Assembly: GCA_028820845.1 (NCBI GenBank)
Contig: JAPPII010000125.1
Span: 1-35,944 of the forward strand
Direction of reading: 5' to 3'
DNA: 35,944 nt
DNA from: Candidatus Poribacteria bacterium
GTDB lineage: Bacteria > Poribacteria > WGA-4E > WGA-3G
Shown here: positions 1 through 35,944 of the stretch, piece after piece
How the letters are laid out: every line of letters begins with the position of its first letter
How positions within the stretch are numbered: the stretch's first letter is position 1
Program-made: the position numbers and the translations under genes
The notes under the pieces: generated by a model
Database searches by the model: none
Told to the model about the DNA's origin: nothing
Seen by the model: only the letters and a program-made list of their open reading frames with translations

Positions 1-26
1 TTATTTCGCAGCTATATTGATCACTG

Positions 27-497
27 CTAACAAAATGTAAACACTACGTAGAGAATCTTTCGTCCAATTTGGAATCTAACGGGTTGTTCGCCTTTGATTT
101 TGTCACCGCGTTTGTCTTTGACGGGTTCAAACGTCAGTGACCGGTTCGACAGATTTTCTTCAATAGCGGTATCCAAAGCGAAACGGGGAATGATTGAGGT
201 AGGATAGACATCAACATAGGCAATATAGGTTGGCGCGTCAAGTTTTATCAACGTTTCCGTTTTGGGGCTGCCTATCACTTGACGTTGATATTGTCGGCTG
301 CGGCCGAGTCCTTTTTGGATAGTTCCTTCTGTTTTGAAAACACCTACCGTTTCCAAATCGCCATCTACCATCTCTGGATTTTCCTTGCAGGTGAGGTGCG
401 AAGTCGAAATTTCCACTATAGGTGGCTCTTGAAGCATGGCGCATCCGACTACACCGAACAGTAGAAGTAATGGCATGCTTAGTATCCATCTATTCAT
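27..497 (-). CDS. Small lipoprotein, apparently C-terminally truncated paralogue of the neighbouring gene
   Basis: A protein of 156 residues starting with a lipoprotein signal peptide; the lipobox-like sequence VVGC puts the acylated cysteine near residue 19, so it should be membrane anchored. An AGGAG ribosome site lies just upstream of the ATG. From about residue 30 it aligns by eye with the next gene: LTC.(E)NPE.VDG(D/N)LET, then I KL(D/N)APTY(I/V)AYV(D/E)VYP, then PVRF.I. It ends about 45 residues earlier than the paralogue, just after the shared ILY/VLY segment. Another frame stays open from there to a TAA at 1-3, so a frameshift is possible but not shown. Gap to the upstream gene is 18 bp, so the two are probably co-transcribed. 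No known family recognised. Confidence 0.7.
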   Translation of the reverse strand: MNRWILSMPLLLLFGVVGCAMLQEPPIVEISTSHLTCKENPEMVDGDLETVGVFKTEGTIQKGLGRSRQYQRQVIGSPKTETLIKLDAPTYIAYVDVYPTSIIPRFALDTAIEENLSNRSLTFEPVKDKRGDKIKGEQPVRFQIGRKILYVVFTFC

Positions 498-515
498 TGT
501 TTTGCTCCTTTCTGG

Positions 516-1115
516 TTATAGCGTCTCACGGACATAAAATTTGACTTCGCGAATTGATGCCCCTATGAGTGGAATTTCAACACTTGCGTTTGCACCACGG
601 ACAGAATTTTGTCTATCTTCAATGCCGTCTGCGCTCATGCGTAGATAAAGTACTTCTCGTTCGATGCGGAAACGTACCGGACTGAGTCCTTCTATGTCCT
701 TGTGTTGCTTGTCGGACACGCGTTCAAAGGCGACATCAAAGCGTGGTGGATCGTCGAGTGTTGTCATCATCGCGAAATTCGGGATCCGCCGCGATGCTGG
801 ATATACCTCTACATAGGCGACATAGGTGGGCGCATTGAGTTTGATAATTGCTTCTGTGCGACGTTGCCCTTCGACTTGCGTTATATAACGCCGTTGTGCA
901 TAGGCGAGTCGTCGACCCTCTCCCTCATGGAGATGGTACGCCTTGCGAACGAACCCCTTTACTGCAAATGTGCTTTCCGTCTCCAGATTACCGTCTACAA
1001 ATTCCGGATTCGTCTCACAGGTAAGATCTGACGCTATCATCTCGTTAATGGGCTGGTTCAGGGCAGCACACCCCGTAATGCCGATGAGCAAAACAAACAG
1101 ACCGTAGATTCGCAT
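516..1115 (-). CDS. Lipoprotein of unknown function
   Basis: A 199-residue protein with a short signal peptide and the lipobox ITGC (acylated Cys at about residue 16), so it is predicted to be a lipoprotein. The start is supported by AGGAG about 8 bases upstream. The mature part is mostly predicted beta-rich and shares several blocks with the downstream gene (27-497): LTCE.NPE.VDGNLET, IKLNAPTYVAYVEVYP and SPVRF.IE. The C-terminal 45 residues, ending in an I.EVKFYVRE strand-like segment, are present only here. The pair looks like a local duplication. I do not recognise the family; a role in the envelope is inferred only from the signal peptide. Confidence 0.75.
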   Translation of the reverse strand: MRIYGLFVLLIGITGCAALNQPINEMIASDLTCETNPEFVDGNLETESTFAVKGFVRKAYHLHEGEGRRLAYAQRRYITQVEGQRRTEAIIKLNAPTYVAYVEVYPASRRIPNFAMMTTLDDPPRFDVAFERVSDKQHKDIEGLSPVRFRIEREVLYLRMSADGIEDRQNSVRGANASVEIPLIGASIREVKFYVRETL

Positions 1116-1436
1116 TTTTTATCTCCTGTTGGCTATTGGCAGCCGGTTGTTGGAACGGTAATCGACGGGCAATAATGCACTTCGCATGAATCAGAATCAA
1201 CGGTATGAAGGTTCTCCGTGTGGCATTCCGAATCAACGGTATTCATGCCTTAAGGAAACCTGAACCGGGAGCGAGTACACCGCAGAATTGCCCTACTACA
1301 AATGAGCGGGTTCGTAGTAGTGCGATTTATCGCACGTTTGAAAATTACCGAATTAATAAATGAATCTTCATTCAGCCTACGCCCTAATATGCACAACCTA
1401 ACAGATTATGTTACAGAGATAGTAACTTGCGTTAGG
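1116..1436. other. Repeat-rich intergenic region
   Basis: About 320 bases without a credible gene. It holds a direct repeat of GAATCAACGGTAT (near 1194 and 1229), fragments of the GTAGTAG/CTACTAC repeat family, and a nested hairpin next to the end of the Ldh2 gene. The promoter of the lipoprotein pair should lie here, but I see no convincing -35/-10 pair. Confidence 0.55.
1285..1337. repeat. GTAGTAG/CTACTAC palindromic repeat family, copy 1
   Basis: It contains GAATTGCCCTACTACAAA (1285-1302), GTTCGTAGTAGTGCGAT (1310-1326) and TTATCGCACGT (1327-1337). All three words recur exactly at 5964-6076, but in a different order, as expected if this site is a junction of two adjoining elements. The first two words are imperfect reverse complements of each other. 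Confidence 0.7.
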
Positions 1437-1438
1437 TT
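1395..1438. other. Nested inverted repeat at the 3' end of the Ldh2 gene
   Basis: AACCTAAC (1395-1402) pairs with GTTAGGTT (1431-1438), and inside it GTTAC (1410-1414) pairs with GTAAC (1422-1426). The outer arm overlaps the stop codon of the leftward Ldh2 gene. There is no U tract, so it may protect the mRNA 3' end rather than act as a classic terminator. Confidence 0.45.
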
Positions 1439-2483
1439 AGAGATTGGGGGCTGCGACGTTGAAACGTTCAGCGGCTTCGACGAGGCGGTTCCATGTGGGT
1501 TCCTCGATTGGTATCCCTTCGCGCAGACGTTTCTCACGACTCCGTTCTTCAAATTCTCCGGGTACATAAATTTCATCAATACCGGGCAATCGCGCAGATG
1601 ACTTCACCCACTCTACGAGATACGCGATTTCTTGTTCGTAATCTGCAAGGTCGATGAAGTCCTCAATTTTGATTGCGAACATGACGATGCCACTTGCCCC
1701 ACGTGTTGGGTTTTCACGGCTACATCCTGCCCATGAGAGTCCACCGGCGATGGCATCTATCATCACACCGAGTCCAAACCCTTTGTGTCCGAACTGAAAG
1801 CCGCCGAGCGGCATAACGGCTGTGTCCTGTGGACGTTCACGAAACGCGTTTGGGTCGGTGAGCGGTTTACCTTCGGCATCTATCATCCATCCTTCCGGTA
1901 TGGATTCACCGCGTGCGGTCTGGACGAGCAATTTGCCACCTGCGACGACGCTGAGTGTCATATCGAGGAGGAGCGGTTCACCACCTTGACGTGGTACGGA
2001 GATTGCGATCGGGTTGGGTGGCAGTCTCCGAGAAGTCCCACCGTGCGGGTGCATGAAGCGTCCGCCACCGTTGAGTAAGACGATGCCAATCATCCCGGCA
2101 CGGGCGGCAATTGGAGGATATTCCCCCATCCGTCCTGCGTGTCCACATTGGTGTAGACCGACCGCGCCGATGGTGCAGGTTTGTGCTTTTTCGACAGCCA
2201 TTTCCATGGCTTTGCGTGCGGCGACCATACCGAGTGCGCGGTTAGCGTTGATGACAGTTGCTGCGCCGCTTTCTCTGACGATTTCCATTTTATCTGCGGC
2301 GGGACCATCTGCCATACCGCCGATGTAGTTGGGTGCGTTGATGACACCGTGTGAGTCGTGTCCGGCGAGGTTAGAATCGACGACGTGGTCGCTGACGATA
2401 CGCGCATCTTCCTCTGTGCCGCCAGCACCGCGATAGATATCGTATACAAATTTTCTCAGCACATCGTGGGTTACAACTGGCAT
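1437..2483 (-). CDS. Malate/L-lactate dehydrogenase family (Ldh2) oxidoreductase
   Basis: A 348-residue protein of normal length for the Ldh2 family, which uses NAD(P) to oxidise 2-hydroxy acids or reduce related keto acids and imino acids; it is structurally distinct from classical LDH. The family signature GHDSHG is at residues 41-46, and later LLDMTLSVVAGGKL and a GHKGFGLG segment match the conserved core. Start chosen at the ATG preceded by AGGAGG. Substrate cannot be told from sequence: malate, lactate, ureidoglycolate and sugar-derived 2-keto acids are all used by members. The next gene upstream is a PhyH dioxygenase 200 bp away, so co-transcription is possible but unproven. Confidence 0.9.
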   Translation of the reverse strand: MPVVTHDVLRKFVYDIYRGAGGTEEDARIVSDHVVDSNLAGHDSHGVINAPNYIGGMADGPAADKMEIVRESGAATVINANRALGMVAARKAMEMAVEKAQTCTIGAVGLHQCGHAGRMGEYPPIAARAGMIGIVLLNGGGRFMHPHGGTSRRLPPNPIAISVPRQGGEPLLLDMTLSVVAGGKLLVQTARGESIPEGWMIDAEGKPLTDPNAFRERPQDTAVMPLGGFQFGHKGFGLGVMIDAIAGGLSWAGCSRENPTRGASGIVMFAIKIEDFIDLADYEQEIAYLVEWVKSSARLPGIDEIYVPGEFEERSREKRLREGIPIEEPTWNRLVEAAERFNVAAPNL

Positions 2484-2683
2484 AAATGCCCTCCTTGAAT
2501 TTGAAACTGGTGAAACATTTGATGAAACCTGCCTATTGTTTCGTCAAGTAAAAGTTGATAGGACAAAGGTCGCGAGCATAAAGAAACACCCAAGCAAAAA
2601 CACTCGCTCCTACAAGAAGAAGGGACGTGTGAATCAACGTTTTCACGCCTCATTTCAAGTGTGACAAAGCACAATATTATCCG
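2484..2683. repeat. Intergenic repeat with a word shared with 5996-6016
   Basis: A 21-base word at 2581-2601 (AAGAAACACCC then AGCAAAAAC) recurs at 5996-6016 with one mismatch. It is flanked by GCGAGCA and CACTCGC, which can pair imperfectly (near 2571 and 2601). A GAATCAACG word like the one near 1194 is also present near 2632. No gene seen here. Confidence 0.45.
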
Positions 2684-3496
2684 TTATACTTCGCGGAACC
2701 CGGTATCCGTGCGGTGCCAATTCTGCCCGTGATCGGGATCTCGGAACGGTATATTTCTGCCTAAGAGTTGTTTTAGCATGTCGCTTTCGCCTGCCAATTG
2801 GGCATCGGTCAGTTGACGCGGCATATCTTCTTGCGGATAGATGATCGATCTGTTGTACATACCGAGCAGTCCGACGCGTGGTGTATCGGTTAGGTTTGGA
2901 CGCGATTGATGCCAGATTGCTCCGTTTGTGAACATGATAGAGCCTTTCGGTGCAGCAGCAACAGCCACCTCAAGCCCCTCTGCCTCTCCTAATTCGGGAC
3001 GACGGAGCGTTTTGTGTGAACCTGGAATACATGCCGTTGCGCCGTTTTCTACCGTGAAATCGTCTAACATCCAAACGGTTTGTCCTGTGAGTGAACCTGA
3101 TGGGAACGGGGCTTGCATTGCCCAATATGGGTAGTCGATATGCCAACCGCCTGCGGGTGCGCCGGGTCCGACAATGTTCGCCGTAAACGTGGAGGCGATA
3201 ACATCTTCACCGAGCATTCGTTTCCATACTGCGACGACGGTCGGGTGCTGGATGAGCCGACGGAAGATAGGTGCTTTCCCGACGATTGCCCAGACGCGTC
3301 GGATTTTACCCTCTCCGTAGCTGTGGTCGTGTCCGTTTGCGATGTCTTCTTCGACCAATTTCCAGACTGTCTCGCGCGCTTCGTCTGCCTCTTCAGGAGT
3401 AATCACATTTTTAATGATATAGAATCCATCTTCGCGTAGGTCGTGCTCGACGCGATCAAGTATTTCTGAATCTAACGCTGATCTGATTTTTAGCAT
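2684..3496 (-). CDS. Phytanoyl-CoA dioxygenase (PhyH) family protein
   Basis: A 270-residue Fe(II)/2-oxoglutarate dioxygenase of the PhyH family. The iron facial triad is visible: HxD at H119 and D121 (GGWHIDYPYW) and the distal histidine H196 (AIWHQSRPN), followed by R207, the usual 2-oxoglutarate-binding arginine. N-terminal DGFYIIKNVITPEEADE is typical of the family. Such enzymes hydroxylate lipids or small metabolites; the substrate is unknown. Start ATG is preceded by GAGG. The epimerase gene ends 15 bp upstream on the same strand, so the two very likely form one transcription unit. Confidence 0.9.
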   Translation of the reverse strand: MLKIRSALDSEILDRVEHDLREDGFYIIKNVITPEEADEARETVWKLVEEDIANGHDHSYGEGKIRRVWAIVGKAPIFRRLIQHPTVVAVWKRMLGEDVIASTFTANIVGPGAPAGGWHIDYPYWAMQAPFPSGSLTGQTVWMLDDFTVENGATACIPGSHKTLRRPELGEAEGLEVAVAAAPKGSIMFTNGAIWHQSRPNLTDTPRVGLLGMYNRSIIYPQEDMPRQLTDAQLAGESDMLKQLLGRNIPFRDPDHGQNWHRTDTGFREV

Positions 3497-3511
3497 ATCT
3501 CTACCTCTGGA

Positions 3512-4504
3512 CTACCGGATACGGGGTAGCTTGCGGACTACCGCAATAATCTGATCTTCCAAATCGTCGGCATCGCTGTCTGGTACCCGATTGTGTTTAT
3601 CCATCCATGCGATGTTTTCTGCGACACTCTCTGTAACCGGAATTTGCGGACTGAATTCAGGTAATACTGCTGTGAGTTTCTCGTGGCTGAAGATTTGGGT
3701 ATGTCCAAAGTTGCCGCGTAACCCGCTGAACCGTTCGGGTGCCATTGCGATGAGGGTCTCTTGTGAGACGTGCACGATCTCTATGTCAACGCCGAGTGCT
3801 TCTGCGGCTGCACGATGCCATTCGTCCCATGTGCGTGCTTGTGGGTGGACGATGTTGTATATTTCGCCGAACGTTTCGGATCTCCCCAATATATCTGTAA
3901 ACGCAAAACCTGCGTCTTTAGATGACAGGAACTGAAAATAGTTGAGTCCATCACCTGCAGAGAGGATCGGTTTGCCTTTGCGTAATCTATCAATCCAGCT
4001 GCCGTCTCCACCGACTTGCCGATGGAGGGGTATACCGGGTCCGTGTGTATAGGAGGGTTTGAAGATGGTTACGGGAAATCCATCGCGTGCGTGTGCTTCT
4101 AAGAGTAGGTTATCCGCTTCGATTTTGCCAAGTCCATAGCCTGATGTGCCTTGTAGCGGTGCGGTCTCTGGGAGGTTGATCCCGCTGAATGGGGGTCCGT
4201 AGGTCATCACTGTTGAGCAGTGGACGAAGTGTCCGACGCGGCCTTGGCATGCGCGCAATGCGGAGGCGGCATCGTCTGCGTTGAAACTAATCATATCTAT
4301 GACGGCATCCCAGTTTTCGGCACCAACTTTCGTCTCAAAATCTTCGCGATCTTTTCGGTCGCCGTGGATGACGCGGACCTCTGGGGGTGATGGATCGACG
4401 TGTTGTCCGCGGTTGAACAGGACGATTTCATGGTTTCGGTTTTGTAAAGCGGCGACGATGCCACGGCTGATGTTGCCTGTGCCGCCGATGACTAAGACCT
4501 TCAT
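3512..4504 (-). CDS. NAD-dependent epimerase/dehydratase (extended SDR)
   Basis: A 330-residue protein with an N-terminal Rossmann fold: GGTGNISRG (residues 7-15) binds NAD(P), and an acidic HGDRKDRE stretch follows. The catalytic YxxxK is Y123-K127 (YGLGK), with a serine/threonine segment (HCSTVMTYG) before it. This pattern fits extended SDRs acting on nucleotide sugars or related sugar and lactone substrates. Start ATG has AGGAA upstream. It is the first gene of a probable pair with the PhyH enzyme at 2684-3496, which suggests a shared oxidative pathway for a sugar-like or natural-product substrate; that is inference. Confidence 0.85.
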   Translation of the reverse strand: MKVLVIGGTGNISRGIVAALQNRNHEIVLFNRGQHVDPSPPEVRVIHGDRKDREDFETKVGAENWDAVIDMISFNADDAASALRACQGRVGHFVHCSTVMTYGPPFSGINLPETAPLQGTSGYGLGKIEADNLLLEAHARDGFPVTIFKPSYTHGPGIPLHRQVGGDGSWIDRLRKGKPILSAGDGLNYFQFLSSKDAGFAFTDILGRSETFGEIYNIVHPQARTWDEWHRAAAEALGVDIEIVHVSQETLIAMAPERFSGLRGNFGHTQIFSHEKLTAVLPEFSPQIPVTESVAENIAWMDKHNRVPDSDADDLEDQIIAVVRKLPRIR

Positions 4505-4586
4505 GGGTTATTCCTTTCTCTATTAATGCGATTTCTGGTGCCATTGATTTGTGATGTTCTAAGCATTGATTCCGCTCTGATTATTG

Positions 4587-4904
4587 CTATTCAGAATTAC
4601 TGCTGTCCTGCACGACAACCTTCTTGCGTTTCCTCCGTGTGAGAGAGATGCCCCCGAAACCGCTGATGATGGCGATGTAGAATCCGAAATCATACCACCA
4701 TCCGGTATTGTTTGGTTCGTAGAGACGGATGTCGGGGTTAAACAGTTGCCAAATCAAGGAAATTGGCGCGATCCATCCGTGCCAGATGCCCCAAAAGAAT
4801 CCGGCGGGTTTTTCTGTAGTATGCTTCCCATCGCCGGGGACGCACCCCGCAACGGTGATGAGTGTTATCAGTAGGAGTATGCAGATCAATTTTTGGACGT
4901 TCAT
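4587..4904 (-). CDS. Small lipoprotein with a hydrophobic C-terminal half
   Basis: A 105-residue protein when started at the ATG at 4904. An upstream in-frame start would add 16 residues, but only the 4904 start puts a clean signal peptide first (KLICILLLITLITVAGC) with lipobox VAGC, and GGGA lies about 9 bases before it. After a short linker comes GFFWGIWHGWIAPISLIWQLF, then a second hydrophobic span (WWYDFGFYIAIISGFGG) and a basic tail RRKRKK. Similar small WHG-containing membrane proteins are widespread and uncharacterised. It sits just downstream of the methyltransferase gene, 31 bp away, on the same strand. Confidence 0.7.
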   Translation of the reverse strand: MNVQKLICILLLITLITVAGCVPGDGKHTTEKPAGFFWGIWHGWIAPISLIWQLFNPDIRLYEPNNTGWWYDFGFYIAIISGFGGISLTRRKRKKVVVQDSSNSE

Positions 4905-4935
4905 TTTTCTATTCCCGGTTTGTTTCAAGTTGTAG

Positions 4936-5910
4936 CTACTGTGTGTCAACAATTGCTCGCGTCAATGCCCAATCTAACCGTCGTCGGTACTGTCCATCAC
5001 GGCGTAAGCCTTTGAATGCTGTTAGAAAAACATCGTGGGTTTTCTTACGAATTGTTGTCAAGCGAGCGTTAAGTGTATCTATGTCTACGTGCCACGGCAC
5101 GCCAATTTTTGTGATGGAACGGCAGTGAACACGGATAGGATAATCTTTCAATTCTTCTGGTAGACAGAAACGGATGGAGGCGGAGACGGTATTGTCTATC
5201 GCGATGAGTCCGAGATTTCCGTTCGGGTCGTTGAATACGATACTTCGGTTGCGGGAAGGTTGTGGTAGGTGTGTCTTTAGTTCAGCAAGCCTGCCGAGAA
5301 ACTGATTGTTGCGCCAGATGCTAACATCTGATGTTGTTTCTGGTGTAAAGAGTGCCAGACCGACAGGATGCTCCGTGTCCTCGAACATATAGGAGGTGTC
5401 TCTTGTTTTATTTTTTTCTTTGATTTTGCCTTGCATGTGGGGGACTAAGGAGATGAAGTCGCGTAGCCGTTGCAGGAACAATCCGCTCCGGATGAACGCT
5501 TCTGGGATGATTGCTGCGACCCACTCACAGTGCGTCAAACACTGCTCAAGTGCGTATTTGTAGAGATCGTCATGACGAGTTGCTTCTGGGAAGGGTAATC
5601 CGCGGCGGGTTGCAGAATTGCGTGCTAACCATGGGGGATTGGTGATGCAAACAGTGAAGCCTTTGGGAAAGTTTGCGAGTGTATCCTGTTGTTCAACCCC
5701 TTTTGCCCCGGGTTCTATATCAAAAAATGCCCAATCTCGGCATCGTAGGTGTGCTGCGTCAATGAGTTGTGGGATGTCTTTAGCACCCGCAAAGGGTTCT
5801 AAGGCTATCTGTTGTTTTAGGTTAAGTGCTTTCGCCCACGTTTGGAACGGTTTTAGTTGAAAAGGGTTCCCGCGGGTGTAGTAGCGACCACTGGCTCGTT
5901 TTTTATCCAT
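4936..5910 (-). CDS. N6-adenine DNA methyltransferase, apparently orphan
   Basis: A 324-residue protein from the ATG at 5910. It carries the gamma-class amino-methyltransferase motifs: ALEPFAGAKD (motif I, residues 36-45, SAM binding), FFDIEP (motif II, 62-67) and NPPW (motif IV, 91-94), the catalytic tetrad of N6-adenine enzymes. The N-terminal RYYTRGNPF is common in restriction-associated methyltransferases. The frame stays open upstream to 6021, but that part lies inside a dispersed repeat (5964-6076), so I reject the longer start. No restriction enzyme or specificity gene is adjacent, so it may be a solitary methyltransferase or a domesticated one. Target sequence cannot be inferred. Confidence 0.8.
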   Translation of the reverse strand: MDKKRASGRYYTRGNPFQLKPFQTWAKALNLKQQIALEPFAGAKDIPQLIDAAHLRCRDWAFFDIEPGAKGVEQQDTLANFPKGFTVCITNPPWLARNSATRRGLPFPEATRHDDLYKYALEQCLTHCEWVAAIIPEAFIRSGLFLQRLRDFISLVPHMQGKIKEKNKTRDTSYMFEDTEHPVGLALFTPETTSDVSIWRNNQFLGRLAELKTHLPQPSRNRSIVFNDPNGNLGLIAIDNTVSASIRFCLPEELKDYPIRVHCRSITKIGVPWHVDIDTLNARLTTIRKKTHDVFLTAFKGLRRDGQYRRRLDWALTRAIVDTQ

Positions 5911-5963
5911 TTTCTTAGTGTTTTCAATAGATAGTGCTTCGTTAAGTTTGAATTTAAGGGTTA

Positions 5964-6076
5964 GTTCGTAGTAGTGCGATTTTGCGGCGTACTTGAAGAA
6001 ACACCCCAGCAAAAACCCCAAATGCGATGTGCATTATCGCACGTCCCGAACGGGCAATGAATTGCCCTACTACAAA
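5964..6076. repeat. GTAGTAG/CTACTAC palindromic repeat element, copy 2 (about 113 bp)
   Basis: It begins with GTTCGTAGTAGTGCGAT (5964-5980) and ends with GAATTGCCCTACTACAAA (6059-6076), which are imperfect inverted repeats, giving a MITE-like or REP-like layout. Inside are hairpin GCGAT/ATCGC (6024-6028 and 6036-6040) and hairpin GGGCAA/TTGCCC (about 6052-6067). Words are shared with 1285-1337 and with 2581-2601. The element runs into the 5' side of the methyltransferase frame, where it encodes a spurious extension. Confidence 0.75.
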
Positions 6077-6240
6077 CGGAGTTGCCCAATTTGGAATTGG
6101 ATGGAACAGTAAGTAGGTCTCTGTAGGCATGTCTGTTCTTTGGTCCCAAGGGGATGGATAAGTTGTTTATTAACGCGTTATTTGGATTAATATAAACTTA
6201 TTCGTTCTAAATGTCAAGTGGAATTTTCGTCATTTCGTCA

Positions 6241-6269
6241 TTGACACCGATATCCGAATTTGGTATTAT
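6241..6269 (+). promoter_or_regulatory. Sigma-70 type promoter for the PhyH-transporter unit
   Basis: TTGACA (6241-6246), a 17-base spacer and TATTAT (6264-6269). It lies 48 bases upstream of the PhyH start codon in an AT-rich stretch. Confidence 0.65.
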
Positions 6270-6317
6270 ACCCGTAATACAAACTTCTAACCTACTTGGG
6301 GAAAAGAGGATGCGCCG

Positions 6318-7145
6318 ATGCCAATTACAGACGCAATGCCGGAACTCAATCGAACACTACGGTTTTTTCCGGTCGAAAATGAAAATCCATCGACTTTAAT
6401 ATCTGCCCAAATCGAACACTTTAATGAAAAAGGATTTATTTCGCCGTTAGATGTCTTTTCTGAAGCGGAGATGGCGGCGCACCGCGCCTATTTCGATCAA
6501 CTCATGGAGAAGGCGTTGGCGGCGGGAATGAATAGTTATTCCATTAACGGATGGCATACCAGTTGCCCGGGTATCCACGATCTCGTTACAGACGGTAGGA
6601 TTTTGGATTATGTGCAGGATCTGCTCGGTGAAACTCTCATCTGTTGGGGGACACATTACTTCTGCAAGATGCCGGGTGATGTTAAGCAGGTGAGTTGGCA
6701 TCAAGATGCTTCGTATTGGCCCCTGTCTCCAAGCAAAACTGTCACGGTATGGCTTGCTATTGACGATGCCGCTGTCGAAAATGGTGCAATGACCGTTATT
6801 CCGAAATCGCATCTGCACGGGCAGATTGCTTTTGAACGTAGCACGGCCGAAGAAAAGAATGTTCTCGGTCAGACAGTTCATAGTGCCTCTCAGTACGGAG
6901 ACGCGCCTTTTCCGTTTGAGATGAGAGCCGGACAGATGTCGTTGCATTCGGACCTGCTGTTGCACGGTTCTGAACCGAACACTTCAGACCGACGGCGTTG
7001 TGGATTGACGATGCGGTTCGTACCGCCTGAGGTCCACGCTGCAAACGATTGGAACCAACGCGCGATTGTTGCGAGAGGCAGCGATCCGAGTGGGCATTGG
7101 GTGCATAATCCTCGTCCAACCGAAGATAGAATTCCAGAACGATAG
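6318..7145 (+). CDS. Phytanoyl-CoA dioxygenase (PhyH) family protein
   Basis: A 275-residue Fe(II)/2-oxoglutarate dioxygenase. Iron ligands are H128 and D130 in SWHQDASYWP, and H216 in LLLHGSEPN; the following RRRCGL supplies the 2-oxoglutarate arginine (about R226-R227). VENGAMTVIPKSH is the usual PhyH core strand. The H-Q-D version and the SPSKTVTVWLAIDDA segment differ from the PhyH protein at 2684-3496, so the two are not recent copies. Start ATG follows AGAGG by about 8 bases. A transporter gene starts 27 bases after its stop on the same strand, so the enzyme's substrate may be imported or its product exported by that protein; this link is inferred. Confidence 0.9.
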   Translation: MPITDAMPELNRTLRFFPVENENPSTLISAQIEHFNEKGFISPLDVFSEAEMAAHRAYFDQLMEKALAAGMNSYSINGWHTSCPGIHDLVTDGRILDYVQDLLGETLICWGTHYFCKMPGDVKQVSWHQDASYWPLSPSKTVTVWLAIDDAAVENGAMTVIPKSHLHGQIAFERSTAEEKNVLGQTVHSASQYGDAPFPFEMRAGQMSLHSDLLLHGSEPNTSDRRRCGLTMRFVPPEVHAANDWNQRAIVARGSDPSGHWVHNPRPTEDRIPER

Positions 7146-7172
7146 GAAGATTTTTGAAGGTCAATCCAAATT

Positions 7173-8417
7173 ATGTTTCCACGACGACTTATTTTTGCTG
7201 CTATTTCAATTAGTGCGGCTGCAAGTTTTGTCCTATTCGGCTATGAGTTTATCCGTTCCGTGTCCTCCTCTCTGTTCATTGATGCGTACGGTGCAGAGAA
7301 CCTACCGCGTGGGATGATAGCCGTTCCACCGAGTATGATCGTAATGTTGTACTGCTACGGTCGTCTGCTTTCGTGGCAGGGGGCGACGCGTGCATTGGCG
7401 ATAACTTCCGTTTTTTCTGGTATTTTAATCCTTGGCTGCTACGCTGCACTCGCCCGCGGCGTGCATTTCGCCGCGGTGATCATTTATGTGTTTCGTGAAG
7501 CGTATATCGTGATCGTCATTGAGCAGTTCTGGTCGTTTGTAAACAGTGTACTGACGACTGAACAGGCGAAGCGAATTAACGGTCCCTTTTGCGCTGTTGC
7601 GTCTATGGGTTCGTTTCTGGGTGGCAGAACTGTAAGTATGTTGGCGACCGAGTTAGGCTCTGAACCGTTATTGCTGTTCACAGCGGCATCCCTTGTTCCG
7701 ACGGCGGTTTTCGGTGTCCTTGCTTACAAGTTTGGCGGTGAGCCTAAACCGAGTGAAGAAGAGGCGGGTGGCAGGTTGGGGCACATCGGTGTAAAAGTGC
7801 TTTTTCGTTCTCGGTATTTGATTTTTATCGGCGCGTTGATTCTAAGCACGCAGGTGGTCTCTACTGTACTGGATCTCCGTTTCAACGGATTAGCGGAGTC
7901 GGAAATACCGGATAAAGATATGCGGACGGCGTTTTTCGGTGGGGTCTATGGCAACCTCGGATTGGCGGCGGGTATTTTGCAACTATTGGTTGTGCCGCTC
8001 GCACTGAGATTTGTCGCGCTACGTTATATTCATCTCGGTATCCCGATAGTCCACTTCGTCAGCAGCTACATTCTGACGGTATCCCCTTCACTTCGGAATG
8101 GCACCGCGGCGTATACCATTTTTAAAGCCTTGGATTATTCGATTTTTCGGGCAGCGAAAGAGTTATTCTATATGCCGCTCTCTTATGACTCGCGATATCG
8201 CGCCAAACAGGTTATTGATTCGTTTGGATACCGATTCTCGAAGGGTGGGAGTGCGGGTGTGATTGAACTTGTCCGATTGGGTGTGGGAACGGTTGCGGGT
8301 ATTGCATTCTCAATTACGGCTATGGTGGCGGCGATGGTGTGGGGACCGATTGCTTTTAGTTTGACCCGGATGTATCAGCGGTTGGTAGGAGAAACCGGAA
8401 CAGAGAATCAGAATTAG
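7173..8417 (+). CDS. Multi-spanning transporter of the ATP:ADP antiporter (Npt1/Npt2)/MFS type
   Basis: A 414-residue integral membrane protein with about ten to twelve hydrophobic segments across its length. The stretch QFWSFVNSVLTTEQAKRINGP followed by GSFLGG resembles the conserved loop of the ATP/ADP-carrier family (FW.F.N...T.EQ.KR....GS.G), seen in free-living bacteria as well as in energy parasites. A charged cytoplasmic loop (KFGGEPKPSEEEAGG) divides two halves, as in MFS proteins. AAGG lies about 14 bases before the ATG, and the upstream PhyH gene is 27 bases away, so they are likely one operon. Nucleotide transport is not implied; free-living members of this family have unknown substrates. 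Confidence 0.7.
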   Translation: MFPRRLIFAAISISAAASFVLFGYEFIRSVSSSLFIDAYGAENLPRGMIAVPPSMIVMLYCYGRLLSWQGATRALAITSVFSGILILGCYAALARGVHFAAVIIYVFREAYIVIVIEQFWSFVNSVLTTEQAKRINGPFCAVASMGSFLGGRTVSMLATELGSEPLLLFTAASLVPTAVFGVLAYKFGGEPKPSEEEAGGRLGHIGVKVLFRSRYLIFIGALILSTQVVSTVLDLRFNGLAESEIPDKDMRTAFFGGVYGNLGLAAGILQLLVVPLALRFVALRYIHLGIPIVHFVSSYILTVSPSLRNGTAAYTIFKALDYSIFRAAKELFYMPLSYDSRYRAKQVIDSFGYRFSKGGSAGVIELVRLGVGTVAGIAFSITAMVAAMVWGPIAFSLTRMYQRLVGETGTENQN

Positions 8418-8472
8418 TACCTCTTCTACAGATGGCTGTCAGTGGATGATAGAAGTTTGGGCGGGAAGGTCC

Positions 8473-8494
8473 GGTGCGGTTAGGAAACCGCACC
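8473..8494. repeat. GGTGCGGTT/AACCGCACC hairpin repeat, copy 1
   Basis: GGTGCGGTT (8473-8481), loop AGGA, then AACCGCACC (8486-8494), followed by TACC. It lies between two convergent genes. Identical arms occur at 9568-9588 and 27305-27326. There is no U tract, so I class it as a REP-like repeat that may also slow transcription. Confidence 0.75.
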
Positions 8495-8523
8495 TACCGA
8501 TTTTAGGGAGTTACGCGTTTGAT

Positions 8524-9507
8524 TCAGATTTCATAACGCACAAGTTTTCGTGCTGCATCGACGATCTGATCGGCATTGGGAATAACAAAATTCTCCATCA
8601 CGGGTGCAAAAGGGACAGGCACTGGTATCGCTGCGACCCGTTCAATCGGTGCATCCAGATAATCGAAGGCTTCCCGCACGACGAGCGCTGCGATCTCTGC
8701 ACCGAAACCGGCTCTGCCGACTGCCTCATGCGCGATGAGCAACCGATTCGTCTTTCGGACGGAGTCGAGTATACTGTCTTTATCGAGCGGCATCAACGTT
8801 CTTGGATCGATAACTTCAGCGGAGATGCCTTCATCGGCAAGTGTATCTGCGGCGATGAGTGCGTTCAAGACCATCCGTGAAGTTGCGAGAATCGTTACAT
8901 CTTCACCCTCGCGTTTCACGTCCGCTACACCTAACGGAATTGTGTATTCTTCCTCGGGAATCTCACCCTCTTCTGTGTAGAGGAGTTTGTGCTCAATAAA
9001 CATGATCGGGTTGTCGTCTCGAATCGCTGTTTTCAGTAACCCTTTTGCATCGTAGGGTGTAGAGGGCATGACGACGAGTAGTCCTGGGATATGCACGAAC
9101 CACGCCTCAAGGCTCTGTGCGTGCTGCGCTGCCGAGGATCGACCGGCACCGCCTTGGGTACGAATCACGAGTGGCACATCTAACTGTCCACCGACCATAT
9201 AACGGATTTTCGCGACTTGGTTCACGATTTGGTCCATACCGACTGCTGTGAAGTCGATGTACATGAGTTCAGCGACGGGACGCATCCCTGTAACCGCTGC
9301 GCCGAGGGCGGTTCCGATGATGGCGGCTTCCGAGATTGGTGTGTTTCGGATACGGTCTTTCCCAAATTCTTGGTGGAGTCCGTCTGTCACTTTGTAGGCG
9401 CCGCCGTATTCGGCAATATCCTCGCCCATTATAAAGACGGCATCGTCGCGTTCCATCTCCTCTGCCAACGCTTCTTTGAGTGCGTCGCGATACGTGATTG
9501 TTTTCAT
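8524..9507 (-). CDS. 2-oxoacid dehydrogenase E1 component beta subunit (pyruvate/acetoin/branched-chain type)
   Basis: A 327-residue thiamine-diphosphate enzyme subunit of standard E1-beta length. MGEDIAEYGG (27-36) and NTPISE (55-60, with catalytic-side E60) are conserved E1-beta motifs, as are QGGAGRSSAAQHAQSLEAW and the C-terminal FAPVMENFVIPN. With E1-alpha it decarboxylates a 2-oxoacid and passes the acyl group to the E2 lipoyl domain. Sequence alone does not separate pyruvate, acetoin and branched-chain members. No E1-alpha, E2 or E3 gene is within this window on this strand; the next gene upstream is an aminotransferase 102 bp away. Either alpha is encoded elsewhere or it lies in a split locus. 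Confidence 0.9.
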   Translation of the reverse strand: MKTITYRDALKEALAEEMERDDAVFIMGEDIAEYGGAYKVTDGLHQEFGKDRIRNTPISEAAIIGTALGAAVTGMRPVAELMYIDFTAVGMDQIVNQVAKIRYMVGGQLDVPLVIRTQGGAGRSSAAQHAQSLEAWFVHIPGLLVVMPSTPYDAKGLLKTAIRDDNPIMFIEHKLLYTEEGEIPEEEYTIPLGVADVKREGEDVTILATSRMVLNALIAADTLADEGISAEVIDPRTLMPLDKDSILDSVRKTNRLLIAHEAVGRAGFGAEIAALVVREAFDYLDAPIERVAAIPVPVPFAPVMENFVIPNADQIVDAARKLVRYEI

Positions 9508-9567
9508 TCATTCTCCTTTGTCTCTTTTGAAGGGTTCTGGCGTGCACAAGGTCTATGGCTAAAACCC

Positions 9568-9588
9568 GGTGCGGTTCCAAACCGCACC
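9568..9588. repeat. GGTGCGGTT/AACCGCACC hairpin repeat, copy 2
   Basis: GGTGCGGTT (9568-9576), loop CCA, then AACCGCACC (9580-9588). It is flanked by ACCC (9564-9567) and GGGT (9593-9596), which can extend the palindrome. It lies between the aminotransferase gene and the E1-beta gene. Confidence 0.75.
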
Positions 9589-9609
9589 TACCGGGTCTGA
9601 GGGAAATTT

Positions 9610-10956
9610 TTAAAACGCTTTTTCTGCCTTCAGCCATTCAAGTGTCTGCGCGAATGCTGCGACCGTTTTTGTAATGTCTTCTTCGGTATGTGCTGCAGTG
9701 GTCATGCCGCCGTTGCTGGCGAGATCTATACCGTTTAGCAACATGCCACACCGGAGACGCGTTAACATATCGGCATCACTACTGCCTTTCAATTTCCGAT
9801 AGTCCCATGCGTATGGATCGAAGTCGCCGGTACGCATATCCTTTTCACCGTGTCCGACGAGGAGCTTAAGCCCTGAAAATTCGCCGTAAACGACCCAGTC
9901 GAGTTTGTAGTCGTCGATAACGCTGTTCAGTTCCGTGCGGAGTCGTGCAGCAGGGTCGTTTGCTTGCTTGTTCGGTTCGCCTGTTTTGACTAAGTTGAGC
10001 ATGGCGATACCGGCAGAGGCGGAGAGAGGATTGGCGTTAAAAGTGCCTGGGTGTGGCATTTTCAAACCGTCGGCTTCTGATTTCATGGAAATCAGTTCGA
10101 GAACCTCTTTTTTCCCCGCGAGTGCGCCGCCTGGGAGTCCGCCTGCTAAGATTTTCGCCAGTGTTGTCATATCGGGTGTAACGTTGTAATGTGCTTGTGC
10201 GCCGCCCGGGGCAACTCGGAATCCGGTAATCACTTCGTCGAAAATCAGGAGGACACCGTGTGCTTCTGTCACCTCGCGGAGCTGCTTTAAAAATGTACCG
10301 TTGGTCGGGACGGTACCGAAGGAAGCACCTGTCGGTTCAAGAATAATACACGCGATATCTTTATTTGTTTTCAGTTGCGTTTCAACGGCATCAATGTCGT
10401 TGGGTGGGCATAGCAGCGTTGTATTCCGTACTTCTTGTGGGATACCAGGGACGCTCATATCGAAAGGTGGGTATGCGCCTAAGATGACACTGTCGTGCCA
10501 ACCGTGAAAATGCCCTCTGAATTTCAACACCTTGTTTTTGCCCGTGTAGGTCCGCGCAAGACGGATTGCCATCAGTGTCGCCTCTGTGCCGGAACTCACA
10601 AAACGGACGCGCTCTGCTGATGGAATTAACTGCGTCACGAGTGAACCCCATTCCAATTCCAATGGATGGCAGGCACCGTAGTGTGTGCCTCGCTGCATCT
10701 GCGTCGTCACCGCTTCTACGACTTCGGGTGGATTATGACCGAGGAGGAGTGCCCCGTGACCCGTCCAGTAGTCGATGAACGCTTTGTCGTCAAGTCCCCA
10801 TTTCTTGGAGCCTTGTGCGTGGGTGATATAGATTGGGAAAGGGGACATATACCGCCCATCATGTGTTACGCCGTCGGGGAACAGTTGATTTGCGACATCT
10901 GACATTTCTCTGTCTTTTGCAAAAGTCTTTTGATAACGCTCTAAAATAGTGTGCAT
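9610..10956 (-). CDS. Class III aminotransferase, glutamate-1-semialdehyde aminomutase-like
   Basis: A 448-residue PLP enzyme of fold type I. SSGTEATLMAIRLAR (121-135) binds the PLP phosphate, DEVITGFR (240-247) gives the aspartate that contacts the ring nitrogen, and K268 in TTLAKILAGGLPGG is the Schiff-base lysine. The whole pattern resembles HemL and its paralogues. True HemL works in haem synthesis, but this copy sits away from any tetrapyrrole gene and has an N-terminal extension and a divergent start region, so a HemL-like aminotransferase acting on another amine or semialdehyde is at least as likely. It is divergent from the sugar isomerase gene at 11130. A TATAAT sits upstream on its strand (11011-11016), without a clear -35. 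Confidence 0.85.
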   Translation of the reverse strand: MHTILERYQKTFAKDREMSDVANQLFPDGVTHDGRYMSPFPIYITHAQGSKKWGLDDKAFIDYWTGHGALLLGHNPPEVVEAVTTQMQRGTHYGACHPLELEWGSLVTQLIPSAERVRFVSSGTEATLMAIRLARTYTGKNKVLKFRGHFHGWHDSVILGAYPPFDMSVPGIPQEVRNTTLLCPPNDIDAVETQLKTNKDIACIILEPTGASFGTVPTNGTFLKQLREVTEAHGVLLIFDEVITGFRVAPGGAQAHYNVTPDMTTLAKILAGGLPGGALAGKKEVLELISMKSEADGLKMPHPGTFNANPLSASAGIAMLNLVKTGEPNKQANDPAARLRTELNSVIDDYKLDWVVYGEFSGLKLLVGHGEKDMRTGDFDPYAWDYRKLKGSSDADMLTRLRCGMLLNGIDLASNGGMTTAAHTEEDITKTVAAFAQTLEWLKAEKAF

Positions 10957-11073
10957 CTTTTTCCCCCTTTGAGTGCCGAAAAATGGAGTAGTTTCTTAAC
11001 CATGAACAGAATTATATCATATTTTTCTTTTATTTGCGAAGTGATTTTGAGTTGTTGGATGGGTCGTGGAAAT

Positions 11074-11102
11074 TTGACAAAAAATCTGAAGCCTTATACA
11101 AT
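11074..11102 (+). promoter_or_regulatory. Sigma-70 type promoter for the sugar isomerase unit
   Basis: TTGACA (11074-11079), 17-base spacer, TACAAT (11097-11102). It is 27 bases upstream of the chosen ATG at 11130, and it lies inside the longer in-frame extension to 11034, which argues against that longer start. Confidence 0.65.
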
Positions 11103-11129
11103 AGTCAAAAAATGAATGTGGGAGACAAA

Positions 11130-11939
11130 ATGAAACTTGCAATATGCAACGAAATGTTTGAAGATTGGAAAATAGAAGATGTTTTCACCTATACCGCCGA
11201 ATTGGGCTATGAGGCTGTTGAGATTGCCCCGTTTACACTGGCGGATTCGGTGTTAGACATTAGCGACGCTGAACGGTCGCGTATCCGCAAAGCTGCCGAT
11301 GATGCACAGATAGAGATTGCCGGACTCCATTGGCTGCTTGTTTCGCCGCCAGGACTCTATATTAACCATCCTGATGCTGATATCCGTGAAGAGACGCGCG
11401 ATTATTTCCTCGCCCTCATTAACTTGTGCGCCGATTTAGGCGGTGAGGTGATGGTGATTGGTTCACCACAGCAACGGAATGTGATAGATCCGCTCTCTTT
11501 TGAAGAGGCATGGGGTTATGCGCGCGATACATTTACCGAAGGCGCAGCACTCGCCGGTGAAAGGGATGTAATGTTGTGTATGGAGCCGTTGTCGAGCGAC
11601 CAGACGAATTTTATCACGAATCCCGACAAAGCCGTTGAGATGGTAAATGCCGTGAGTCATCCTAATTTTCAGATGATTTTGGATGTCTGTAGTACTGCGA
11701 AAGAAGGGTTGGATATGCCGACGCAGATTCGGAACTGCGCGCCGCACGTCGCACACTTCCACTCTAATGACGACAACGGATATCTGCCGGGTTCTGGCAC
11801 TGTGGATTATCCACCTATCATTGAAGCCTTGAAAGCGATTAATTATAGCGGTTACGTCTCGACGGAAGTTTTCGACTTCAAACCAGATCCGCAGACGATT
11901 GCGAAAAAGAGTATCGAATTTCTCAAGTCGCTGTTGTAG
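11130..11939 (+). CDS. Sugar phosphate isomerase/epimerase (xylose isomerase-like TIM barrel)
   Basis: A 269-residue protein of the AP endonuclease 2/xylose isomerase-like superfamily. The opening KLAICNEMFEDW and LGYEAVEIAPF are the first beta-alpha unit; ALINLCADLGGEVMVIGSP, MLCMEPLSS (metal-binding Glu), FQMILDVCS (Asp), VAHFHSNDDN (His) and GYVSTEVF (final Glu) give the expected metal ligand series. I chose ATG 11130, preceded by GGGAG at about 8 bases, over an upstream TTG in the promoter. The next gene begins 9 bases after the stop. Likely isomerises or epimerises a sugar or cyclitol; the substrate is unknown. Confidence 0.85.
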   Translation: MKLAICNEMFEDWKIEDVFTYTAELGYEAVEIAPFTLADSVLDISDAERSRIRKAADDAQIEIAGLHWLLVSPPGLYINHPDADIREETRDYFLALINLCADLGGEVMVIGSPQQRNVIDPLSFEEAWGYARDTFTEGAALAGERDVMLCMEPLSSDQTNFITNPDKAVEMVNAVSHPNFQMILDVCSTAKEGLDMPTQIRNCAPHVAHFHSNDDNGYLPGSGTVDYPPIIEALKAINYSGYVSTEVFDFKPDPQTIAKKSIEFLKSLL

Positions 11940-11948
11940 GAGAAGCAC

Positions 11949-13517
11949 ATGAACACCCCTATCCATGAGTGCTATGATGCCTATAGCACACTCAAAGCCG
12001 AAATGAGTCGTTGGCTCAGACAGAGTATGCTACTTGATCCGCCGGGTCCGAACGATGGCGGTGAGGACGAAGCGAACTATGCGCTGGCGTGGTTTCCACA
12101 TTATTTAATCACCGGTGATGCAAACATTTTGCGGCACTTCGATATGCTCAAGGCGGCACTGCAAGGTTGGGTGAAGCGTGATTGTGTCCACGGTTACGAA
12201 CCGAAAGCCGAAGCACATCACGGACCGGAACCGTTCCTACTTTTTCTGCCCCGTTACATTGGATTGAAACCCGAAGATACCGAAGCCGTTCACCTTTTGA
12301 CAGATGCTGCTGAACATATCGGAAACTGGGTGCCAGAGATCCCGCCGTGGTACGACTATGATCAGGATACCTTTATCGGCTATAACATCGGTAGTGAATT
12401 CGTAACGAATGAGGAAAGACACACTTATGAGCTGGCGGAGCATTTTCGGTTTATCCACATCGCCATTGCAGCGTATCGTGTAACAGGTGAAGAACGCTAT
12501 CTGACATGGGCGTTGCGATACGGCACAAAACGCGCCAAGCAGCTGATAGCTGCACCCAGCCCGATGCCGCTGCTCTGGACGCATGACGGAAAGGGTCTTG
12601 ACGAAGCCGCAGTTGACGCAAAGAATTTACACGGTCTTGTTGCAAGTCCGCATCATATTCCTGATGATCCACTCGTTGGGATTGAGGTTTTGCTGGCTTC
12701 TGGTGCGATCTATGCCTTAGGCGATCTCTATCTGTTGTCTGGCGAGGATGTCTTCAAAACGGCAGCGAAGCGAATTGCTGAACCGTTAGTAGCGTCGTTG
12801 TCTGATCCGTATAACGATCCTGCAGCAGCTGCGCTGAGTTACTATCGTTGGACGTTTGAGGATACTGGGTTTGACGACGGAATCCGTGCGGGGTTAGCGG
12901 AGCTTCCTGATGAACCCCCGGAGTTGTTGGCGTTGGTTTTCCCGCAAGAGATACGCCGTCGAGAACCCGGTGTCGGCAAACGGGCGGATATGGCGTATTG
13001 GGGTGAATGGTCGGATGATGGCTCCGTAAAGCCAATTCAGGAACCGTCAACAGCTACCTGGACGTTGGCATATCAGGTGACAGGAGAGGTTGCCTACGCG
13101 ATGCGTGCGTTGCGAAGTGCTGCGACACGTCTGCAGATAGCGAGACGTGTGTTGCGCGGCGGACGCGAACATGCGGATATGGGCGGCGCGGTCTGCTCGG
13201 TTGCAGCCGGACATGGACGGAATTGGGGACAAGGTGCGGTCACTGCTTGCTACGGTCCTCTGCTTTTGGGGACGCGAGAGGTACAGAGCGAAGTTACACA
13301 ACTTCTGGAAGTCCGACAGGGTGACCGGCGAAGCCATCCATCGTCACTTTTCTCTTTGGTGCGTCCTCTACTCGGTGCGGGAAAGCGCGCGGAGGTAACT
13401 TTCTATAACGGTGGTAATTCACCACTCACGGTTTTGTGGCGATTGAAAACGGATGAAGCAACCGCATGGAATACAGCAACGCTTGGTGTCGCTGAAATGC
13501 AACAGTATTCGCTTTAA
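11949..13517 (+). CDS. Predicted alpha/alpha-barrel (six-hairpin glycosidase-like) protein
   Basis: A 522-residue protein with no signal peptide, rich in paired helices with repeated aromatic and acidic turns such as EANYALAWFPHYLITGD, FRFIHIAIAAYRVTGEERYLTWAL and ATWTLAYQVTGEVAYAMRAL. The repeated 'VTGE..Y...AL' pattern is what alpha/alpha toroid glycosidases and lyases show. The family cannot be named with confidence. The ribosome site AGGAG overlaps the stop region of the sugar isomerase gene, so translation is probably coupled and a shared sugar pathway is likely. Its stop codon overlaps the stop of the convergent gene at 13514 by 3 bases (the shared TTAA). Confidence 0.65.
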   Translation: MNTPIHECYDAYSTLKAEMSRWLRQSMLLDPPGPNDGGEDEANYALAWFPHYLITGDANILRHFDMLKAALQGWVKRDCVHGYEPKAEAHHGPEPFLLFLPRYIGLKPEDTEAVHLLTDAAEHIGNWVPEIPPWYDYDQDTFIGYNIGSEFVTNEERHTYELAEHFRFIHIAIAAYRVTGEERYLTWALRYGTKRAKQLIAAPSPMPLLWTHDGKGLDEAAVDAKNLHGLVASPHHIPDDPLVGIEVLLASGAIYALGDLYLLSGEDVFKTAAKRIAEPLVASLSDPYNDPAAAALSYYRWTFEDTGFDDGIRAGLAELPDEPPELLALVFPQEIRRREPGVGKRADMAYWGEWSDDGSVKPIQEPSTATWTLAYQVTGEVAYAMRALRSAATRLQIARRVLRGGREHADMGGAVCSVAAGHGRNWGQGAVTACYGPLLLGTREVQSEVTQLLEVRQGDRRSHPSSLFSLVRPLLGAGKRAEVTFYNGGNSPLTVLWRLKTDEATAWNTATLGVAEMQQYSL

Positions 13518-14320
13518 TTTTTAAGATTCTGTGCGACGAGTATCACATCCAGAATGTTGACAGTGCCGTCTCCGTTTACATCAGCCTCAGCATCCGTGCT
13601 TCCGAAGCGAGAACCCACGAGGGTGAGGTCTAAGATATTCACAACGCCATCGGCATTCACATCGTAGAGTCGCGTGGCTGGGAGTAAATTGGATTTGACG
13701 AGTTCAAAGACGATGTCCTGACTGGTTTCAAATTTAACGGGTCCGATATCCGGGGCAAGCCATTGGTAAGAGATGGATCGGGTTACCCCTAACGCAGCGG
13801 TTGTTTTTGTATACGTTTGAATTTTTACACAGTTTTTGAACGTTCTTTCCGATGTTTTTACATCCTCAATGGCAACGACTTCGTTTACACTGGAGACCGT
13901 AACTGCACCTACCAGAACGACCTCCGTTTCTCCGTAAATCTCCCAAGTTTTTGTGAGTCCAAGTTCTGCTGGAAAGAGAGTAGCAGGTGGTGAGAATTCT
14001 AAGCTTGTGACCTCAAAGACATCTCCAAGAGATGGGAGGATTCTATGGATTTTGATTCCTTCTTCGTCTGTCTGTATAAAGAATGTGCTGGTATTTGCTT
14101 TGCTTGTACCTAAAACTGTATTTGTAATTCTAAGTGTGCGTACCGATTCTCCGTTAAATTGTTCGCGGGTTGTTCCGATTGCGTAAGTGATCCGTTCAGT
14201 GCCGTCTTCACTCTCTAAAATCCAGATGTTTCCGACATCAACAGGATAATAGTTTTGTGCGTTTGTTGTGTTGATGAAAACGCAGAGCAGAACGGTGAGC
14301 AGAACCGTATTTCTAATCAT
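13514..14320 (-). CDS. Secreted protein with a C-terminal dockerin type I-like domain
   Basis: A 268-residue protein with a Sec signal peptide (cleaved near TNA-QNYYP). The body of about 185 residues starts QNYYPVDVGNIWILESEDG and recurs in the proteins at 14433 and 16833. The C-terminus holds two Ca-binding dockerin repeats: DVNADGVVNILDLTLVGSRFG and DVNGDGTVNILDVILVAQNL, each with the D.N.DG..N.LD loop. In cellulosomes dockerins bind cohesins, but many non-cellulosomal proteins have them for other Ca-dependent contacts, and no cohesin is seen here. The terminator at 14379-14406 separates it from the upstream paralogue, so it probably has its own transcript. Confidence 0.85.
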   Translation of the reverse strand: MIRNTVLLTVLLCVFINTTNAQNYYPVDVGNIWILESEDGTERITYAIGTTREQFNGESVRTLRITNTVLGTSKANTSTFFIQTDEEGIKIHRILPSLGDVFEVTSLEFSPPATLFPAELGLTKTWEIYGETEVVLVGAVTVSSVNEVVAIEDVKTSERTFKNCVKIQTYTKTTAALGVTRSISYQWLAPDIGPVKFETSQDIVFELVKSNLLPATRLYDVNADGVVNILDLTLVGSRFGSTDAEADVNGDGTVNILDVILVAQNLKN

Positions 14321-14378
14321 TGTGTTCCTTTTTGTTTAGAGGAAACGGGTTACGAACATGTCTTCAGTGTTCTGAAAA

Positions 14379-14406
14379 AACGCCTTGGTGATAACACCAA
14401 GGCGTT
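14379..14406 (-). terminator. Rho-independent terminator of the 14433-16735 unit
   Basis: A perfect 12-bp stem, AACGCCTTGGTG (14379-14390) and CACCAAGGCGTT (14395-14406), with a 4-base loop. On the minus strand it is followed by a run of T residues (A run at 14375-14380). It lies just past the stop of the 675-residue secreted protein. Confidence 0.9.
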
Positions 14407-14432
14407 TGCGTTAATTGTGTTTGCCGCGTTTC

Positions 14433-16460
14433 CTATTTGAGGATAACCATGCGTCGGGTTGCAGCAAAGTCTGATGTCTGCAACGTATAGAAGTAGATAC
14501 CACTCGCTACACGTTCGCCTACAGCATTTCTGCCATCCCAATACGCAGCACTCGACGGCGTCATGTACGAACCTACCGGCTGCCAACCCAGATTCAACGT
14601 CCGAACCAAACGACCCGATACATCATAGATCTGGATTGAGACTTCTGTCGATTCACTCAACTGATACGGAATCCACGTCTCAGGATTGAACGGATTTGGG
14701 AAGTTCTGTGCCAAAACCGTCTCCTGTGGACGCACATCGCCGACTGTCAAGTCAACACTCAAGAAGGCGTTGCGGATGTCAGTCGTCGTCACCGTGCGTT
14801 GGAAGGGACCTGAGACGACGCGACCGCGATCATCGTAGAGTGCGATTTCGAGTCTATCACCTGCTTCAATGACGCTCTTGCGGTTGAGATCTGCCCAGAC
14901 AGCGGAAGAATGTTTGACATCCATCGTGATGTTCTGCGTTGCGATAGTGCCGGTGCGGAGATTTTCAGCGACGAGTGTGTAAGCTGCGCCGGTCTCCATA
15001 CCTTGAATATCGCTTGTGACGATGAATGCCCATGCGGTTTTGAAGGTAGAGAGGGCGGGTGCAGCGGCAACTTCTTCAACCACTGGTTCTTCAGGAGCCA
15101 TCTCTTCCGCCATCTCCTCTTCTTCCATCTCTTCCATCATCTCTTCTGCCATTTCTTCAGCTGGCATCTCTTCAGCTGGCATTTCTTCTACCATTTCCTC
15201 AGCTGGCATCTCTTCCGGCATCATCTCTTCAGCTGGCATTTCCTCGGCTGGCATCTCTTCAACAACCGGTTCCGGCTCAGGTTCAGGTTGATTGTCCCAT
15301 GCTGAACCTGTGAACTTAACTGTACCGCCAGTCGGTGTGTTGACGATATAACCCTTACCCCCATCAATGCTAAACCCGTTGTCTTCATCGGCAATTGTGT
15401 AACCGAGAAAATCTTGTTTTGCAGCATCGAGTTGGATAATGGCTGTTGCGCCGAGAATTTCTGCTAACGATTTGGCGGTGTAAGGTTCTGCGGGCATCAA
15501 TGGCACAGAAATCATATTCAAGCCTGGATCGAGGGTTAGATCGAAGGCGTAGGGGTCGGATACCATAGCCTCTTCGGGTACCATTTCCGCTGTGGGAGTT
15601 TCGGCGGGTGCCTCTTCAGTGGATGGGGTCTCCTCAATAGGTGGCATTTCCGCTGGTGTCTCTTCCGGAGTTGGGGTTTCCTCAGCCGGTGGCACTTCTT
15701 CAGTAGCGGGTGCCTCTTCGACTGTGGACACCTCTTCTACAGCAGGTACTTCTTCAGCGTCGGGCATCTCTTCAGCTGCCATTTCTTCTTCAGCAGGAGG
15801 TTCGACTAAGCTGTAACTCTCCAGTTCAAAGGTAATATCTTGTAGCACATCCTGAAATTTGATGGGACCGACATCAGGTGCTAACCATTGAATGAACTCA
15901 TAACGGATAATGGTAAGGGCGGTGACGACTTTCTGATTAATCTGCAACTTGGCACAATTTTCAAATGTTCCGGCTGGTGTTTCAACGTCCTCAATGGCAA
16001 GAACTTCTATCGTGCTGGTGCTGGTTGTGGGCCCTACGATTTGGAGCTCTGTGTTTGTTACGATTTCCCACTGGTGCCCGATAGGCAGCGCTGCCGGAAA
16101 AAAAGTGGCGGGTGGATCGAAAGTTGCATGTGCGATGCCGAATGCCCCTTCGTCCGTGCGGCTCTGATGGAGGAGCAGGTTTCCATCTACAACACTCACG
16201 AAGTAATCGTCAATGACGACTGTCTCTGTTCCGATGGCTTGGGTAGATATTTTTAAAAGGAACAGTCCTTCAGCTTCAAGACCTTCAGCTTCCAGAAGTT
16301 CATAGGTGCGTTGTTCCGCGCCATCGACACTCAGGAGCGTCCAGGTGTTGCCTATCTCGGATGGATAATAGTTTTGTGCAGTTGCTGTCAGCGCGAAACT
16401 ACATATAAGACTTAATACCAAAAATATTTTCGGTAAAGGCGCAAATTTCGTAAATTTCAT
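14433..16460 (-). CDS. Large secreted modular protein with a C-terminal type A-like sorting domain
   Basis: A 675-residue protein. In order: a signal peptide (about 1-28, cleaved near ATA-QNYYP); the QNYYP domain shared with both neighbours (about 29-225); an acidic Pro/Glu/Thr linker (about 226-300); a domain starting LTLDPGLNMISVPLMP (about 305-390); a Met/Glu pentapeptide tract (about 399-459); a beta-rich domain (about 470-580); and a C-terminal FlgD-like module with QNFPNPFNPETWIPYQL and a terminal Y(F/T)LQT..F....RMVILK. Such C-termini guide secretion by type IX-like systems or anchor proteins on the surface. It replaces the dockerin of its paralogues. The start overlaps the stop of the small upstream gene by 4 bases (ATGA). 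Confidence 0.85.
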   Translation of the reverse strand: MKFTKFAPLPKIFLVLSLICSFALTATAQNYYPSEIGNTWTLLSVDGAEQRTYELLEAEGLEAEGLFLLKISTQAIGTETVVIDDYFVSVVDGNLLLHQSRTDEGAFGIAHATFDPPATFFPAALPIGHQWEIVTNTELQIVGPTTSTSTIEVLAIEDVETPAGTFENCAKLQINQKVVTALTIIRYEFIQWLAPDVGPIKFQDVLQDITFELESYSLVEPPAEEEMAAEEMPDAEEVPAVEEVSTVEEAPATEEVPPAEETPTPEETPAEMPPIEETPSTEEAPAETPTAEMVPEEAMVSDPYAFDLTLDPGLNMISVPLMPAEPYTAKSLAEILGATAIIQLDAAKQDFLGYTIADEDNGFSIDGGKGYIVNTPTGGTVKFTGSAWDNQPEPEPEPVVEEMPAEEMPAEEMMPEEMPAEEMVEEMPAEEMPAEEMAEEMMEEMEEEEMAEEMAPEEPVVEEVAAAPALSTFKTAWAFIVTSDIQGMETGAAYTLVAENLRTGTIATQNITMDVKHSSAVWADLNRKSVIEAGDRLEIALYDDRGRVVSGPFQRTVTTTDIRNAFLSVDLTVGDVRPQETVLAQNFPNPFNPETWIPYQLSESTEVSIQIYDVSGRLVRTLNLGWQPVGSYMTPSSAAYWDGRNAVGERVASGIYFYTLQTSDFAATRRMVILK
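15083..15262 (-). repeat. Coding low-complexity repeat (PAEEM/EEM units)
   Basis: This stretch encodes about 60 residues made almost only of E, M, P, A and V, with the unit P-A-E-E-M repeated. At the DNA level it is a run of near-identical 15-base words (TCTTCAGCTGGCATC and variants), so it may change length by slippage and may be collapsed in short-read assembly. Confidence 0.85.
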
Positions 16461-16735
16461 ATTTTAGATTCTCCTTTTTTTAGAAAAGTAGAAGGAATTG
16501 AGCAGTTTTTGGCAATTGGAAAAGGAAACATTACAGCAGGATCACTTTCGCGCGAGCTTGGGACAAACACGAATTGTGTATAGCGGTAAAAATTTAGCGT
16601 TTCAGGAGGTTCGCGCGACCCCTCTGGAGATGGTTCATCCTGCTCTAATACGTATTGATACCCAAACCACATTCCGATTGCCACGACCAGAATAACGATG
16701 ACAATTACAACTAATGCGATTTTCCAACTTACCAT
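16457..16735 (-). CDS. Small single-span membrane protein (uncertain)
   Basis: A 92-residue frame. Residues 5-30 form one strong transmembrane helix (ALVVIVIVILVVAIGMWFGY), followed by an acidic, proline-rich stretch (EQDEPSPEGSREPPE). The last 45 residues look less like a folded domain and could reflect a frame error. The stop overlaps the next start as ATGA, and a plausible promoter lies 37 bases upstream of its ATG, both supporting a real, co-transcribed gene. The ribosome site is weak (GGA). Function unknown; a membrane partner of the secreted protein downstream is one guess. Confidence 0.45.
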   Translation of the reverse strand: MVSWKIALVVIVIVILVVAIGMWFGYQYVLEQDEPSPEGSREPPETLNFYRYTQFVFVPSSRESDPAVMFPFPIAKNCSIPSTFLKKGESKI

Positions 16736-16771
16736 ATTAAGTTTTCCAGACCTCGTTATGATAATGACTAA

Positions 16772-16800
16772 ATGTTACTACATTTGTCAGAGGTTTTCAA
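16772..16800 (-). promoter_or_regulatory. Possible promoter for the 16735-14433 unit
   Basis: On the minus strand, TTGAAA (16795-16800), 17-base spacer, TAACAT (16772-16777). The -35 is good and the -10 is fair. Confidence 0.4.
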
Positions 16801-16832
16801 CAGAAAATGACAGATTAGTTTGCTTTAAAGTG

Positions 16833-17837
16833 TTAATTACTAAGATTTTGTGCGATGCGTACCAAATCCAAAATGTTAACAATGCCGTCGCCGGTAACAT
16901 CAGCATCAGCATCAGTTTCGCCGAAACGAGAAGCCACGAAAGTGAGGTCCAAAATATTCACGAGCCCATCCCCTGTCACATCATAAGGCAGCGGTTCGGG
17001 CATAGTCTCTTCTTGTGTAGTGATGTCCTCCTCAGGTAGTGGTTGGGACGTAACTTCTTCCTCAGCCATTTCAGGTTCTTCTTGGGATATAGTCTCTTCT
17101 TCGGGAGACGGTTCGGGCATAGCCTTTTCCTCAGTCATCTCAGGTTCCTCAGCCTGAGGTGCTTCAGGCATAGTCGGTAGGTTCAAGTCTGTCAAACTAA
17201 AAATTATACCGTCGCTGTTTTCGTATTGGACGGGACCTACATCTGGTGCAAACCATTGGTAGGTGGTTGAGTCGAGATTAAGGAATGCTGTAGTCAGTTT
17301 TAAATCTAACCGGACCTTCGCACAGTTCTGGAAGGTTCCGGCTGGTGTGACGACCTCCTCAAGTCCGACGACTTCAAAATTAGTGGTACTTTTTCCAGAT
17401 ATAGTGAGTCCGACCTCTAATTTTGCTTCTGCATCCGCCACTATCTGCCATTTATCCCCCAGTCCTAACTGTAGCGGAAAAAAAGTGACAGGTGTTGGAA
17501 AGTCCGCGGTCAAGACAGCGATAGCATCTTCTAAGATAATTCTATGGATTTTAATGGCATCACTGTCGACACTCAAAAAGTACTGATCCGTCTCAGTTTC
17601 ACCCGTACTGATTTCCCTCGTACTAATTTTCAGGAGGATATATTCTTCACCATTAATAATTTCGGGTCCTTCAAGGGAATAGGTGGTCTTTTCTATACCA
17701 TCGCTGCTCTCTAAAACCCACATATTGCCAATGTCTGCGGGATAATAGTTCTGTGCTATCGCTGGGACCACAAGAGCACAAGTGAAGCTCAAAATCAGAA
17801 CTGACTTGAGCCAACGGAAAGATGTGTTTTTTTTCAT
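16833..17837 (-). CDS. Secreted protein with a QNYYP domain, acidic linker and dockerin type I-like domain
   Basis: A 334-residue protein from ATG 17837, chosen because GGAAG precedes it and a signal peptide follows at once; an upstream TTG would add six residues. The signal peptide ends near AIA-QNYYP. The shared domain starts QNYYPADIGNMWVLESSDG and includes TPAGTFQNCAK and YQWFAPDVGPVQYE, which match the paralogues (TPAGTFENCAK; WLAPD(I/V)GP(V/I)KF). A linker of about 60 residues rich in E and P follows, then two dockerin repeats, DVTGDGLVNILDLTFVASRF and DVTGDGIVNILDLVRIAQNL. It is the third member of the local family and is structurally closest to 13514-14320. The MNT-HEPN gene ends 14 bases upstream on the same strand. 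Confidence 0.85.
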   Translation of the reverse strand: MKKNTSFRWLKSVLILSFTCALVVPAIAQNYYPADIGNMWVLESSDGIEKTTYSLEGPEIINGEEYILLKISTREISTGETETDQYFLSVDSDAIKIHRIILEDAIAVLTADFPTPVTFFPLQLGLGDKWQIVADAEAKLEVGLTISGKSTTNFEVVGLEEVVTPAGTFQNCAKVRLDLKLTTAFLNLDSTTYQWFAPDVGPVQYENSDGIIFSLTDLNLPTMPEAPQAEEPEMTEEKAMPEPSPEEETISQEEPEMAEEEVTSQPLPEEDITTQEETMPEPLPYDVTGDGLVNILDLTFVASRFGETDADADVTGDGIVNILDLVRIAQNLSN

Positions 17838-17851
17838 ACTTCCATTTCCTT

Positions 17852-18622
17852 TCAATTAACTGGGTTTACAAGTTTCAGCTGCGTGCGAATAGTTTGACGC
17901 ACCTCATCACAAACATGCATAGCGTGTTGTGTATTGTCAGGAGTTGCTGAGTCGCCGGGATAGCGAGGGTCCACTGCGTACGCTGTAATTATTTTAAAAT
18001 CGGGTTGCCAATGGTGCCACGCAGGCAGCGTTGGCACAATCAACGCCAGCAGATCTTCGAGATTGTGCGTCCTTGGGGCAGGCATGTTCGCCTCCTGCAG
18101 CCACGCCTTGAGATATTTTTCAATACACTGTTGTGCGTGAAAGCAGATAGAGTCATATACGGGATCTGGGGCTTGCTGCCCCCATTTTGCCGTTCTATAA
18201 TCGCCTTCAGCCTTCTCTATCCATTCCAGCGTTAAGGGGTTCATGCAGTCCTTTTCCTGTTTGGGAGCGTTCGGTGTGCCGTGCCCGTTTTCTACATGAT
18301 AGTGGACAGCCGATCCATGAAGCAGTTCACCTTTTTCGGTAATTTCGCGGAGAAACCAATCGTTATAAGAGACACGATAAGCGATCTCTTGCGGGGAACG
18401 GACGAAGAGATCCAGACTAAAATGGTATGAGATGCGTTGTCGAATCTCTATCGCCTTTTTGCGAAATTCCGATTTCGGAATATTCATAACAACGAGCAGA
18501 TCTACATCTGAGTCTTCTCTGGGCGTACCGTAAGCGTGAGAGCCAAAGAGAATCACTTGTAGGGGTCTGAATTCGCGCACAATGTCATCAGTTATCGCTT
18601 GAATCTCTTTCCGAGTGACCAT
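17852..18622 (-). CDS. MNT-type nucleotidyltransferase fused to a HEPN domain
   Basis: A 256-residue protein. The N-terminal half is a minimal nucleotidyltransferase: FGSHAYG with the GS-x10-DxD signature (G27-S28, D39, D41). A linker of about 25 residues leads to a C-terminal HEPN domain of the PF05168 kind, shown by EWIEKAEGDYRTAKW and CFHAQQCIEKYLKAWL, then PRTHNLEDLL. Start at 18622 is fixed by GGAGGG 5 bases upstream. In paired systems the MNT protein adenylylates a HEPN RNase toxin, but the classical RxxxxH toxin motif is not evident here. An internal ATG at 18244, preceded by AGGAAAAGGAC, could also start a free HEPN protein of 130 residues. It may be a toxin-antitoxin relative or a nucleotide-binding protein. 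Confidence 0.85.
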   Translation of the reverse strand: MVTRKEIQAITDDIVREFRPLQVILFGSHAYGTPREDSDVDLLVVMNIPKSEFRKKAIEIRQRISYHFSLDLFVRSPQEIAYRVSYNDWFLREITEKGELLHGSAVHYHVENGHGTPNAPKQEKDCMNPLTLEWIEKAEGDYRTAKWGQQAPDPVYDSICFHAQQCIEKYLKAWLQEANMPAPRTHNLEDLLALIVPTLPAWHHWQPDFKIITAYAVDPRYPGDSATPDNTQHAMHVCDEVRQTIRTQLKLVNPVN

Positions 18623-18699
18623 GGGATCCCTCCGTTGGCTTGGCATGTAACGTATCCCATCAGGTTACCAAAATTCGCAGCAGTATTCACTCTACCGTC

Positions 18700-18728
18700 T
18701 TGACTTTTTCCGAGTTTCGTGTGATAAT
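18700..18728 (+). promoter_or_regulatory. Promoter for the SDR gene
   Basis: TTGACT (18700-18705), 17-base spacer, GATAAT (18723-18728), with TGT just before the -10 (an extended -10 element). It lies about 105 bases upstream of the SDR start. Confidence 0.55.
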
Positions 18729-18833
18729 GCGAATATGCTATCATGATTTATTGCATTTTTTCAAGAAAAAAGTGCGTTGCGGATGTTTACGTCTGGCTTC
18801 GCTAAATATAAAGTAGCCAAAGGAGAAATATAG

Positions 18834-19565
18834 ATGCGTTTAGAAGGACAGGTTGCAATCGTTACAGGTGGTGGCGGTGGCATTGGAAAAGCGACATGCC
18901 TTGCGTTTGCCAGAGAGGGTGCGGATATTGTAATCCCTGAAGTCAATATGGCGAATGCGGCGGCAGCAGCAGCAGAGATTATGGCACTCGGTAGAAAATG
19001 CGAGGTGATTGAAACCGATGTCGCCGATGGCGATTCGGTGCGTGAAATGATTCAAGAGACCCTTGATTTGTTTGGGCGGATTGACATTTTAGTCAACAAT
19101 GCTGGTATTTTTAGTTATACGCGTATAGAAGCATGCACGGAAGCCGAATGGGATCGGATGATGGCTGTGAACCTCAAGGGTCCCTTCCTCTGCTCACAGG
19201 CGGTAATGGAGACGATGAAGGCACAACGGTCTGGACGCATTATCAACCTCGGTTCGTTGGCAGGACAAGTCGGTGGACTGGTCGCCTCTGCTCCGTATTC
19301 TGCTTCCAAGGCCGGCGTGATGTGTCTGACGAAATCGTTGGCACTTGCGCTTGGAGAATACGGAATTACCGTAAACTCTATCGCACCGGGAGTTGCTGCA
19401 ACAGAGATGACAAAGAACCACCCAGATATGATAGATAAGATTCCGTTGGGACGGGTCGCTGATGCTTCGGAAGTTGCAACTACTATCCTCTTCCTCGCCT
19501 CGGAAGAGGGACGTTATGTGACAGGAGCGACACTGGATGTGAATGGGGGCATCCGGATGGCATAA
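18834..19565 (+). CDS. Classical short-chain dehydrogenase/reductase (FabG-like)
   Basis: A 243-residue NAD(P)-dependent oxidoreductase of normal classical SDR length. TGGGGGIG (11-18) is the cofactor loop, DV (62-63) contacts the adenine, NNAG is at 88-91, and the catalytic residues are S141, Y155 and K159 (YSASK). The C-terminal VTGATLDVNGG is typical of FabG-like enzymes. AGGAG lies 8 bases before the ATG. It could be a 3-oxoacyl-ACP reductase, but isolated copies next to sugar enzymes more often act on sugars or alcohols. A MITE-like element begins immediately after its stop codon. Confidence 0.9.
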   Translation: MRLEGQVAIVTGGGGGIGKATCLAFAREGADIVIPEVNMANAAAAAAEIMALGRKCEVIETDVADGDSVREMIQETLDLFGRIDILVNNAGIFSYTRIEACTEAEWDRMMAVNLKGPFLCSQAVMETMKAQRSGRIINLGSLAGQVGGLVASAPYSASKAGVMCLTKSLALALGEYGITVNSIAPGVAATEMTKNHPDMIDKIPLGRVADASEVATTILFLASEEGRYVTGATLDVNGGIRMA

Positions 19566-19568
19566 ATA

Positions 19569-19691
19569 GTTGTCAGTTTTCAGTTGTGGGTTAAGAGCCT
19601 CCTTGTAACAATCTATCCTCATTCGGCGTACGGCAAAGGATGCGCGAATTGTGACAGCTTTTTGTAACTGACTGTCAACTGTTAAGAGTTA
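19569..19691. mobile_element. MITE-like element, TCAGTT family, diverged copy
   Basis: Left end GTTGTCAGTTTTCAGTT then GGTTAAGAG and TGTAACAAT; right end, in reverse, CAGTTGACAGTCAGTT then CTGTCACAAT. The ends are imperfect inverted repeats of each other and match the element at 22176-22317. It begins 4 bases after the SDR stop codon. Confidence 0.6.
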
Positions 19692-19714
19692 TTAAAAATA
19701 AAAAGGGGAGTAAT

Positions 19715-20719
19715 ATGGAATATAGAAGGCTTGGTCGTGCGGGTGTGCAAGTCTCACCGCTTTGTCTCGGTACAATGATGTTCGGTGGACCAACAAATGA
19801 AAGGGATTCAATACGGATTATCCACAAAGCATTGGACGCGGGGATTAATTTTTTAGATACCGCGAATGTCTACAATGACGGTGAATCAGAACGGATTATC
19901 GGTAAAGCGATTCGTTCTGACCGGGACAAGTGGGTTGTCGCGACGAAGGTTCACGGTTCGATGGGAGAGGATGTGAATGCGTCGGGTTCACATCGATTTC
20001 ATATTATGTCGGCGGTGGAAGCAAGTCTTGAACGTCTCGGAACCGACCACATTGATGTCTATTACTTGCACCGCTGGGATGCCTCGACACGAATTCTGGA
20101 GACTCTGCGAGCGTTAGATGATTGCGTCAGACAGGGCAAGGTGCGTTACATCGCCTGTTCTAATTTTCCGGCGTGGCGGATCTGTGAGGCACTCTGGACA
20201 AGCAAGCAGTACGGACTGGAGGAGTTCGTGTGTGTCCAACCCCTTTATAATATTGTGAATCGGGATGTTGAGGTTGAGCTGCTCCCATTTTGTCAGAAGT
20301 ATGATGTCGGCGTTGTGCCCTATAGTCCCTTGGCACGCGGCGTGTTGTCGGGTAAGTACTTGACCGGTAAAAAGCCTCCCAAAGGTTCCAGAGCAGCGCG
20401 ACAAGATAGACGGATTTTACAGACCGAACTTCGCGAGGAGAGTTATGAGGTAGCGCAGCAACTGAAACCCTTGGCAGATGCGCGCGGCAAGACCTTGACG
20501 CAATTCTCGTTGGCGTGGGTGTTGGCAAATCCGGTGATTACCTCTATTATTATTGGACCGCGGACCATGGAGCAACTTGAAGATAATTTAGGGTGTTTGG
20601 ATTGCACGCTAACCGCAGACGATGAAGCAACTATCAATGAGTTGGTGCCGCTTGGTGAACATACTGGTAAAGGGTATAACGACCCAGCGTATCCGGTGTT
20701 GGGCCGATTCATGGATTAA
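19715..20719 (+). CDS. Aldo/keto reductase
   Basis: A 334-residue (beta/alpha)8 NADPH oxidoreductase. The catalytic tetrad is D48, Y53, K78 and H119, in the contexts FLDTANVYN, TKVHG and YYLHRWD. It resembles the AKR7/YajO/potassium-channel-beta-like group by length and by the QPLYNIVNRDVE and VPYSPLARGVLSGKY segments. AGGGGAG is about 7 bases before the ATG. It reduces aldehydes or ketones, often sugar-derived. It follows the SDR gene by 150 bases across a MITE-like element, so co-transcription is uncertain. Confidence 0.9.
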   Translation: MEYRRLGRAGVQVSPLCLGTMMFGGPTNERDSIRIIHKALDAGINFLDTANVYNDGESERIIGKAIRSDRDKWVVATKVHGSMGEDVNASGSHRFHIMSAVEASLERLGTDHIDVYYLHRWDASTRILETLRALDDCVRQGKVRYIACSNFPAWRICEALWTSKQYGLEEFVCVQPLYNIVNRDVEVELLPFCQKYDVGVVPYSPLARGVLSGKYLTGKKPPKGSRAARQDRRILQTELREESYEVAQQLKPLADARGKTLTQFSLAWVLANPVITSIIIGPRTMEQLEDNLGCLDCTLTADDEATINELVPLGEHTGKGYNDPAYPVLGRFMD

Positions 20720-20826
20720 AAGTCGTACAAGCGATACGGTGTGGGGTGTCCACGCTTTGGGTTGGTTGGAAAAATTGTTGTGACACGAACTGTTAGTTTG
20801 CGTGGAAGATGGCAGAAGCTAACAGT

Positions 20827-21705
20827 TTATGCTACTATATAAGCGGCTATTCTTTGAAAAGCCGGAGAGTTCTCATTCGCTAAGAAGAAATTGCGCCTTT
20901 TGCTATCAGAAATATGCGTGCACCGCTTGAGTGCATATTTTCCGATTTCATAAAGGCTATAGCCTAAATCCGTGATGTACTTCTCAATTTCACTGAAGTC
21001 ATCACGATTGGTTTCACCTACATCTTTGAGTTCTGCCATTAAGAGGGGCGCGTGCGTTTTTAAGAAGCGTTCCCCACCGCGCAATACTTCTAACTGATAC
21101 CCTTCTACATCAATCTTGATAAAATCAGGCATCGGTAGTTTGCCGATAAGGTTGTCAATCGTGTCAAGTGTTACAGGTTCCGATGCCGTTCGTCCATTGG
21201 GGTACTTTAAAGAAGCGGTGCCTTCGGCAAGTACTGCTTTGGAGTAGTAAAGTTGTCGCTGTTCTCTGTTGTCCCCGAGTCCCTTATTGACGACAGTGAC
21301 GTTTGCGAACTCGTTCAGAGAAACATTTTCCTGAAGATAGTCACAGGTACGTGCAGCAGGTTCAAAGGCAATGATCGCTCCGGTGTCTTTGACTTGTGAG
21401 GCGAGCAGACATGTATAGAACCCAATGTTTGCACCGAGGTCCCAACAGATGTCCCCCGATTTGATGATTTTAAGGAGTTTGGTAATGACATATCTCTCGT
21501 CATGTGTGCCGTAGAAATAGAGATATTGGTGTTCAGGGTTCGCTAAATTAGCTTTCAACCAGAATGGGTACTTGGTTTCAAAGGTGACAATCGGATCTTT
21601 GGGGATAATCCAATCTCTCGTTAGTTTTAAGAGTAGATTTTTCCCTTCAGTGATTGGACACTTTCGGAGGTAACTACGGACGAGTTGATTGGAAATCCGC
21701 AACAA
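20827..21705 (-). CDS. FkbM family methyltransferase
   Basis: A 292-residue SAM-dependent methyltransferase. DLGANIGFY (89-97) is motif I, AFEPAARTCDYL (113-124) is the acidic strand 2, and FIKIDVEGYQLEVLRGGE (195-212) is the hallmark FkbM segment. Such enzymes O-methylate sugars on polysaccharides, glycolipids or natural products. The start is a TTG at 21705, since no ATG occurs in the first half; GGGA sits about 8 bases before it, at the end of the upstream gene. The upstream CopD-like gene is 6 bases away, so the two should be co-transcribed. Confidence 0.85.
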   Translation of the reverse strand: MLRISNQLVRSYLRKCPITEGKNLLLKLTRDWIIPKDPIVTFETKYPFWLKANLANPEHQYLYFYGTHDERYVITKLLKIIKSGDICWDLGANIGFYTCLLASQVKDTGAIIAFEPAARTCDYLQENVSLNEFANVTVVNKGLGDNREQRQLYYSKAVLAEGTASLKYPNGRTASEPVTLDTIDNLIGKLPMPDFIKIDVEGYQLEVLRGGERFLKTHAPLLMAELKDVGETNRDDFSEIEKYITDLGYSLYEIGKYALKRCTHISDSKRRNFFLANENSPAFQRIAAYIVA

Positions 21706-21711
21706 TTGTGT

Positions 21712-22170
21712 TTATCCCAACCGACGTAAATACGCCGATAAAAAAATGACTATTAACCCTAAAATCACGGTGAGGTTGAGCCACGGTGCTGGTCTCTTTT
21801 GATACACTTCAAACACGGGATATGGAAATGTTAGGAAAATTGCTAACGTAAATATTAAAAAGACGATAAAAAATTTGATGCCTAAAACGAAGATGTAAAG
21901 CGAGTAATCTGAAGCAATGGGATTGATACTGGCATGGGCGCGTGCCGTCCGAAAAAAGGTTATAAAGTTGTACAATCCTGATATGAGGATTGTTAACAGG
22001 GCTGTCCAGACAATACCACTGAAACGGCGGAGTGCTGATGAAATCAATCTTGCGGGATCAGCGGATCGGTTGGCGATTGGTAGAAGAACGGCGCGCAAGA
22101 AAAAGAATCCGCCTATCAATAGGACGACAGAGCCGACATGTATCCATTGTATCAACGCTTTCAGAAACAT
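21712..22170 (-). CDS. Four-helix membrane protein, CopD-like
   Basis: A 152-residue membrane protein with four predicted helices (about 5-29, 50-72, 92-117 and 128-147). The opening KALIQWIHVGSVVLLIGGFFF, with an early conserved His in WIHV, resembles the CopD domain of copper-resistance and related haem or copper membrane proteins. Assignment is by pattern only. The start codon lies just inside the edge of a MITE-like element (22176-22317), so its promoter or ribosome site may come from the element; I see no good ribosome site. Confidence 0.6.
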   Translation of the reverse strand: MFLKALIQWIHVGSVVLLIGGFFFLRAVLLPIANRSADPARLISSALRRFSGIVWTALLTILISGLYNFITFFRTARAHASINPIASDYSLYIFVLGIKFFIVFLIFTLAIFLTFPYPVFEVYQKRPAPWLNLTVILGLIVIFLSAYLRRLG

Positions 22171-22175
22171 TGTTT

Positions 22176-22317
22176 TAGAGTTATCAGTTATCAGTTATCA
22201 GTTGTCGGTTAAGAAGTGGTATGTAACAATTCATGTTTTCCTGAAGCGTTCAAGTTGAGATCGGATTGTTACCAGAGTCCTCTTAACTGAAAACCGATAA
22301 CTGACAACAGATAACCA
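22176..22317. mobile_element. MITE-like element of about 140 bp, TCAGTT family
   Basis: Left end holds three copies of GTTATCA in tandem, then GTTGTCGGTTAAGAAG; the right end, reversed, reads GGTTATCTGTTGTCAGTTATC then CAGTTAAGAGG. The inner arms GTAACAAT (22223-22230) and ATTGTTAC (22265-22272) are perfect inverted repeats. It has no coding capacity and fills exactly the gap between the CopD-like start and the stop of the small Cys-rich gene. Confidence 0.7.
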
Positions 22318-22318
22318 T

Positions 22319-22558
22319 TTAGACCACCGGTTTTCCACCAACAGGTTTGAAACAGTTACGTGACTGTTTGCAAGCGTCGGGAGACACAAATTGGTCATCG
22401 GGTCCGACGACTTGCATCGTGCAGTTGCACCAATAGTGTGAACCTGGGTTGTTTTCAACGAGGTTCTGCAAGTTGCCGCCCGGAATATAAATCGCCTTTG
22501 TCCGGAGATATTGGCATATTGGGCGATTAAAGATTGGAAGTGCTTTTCCTTGTAACAT
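22319..22558 (-). CDS. Small cysteine-containing protein in the oxidoreductase operon
   Basis: A 79-residue protein without a signal peptide. It has five cysteines in the order C15, C44-x-C46, C63 and C69 (RPICQYLRTK, YWCNCTM, ACKQSRNCF), a spacing that suggests a metal or Fe-S site. It starts 12 bases after the FAD subunit stop and is the last gene of the molybdenum oxidoreductase operon. The shared operon suggests a helper or electron carrier, but I do not recognise the family. The MITE-like element abuts its stop codon. Confidence 0.65.
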   Translation of the reverse strand: MLQGKALPIFNRPICQYLRTKAIYIPGGNLQNLVENNPGSHYWCNCTMQVVGPDDQFVSPDACKQSRNCFKPVGGKPVV

Positions 22559-22570
22559 GTCAATGCTCCT

Positions 22571-23551
22571 TTAGCTTGCTGCCATCATCGCGGCGCGACT
22601 GATAAGGTTCTGTGTTAAGGTGACCTTATAGGCGTTATCGTTCAAGGGTTGTGCGTCTTGAACGGCATCGGCACCTGCCTTTTGACTCACCGATTCATCA
22701 ATCATCTTACCAGTGAGTGCCGCTTCAGCTTCCTTGGAACGCCAAGGTGCGGGTGCGACGCCACCGAGTACGACGCTGGCGGTTTTACAGGTGTTTCCGT
22801 CCATCTCGAAAACTCCCGCAACGCTTGCTAATGCGAAGTCGGGAGCACCTTTTTCGCGTGCCTTCAGATAAAAACTTTTCGTATTCGGTTTCGCCTGTGG
22901 CACAGTAACCTCAACAACGATTTCGTTGGGTTCAAGCACATTTTCGCGGAACGGATTCGTTGCAGGCAAGGTGAAAAATTCTTCAAGGGACATGGCCTTC
23001 TCACCTTCGGGGCCAACGATTTTCACGGAAGCACCTAAAGCGATCAGCGCTGGCGCGAGGTCTGAAGGATGCACAATGTAGACTGGATCACCACCGAGGA
23101 TAGCATGGTATTTGCTCAAACCATCGACTGCGTAACAAACATCGCCACCCTTTTTGAGACAGTTGATGGTTTCGTCACGATAGTACCAGCATCGGGGTCT
23201 TTGACAGAGGTTTCCACCGAGTGTGCCGACGTTCCGTATCTGTGGTGTAGCGACGGAAGTTGCCGCCTGCGCCAAAACGGTATAGTGATGCTGAATCGTC
23301 GGATGCCGTGCGATGTCATCAATCGTGGCTAACGCCCCAATTTTCAACCCTGATGCATCGGCTGTGATACTGTCCATGCCGGGCAATGTCTTGAGATTAA
23401 TGAGTGTCTTCGGGGTCTCAACGTATTCTTTGAGTTCCGCGAGGAGGTCTGTGCCACCGGCGATAAGCATAACTTCTCCCCACCCACTATCACTCAGGAG
23501 TGAAGTGACCTGCTCGAGACTGGTGGCGTTAATGTAACTAAATTTTTCCAT
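22571..23551 (-). CDS. Xanthine dehydrogenase family FAD-binding subunit with an extra Cys cluster (PaoB/YagS-like)
   Basis: A 326-residue CoxM/YagS-type subunit. AGGTDLL (31-37) and TLGGNLC (110-116) are the two FAD-binding segments. Between them and the C-terminal domain lie C116, C121, C131 and C139 in NLCQRPRCWYYRD and CLKKGGDVC, followed by YHAILGG. This matches the loop that holds a [4Fe-4S] cluster in periplasmic aldehyde oxidoreductase PaoB and, in a longer form, 4-hydroxybenzoyl-CoA reductase beta. The plain xanthine dehydrogenase type lacks it. Its job is electron transfer from the 2Fe-2S subunit to FAD. It follows the Mo subunit by 11 bases. Confidence 0.9.
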   Translation of the reverse strand: MEKFSYINATSLEQVTSLLSDSGWGEVMLIAGGTDLLAELKEYVETPKTLINLKTLPGMDSITADASGLKIGALATIDDIARHPTIQHHYTVLAQAATSVATPQIRNVGTLGGNLCQRPRCWYYRDETINCLKKGGDVCYAVDGLSKYHAILGGDPVYIVHPSDLAPALIALGASVKIVGPEGEKAMSLEEFFTLPATNPFRENVLEPNEIVVEVTVPQAKPNTKSFYLKAREKGAPDFALASVAGVFEMDGNTCKTASVVLGGVAPAPWRSKEAEAALTGKMIDESVSQKAGADAVQDAQPLNDNAYKVTLTQNLISRAAMMAAS

Positions 23552-23562
23552 TGCTTAGCTCC

Positions 23563-25683
23563 TTATGCCTTCTTCTCTGCAAGCGCAGTGAGAATCTTAT
23601 CGGGTGTTAGTGGCAATTCTCGAATTCGCACGCCAATTGCGTTGTAAACGGCGTTGGCGATGGCACCCGGTGTTGGGATACATGGTGGTTCACCAACGCC
23701 TGTAACCCTGCGGTGTGTATCGAAAACGATGGATTTAATCTCAGGGATCTCAAGGGTTCCGGGGACTTTGTAGTCCTCAAGGTTTGCGTTGAGCATCCGT
23801 CCGGTGTATGGATCCATGAATCGCTCTTCGAGTATTGCTTGACCTAATCCCATGATGACACCACCATTAATCTGGCTCTCCGTGGTCAGACGGTTAATTG
23901 CCAGTCCGCAATCTTGAACAGCGACAATTTTGATGACTCTGAGAGCACCGGTCTCAGTATCGACTTCAACTTCAGCGAACTGCGTGCCAGCTGCGCCATT
24001 TTGGCGGAGCTCTTCATCCCAATGTCCACCTTCACTGATGCTTTCCATACCGAGTTGTCCAGTTGCCTGTTCCCATGTGATCGTCTTTGTTCTATCGGAA
24101 ACGACGTAAATCGTTCCAGTGCCGACGCGGAGATCATCGACAGGTGCCTCAAGCAGAGGAGCGATACGCTCGAACAATTTCCGTTTTGCCGCTTCAGCTG
24201 CGGTTTTAATAACGGGTGCGACAGATGGCGTTGTTTGACTACCGCCGCTACCACCAGAGGGTAGTCCTGGTCCGCTGTCACCAACCTTTACCATGATGTC
24301 GGTCGTGTTGAGTCCAAGTTCTTCGGCGACAATAATCGCGATGACAGTACGAACACCGGTACCAATGTCTTGTGTTCCAGTGACTGCTTCGACAGTACCA
24401 TCGGAATTGATGGTAACGCGTGCTTCTGTGCCGCGTCCACCGCCGCCACCCCATAGACCGCTTCCGACCCCGATACCTCGTTTTTTGATACCTGTGCCGG
24501 ATCCGGGTACGTTATTGCGGCGATGCCAACCAATTTCTTGGGCACCGAGCGTGTACTGTGCTTGGCGTACTTCGTTTGCATCGTTAATGCGTCGGAACTC
24601 TAATGGATTCATCCCAAGTTTTTCGGCGAGTTCATCCATCAGGGAGTCCATGGCGAATGAGGCTTGTGGATGTCCTGGCGCGCGCATTGCGCGTTGGTTT
24701 CCAGCATTAACAGCGACATTCACTCTTTCAGTGCGCAGGTTTGGGACGTGATAAACGTAAGGTGCTTGGAAACCGGCACCACTACTGATACCGCCTGTGC
24801 CGTGTCCCTTCATATCGTAAGCGATGAGACGTCCGTCGCGCGTCACCCCTGCTCGGACGTTTTGTGTCATTGAGGGACGGTTGCCAGCGACCAGATGCTC
24901 GGCTTTACGGGTTAACATTAACTTTACGGCTTTACCGGTGATACGTGCTAATTCAGCAGCGGCGCGTCCTTCTATGCCGGGACCGAATTTACTGCCAAAC
25001 CCACCGCCCATGTGTTCCGTGATGACTCTGACTTGGTTTGCCGGTAGTTCAAAGTGTTGTGCGAAGTCGTTGCGGGTTCCGAAAACGCCCTGTGTTGATG
25101 CCCAAACGGTCAAGTTTTGTTCATCTTCCCATTCGACGACGTGTCCGTGTGTTTCTAAACAGACGTGTGTCTGAACAGGTGTGTGATAGGTGGCTTCTAC
25201 CTCGACAGCGGCTTCGGCGAATCCTGCTTCGAGGTTGCCGTCTTCTCTGATGTTGGGATCGCTCTGGTTGCCTGCCCAATCCTCTCGGATTTGTGGCGCG
25301 CCGTCCGCCATAGCATCTTCTTCCGTGACGACGTGTGGTAACTCCTCCAGCTCGACATGAATGAGCCGAGTTGCGTCTTTGGCGATGTCATCTGTTTCCG
25401 CTGCGACAGCGGCAATTTCTTGCCCTTGGTAGCGGAGTTTATTTCCGATTTCAATGAGCGGTATAACTGCTTTAACCCCGGGAAGGGCTTCTGCTTCGCT
25501 TGTATCGACACCCATAACGGTTGCGTGTGCGACTTCAGAACGCAAAATGCGTCCGTAAAGCATGCCCGGTCGGTTGATGTCAAAAGTATATTTCGCTTTT
25601 CCAGTGACCTTGTCCTTGCCGGACAAACGGTTTATCCGTTTGCCGATAAGGCGCGATTCACTTGCTTCTCCCCATGATGCCAT
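23563..25683 (-). CDS. Xanthine dehydrogenase family molybdopterin-binding subunit
   Basis: A 706-residue protein from ATG 25683, which is preceded by AGGAGG at 7 bases; an upstream start would add 10 residues and lacks a site. The first domain (RINRLSGKDKVTGKAKYTFD) is the small a/b hammerhead; HMGGGFGSKF and the SGGSGGSQTTP segment bind the molybdopterin, and the conserved catalytic glutamate is about E665 in VGEPP near the C-terminus. No signal peptide, so it would be exported by hitch-hiking on the Tat-bearing subunit. Substrate is probably an aldehyde or N-heterocycle, oxidised with water. It forms a complex with the genes on either side. Confidence 0.92.
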   Translation of the reverse strand: MASWGEASESRLIGKRINRLSGKDKVTGKAKYTFDINRPGMLYGRILRSEVAHATVMGVDTSEAEALPGVKAVIPLIEIGNKLRYQGQEIAAVAAETDDIAKDATRLIHVELEELPHVVTEEDAMADGAPQIREDWAGNQSDPNIREDGNLEAGFAEAAVEVEATYHTPVQTHVCLETHGHVVEWEDEQNLTVWASTQGVFGTRNDFAQHFELPANQVRVITEHMGGGFGSKFGPGIEGRAAAELARITGKAVKLMLTRKAEHLVAGNRPSMTQNVRAGVTRDGRLIAYDMKGHGTGGISSGAGFQAPYVYHVPNLRTERVNVAVNAGNQRAMRAPGHPQASFAMDSLMDELAEKLGMNPLEFRRINDANEVRQAQYTLGAQEIGWHRRNNVPGSGTGIKKRGIGVGSGLWGGGGGRGTEARVTINSDGTVEAVTGTQDIGTGVRTVIAIIVAEELGLNTTDIMVKVGDSGPGLPSGGSGGSQTTPSVAPVIKTAAEAAKRKLFERIAPLLEAPVDDLRVGTGTIYVVSDRTKTITWEQATGQLGMESISEGGHWDEELRQNGAAGTQFAEVEVDTETGALRVIKIVAVQDCGLAINRLTTESQINGGVIMGLGQAILEERFMDPYTGRMLNANLEDYKVPGTLEIPEIKSIVFDTHRRVTGVGEPPCIPTPGAIANAVYNAIGVRIRELPLTPDKILTALAEKKA

Positions 25684-25757
25684 GCTTTTTCCTCCTATAA
25701 ATGACTGCTCCAATAGGACGACAGCCTGCTGTGTCCTGTCAAATAAGGCAATAGGAA

Positions 25758-26393
25758 TTACATCTTATCTGATGCAGTTTTGACAGCATCAAAAATGAAC
25801 GGATACGTTCCGCAGCGACACGTGTTGCCAGACAGACCGGTTTTGATTTCTTCAAGGGTCGGTTGTTTGTTCTCGTTCAACAGTGCTGCAGATGAGACGA
25901 TAAAACCGGGCGTGCAGAATCCGCACATGAGGGCATCGTGTTTGATGAATGCCTCTTGGACCGGGTGCAAGGCGTCTCCGTTTGCTAATCCCTCAACGGT
26001 TGTTATCTTCTTGCCTTGGGCATCGATTGCAAGCATCATGCAAGCGTAAACCGACTTGCCGTCTACCATAACGGTGCATCCACCGCATTCGCCTCGGTCG
26101 CAAATGAGTTTAGAACCCGTCAAGTCAACATTGTTTCCACTTGTATCGATTCCATCTCGTAAAACTGTCAAGAGTGTTGTGCGCGCTTCAACTTCAACTT
26201 CATACATTTTCTCGTTGATATTGAGTTGAATGGTCGCGGTAGAAATAGCGTCGCCCGCTTGGGCTTCAGCGGCATTTTCGCTGCCAATGAGGACGCTGGG
26301 TACGACGGTCGCGGCAACGGTACCGGTGCCTACACCCTTCAAGAAGCTCCGGCGCGAGATGCTTGTACCCTGTTTTTTTTCTTTATCCGACAT
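25758..26393 (-). CDS. Tat-exported (2Fe-2S)-binding subunit of the Mo oxidoreductase (PaoA/YagT-like)
   Basis: A 211-residue protein with a twin-arginine signal (SRRSFLKG, 13-20) and a hydrophobic span to about residue 46, so the complex should work in the periplasm. The plant-type ferredoxin domain has C98, C103, C106 and C118 (ICDRGECGGC); the helical domain has C157, C160, C192 and C194 (CGFCTPG and TCRCG). It is first in the operon, in the order 2Fe-2S, Mo, FAD, small Cys protein; E. coli paoABC instead has Fe-S, FAD, Mo. A strong promoter lies about 120 bases upstream. No maturation (PaoD/XdhC) gene is in the window. Confidence 0.92.
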   Translation of the reverse strand: MSDKEKKQGTSISRRSFLKGVGTGTVAATVVPSVLIGSENAAEAQAGDAISTATIQLNINEKMYEVEVEARTTLLTVLRDGIDTSGNNVDLTGSKLICDRGECGGCTVMVDGKSVYACMMLAIDAQGKKITTVEGLANGDALHPVQEAFIKHDALMCGFCTPGFIVSSAALLNENKQPTLEEIKTGLSGNTCRCGTYPFIFDAVKTASDKM

Positions 26394-26514
26394 GCGTTGC
26401 CTCCTTCAATCGTGCGAATGTAAAACAAAGGCAAATTGTGCTTTCATATCACAATTTGGATTAAAATTGTATTTATCGCATTCGTTAGTTAATTCGTTGT
26501 CTATCGGTTTCCTC

Positions 26515-26543
26515 AGTATAGCAAAAATGACTTTTTTTATCAA
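26515..26543 (-). promoter_or_regulatory. Sigma-70 promoter of the Mo oxidoreductase operon
   Basis: On the minus strand, TTGATA (26538-26543), 17-base spacer, TATACT (26515-26520). Confidence 0.6.
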
Positions 26544-26709
26544 TAAAAAAAACGAGTACAGCACAATTAAGTTTCGATCTTTAGTTAGGAGGTGGAAGGT
26601 TAAAAATCTGATGGCTTGACGCGCGAGTCCGTCATGTCAGGTTTGGTATGGTTGCAAACCAGATTCCCAATTTTTATAAAAATCACTATTTATGATTCTG
26701 AAAAATTGA

Positions 26710-26739
26710 TTGGCAATTTTTATCGGAATGGGGTATCAT
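26710..26739 (+). promoter_or_regulatory. Possible thioredoxin promoter
   Basis: TTGGCA (26710-26715), 18-base spacer, TATCAT (26734-26739), about 98 bases before the trxA start. Confidence 0.4.
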
Positions 26740-26836
26740 ATTAATAGGTTGACGGACTCATCAGAGCAATTGCTCAAGCGGAAATATTATAAAAAGGCGG
26801 TTCTGCCTACTAAACTCTAAGTGAAAAGGAGCTATC

Positions 26837-27169
26837 ATGGCTGCGAATACGTTTGAAATTACTGACGATACATTTGAAGGAATGGTGATTCAATCGGAGA
26901 TACCGGTTGTTGTTGACTTTTGGGCGGAGTGGTGTGGACCCTGCAAAATGATTGCACCGGTCTTGGAGGAACTCGCCGCTGAAAATGCGGACACCTTCAA
27001 GGTTGCAAAACTGAATGTTGATGACAATCGCCAGACCGCGATGCGCTTCAGTGTACGGAGTATCCCGACCTTACTTGTGTTTAAAGACGGCAAAGAGCAA
27101 CCAGCGGGTCAGATTGTCGGCGCAATGCCTAAAGACGTACTCAAGAAGAAAATCTTAGACACACTATAA
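26837..27169 (+). CDS. trxA: Thioredoxin
   Basis: A 110-residue cytoplasmic thioredoxin of normal length. The active site WCGPCK has C33 and C36; VVVDFWAEWCGPCKMIAP and the cis-proline segment RSIPTLLVFKDGK are both canonical. It reduces disulfides in ribonucleotide reductase and other proteins. AAGGAG lies 8 bases before the ATG. A hairpin with a T-rich tail follows, so it seems to be a single-gene unit. Confidence 0.96.
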   Translation: MAANTFEITDDTFEGMVIQSEIPVVVDFWAEWCGPCKMIAPVLEELAAENADTFKVAKLNVDDNRQTAMRFSVRSIPTLLVFKDGKEQPAGQIVGAMPKDVLKKKILDTL

Positions 27170-27205
27170 GCACCAACATCGTGTAATTATACACCTCTGG
27201 GAAAT

Positions 27206-27256
27206 GGAAGATTGGGAGAATGAGATATTCTTTTCCATTCTTCCTATCTTTTTCTC
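27206..27256 (+). terminator. Probable rho-independent terminator after trxA
   Basis: GGAAGATTGG (27206-27215) pairs with CCATTCTTCC (27235-27244) with one mismatch, and inside it AGAAT (27217-27221) pairs with ATTCT (27227-27231). A T-rich stretch (CTTTTTCTC) follows. Confidence 0.55.
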
Positions 27257-27258
27257 TT

Positions 27259-27350
27259 TAGGACTTACGCAAAAGTATAGAATTTGGTTTATCAGAGTGC
27301 GATCGGTGCGGTTAGGAAACCGCACCTACCAGTGGAGTGCGTAAGTCCTA
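27259..27350. repeat. 92-bp element bounded by perfect 13-bp inverted repeats
   Basis: TAGGACTTACGCA (27259-27271) and TGCGTAAGTCCTA (27338-27350) are exact reverse complements. The GGTGCGGTT hairpin repeat lies inside (27305-27326). The ends resemble those of small non-coding MITEs. It sits just before the waaA coding region and stops 19 bases short of its best start codon. Confidence 0.75.
27305..27326. repeat. GGTGCGGTT/AACCGCACC hairpin repeat, copy 3
   Basis: GGTGCGGTT (27305-27313), loop AGGA, AACCGCACC (27318-27326), then TACC; the 26 bases match the copy at 8473-8498 exactly. It is nested within the 92-bp element. Confidence 0.8.
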
Positions 27351-27369
27351 TGTCTTTTTAAAGTTTGCT

Positions 27370-28686
27370 ATGTTCTGGCAATTCATTTATAACACGCTTG
27401 TTGTTCCTGCCATGTTCATCGGCTTTCACGGCGCGGGATGTTGCAATCCTAAAATTCAGGAAGGGATTAAGGGGCGAAAAAACGTATTTGCGGAACTGAC
27501 GCACCAACTCCAAACTGCACGACCTTTGGAAAAGACGGTCTGGTTTCATTTTACCTCTGTCGGTGAATTTGAGCAGGCAAAACCGCTCATCGAAGCGATT
27601 TATGCAGACACCCGGATTGTTTTAACTTTTTTTTCGCCATCGGTTGCCCCGAATGCCCGATCCTATCCGTACGCTGATGCTGCTGTTTATCTTCCCCTTG
27701 ACACACCTCGAAACGCTGAATATTTGATGCAACGCATTGAACCTGCGTTGATAGTTTTTTCAAAATTCGATATTTGGCCCAACCTCGTTTGGAAAGCCTC
27801 TAAACGCAATATTCCGATTATTGTGGTTGCAGGAACCTTGCACGCCGAATCGAAAAGGCTCTCACGTTTTGCGAAGCCGTTTTTTCGGAGTGTACATCGG
27901 CATATCCAAGTGCATTGTGCGATTTCAGAGGCAGATGCGGCGCGTTTTCAGGAACTTTGCTCGCCAACGCATGAGATTGTTGTCACCGGTGACACTCGCT
28001 ACGAGCAGGTCTACCGACGGGCAACTGCTGTTGATCCTGATACTGAATTTTTCTACGGACAAGGGACTTTAGGGCGTGGCTTGCAAGCCCATATTGCAAC
28101 GGAACGTCCTATTCTCATCGCCGGTAGCACTTATACGGAAGATGAGAAGGTCTTATTACCGGCTTACCAGCTCCTACGCGAAAGTATTCCTGAAGATTTT
28201 CCGCACCTGATTTTGGTCCCACACGAACCGACACCTGAACGGATAAAGGAAATTCGTGAGCGTCTGGAACGGGCGAAATTAGCACACATCTGCTTTTCGG
28301 AGCTCACACCTGAGACAGATTTATCGGCGATGGATGTTCTTGTTGTTGACAAAGTAGGACTTCTGGCGAAGTTATATGCGTTGGCGGATATAGCGTTTGT
28401 CGGTGGGAGTTTTCGTGGGAGTGTTCATAACGTGATGGAGCCTGCTGCGATGGCGAAACCTGTTATCTTTGGTCGGGCGATCCAGAATGCGCATGAGGCA
28501 TCTCTGCTTGTGGATCGGGGTGGTGCGAAATTGATTCATGACGCACAACAATTGACAGATGCAATTATGGTGTGGCTAAAGAATAACGCGGCGCGGACGA
28601 AAGCAGGTAGCATCGGAAAACAATTGATTGAGGAGAATTTGGGAGCGGTCGAGCGGACTTTGGTGCATTTGCGGAGGTACGTGTGA
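27370..28686 (+). CDS. waaA: 3-deoxy-D-manno-octulosonic acid (Kdo) transferase
   Basis: A 438-residue GT30-type glycosyltransferase that moves Kdo from CMP-Kdo to lipid A precursor at the inner membrane. It opens with FWQFIYNTLVVPAMFIGF, the usual N-terminal membrane anchor. VWFHFTSVGEFEQAKPLIE carries the conserved acceptor-side Glu, and FVGGSF...VHNVMEPAAMAKPVIFG carries the conserved HN.(M/L)EPA donor-binding motif (GHN in most members, VHN here). Start at ATG 27370 fits the family; a GTG at 27337 lies within the repeat. I see no good ribosome site, probably because the repeat element replaced the leader. Its stop is 2 bases from that of the convergent gene. Confidence 0.88.
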   Translation: MFWQFIYNTLVVPAMFIGFHGAGCCNPKIQEGIKGRKNVFAELTHQLQTARPLEKTVWFHFTSVGEFEQAKPLIEAIYADTRIVLTFFSPSVAPNARSYPYADAAVYLPLDTPRNAEYLMQRIEPALIVFSKFDIWPNLVWKASKRNIPIIVVAGTLHAESKRLSRFAKPFFRSVHRHIQVHCAISEADAARFQELCSPTHEIVVTGDTRYEQVYRRATAVDPDTEFFYGQGTLGRGLQAHIATERPILIAGSTYTEDEKVLLPAYQLLRESIPEDFPHLILVPHEPTPERIKEIRERLERAKLAHICFSELTPETDLSAMDVLVVDKVGLLAKLYALADIAFVGGSFRGSVHNVMEPAAMAKPVIFGRAIQNAHEASLLVDRGGAKLIHDAQQLTDAIMVWLKNNAARTKAGSIGKQLIEENLGAVERTLVHLRRYV

Positions 28687-28688
28687 GG

Positions 28689-29279
28689 TTATGTAAGCGG
28701 TGGTTGGGAAGGCTTGGTACGGATTCCAATGGCAGGTGATTCTTGTCTTAATAACGCTAAAAAGTCTTGAGATGCGTACTGGACCAAAGGACTTAGATTT
28801 TGTAAGTTCTCTGGGACTTTTACAATGACAACACTGGATTCTTGCCCATCAATTAACCAAAGAGTTGTGAGGAAAAAAGTAGGTATTTCAAGAATCCGAA
28901 CTAAAGGGTTGGTCTCTACTTCTGTATCAATCCAGCGAATAGCGTCATCAACTGCTTTGGCAAAATTACCTTTTAATATTTGCGTAACGCTCCAATCTGA
29001 AGAATTACCGTCAGACACTACAGCACGGACTACACCCTCGGGTTTGCCATCAATCCATATTTGGGAGTGCCAACGAAGTGTATCCTGAGCGAGTTCCAAC
29101 AGATTATCGTTGCCTGTATTAATTGCATCAGTTGACAAAAACCACACGGGGAATGTTTCTGTTAACGCTGCCAAAGGTTGGCGTTGTGTTACATTGTTAT
29201 CAAGTGATGGATACAATCTGCCAACCTGTTTGGCAATAGCGTCCAAAGCATCATCTGGTAACGTTTGAACGTGAGCCAT
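28689..29279 (-). CDS. Hypothetical protein coupled to the cysteine peptidase gene
   Basis: A 196-residue soluble protein from ATG 29279, chosen because AGAGG, formed by the end of the upstream gene, lies 8 bases before it; a longer frame to 29330 is inside that gene. It has no signal peptide or membrane span. WFLSTDAINTGNDNLLELAQDT and FFLTTLWLIDGQESSVVIVKVPE look like an alpha/beta fold, but I do not recognise a family. Start lies 4 bases past the peptidase stop, so translation is probably coupled. It could be a substrate, inhibitor or partner of the peptidase. Confidence 0.65.
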   Translation of the reverse strand: MAHVQTLPDDALDAIAKQVGRLYPSLDNNVTQRQPLAALTETFPVWFLSTDAINTGNDNLLELAQDTLRWHSQIWIDGKPEGVVRAVVSDGNSSDWSVTQILKGNFAKAVDDAIRWIDTEVETNPLVRILEIPTFFLTTLWLIDGQESSVVIVKVPENLQNLSPLVQYASQDFLALLRQESPAIGIRTKPSQPPLT

Positions 29280-29283
29280 TTGT

Positions 29284-29850
29284 TTACCTCTGAATCTCGA
29301 TCCAAGTATAGCTCCAATCGCCTTCTCCATACGGAGTTAGCAATTCGGAATAAGCGACAAGCCCAGACATAGTTGTAGGGCTGTCCGCTGGATCGTTTAC
29401 ATGCACAAATTCTTCCTTGTCCTCAATACGCCATCCCCGTACGATAACCGAATGCCCTGGTTTTTCCCAATCTCTCCAGAAGTATACGACTTCAACCGGA
29501 TGATCAGCATCAATTTCTGACTGCAACTCGGAAAAAGGCACGGCATCTTCTACAAATTTGCTATGTATATGCTTACGTGAATACAGATTTGAAATATCTC
29601 GTGTCTCACATGGACGGTTGCAGTTTGGGCTGGAGGGAACGGAGCAACATTCAGTCCTATTAAAAAGTTTATTTGCCAATTCGCATTGTTGAGTAGCAGA
29701 CTCGTTATAATAACGAATAACCATTTCAGCACAGGCAGCCCAACACCAATTGGATTGTTCTTGTATTATCTGAGGAACATTTATGATTTTCTCATTAGGA
29801 GACGGTTCCCGGAAATTGATTGACTTTCCTTCTTTAACTCTTAGAGGCAC
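29284..29850 (-). CDS. Papain-like cysteine peptidase (AvrRpt2/C70, C39-like)
   Basis: A 188-residue protein that matches the papain-fold pattern: NWCWAACAEM with catalytic C36, GHSVIVRGW with H133, and VNDPADS with D153. Upstream glutamines Q28 and Q32 are candidates for the oxyanion hole. Cysteines at about 56, 68, 69, 77 and 81 are an added cluster not needed for catalysis. There is no signal peptide. Family members include effectors, bacteriocin-processing enzymes and many unknown proteins. It has its own strong promoter and lies just downstream of the Zorya genes, 223 bases from zorD, with an unknown gene coupled behind it. Confidence 0.8.
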   Translation of the reverse strand: MPLRVKEGKSINFREPSPNEKIINVPQIIQEQSNWCWAACAEMVIRYYNESATQQCELANKLFNRTECCSVPSSPNCNRPCETRDISNLYSRKHIHSKFVEDAVPFSELQSEIDADHPVEVVYFWRDWEKPGHSVIVRGWRIEDKEEFVHVNDPADSPTTMSGLVAYSELLTPYGEGDWSYTWIEIQR

Positions 29851-29975
29851 CTCGTTTTCCTTTCGCAGTAATCAAGAGTTCGCTAAGTTGTGAGCGCAGG
29901 CACGTCCAGAGTCCCATTCATACAAATTGGCGGTATAAAAACATTAGGCAAAATCCAACACAAATCGTTAGTGGA

Positions 29976-30005
29976 ATTATACTACAAAAAAGCAATTCTT
30001 GTCAA
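29976..30005 (-). promoter_or_regulatory. Near-consensus promoter of the peptidase pair
   Basis: On the minus strand, TTGACA (30000-30005), 18-base spacer, TATAAT (29976-29981). It lies about 125 bases upstream of the peptidase start and about 70 bases past the zorD stop, so the pair can be transcribed without the zor genes. Confidence 0.7.
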
Positions 30006-30073
30006 AAGTTTTGTTAGCAAATGGATGTGTAAATATTTTGTCAACTGTTTTGGCAATTGACCGTCGGGAACCC

Positions 30074-33000
30074 TTAATTTGTATAAAACTGACTTTTATT
30101 GACATCTTGCCATGTCACTGGATATTGTTTCAGATTTTGAACCAACCATTTGCGTTCGTACATTTGCACCTGCTCCGAACGACTGTATTGATGTGCAGGT
30201 TTGTTAAATTCACGGTTTGTAATGACTGCAAGTTGGAAGGTTGTCCCATGTTCTTTTTCGTAATACGATTTTGCTGCTAAAACCTCTTCTACAGCCTTAC
30301 AATCAGATTTTCCACCTGCTTGTCGATGCTTAGCCTGTATCAGCAGCCCACCAGTTTTGTTTCCACGCTGGCGAGCAACGACATCTGCGCCTTTGTCCCC
30401 CGAATGTGGCGTTAATACAACATAATATCCTTGCTTATCAAAAAGTGCAGCAACAAGTGCCTCAAAGAATCTCGGTTCAAGTTTGTCAACATCCTCTATT
30501 GTTAATGGTGAATTATTTTCGTTACTAACAGGTATTGACTGCAATTGTTCAAGGATTTCCTTAGGAGTCACTTCAGCTTGTTCGGTTGGGAACAGTGTGT
30601 CTTGTGAAAGTTGGCGTTTTCGCTCAAGAAGTTCGTGCAGAAGAACATCAAAGGTTTGGAATTCAGAATGAGTTGCCATGGGTAGGTAGATATGCACAGG
30701 TCGCTTCTGTCCAATGCGATAAACCCTGTCACTTGCCTGATCTTCTTTGGCAGGATTCCACCAGCGGCTATAGTGGATAACATGATTTGCTTCAGTAATA
30801 TTCAGACCTACACCAGCAGAGAGTGGTGACATGATAATAGCGTTAAAACCTGAAGCATCTTGAAAGCGGTCTACACTTTGTTGACGGCTCATTTTCATCG
30901 AATTTTCTCGTTGCGCGCTTCCTGGCGTATTGCCATTGACGATACAGACATCCTTCAAACCGAAATATTCACGAACGACATGTGCCAACAGACGTTGTGT
31001 TTTTCGACGTTCAGCAAACAGAATTACCTTCTCGTTAGCGTTGCGAATTTTTTCGAGCAATTGTACTGTCACTACCAGTTTGGCTGATTGTTCAATCAGT
31101 TCAATAATAGGTAAATGCTCCCATTGAGAATCTGCTAGCAAGGGATGATCTGATATGTCTCTCAGTTGGTGTAGGACTTGCAATATTTGATTACGCTGCT
31201 GGGGTCCTGCTGATCCACTGTTTTGTGTAGATTGAAGAGCTGCTTGGTAGCGTTCTGCCTGTATCAGTGGCATGTCTTGTTGACAATTTTCCACATGAAT
31301 GTGTTTTTCGGGCAGATCATCAAGAATATCTGTTTTTAGTCGTCTTTTGAGATAAACGCCAATGCGCTTACGAATCCGATCACCGAGGGCGCGAATGTCG
31401 GTTTCAGGTCTCTTGAGTGGTAGACAGAATTCATTGTTGAAATTTTTCGCACTATCAAGGTAGCCCGGTGCCACGAAGTCTGTGATGCACCATAAGTCCA
31501 TCAACGAGTTTTCAACGGGCGTGCCTGTCATAGCGAGACGAAAATCGGTTTTGAGTGCTTTCAGTGCATTTGTGACAAGTGTGCCGGGTGTCTTGATGCG
31601 TTGTGCTTCATCAATGACAACCGTTGCCCACGGAATTACACCTAAATCCAATTGAAAGTCTCGGACAGTCTCGTAGGTAGTTAGCACAACATCGGCGTTT
31701 TGGAGGCGTTTGACATCAAGCGCGCCTCGGCGTTTGCGTAATTCGCGGAGCCGTTCCACTCCTTCAATCTCTGGAATTTGGAGGTTGATTGCGTCGGATG
31801 GATCACATTTGAAGTCTTGCAATGCTTTTCCGTACAATGTAATAAAATCCAGTGAACCTTTGTCAAAAAACTTTGGATATTCCGCCGCCCAGTTTTCTAA
31901 CAGTGCAATCGGTGCGACAATAAGATATGGTTTTCTTTCTGGTTCTGATGAGCGGTGTTTCGCATGGTACCACTCCAGAAAACAGAGTACTTGTAGCGTT
32001 TTGCCGAGTCCCATGTCGTCGGCAAGTAAACCTCCCAGATAACCGTTCTCCCGAAGCTGCTGTGCCCATGCAAGACCTTCTTCTTGATGCGGCAGCAGCT
32101 TGACTCCTTGTTTTAGGTTTGGAGTAGATTCCAAGAGATGCCGAAAGGGTTCTTCGGCTTGTGAACTGGACGTTTTTTCAACGTAATCGGTCTCTTCGAT
32201 ATTTTCCTCAATAATTAAAACAGTGGTTTCCGATTTTTCTCCTTGGGCACGTGAGGGCTTCTTGCGGTGTTTGAGTTGTTTTTCGATGAATGGCAGATGT
32301 TTTTCTACATCAGAAACAGGAAGTTCTTGGCCTTGCCATTTAATCTGCTTTTGCCCTGTCCGTTTTGCTTCATGAACCGTTTGTTGTAGTTCTGTGAATT
32401 CTTCCTCGGTTTTAATATGAAGTTTTGTTCGTGTCCCGGATTTATCCTCGACCAAGATTCCAGGAATCCACTGACTTTTGTAGGGCGAAACGAAAGGATA
32501 GACTCTCGGTTTATAGATGCCGATTTCGCGAACACGCTCGCTGAAGGAAGGGGTTTCATCTGTTGGATCAAGTTCAATAACCTCTGGATCAAAATATAGT
32601 TGTGGGTGTTCTGCAATTTCTGCGAGTTGTTCACGTGAGACACGTCGATAGTGTTTAAAAGTTTGCAAAGCCTCTCTCTGTTTTTCTCGAAAGACAACAC
32701 GGGTTCGTCCTCCGTCTGGCTCTGAGAGGTTATATGTAATTTGTGGATCTGGAAATTTATCAAATGTATCTTCAAATTGTTTACTGTCAATGTCGGCTAT
32801 GTCAGGGATTATTTCAACACTGTCCCCGGATTCACGAAGACGCAAGCGAAGGGTTGTCGGTGCGACAACCTCCTCTTGGTTTAGATAATGTTCTAATGTG
32901 CTGCCAGTGCCTTTAGCAAGTCCTTTGATTTTTGCAAACTCAATCAGGTTTGCTTGGAAATTTTTGTCTGTTGTATTTCGTGTGTTGAACGCGTCCAATG

Positions 33001-33490
33001 CCTCTAAGAGGGTGAACTGCTCGTGTGTCAGGAGGTACGCCCACTTCTCAGTCAAACGCAGTACACAACCGGTTCGTGTTGGATGCAAGGGCTTCCGATC
33101 GGGTTTTAAGAATTGGTAATTATAGCGAAATTCTGGCTGATTGAGCGTGCCATCGGAGCGAATTTCGATTTCAAATGGATAAGATTCTGGCAAGCCGAGG
33201 AGTTGTTGTTCGACAGACTCAAGGCGACACGCCTCTTCAAATGGGATATGAATTCCGGTGTTCGACGATACAGCTTGACCATTGTCGATCAATTCTTTGA
33301 GCAGCAGCCATTGGGTTTGTAAGTGATATGCCTCTGTTGGTAGATTTGCCGCATACTCAACCAGAGAAAGGGAGCCGCCTTTATCCTCCTCATCAGGGGA
33401 ATATGGAGCAGTAAACTCAATTCCTGTTTGTGTTTCTTGCCAGTTGAAATGGGATGGGACTGGTTTGTTTCTTCGGAATAGATTTAACAT
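30074..33490 (-). CDS. zorD: Zorya type I-like protein ZorD: SNF2 helicase with C-terminal Mrr-like nuclease
   Basis: An 1138-residue protein. After a long N-terminal region (to about 470) comes a Swi2/Snf2 motor: Walker A ADDMGLGKT (about K497), DEAQ box (about 627), MTGTPVENSLMDLW, and motifs V-VI (GVGLNITEANHVIHYSRWW; ASDRVYRIGQ). The last 140 residues are a restriction-type domain: FFEALVAALFDKQGYYVV, SGDKGADVVA (about 1030) and LIQAKH (about 1052) form the PD-(D/E)xK core. In Zorya, ZorD is recruited to degrade invading DNA after the ZorAB motor senses infection. Start at 33490 is chosen because AAGG lies 5 bases before it; an ATG at 33511 overlaps zorC. Order zorB-zorC-zorD on one strand supports the call. 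Confidence 0.88.
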   Translation of the reverse strand: MLNLFRRNKPVPSHFNWQETQTGIEFTAPYSPDEEDKGGSLSLVEYAANLPTEAYHLQTQWLLLKELIDNGQAVSSNTGIHIPFEEACRLESVEQQLLGLPESYPFEIEIRSDGTLNQPEFRYNYQFLKPDRKPLHPTRTGCVLRLTEKWAYLLTHEQFTLLEALDAFNTRNTTDKNFQANLIEFAKIKGLAKGTGSTLEHYLNQEEVVAPTTLRLRLRESGDSVEIIPDIADIDSKQFEDTFDKFPDPQITYNLSEPDGGRTRVVFREKQREALQTFKHYRRVSREQLAEIAEHPQLYFDPEVIELDPTDETPSFSERVREIGIYKPRVYPFVSPYKSQWIPGILVEDKSGTRTKLHIKTEEEFTELQQTVHEAKRTGQKQIKWQGQELPVSDVEKHLPFIEKQLKHRKKPSRAQGEKSETTVLIIEENIEETDYVEKTSSSQAEEPFRHLLESTPNLKQGVKLLPHQEEGLAWAQQLRENGYLGGLLADDMGLGKTLQVLCFLEWYHAKHRSSEPERKPYLIVAPIALLENWAAEYPKFFDKGSLDFITLYGKALQDFKCDPSDAINLQIPEIEGVERLRELRKRRGALDVKRLQNADVVLTTYETVRDFQLDLGVIPWATVVIDEAQRIKTPGTLVTNALKALKTDFRLAMTGTPVENSLMDLWCITDFVAPGYLDSAKNFNNEFCLPLKRPETDIRALGDRIRKRIGVYLKRRLKTDILDDLPEKHIHVENCQQDMPLIQAERYQAALQSTQNSGSAGPQQRNQILQVLHQLRDISDHPLLADSQWEHLPIIELIEQSAKLVVTVQLLEKIRNANEKVILFAERRKTQRLLAHVVREYFGLKDVCIVNGNTPGSAQRENSMKMSRQQSVDRFQDASGFNAIIMSPLSAGVGLNITEANHVIHYSRWWNPAKEDQASDRVYRIGQKRPVHIYLPMATHSEFQTFDVLLHELLERKRQLSQDTLFPTEQAEVTPKEILEQLQSIPVSNENNSPLTIEDVDKLEPRFFEALVAALFDKQGYYVVLTPHSGDKGADVVARQRGNKTGGLLIQAKHRQAGGKSDCKAVEEVLAAKSYYEKEHGTTFQLAVITNREFNKPAHQYSRSEQVQMYERKWLVQNLKQYPVTWQDVNKSQFYTN

Positions 33491-33504
33491 TAGCCTTACT
33501 TTAT

Positions 33505-35058
33505 TTACCATTCAAAGACAGTTTTACACTTAGGACATCTAAGTTTAACAGTGCTATCCAACACAGGGACTCGCAGTTTTTGTTGACAATTCCAATTAGG
33601 GCAATTGGTGATATAAGACTCTGGCTTTTCTTCTCTCCGCGAGGTTCGCGAAGGATTGATGATCTCAGGATTAGGTTTTCCATCCAACCTATAACTTCGC
33701 AAATTCTTAATTCCAGTTTCATTTTCTAACCACAATGCAAATTTATCTTGCCACGAATATCGCTCTGAGCCGTTGTGAATCACTCTCTCTTCAGCAAATC
33801 GTTTGGAGCTTAATTCGGTTATGTGATATTCTGAATCTCCCAATTCAAACGGTAGGTCAGCGTTGTGGTAAACATAACAGGCACCTACCGTACTAAACTC
33901 AACAAAGGTAAAATCTCCCATTCGGATGATGAAAGCGTGTTTATTTCTATTACCGCCTTTCAATTCTGCAGGACGGCGATCTCGGTAGTATTGAAGTGCT
34001 TTCGGGTCCTTTCCGAAAAGATATTCAGCATCTCTATGCAGCACGGGGCGGCAAAAGGTAATATGTTCAAAATACGCCAGCCAGAACGCTTTTCGGTAGG
34101 CAAACTTTTGGTCATTACAGGCTTTGGCAACAACATCGAAAAAGAAACGAAGATCTTCTTTTGTAAGCCATTGCGTAAAAATTTGACGTGCACCATCAGG
34201 TATATCCCGCCAGCGTATATCCGCGCCAGCGATACGTGGGTCTTGCCATTCTTGAAGGACATAAGATTGGACAGGTTGGCGTAGATTCTCAGCTGCGTCA
34301 GTCCGGAGTTTTTCAATAAGTTTGGATAAGATGCCTCGGTTTACTTTATCATTATCGTGTTTCTTCACAAATTCAATGACATCTTTAACGTGCTTAATAT
34401 CTATCTGATTGTTGAAGGTTGTGTACGCCGTGGCGACCGCGCTAAAGTATGCGTAACTATGCATATAGTTCGGCAATTCGAGAAATGTCCAAACATCTGA
34501 TAGCCTATTCGGTGAACGTATCAAGTACATTGCAAGGTTTGTTGCCCCGTTTTCCTCACAGTACCACCCTATGTTCATTTTCAGTTTCTGAACGAATTTC
34601 TGAGAGCCAGTATAGCCGTTCAACTGTTTTTTCAAAAACGATCGAAGTTCACCTGCATTTGGGGTATCCCAGGCTTGTAGCAATGCGTTGAAAATGCCAT
34701 AGAGCATGCTGATGCGAAAGCGGCTTTCGATTAAGTGAAGTGCGCTTTTAAGTTTCGGTGTGTCCACGATGCGAGGTTCTTCATTTTCGGCATAGGTCAA
34801 AGTCCAAGCGAGTTGCCGGATACGTCTGATAGAGTCAAATTCTGAGGAGAGTTTACGGGACGGTGTTTTTATAAATTGACGATAAACTTGTCTCAGACTT
34901 TCTTTCTCTGGTAGAGTAGTGTTACTCCCGTCGTGTGTTTCAATAATCTTTTTCAAAGTCGCAAGTTGTTCTTTGGGGATTGCTTTAGGTTTCGGAGTGC
35001 GAGTGGAAAAGGTGTTTGCGTTGAAATTAAATTGTAGCAGTTTTTTAGCGGAATTCAT
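33505..35058 (-). CDS. zorC: Zorya protein ZorC: EH_signature domain with a C-terminal zinc ribbon
   Basis: A 517-residue soluble protein. Region 370-460 fits the EH_signature: HAFIIRMGDFTFVEFSTVG, with E387, and RVIHNGSERYSWQDKF, with H428. The 41-residue spacing is close to that of the E. coli ZorC pair I recall (E400 and H443). The rest is mainly helical. The C-terminus adds a zinc ribbon, C486-x4-C491 and C508-x2-C511 (NCPNWNC; LRCPKC), that I do not associate with typical ZorC. In Zorya, ZorC binds DNA and works with ZorD after activation. It starts with AGGAG 8 bases upstream, and its ATG overlaps the zorB stop (ATGA). Confidence 0.85.
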   Translation of the reverse strand: MNSAKKLLQFNFNANTFSTRTPKPKAIPKEQLATLKKIIETHDGSNTTLPEKESLRQVYRQFIKTPSRKLSSEFDSIRRIRQLAWTLTYAENEEPRIVDTPKLKSALHLIESRFRISMLYGIFNALLQAWDTPNAGELRSFLKKQLNGYTGSQKFVQKLKMNIGWYCEENGATNLAMYLIRSPNRLSDVWTFLELPNYMHSYAYFSAVATAYTTFNNQIDIKHVKDVIEFVKKHDNDKVNRGILSKLIEKLRTDAAENLRQPVQSYVLQEWQDPRIAGADIRWRDIPDGARQIFTQWLTKEDLRFFFDVVAKACNDQKFAYRKAFWLAYFEHITFCRPVLHRDAEYLFGKDPKALQYYRDRRPAELKGGNRNKHAFIIRMGDFTFVEFSTVGACYVYHNADLPFELGDSEYHITELSSKRFAEERVIHNGSERYSWQDKFALWLENETGIKNLRSYRLDGKPNPEIINPSRTSRREEKPESYITNCPNWNCQQKLRVPVLDSTVKLRCPKCKTVFEW

Positions 35059-35810
35059 TGTGGGTCTCCTATCATATCCTCAAGCTCCTTGATTTTTTCA
35101 AGTTGTTTTTCTGCATTTGTCCGTACCCGAAACTCAACACGTCTCGATTCTTCACTATTTTCTATGCCGCCGAGATGCTTAATCAACTTACTTGATGATA
35201 AGCCGTTAGCGGTTAGTTGCTGCTGTAGCCAATCTCTGCTGTCTTGAATTGCAGGTATCTGAAGTACATATTGTAGGACACTTCTCGTTCTATCTTGGGA
35301 TAATTCCATATTGAAAATATAAGCTTCTGCAGGATTGACATCTTCTGACCATTCACTTGAGGTATGCCCTTCAATCCGAATTTCGGCGATAGCGTTAACA
35401 TATTCCGGACGTTTTAAGATTTGGATGTAGCGCGGAAAAAAGTTATCCAGTATCTTTTTGAAGTCGAGCTGGACCTCGGCTTTCCCTTGGGCAAATAGGA
35501 CTGTTGGTTCTCTGAAGCTAACCGATAGGGTCTCACGATCCAAAAGTGCATTCCATTGCTGAAGATCCTTCTCAAATTCTGCCTCAAGAGCGATGTGCAA
35601 ATTTTGCCTTAGTGCAGCATAATCTGTAAAAATTTTCAATAATACCTGCTGGATTTTATCGTCCTGTTTCTCTTTTTCCATCAAGTCCAACATAAGGAAG
35701 GAGAGAACAAGTATGAAAATGAGCAGGAGTCCCGCCATCAAGTCGCCTAATGAGAGACTGAAAGGATTTTCATCTGTAAGAGTTTTGGAGGTAGATAGTG
35801 TTTTTTGCAT
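35055..35810 (-). CDS. zorB: Zorya protein ZorB: MotB-like stator with OmpA peptidoglycan-binding domain
   Basis: A 251-residue inner-membrane protein. One transmembrane helix (about 19-43, LSLGDLMAGLLLIFILVLSF) carries D23, equivalent to the proton-carrying aspartate of MotB-type stators. A coiled stretch follows (about 46-95), then an OmpA/MotB domain with IAEIRIEGHTSS (141-152), LSQDRTRSVLQ (170-180) and SRRVEFRVRT (222-231). With the MotA-like ZorA it forms a proton-driven ring complex anchored to peptidoglycan that senses phage entry. The start ATG overlaps the zorA stop by 1 base (TAATG). Confidence 0.9.
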   Translation of the reverse strand: MQKTLSTSKTLTDENPFSLSLGDLMAGLLLIFILVLSFLMLDLMEKEKQDDKIQQVLLKIFTDYAALRQNLHIALEAEFEKDLQQWNALLDRETLSVSFREPTVLFAQGKAEVQLDFKKILDNFFPRYIQILKRPEYVNAIAEIRIEGHTSSEWSEDVNPAEAYIFNMELSQDRTRSVLQYVLQIPAIQDSRDWLQQQLTANGLSSSKLIKHLGGIENSEESRRVEFRVRTNAEKQLEKIKELEDMIGDPQ

Positions 35811-35944
35811 TATCCATTTCTAAGTTGGCGTGTGAGCCGATCTGCCATATCTGTCAATTCTTCAACACTGTCGTCAAGTGCTGAAACACTTTCTAAGTTG
35901 GCGTGTGAGCCGATCTGCCATATCTGTCAATTCTTCAACACTGT
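35810..35944 (-). CDS. zorA: ZorA C-terminus (partial), frame broken by a tandem duplication at the window edge
   Basis: The frame that ends at TAA 35810-35812 encodes LESVSALDDSVEELTDMADRLTRQLRNG; the TAATG overlap with zorB and the helical content fit the end of the MotA-like ZorA. In this frame a TGA occurs at 35927-35929 because a 55-bp unit is repeated with a 73-bp period, which changes frame. The copy farther from zorB encodes the same peptide in another frame and stops at 35874-35876. Most of ZorA lies outside the window. The assignment rests mainly on position and on the neighbours. Confidence 0.65.
35817..35944. repeat. Exact 55-bp direct repeat, 73-bp period, at the window end
   Basis: Positions 35817-35871 and 35890-35944 are identical over 55 bases. 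The unit encodes the last residues of ZorA. The second copy ends exactly at the last base of the window. Confidence 0.95.

What the first reader, a model, noticed from the sequence alone, without database searches (positions are those of the whole stretch)
30074..35944. Type I-like Zorya anti-phage locus in a probable Poribacterium
Four features fall in the fixed zorA-zorB-zorC-zorD order on one strand with 1-base and 4-base overlaps: a zorA tail, a MotB/OmpA stator with its membrane aspartate, an EH_signature protein with an E/H pair at matching spacing, and an SNF2 helicase fused to an Mrr-like nuclease. Zorya type I carries exactly zorC plus zorD. Zorya from this part of the bacterial tree is, as far as I know, little described.
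Basis: partly seen in the sequence, partly recalled or inferred. Interest (0 to 1): 0.85.

Follow-up and report, generated by a model that had tools for sequence, protein, structure and literature searches.

The report
Type I Zorya with type-II-like ZorB
This is a complete four-gene Zorya anti-phage locus in a sponge-type Poribacterium; its family is already known, but the cell-wall-sensing half of one motor protein looks borrowed from a different Zorya type, and sister genomes carry a very different version of it at the same chromosomal spot.

Summary
zorD, zorC and zorB lie at 30074-33511, 33505-35058 and 35055-35810 on the minus strand. The window ends at a scaffold gap; beyond it the same scaffold carries zorA (MotA_ExbB hit; type I ZorA is the best PADLOC and PDB match). 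The 55-base duplication at the window end plus the 100-N gap look like an assembly artefact. The genome is a Candidatus Poribacterium; 14 of 85 genomes of the phylum carry an EH_signature (ZorC) gene. By content and order it is type I Zorya.

Not standard: (1) ZorB is type II-like: nearest solved structure is a type II ZorB (E 4e-44, against 8e-7 for type I), and its tree clade holds all type II ZorBs sampled, yet its first 45 residues match type I ZorBs of the same phylum. (2) ZorD follows host genus, but ZorB falls into two deep forms shared across three genera; in the window's genus both forms sit at one chromosomal site beside near-equal ZorDs. (3) ZorD carries an Mrr nuclease domain that E. 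coli-type ZorD lacks; common elsewhere. (4) ZorC ends in a zinc ribbon.

Function is inferred by homology only. New variant of a known kind; moderate interest.

The parts
30074..33511 (-). zorD: SNF2 translocase/helicase (SNF2-rel_dom 475-790, Helicase_C 817-934; MGLGKT at 500, DEAQ at 634) with a C-terminal Mrr_cat nuclease domain (1009-1125; GDKGADV at 1038, QAK at 1059)
   Evidence: nearest PDB match 8qy7, a DEAD/DEAH box helicase of 1080 aa (ZorD), 434 bits, aligned only to our residue 978
33505..35058 (-). zorC: EH_signature protein, E387/H428 pair aligned with the E/H pair of enterobacterial ZorC; C-terminal zinc ribbon C486, C491, C508, C511
   Evidence: the predicted fold matches only 8r68 (ZorC) in the PDB at E <= 0.001. 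Zn_ribbon_4 at 17.8 bits is below the Pfam cut-off, so the zinc ribbon rests on the Cys pattern, its presence in four relatives and the predicted strands
35055..35810 (-). zorB: MotB-like stator, membrane Asp23 (SLGDLMAG), OmpA/peptidoglycan-binding domain 105-212; mixed: residues 1-45 poribacterial type I-like, 46-251 type II-like
35810..35889 (-). 3' end of zorA (...VSALDDSVEELTDMADRLTRQLRNG stop); the rest of zorA is outside the window at contig 36045-38304
   Evidence: nearly the same tail is present in relatives L022, L025 and L027
35890..35944 (.). Duplicated 55 bases at the scaffold gap, probable assembly artefact (not part of the biological locus)
   Evidence: Exact copy of 35817-35871 at spacing 73, followed by a 100-N gap at contig 35945-36044; the last 19 bases before the gap recur after it
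28687..35944 (.). Part of a ~10.2-kb block (contig 28687 to about 38920) that is absent from the same site in relative G061 and nearly so in G074
   Evidence: in G061 the two flanking genes lie 55 bp apart

Best explanation
The locus is a complete type I Zorya anti-phage system (zorA-zorB-zorC-zorD) in a Candidatus Poribacterium. Inferred mechanism, from the family: five ZorA and two ZorB form an ion-driven membrane motor. The ZorB periplasmic domain binds peptidoglycan when a phage disturbs the envelope. The motion is passed through the long ZorA tail. ZorC and ZorD are recruited, and ZorD translocates on and cuts incoming DNA, here most likely with its C-terminal Mrr domain. The variant feature is that the sensing half of ZorB is of the type II kind while ZorA, ZorC, ZorD and the ZorB membrane segment are of the type I kind. 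That half differs between relatives that otherwise carry a close ZorD at the same chromosomal site, so it behaves as an exchangeable module.
For: Shown by sequence. Family hits for all four proteins. PDB matches: ZorD 8qy7, ZorC 8r68, ZorA 8qyk/8qyd/8vvn (type I only), ZorB 8vvi (type II) far ahead of type I. Conserved motifs: ZorB Asp23, ZorC E387/H428, ZorD nucleotide-binding and Mrr motifs. The same four-gene order is present in the complete poribacterial relatives and most of the 80 named genome loci. ZorB mixture: to beta-form ZorBs of the phylum 72-79% in residues 17-45 but 30-38% in 101-240; to poribacterial type II ZorBs 31-45% and 57-66%; breakpoint between residues 39 and 64 in all 15 triplets, 0 of 2000 shuffles as strong. 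ZorB tree: window form in a starred clade with all type II ZorBs sampled. ZorD groups by genus. Forcing the genus on ZorB, or the ZorB forms on ZorD, is rejected. The five other loci of the genus with readable flanks sit between the same neighbours as the window's. Function of ZorAB and its parts in other bacteria: PMC11890865.
Against: No activity test of a poribacterial Zorya is known to me. NCBI equivalog cut-offs are not met. The similarity of the first 45 residues of ZorB could reflect constraint from pairing with a type I ZorA rather than recombination: synonymous sites are too few and too diverged to decide. Two of the beta-form loci are split over two contigs, and one of them may be disrupted by a transposase gene. 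That Mrr is the cutting domain is inferred; E. coli-type ZorD lacks it.
Confidence: 0.88

Rival explanations
1. The locus is an inactive remnant: zorA is broken at the gap.
For: The scaffold has a 100-N gap inside zorA and a frame-breaking duplication beside it.
Against: The duplicated unit is exactly 55 bases, a common assembler k-mer length; the same 19 bases flank both sides of the gap; and the frame read across the repeat gives nearly the tail found in relatives L022, L025 and L027. The other frames are open and the motifs are kept.
Confidence: 0.05
2. ZorB is not a mosaic. The window's form of ZorB and type II ZorB share ancestry over the whole gene, and the membrane segment merely stays alike in all poribacterial type I ZorBs because it must fit a type I ZorA.
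For: ZorA is type I in both forms and the segment packs inside the ZorA pentamer (PMC11890865). Type I loci of Myxococcota and Bacteroidota have ZorBs that score nearly alike with type I and II models. Synonymous sites do not resolve it.
Against: The cytoplasmic residues 1-16 are also alike between the two poribacterial forms (50-75%) and unlike type II (0-7%). In G050 the ZorA, the ZorB membrane segment and ZorC are close to the window's while the periplasmic part is 23-29% identical.
Confidence: 0.35
3. The proteins belong to another SNF2-based system (for example Dpd or DISARM) with a coincidental stator pair.
For: ZorD also matches DpdE (443 bits) and DrmD (70 bits) models.
Against: The ZorD model scores 1138 bits; ZorA, ZorB and ZorC are adjacent and conserved in order across many phyla.
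Confidence: 0.01

Closest known systems
Zorya type I (E. coli/Shewanella/Serratia; PDB 8qyd, 8vvn, 8r68, 8qy7)
   Same: zorA-zorB-zorC-zorD order; type I ZorA with a long N-terminal part and tail; EH ZorC; SNF2 ZorD
   Different: ZorB periplasmic domain is type II-like; ZorD has a C-terminal Mrr domain absent in E. coli-type ZorD; ZorC has a zinc ribbon instead of the enterobacterial C-terminal part
Zorya type II (ZorA-ZorB-ZorE; PDB 8vvi)
   Same: ZorB is nearest to type II ZorB by sequence, tree and fold search; poribacteria also carry type II loci with ZorE
   Different: No ZorE; ZorA is type I; ZorC and ZorD present
PADLOC PDLC00631 group of ZorD (SNF2 plus Mrr-like nuclease)
   Same: Full-length match, 1138 bits over residues 64-1137
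   Different: None in architecture; the Mrr form was seen in 45 of 80 related genome loci

Membership tests
Zorya type I | ZorA: MotA-like with long cytoplasmic tail | tested here: met
   MotA_ExbB hit; ZorA1 models best at 159 bits against ZorA2 86; PDB hits are type I only; about 773 aa if the gap is spurious
Zorya type I | ZorB: MotB-like with membrane Asp and peptidoglycan-binding domain | tested here: met
   Asp23 and OmpA domain
Zorya type I | ZorB of the type I kind (PADLOC/NCBI ZorB1 best) | tested here: not met
   ZorB2 275 bits against ZorB1 196; NCBI ZorB2 205 against ZorB1 27 bits; the tree places it with type II. Types are told apart by their effectors (PMC11890865: ZorC and ZorD for type I, ZorE for type II), so this marks a variant and does not exclude membership
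Zorya type I | ZorC with EH signature | tested here: met
   EH_Signature 125 bits; E387/H428
Zorya type I | ZorD SNF2 helicase | tested here: met
Zorya type I | Scores above NCBI equivalog cut-offs | tested here: not met
   ZorD 547 against 1500, ZorC 84 against 490; an annotation threshold rather than a biological feature
Zorya type I | Protects cells from phage; ZorA5ZorB2 assembly | not testable with these tools
   Needs experiments
Zorya type II | ZorE HNH nickase next to zorB | tested here: not met
   The neighbours are zorC and zorD; no ZorE at the locus

The most novel reading that the evidence does not exclude
In Poribacteria the peptidoglycan-sensing half of ZorB is an exchangeable cassette. 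At one conserved chromosomal site within a genus, two deeply different periplasmic domains (one shared with type II Zorya) are swapped behind a common membrane segment while the effector ZorD is kept. This would make ZorB's outer domain a diversifying, specificity-setting part of Zorya, and would join type I and type II as recombining modules rather than separate systems.
Probability: 0.35. Interest if true: 0.62.

Novelty: new variant of a known kind. Interest (0 to 1): 0.42.

Why it matters
How Zorya senses phages is the open part of its mechanism: current models put it in peptidoglycan binding by ZorB (PMC11890865). Natural loci that keep a close ZorD and the same site but carry very different ZorB outer domains are a ready-made set for testing whether that domain sets which phages, or which envelope damage, are detected. 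They also blur the line between type I and type II.

Tried and rejected
Rejected: zorA truncated by the gap (relatives' tails and the repeated flank argue for an artefact). Rejected: another SNF2 system. Rejected: Mrr fusion as new (45 of 80 loci have it, and PADLOC models describe it). Led nowhere: synonymous-site test of ZorB recombination (too few and too diverged sites). Led nowhere: whether the conspecific genome G056 lacks Zorya. Both flanking contigs break at the block and the Zorya DNA was not found elsewhere in it, so absence is not shown. The transposase-like gene after zorB in G050 means that this locus may be disrupted. One LG+G4 ZorD tree left the window's genus unresolved around the root, but genera g4 and g5 held in both ZorD trees shown and the genus labels needed only the minimum number of changes.

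Full report
WHAT IS THERE. The three complete frames lie on the minus strand: zorD 30074-33511, zorC 33505-35058 and zorB 35055-35810, with a zorA stop overlapping the zorB start by one base. Pfam gives SNF2-rel_dom, Helicase_C and Mrr_cat for ZorD, EH_Signature for ZorC and OmpA for ZorB. PADLOC gives ZorD1 at 1138 bits, ZorC1 at 131, and for ZorB the ZorB2 model at 275 against ZorB1 at 196. NCBIfam gives the same names but below its equivalog cut-offs.

THE MISSING zorA. The window is the first 35,944 bases of a 56,112-base scaffold and ends at a gap of 100 N. A MotA_ExbB hit lies just beyond it, in a frame at contig 36045-38304 whose best PADLOC matches are ZorA1 models. Its solved relatives are all type I ZorA. 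The last 55 bases of the window exactly repeat 35817-35871 at a spacing of 73, and the 19 bases before the gap recur after it. Reading across that repeat gives the frame ...LAGSVSALDDSVEELTDMADRLTRQLRNG-stop. Relatives L022, L025 and L027 end ...LAGSV(S/L)AL(D/H)DSVEELTDMAD.... I infer an assembly artefact; zorA is then about 773 aa.

WHO CARRIES IT. In the phylum, 14 of 85 held genomes have an EH_Signature gene. The complete loci are zorA-zorB-zorC-zorD. Exact scaffold lengths tie three of them to named Candidatus Poribacteria records. Outside the phylum, the best ZorD relatives come from Pseudomonadota, Acidobacteriota, Bacteroidota, Myxococcota and others, most with zorA-B-C beside them.

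THE ZorD NUCLEASE DOMAIN. The window's ZorD matches the ZorD structure in the PDB (8qy7) only up to residue 978. Pfam finds Mrr_cat in the window's ZorD but not in plasmid-borne E. coli ZorD or Kluyvera ZorD. By a profile made here it is present in 45 of 80 related loci. So this is a common form, not a new one; it offers an obvious cutting domain.

ZorC. E387 and H428 align with the E and H of enterobacterial ZorC. The predicted fold (pLDDT 84) matches only ZorC 8r68 in the PDB at E <= 0.001. The C-terminus has four cysteines in a zinc-ribbon pattern, also in L021, L025, L026 and L027. L023 has HEAT repeats there and others have little or nothing.

ZorB IS OF MIXED KIND. Its nearest solved structure is the type II ZorB of Sulfuricurvum (8vvi, E 3.6e-44), far ahead of type I (8.4e-7 and 1.5e-4). 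The predicted model also ranks 8vvi first. In a tree of 98 ZorBs the window's form lies in a starred clade with all the type II ZorBs sampled. Poribacteria also carry type II loci with ZorE. By segment, residues 17-45 are 72-79% identical to the second ('beta') poribacterial type I ZorB and 31-45% to poribacterial type II. Residues 101-240 are 30-38% and 57-66% respectively. A maximum chi-square test puts the switch between residues 39 and 64 in all 15 triplets, with 0 of 2000 permutations as strong. I did not correct this for alignment choice, and constraint from ZorA is a live rival.

ZorD STAYS, ZorB CHANGES. The mixture-model ZorD tree groups by host genus. The two ZorB forms are each spread over three genera (coded g1, g4 and g5). 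Holding genus g1 together on ZorB data is rejected (AU p 1e-36), and holding either ZorB form together on ZorD data is rejected (p 2e-65 and 6e-41). Using only loci on one contig, the ZorB form changes at least three times on the ZorD tree. Between the window and beta-form L032 of the same genus, ZorD is 82% identical while the ZorB outer domain is 36%.

ONE SITE. In the window's genus the Zorya loci with readable flanks lie between the same genes: a kdt-like transferase on one side and folB, a NAGPA-domain gene and 'flankB' on the other (L022 and L027 with both sides; L032, L145 and L146 on the zorA side; L029 and L031 on the zorD side, L029 with L146 and L031 with L145 being the two halves of one genome's locus each). 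The kdt match in L022 is only a remnant. In G061 these flanks are 55 bp apart, an empty site. The window's block is about 10.2 kb, and G+C in the Zorya part (43-44%) is below the rest of the window (45-52%). Genus g4 loci L024 and L026 show no hit to these flanks.

HOW IT LIKELY WORKS. From published work on ZorAB (PMC11890865; review PMC12904381): a 5:2 ion-driven motor, peptidoglycan binding by ZorB needed for defence, the ZorA tail needed, and nuclease effectors recruited. Everything about activity here is inference from homology.

VERDICT. The locus is a known system in a little-studied phylum, with a mixed-type ZorB and evidence for module exchange that deserve a specialist's look.

Noticed in passing
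L032:7899-9278, L028:2935-4317, L031:8104-9093: Three beta-form poribacterial loci have ZorC proteins that lost the H of the EH pair (Y, absent, R), one also the E (T), while their ZorD frame stays open; beta loci with a ZorC closer to the window's keep the pair.
   Followed up: partly
window 28689-29330 and 29284-29850 (-): A C39-like/papain-fold cysteine peptidase overlapping a 213-aa protein of no known family, inside the same inserted block; among the Zorya and flanking-site loci compared, found only in the same species.
   Followed up: partly
L006:10355-10448 and 10954-11047; L022:13013-13117: A degraded second copy (78%) of the 3' end of the flanking gene lies upstream of zorA here and on the other side of zorD in L022, perhaps a footprint of how the block was inserted.
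   Followed up: partly
L006:15196-15711 and 15730-17367 (-): A DNA methyltransferase (N6_N4_Mtase) next to a 171-aa protein of no known family, a possible type II restriction-modification pair about 5 kb from zorA.
   Followed up: no
L165:3040-8275: Prevotella plasmid: ZorA- and ZorB-like genes followed by a weakly ZorE-like protein and an FtsK-like translocase, a possible ZorAB system with another effector.
   Followed up: no
L039:5225-8896: Limnovirga type I locus with zorB placed before zorA; its ZorB lies inside the type II clade.
   Followed up: no
L149:6116-11114: Poribacterial genome G009 with two type II-like ZorB genes around one ZorE gene.
   Followed up: no
L006:7936-10305 and relatives: ZorA length varies from about 570 to 846 aa among poribacterial type I loci with similar ZorD, mostly in the tail.
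   Followed up: no
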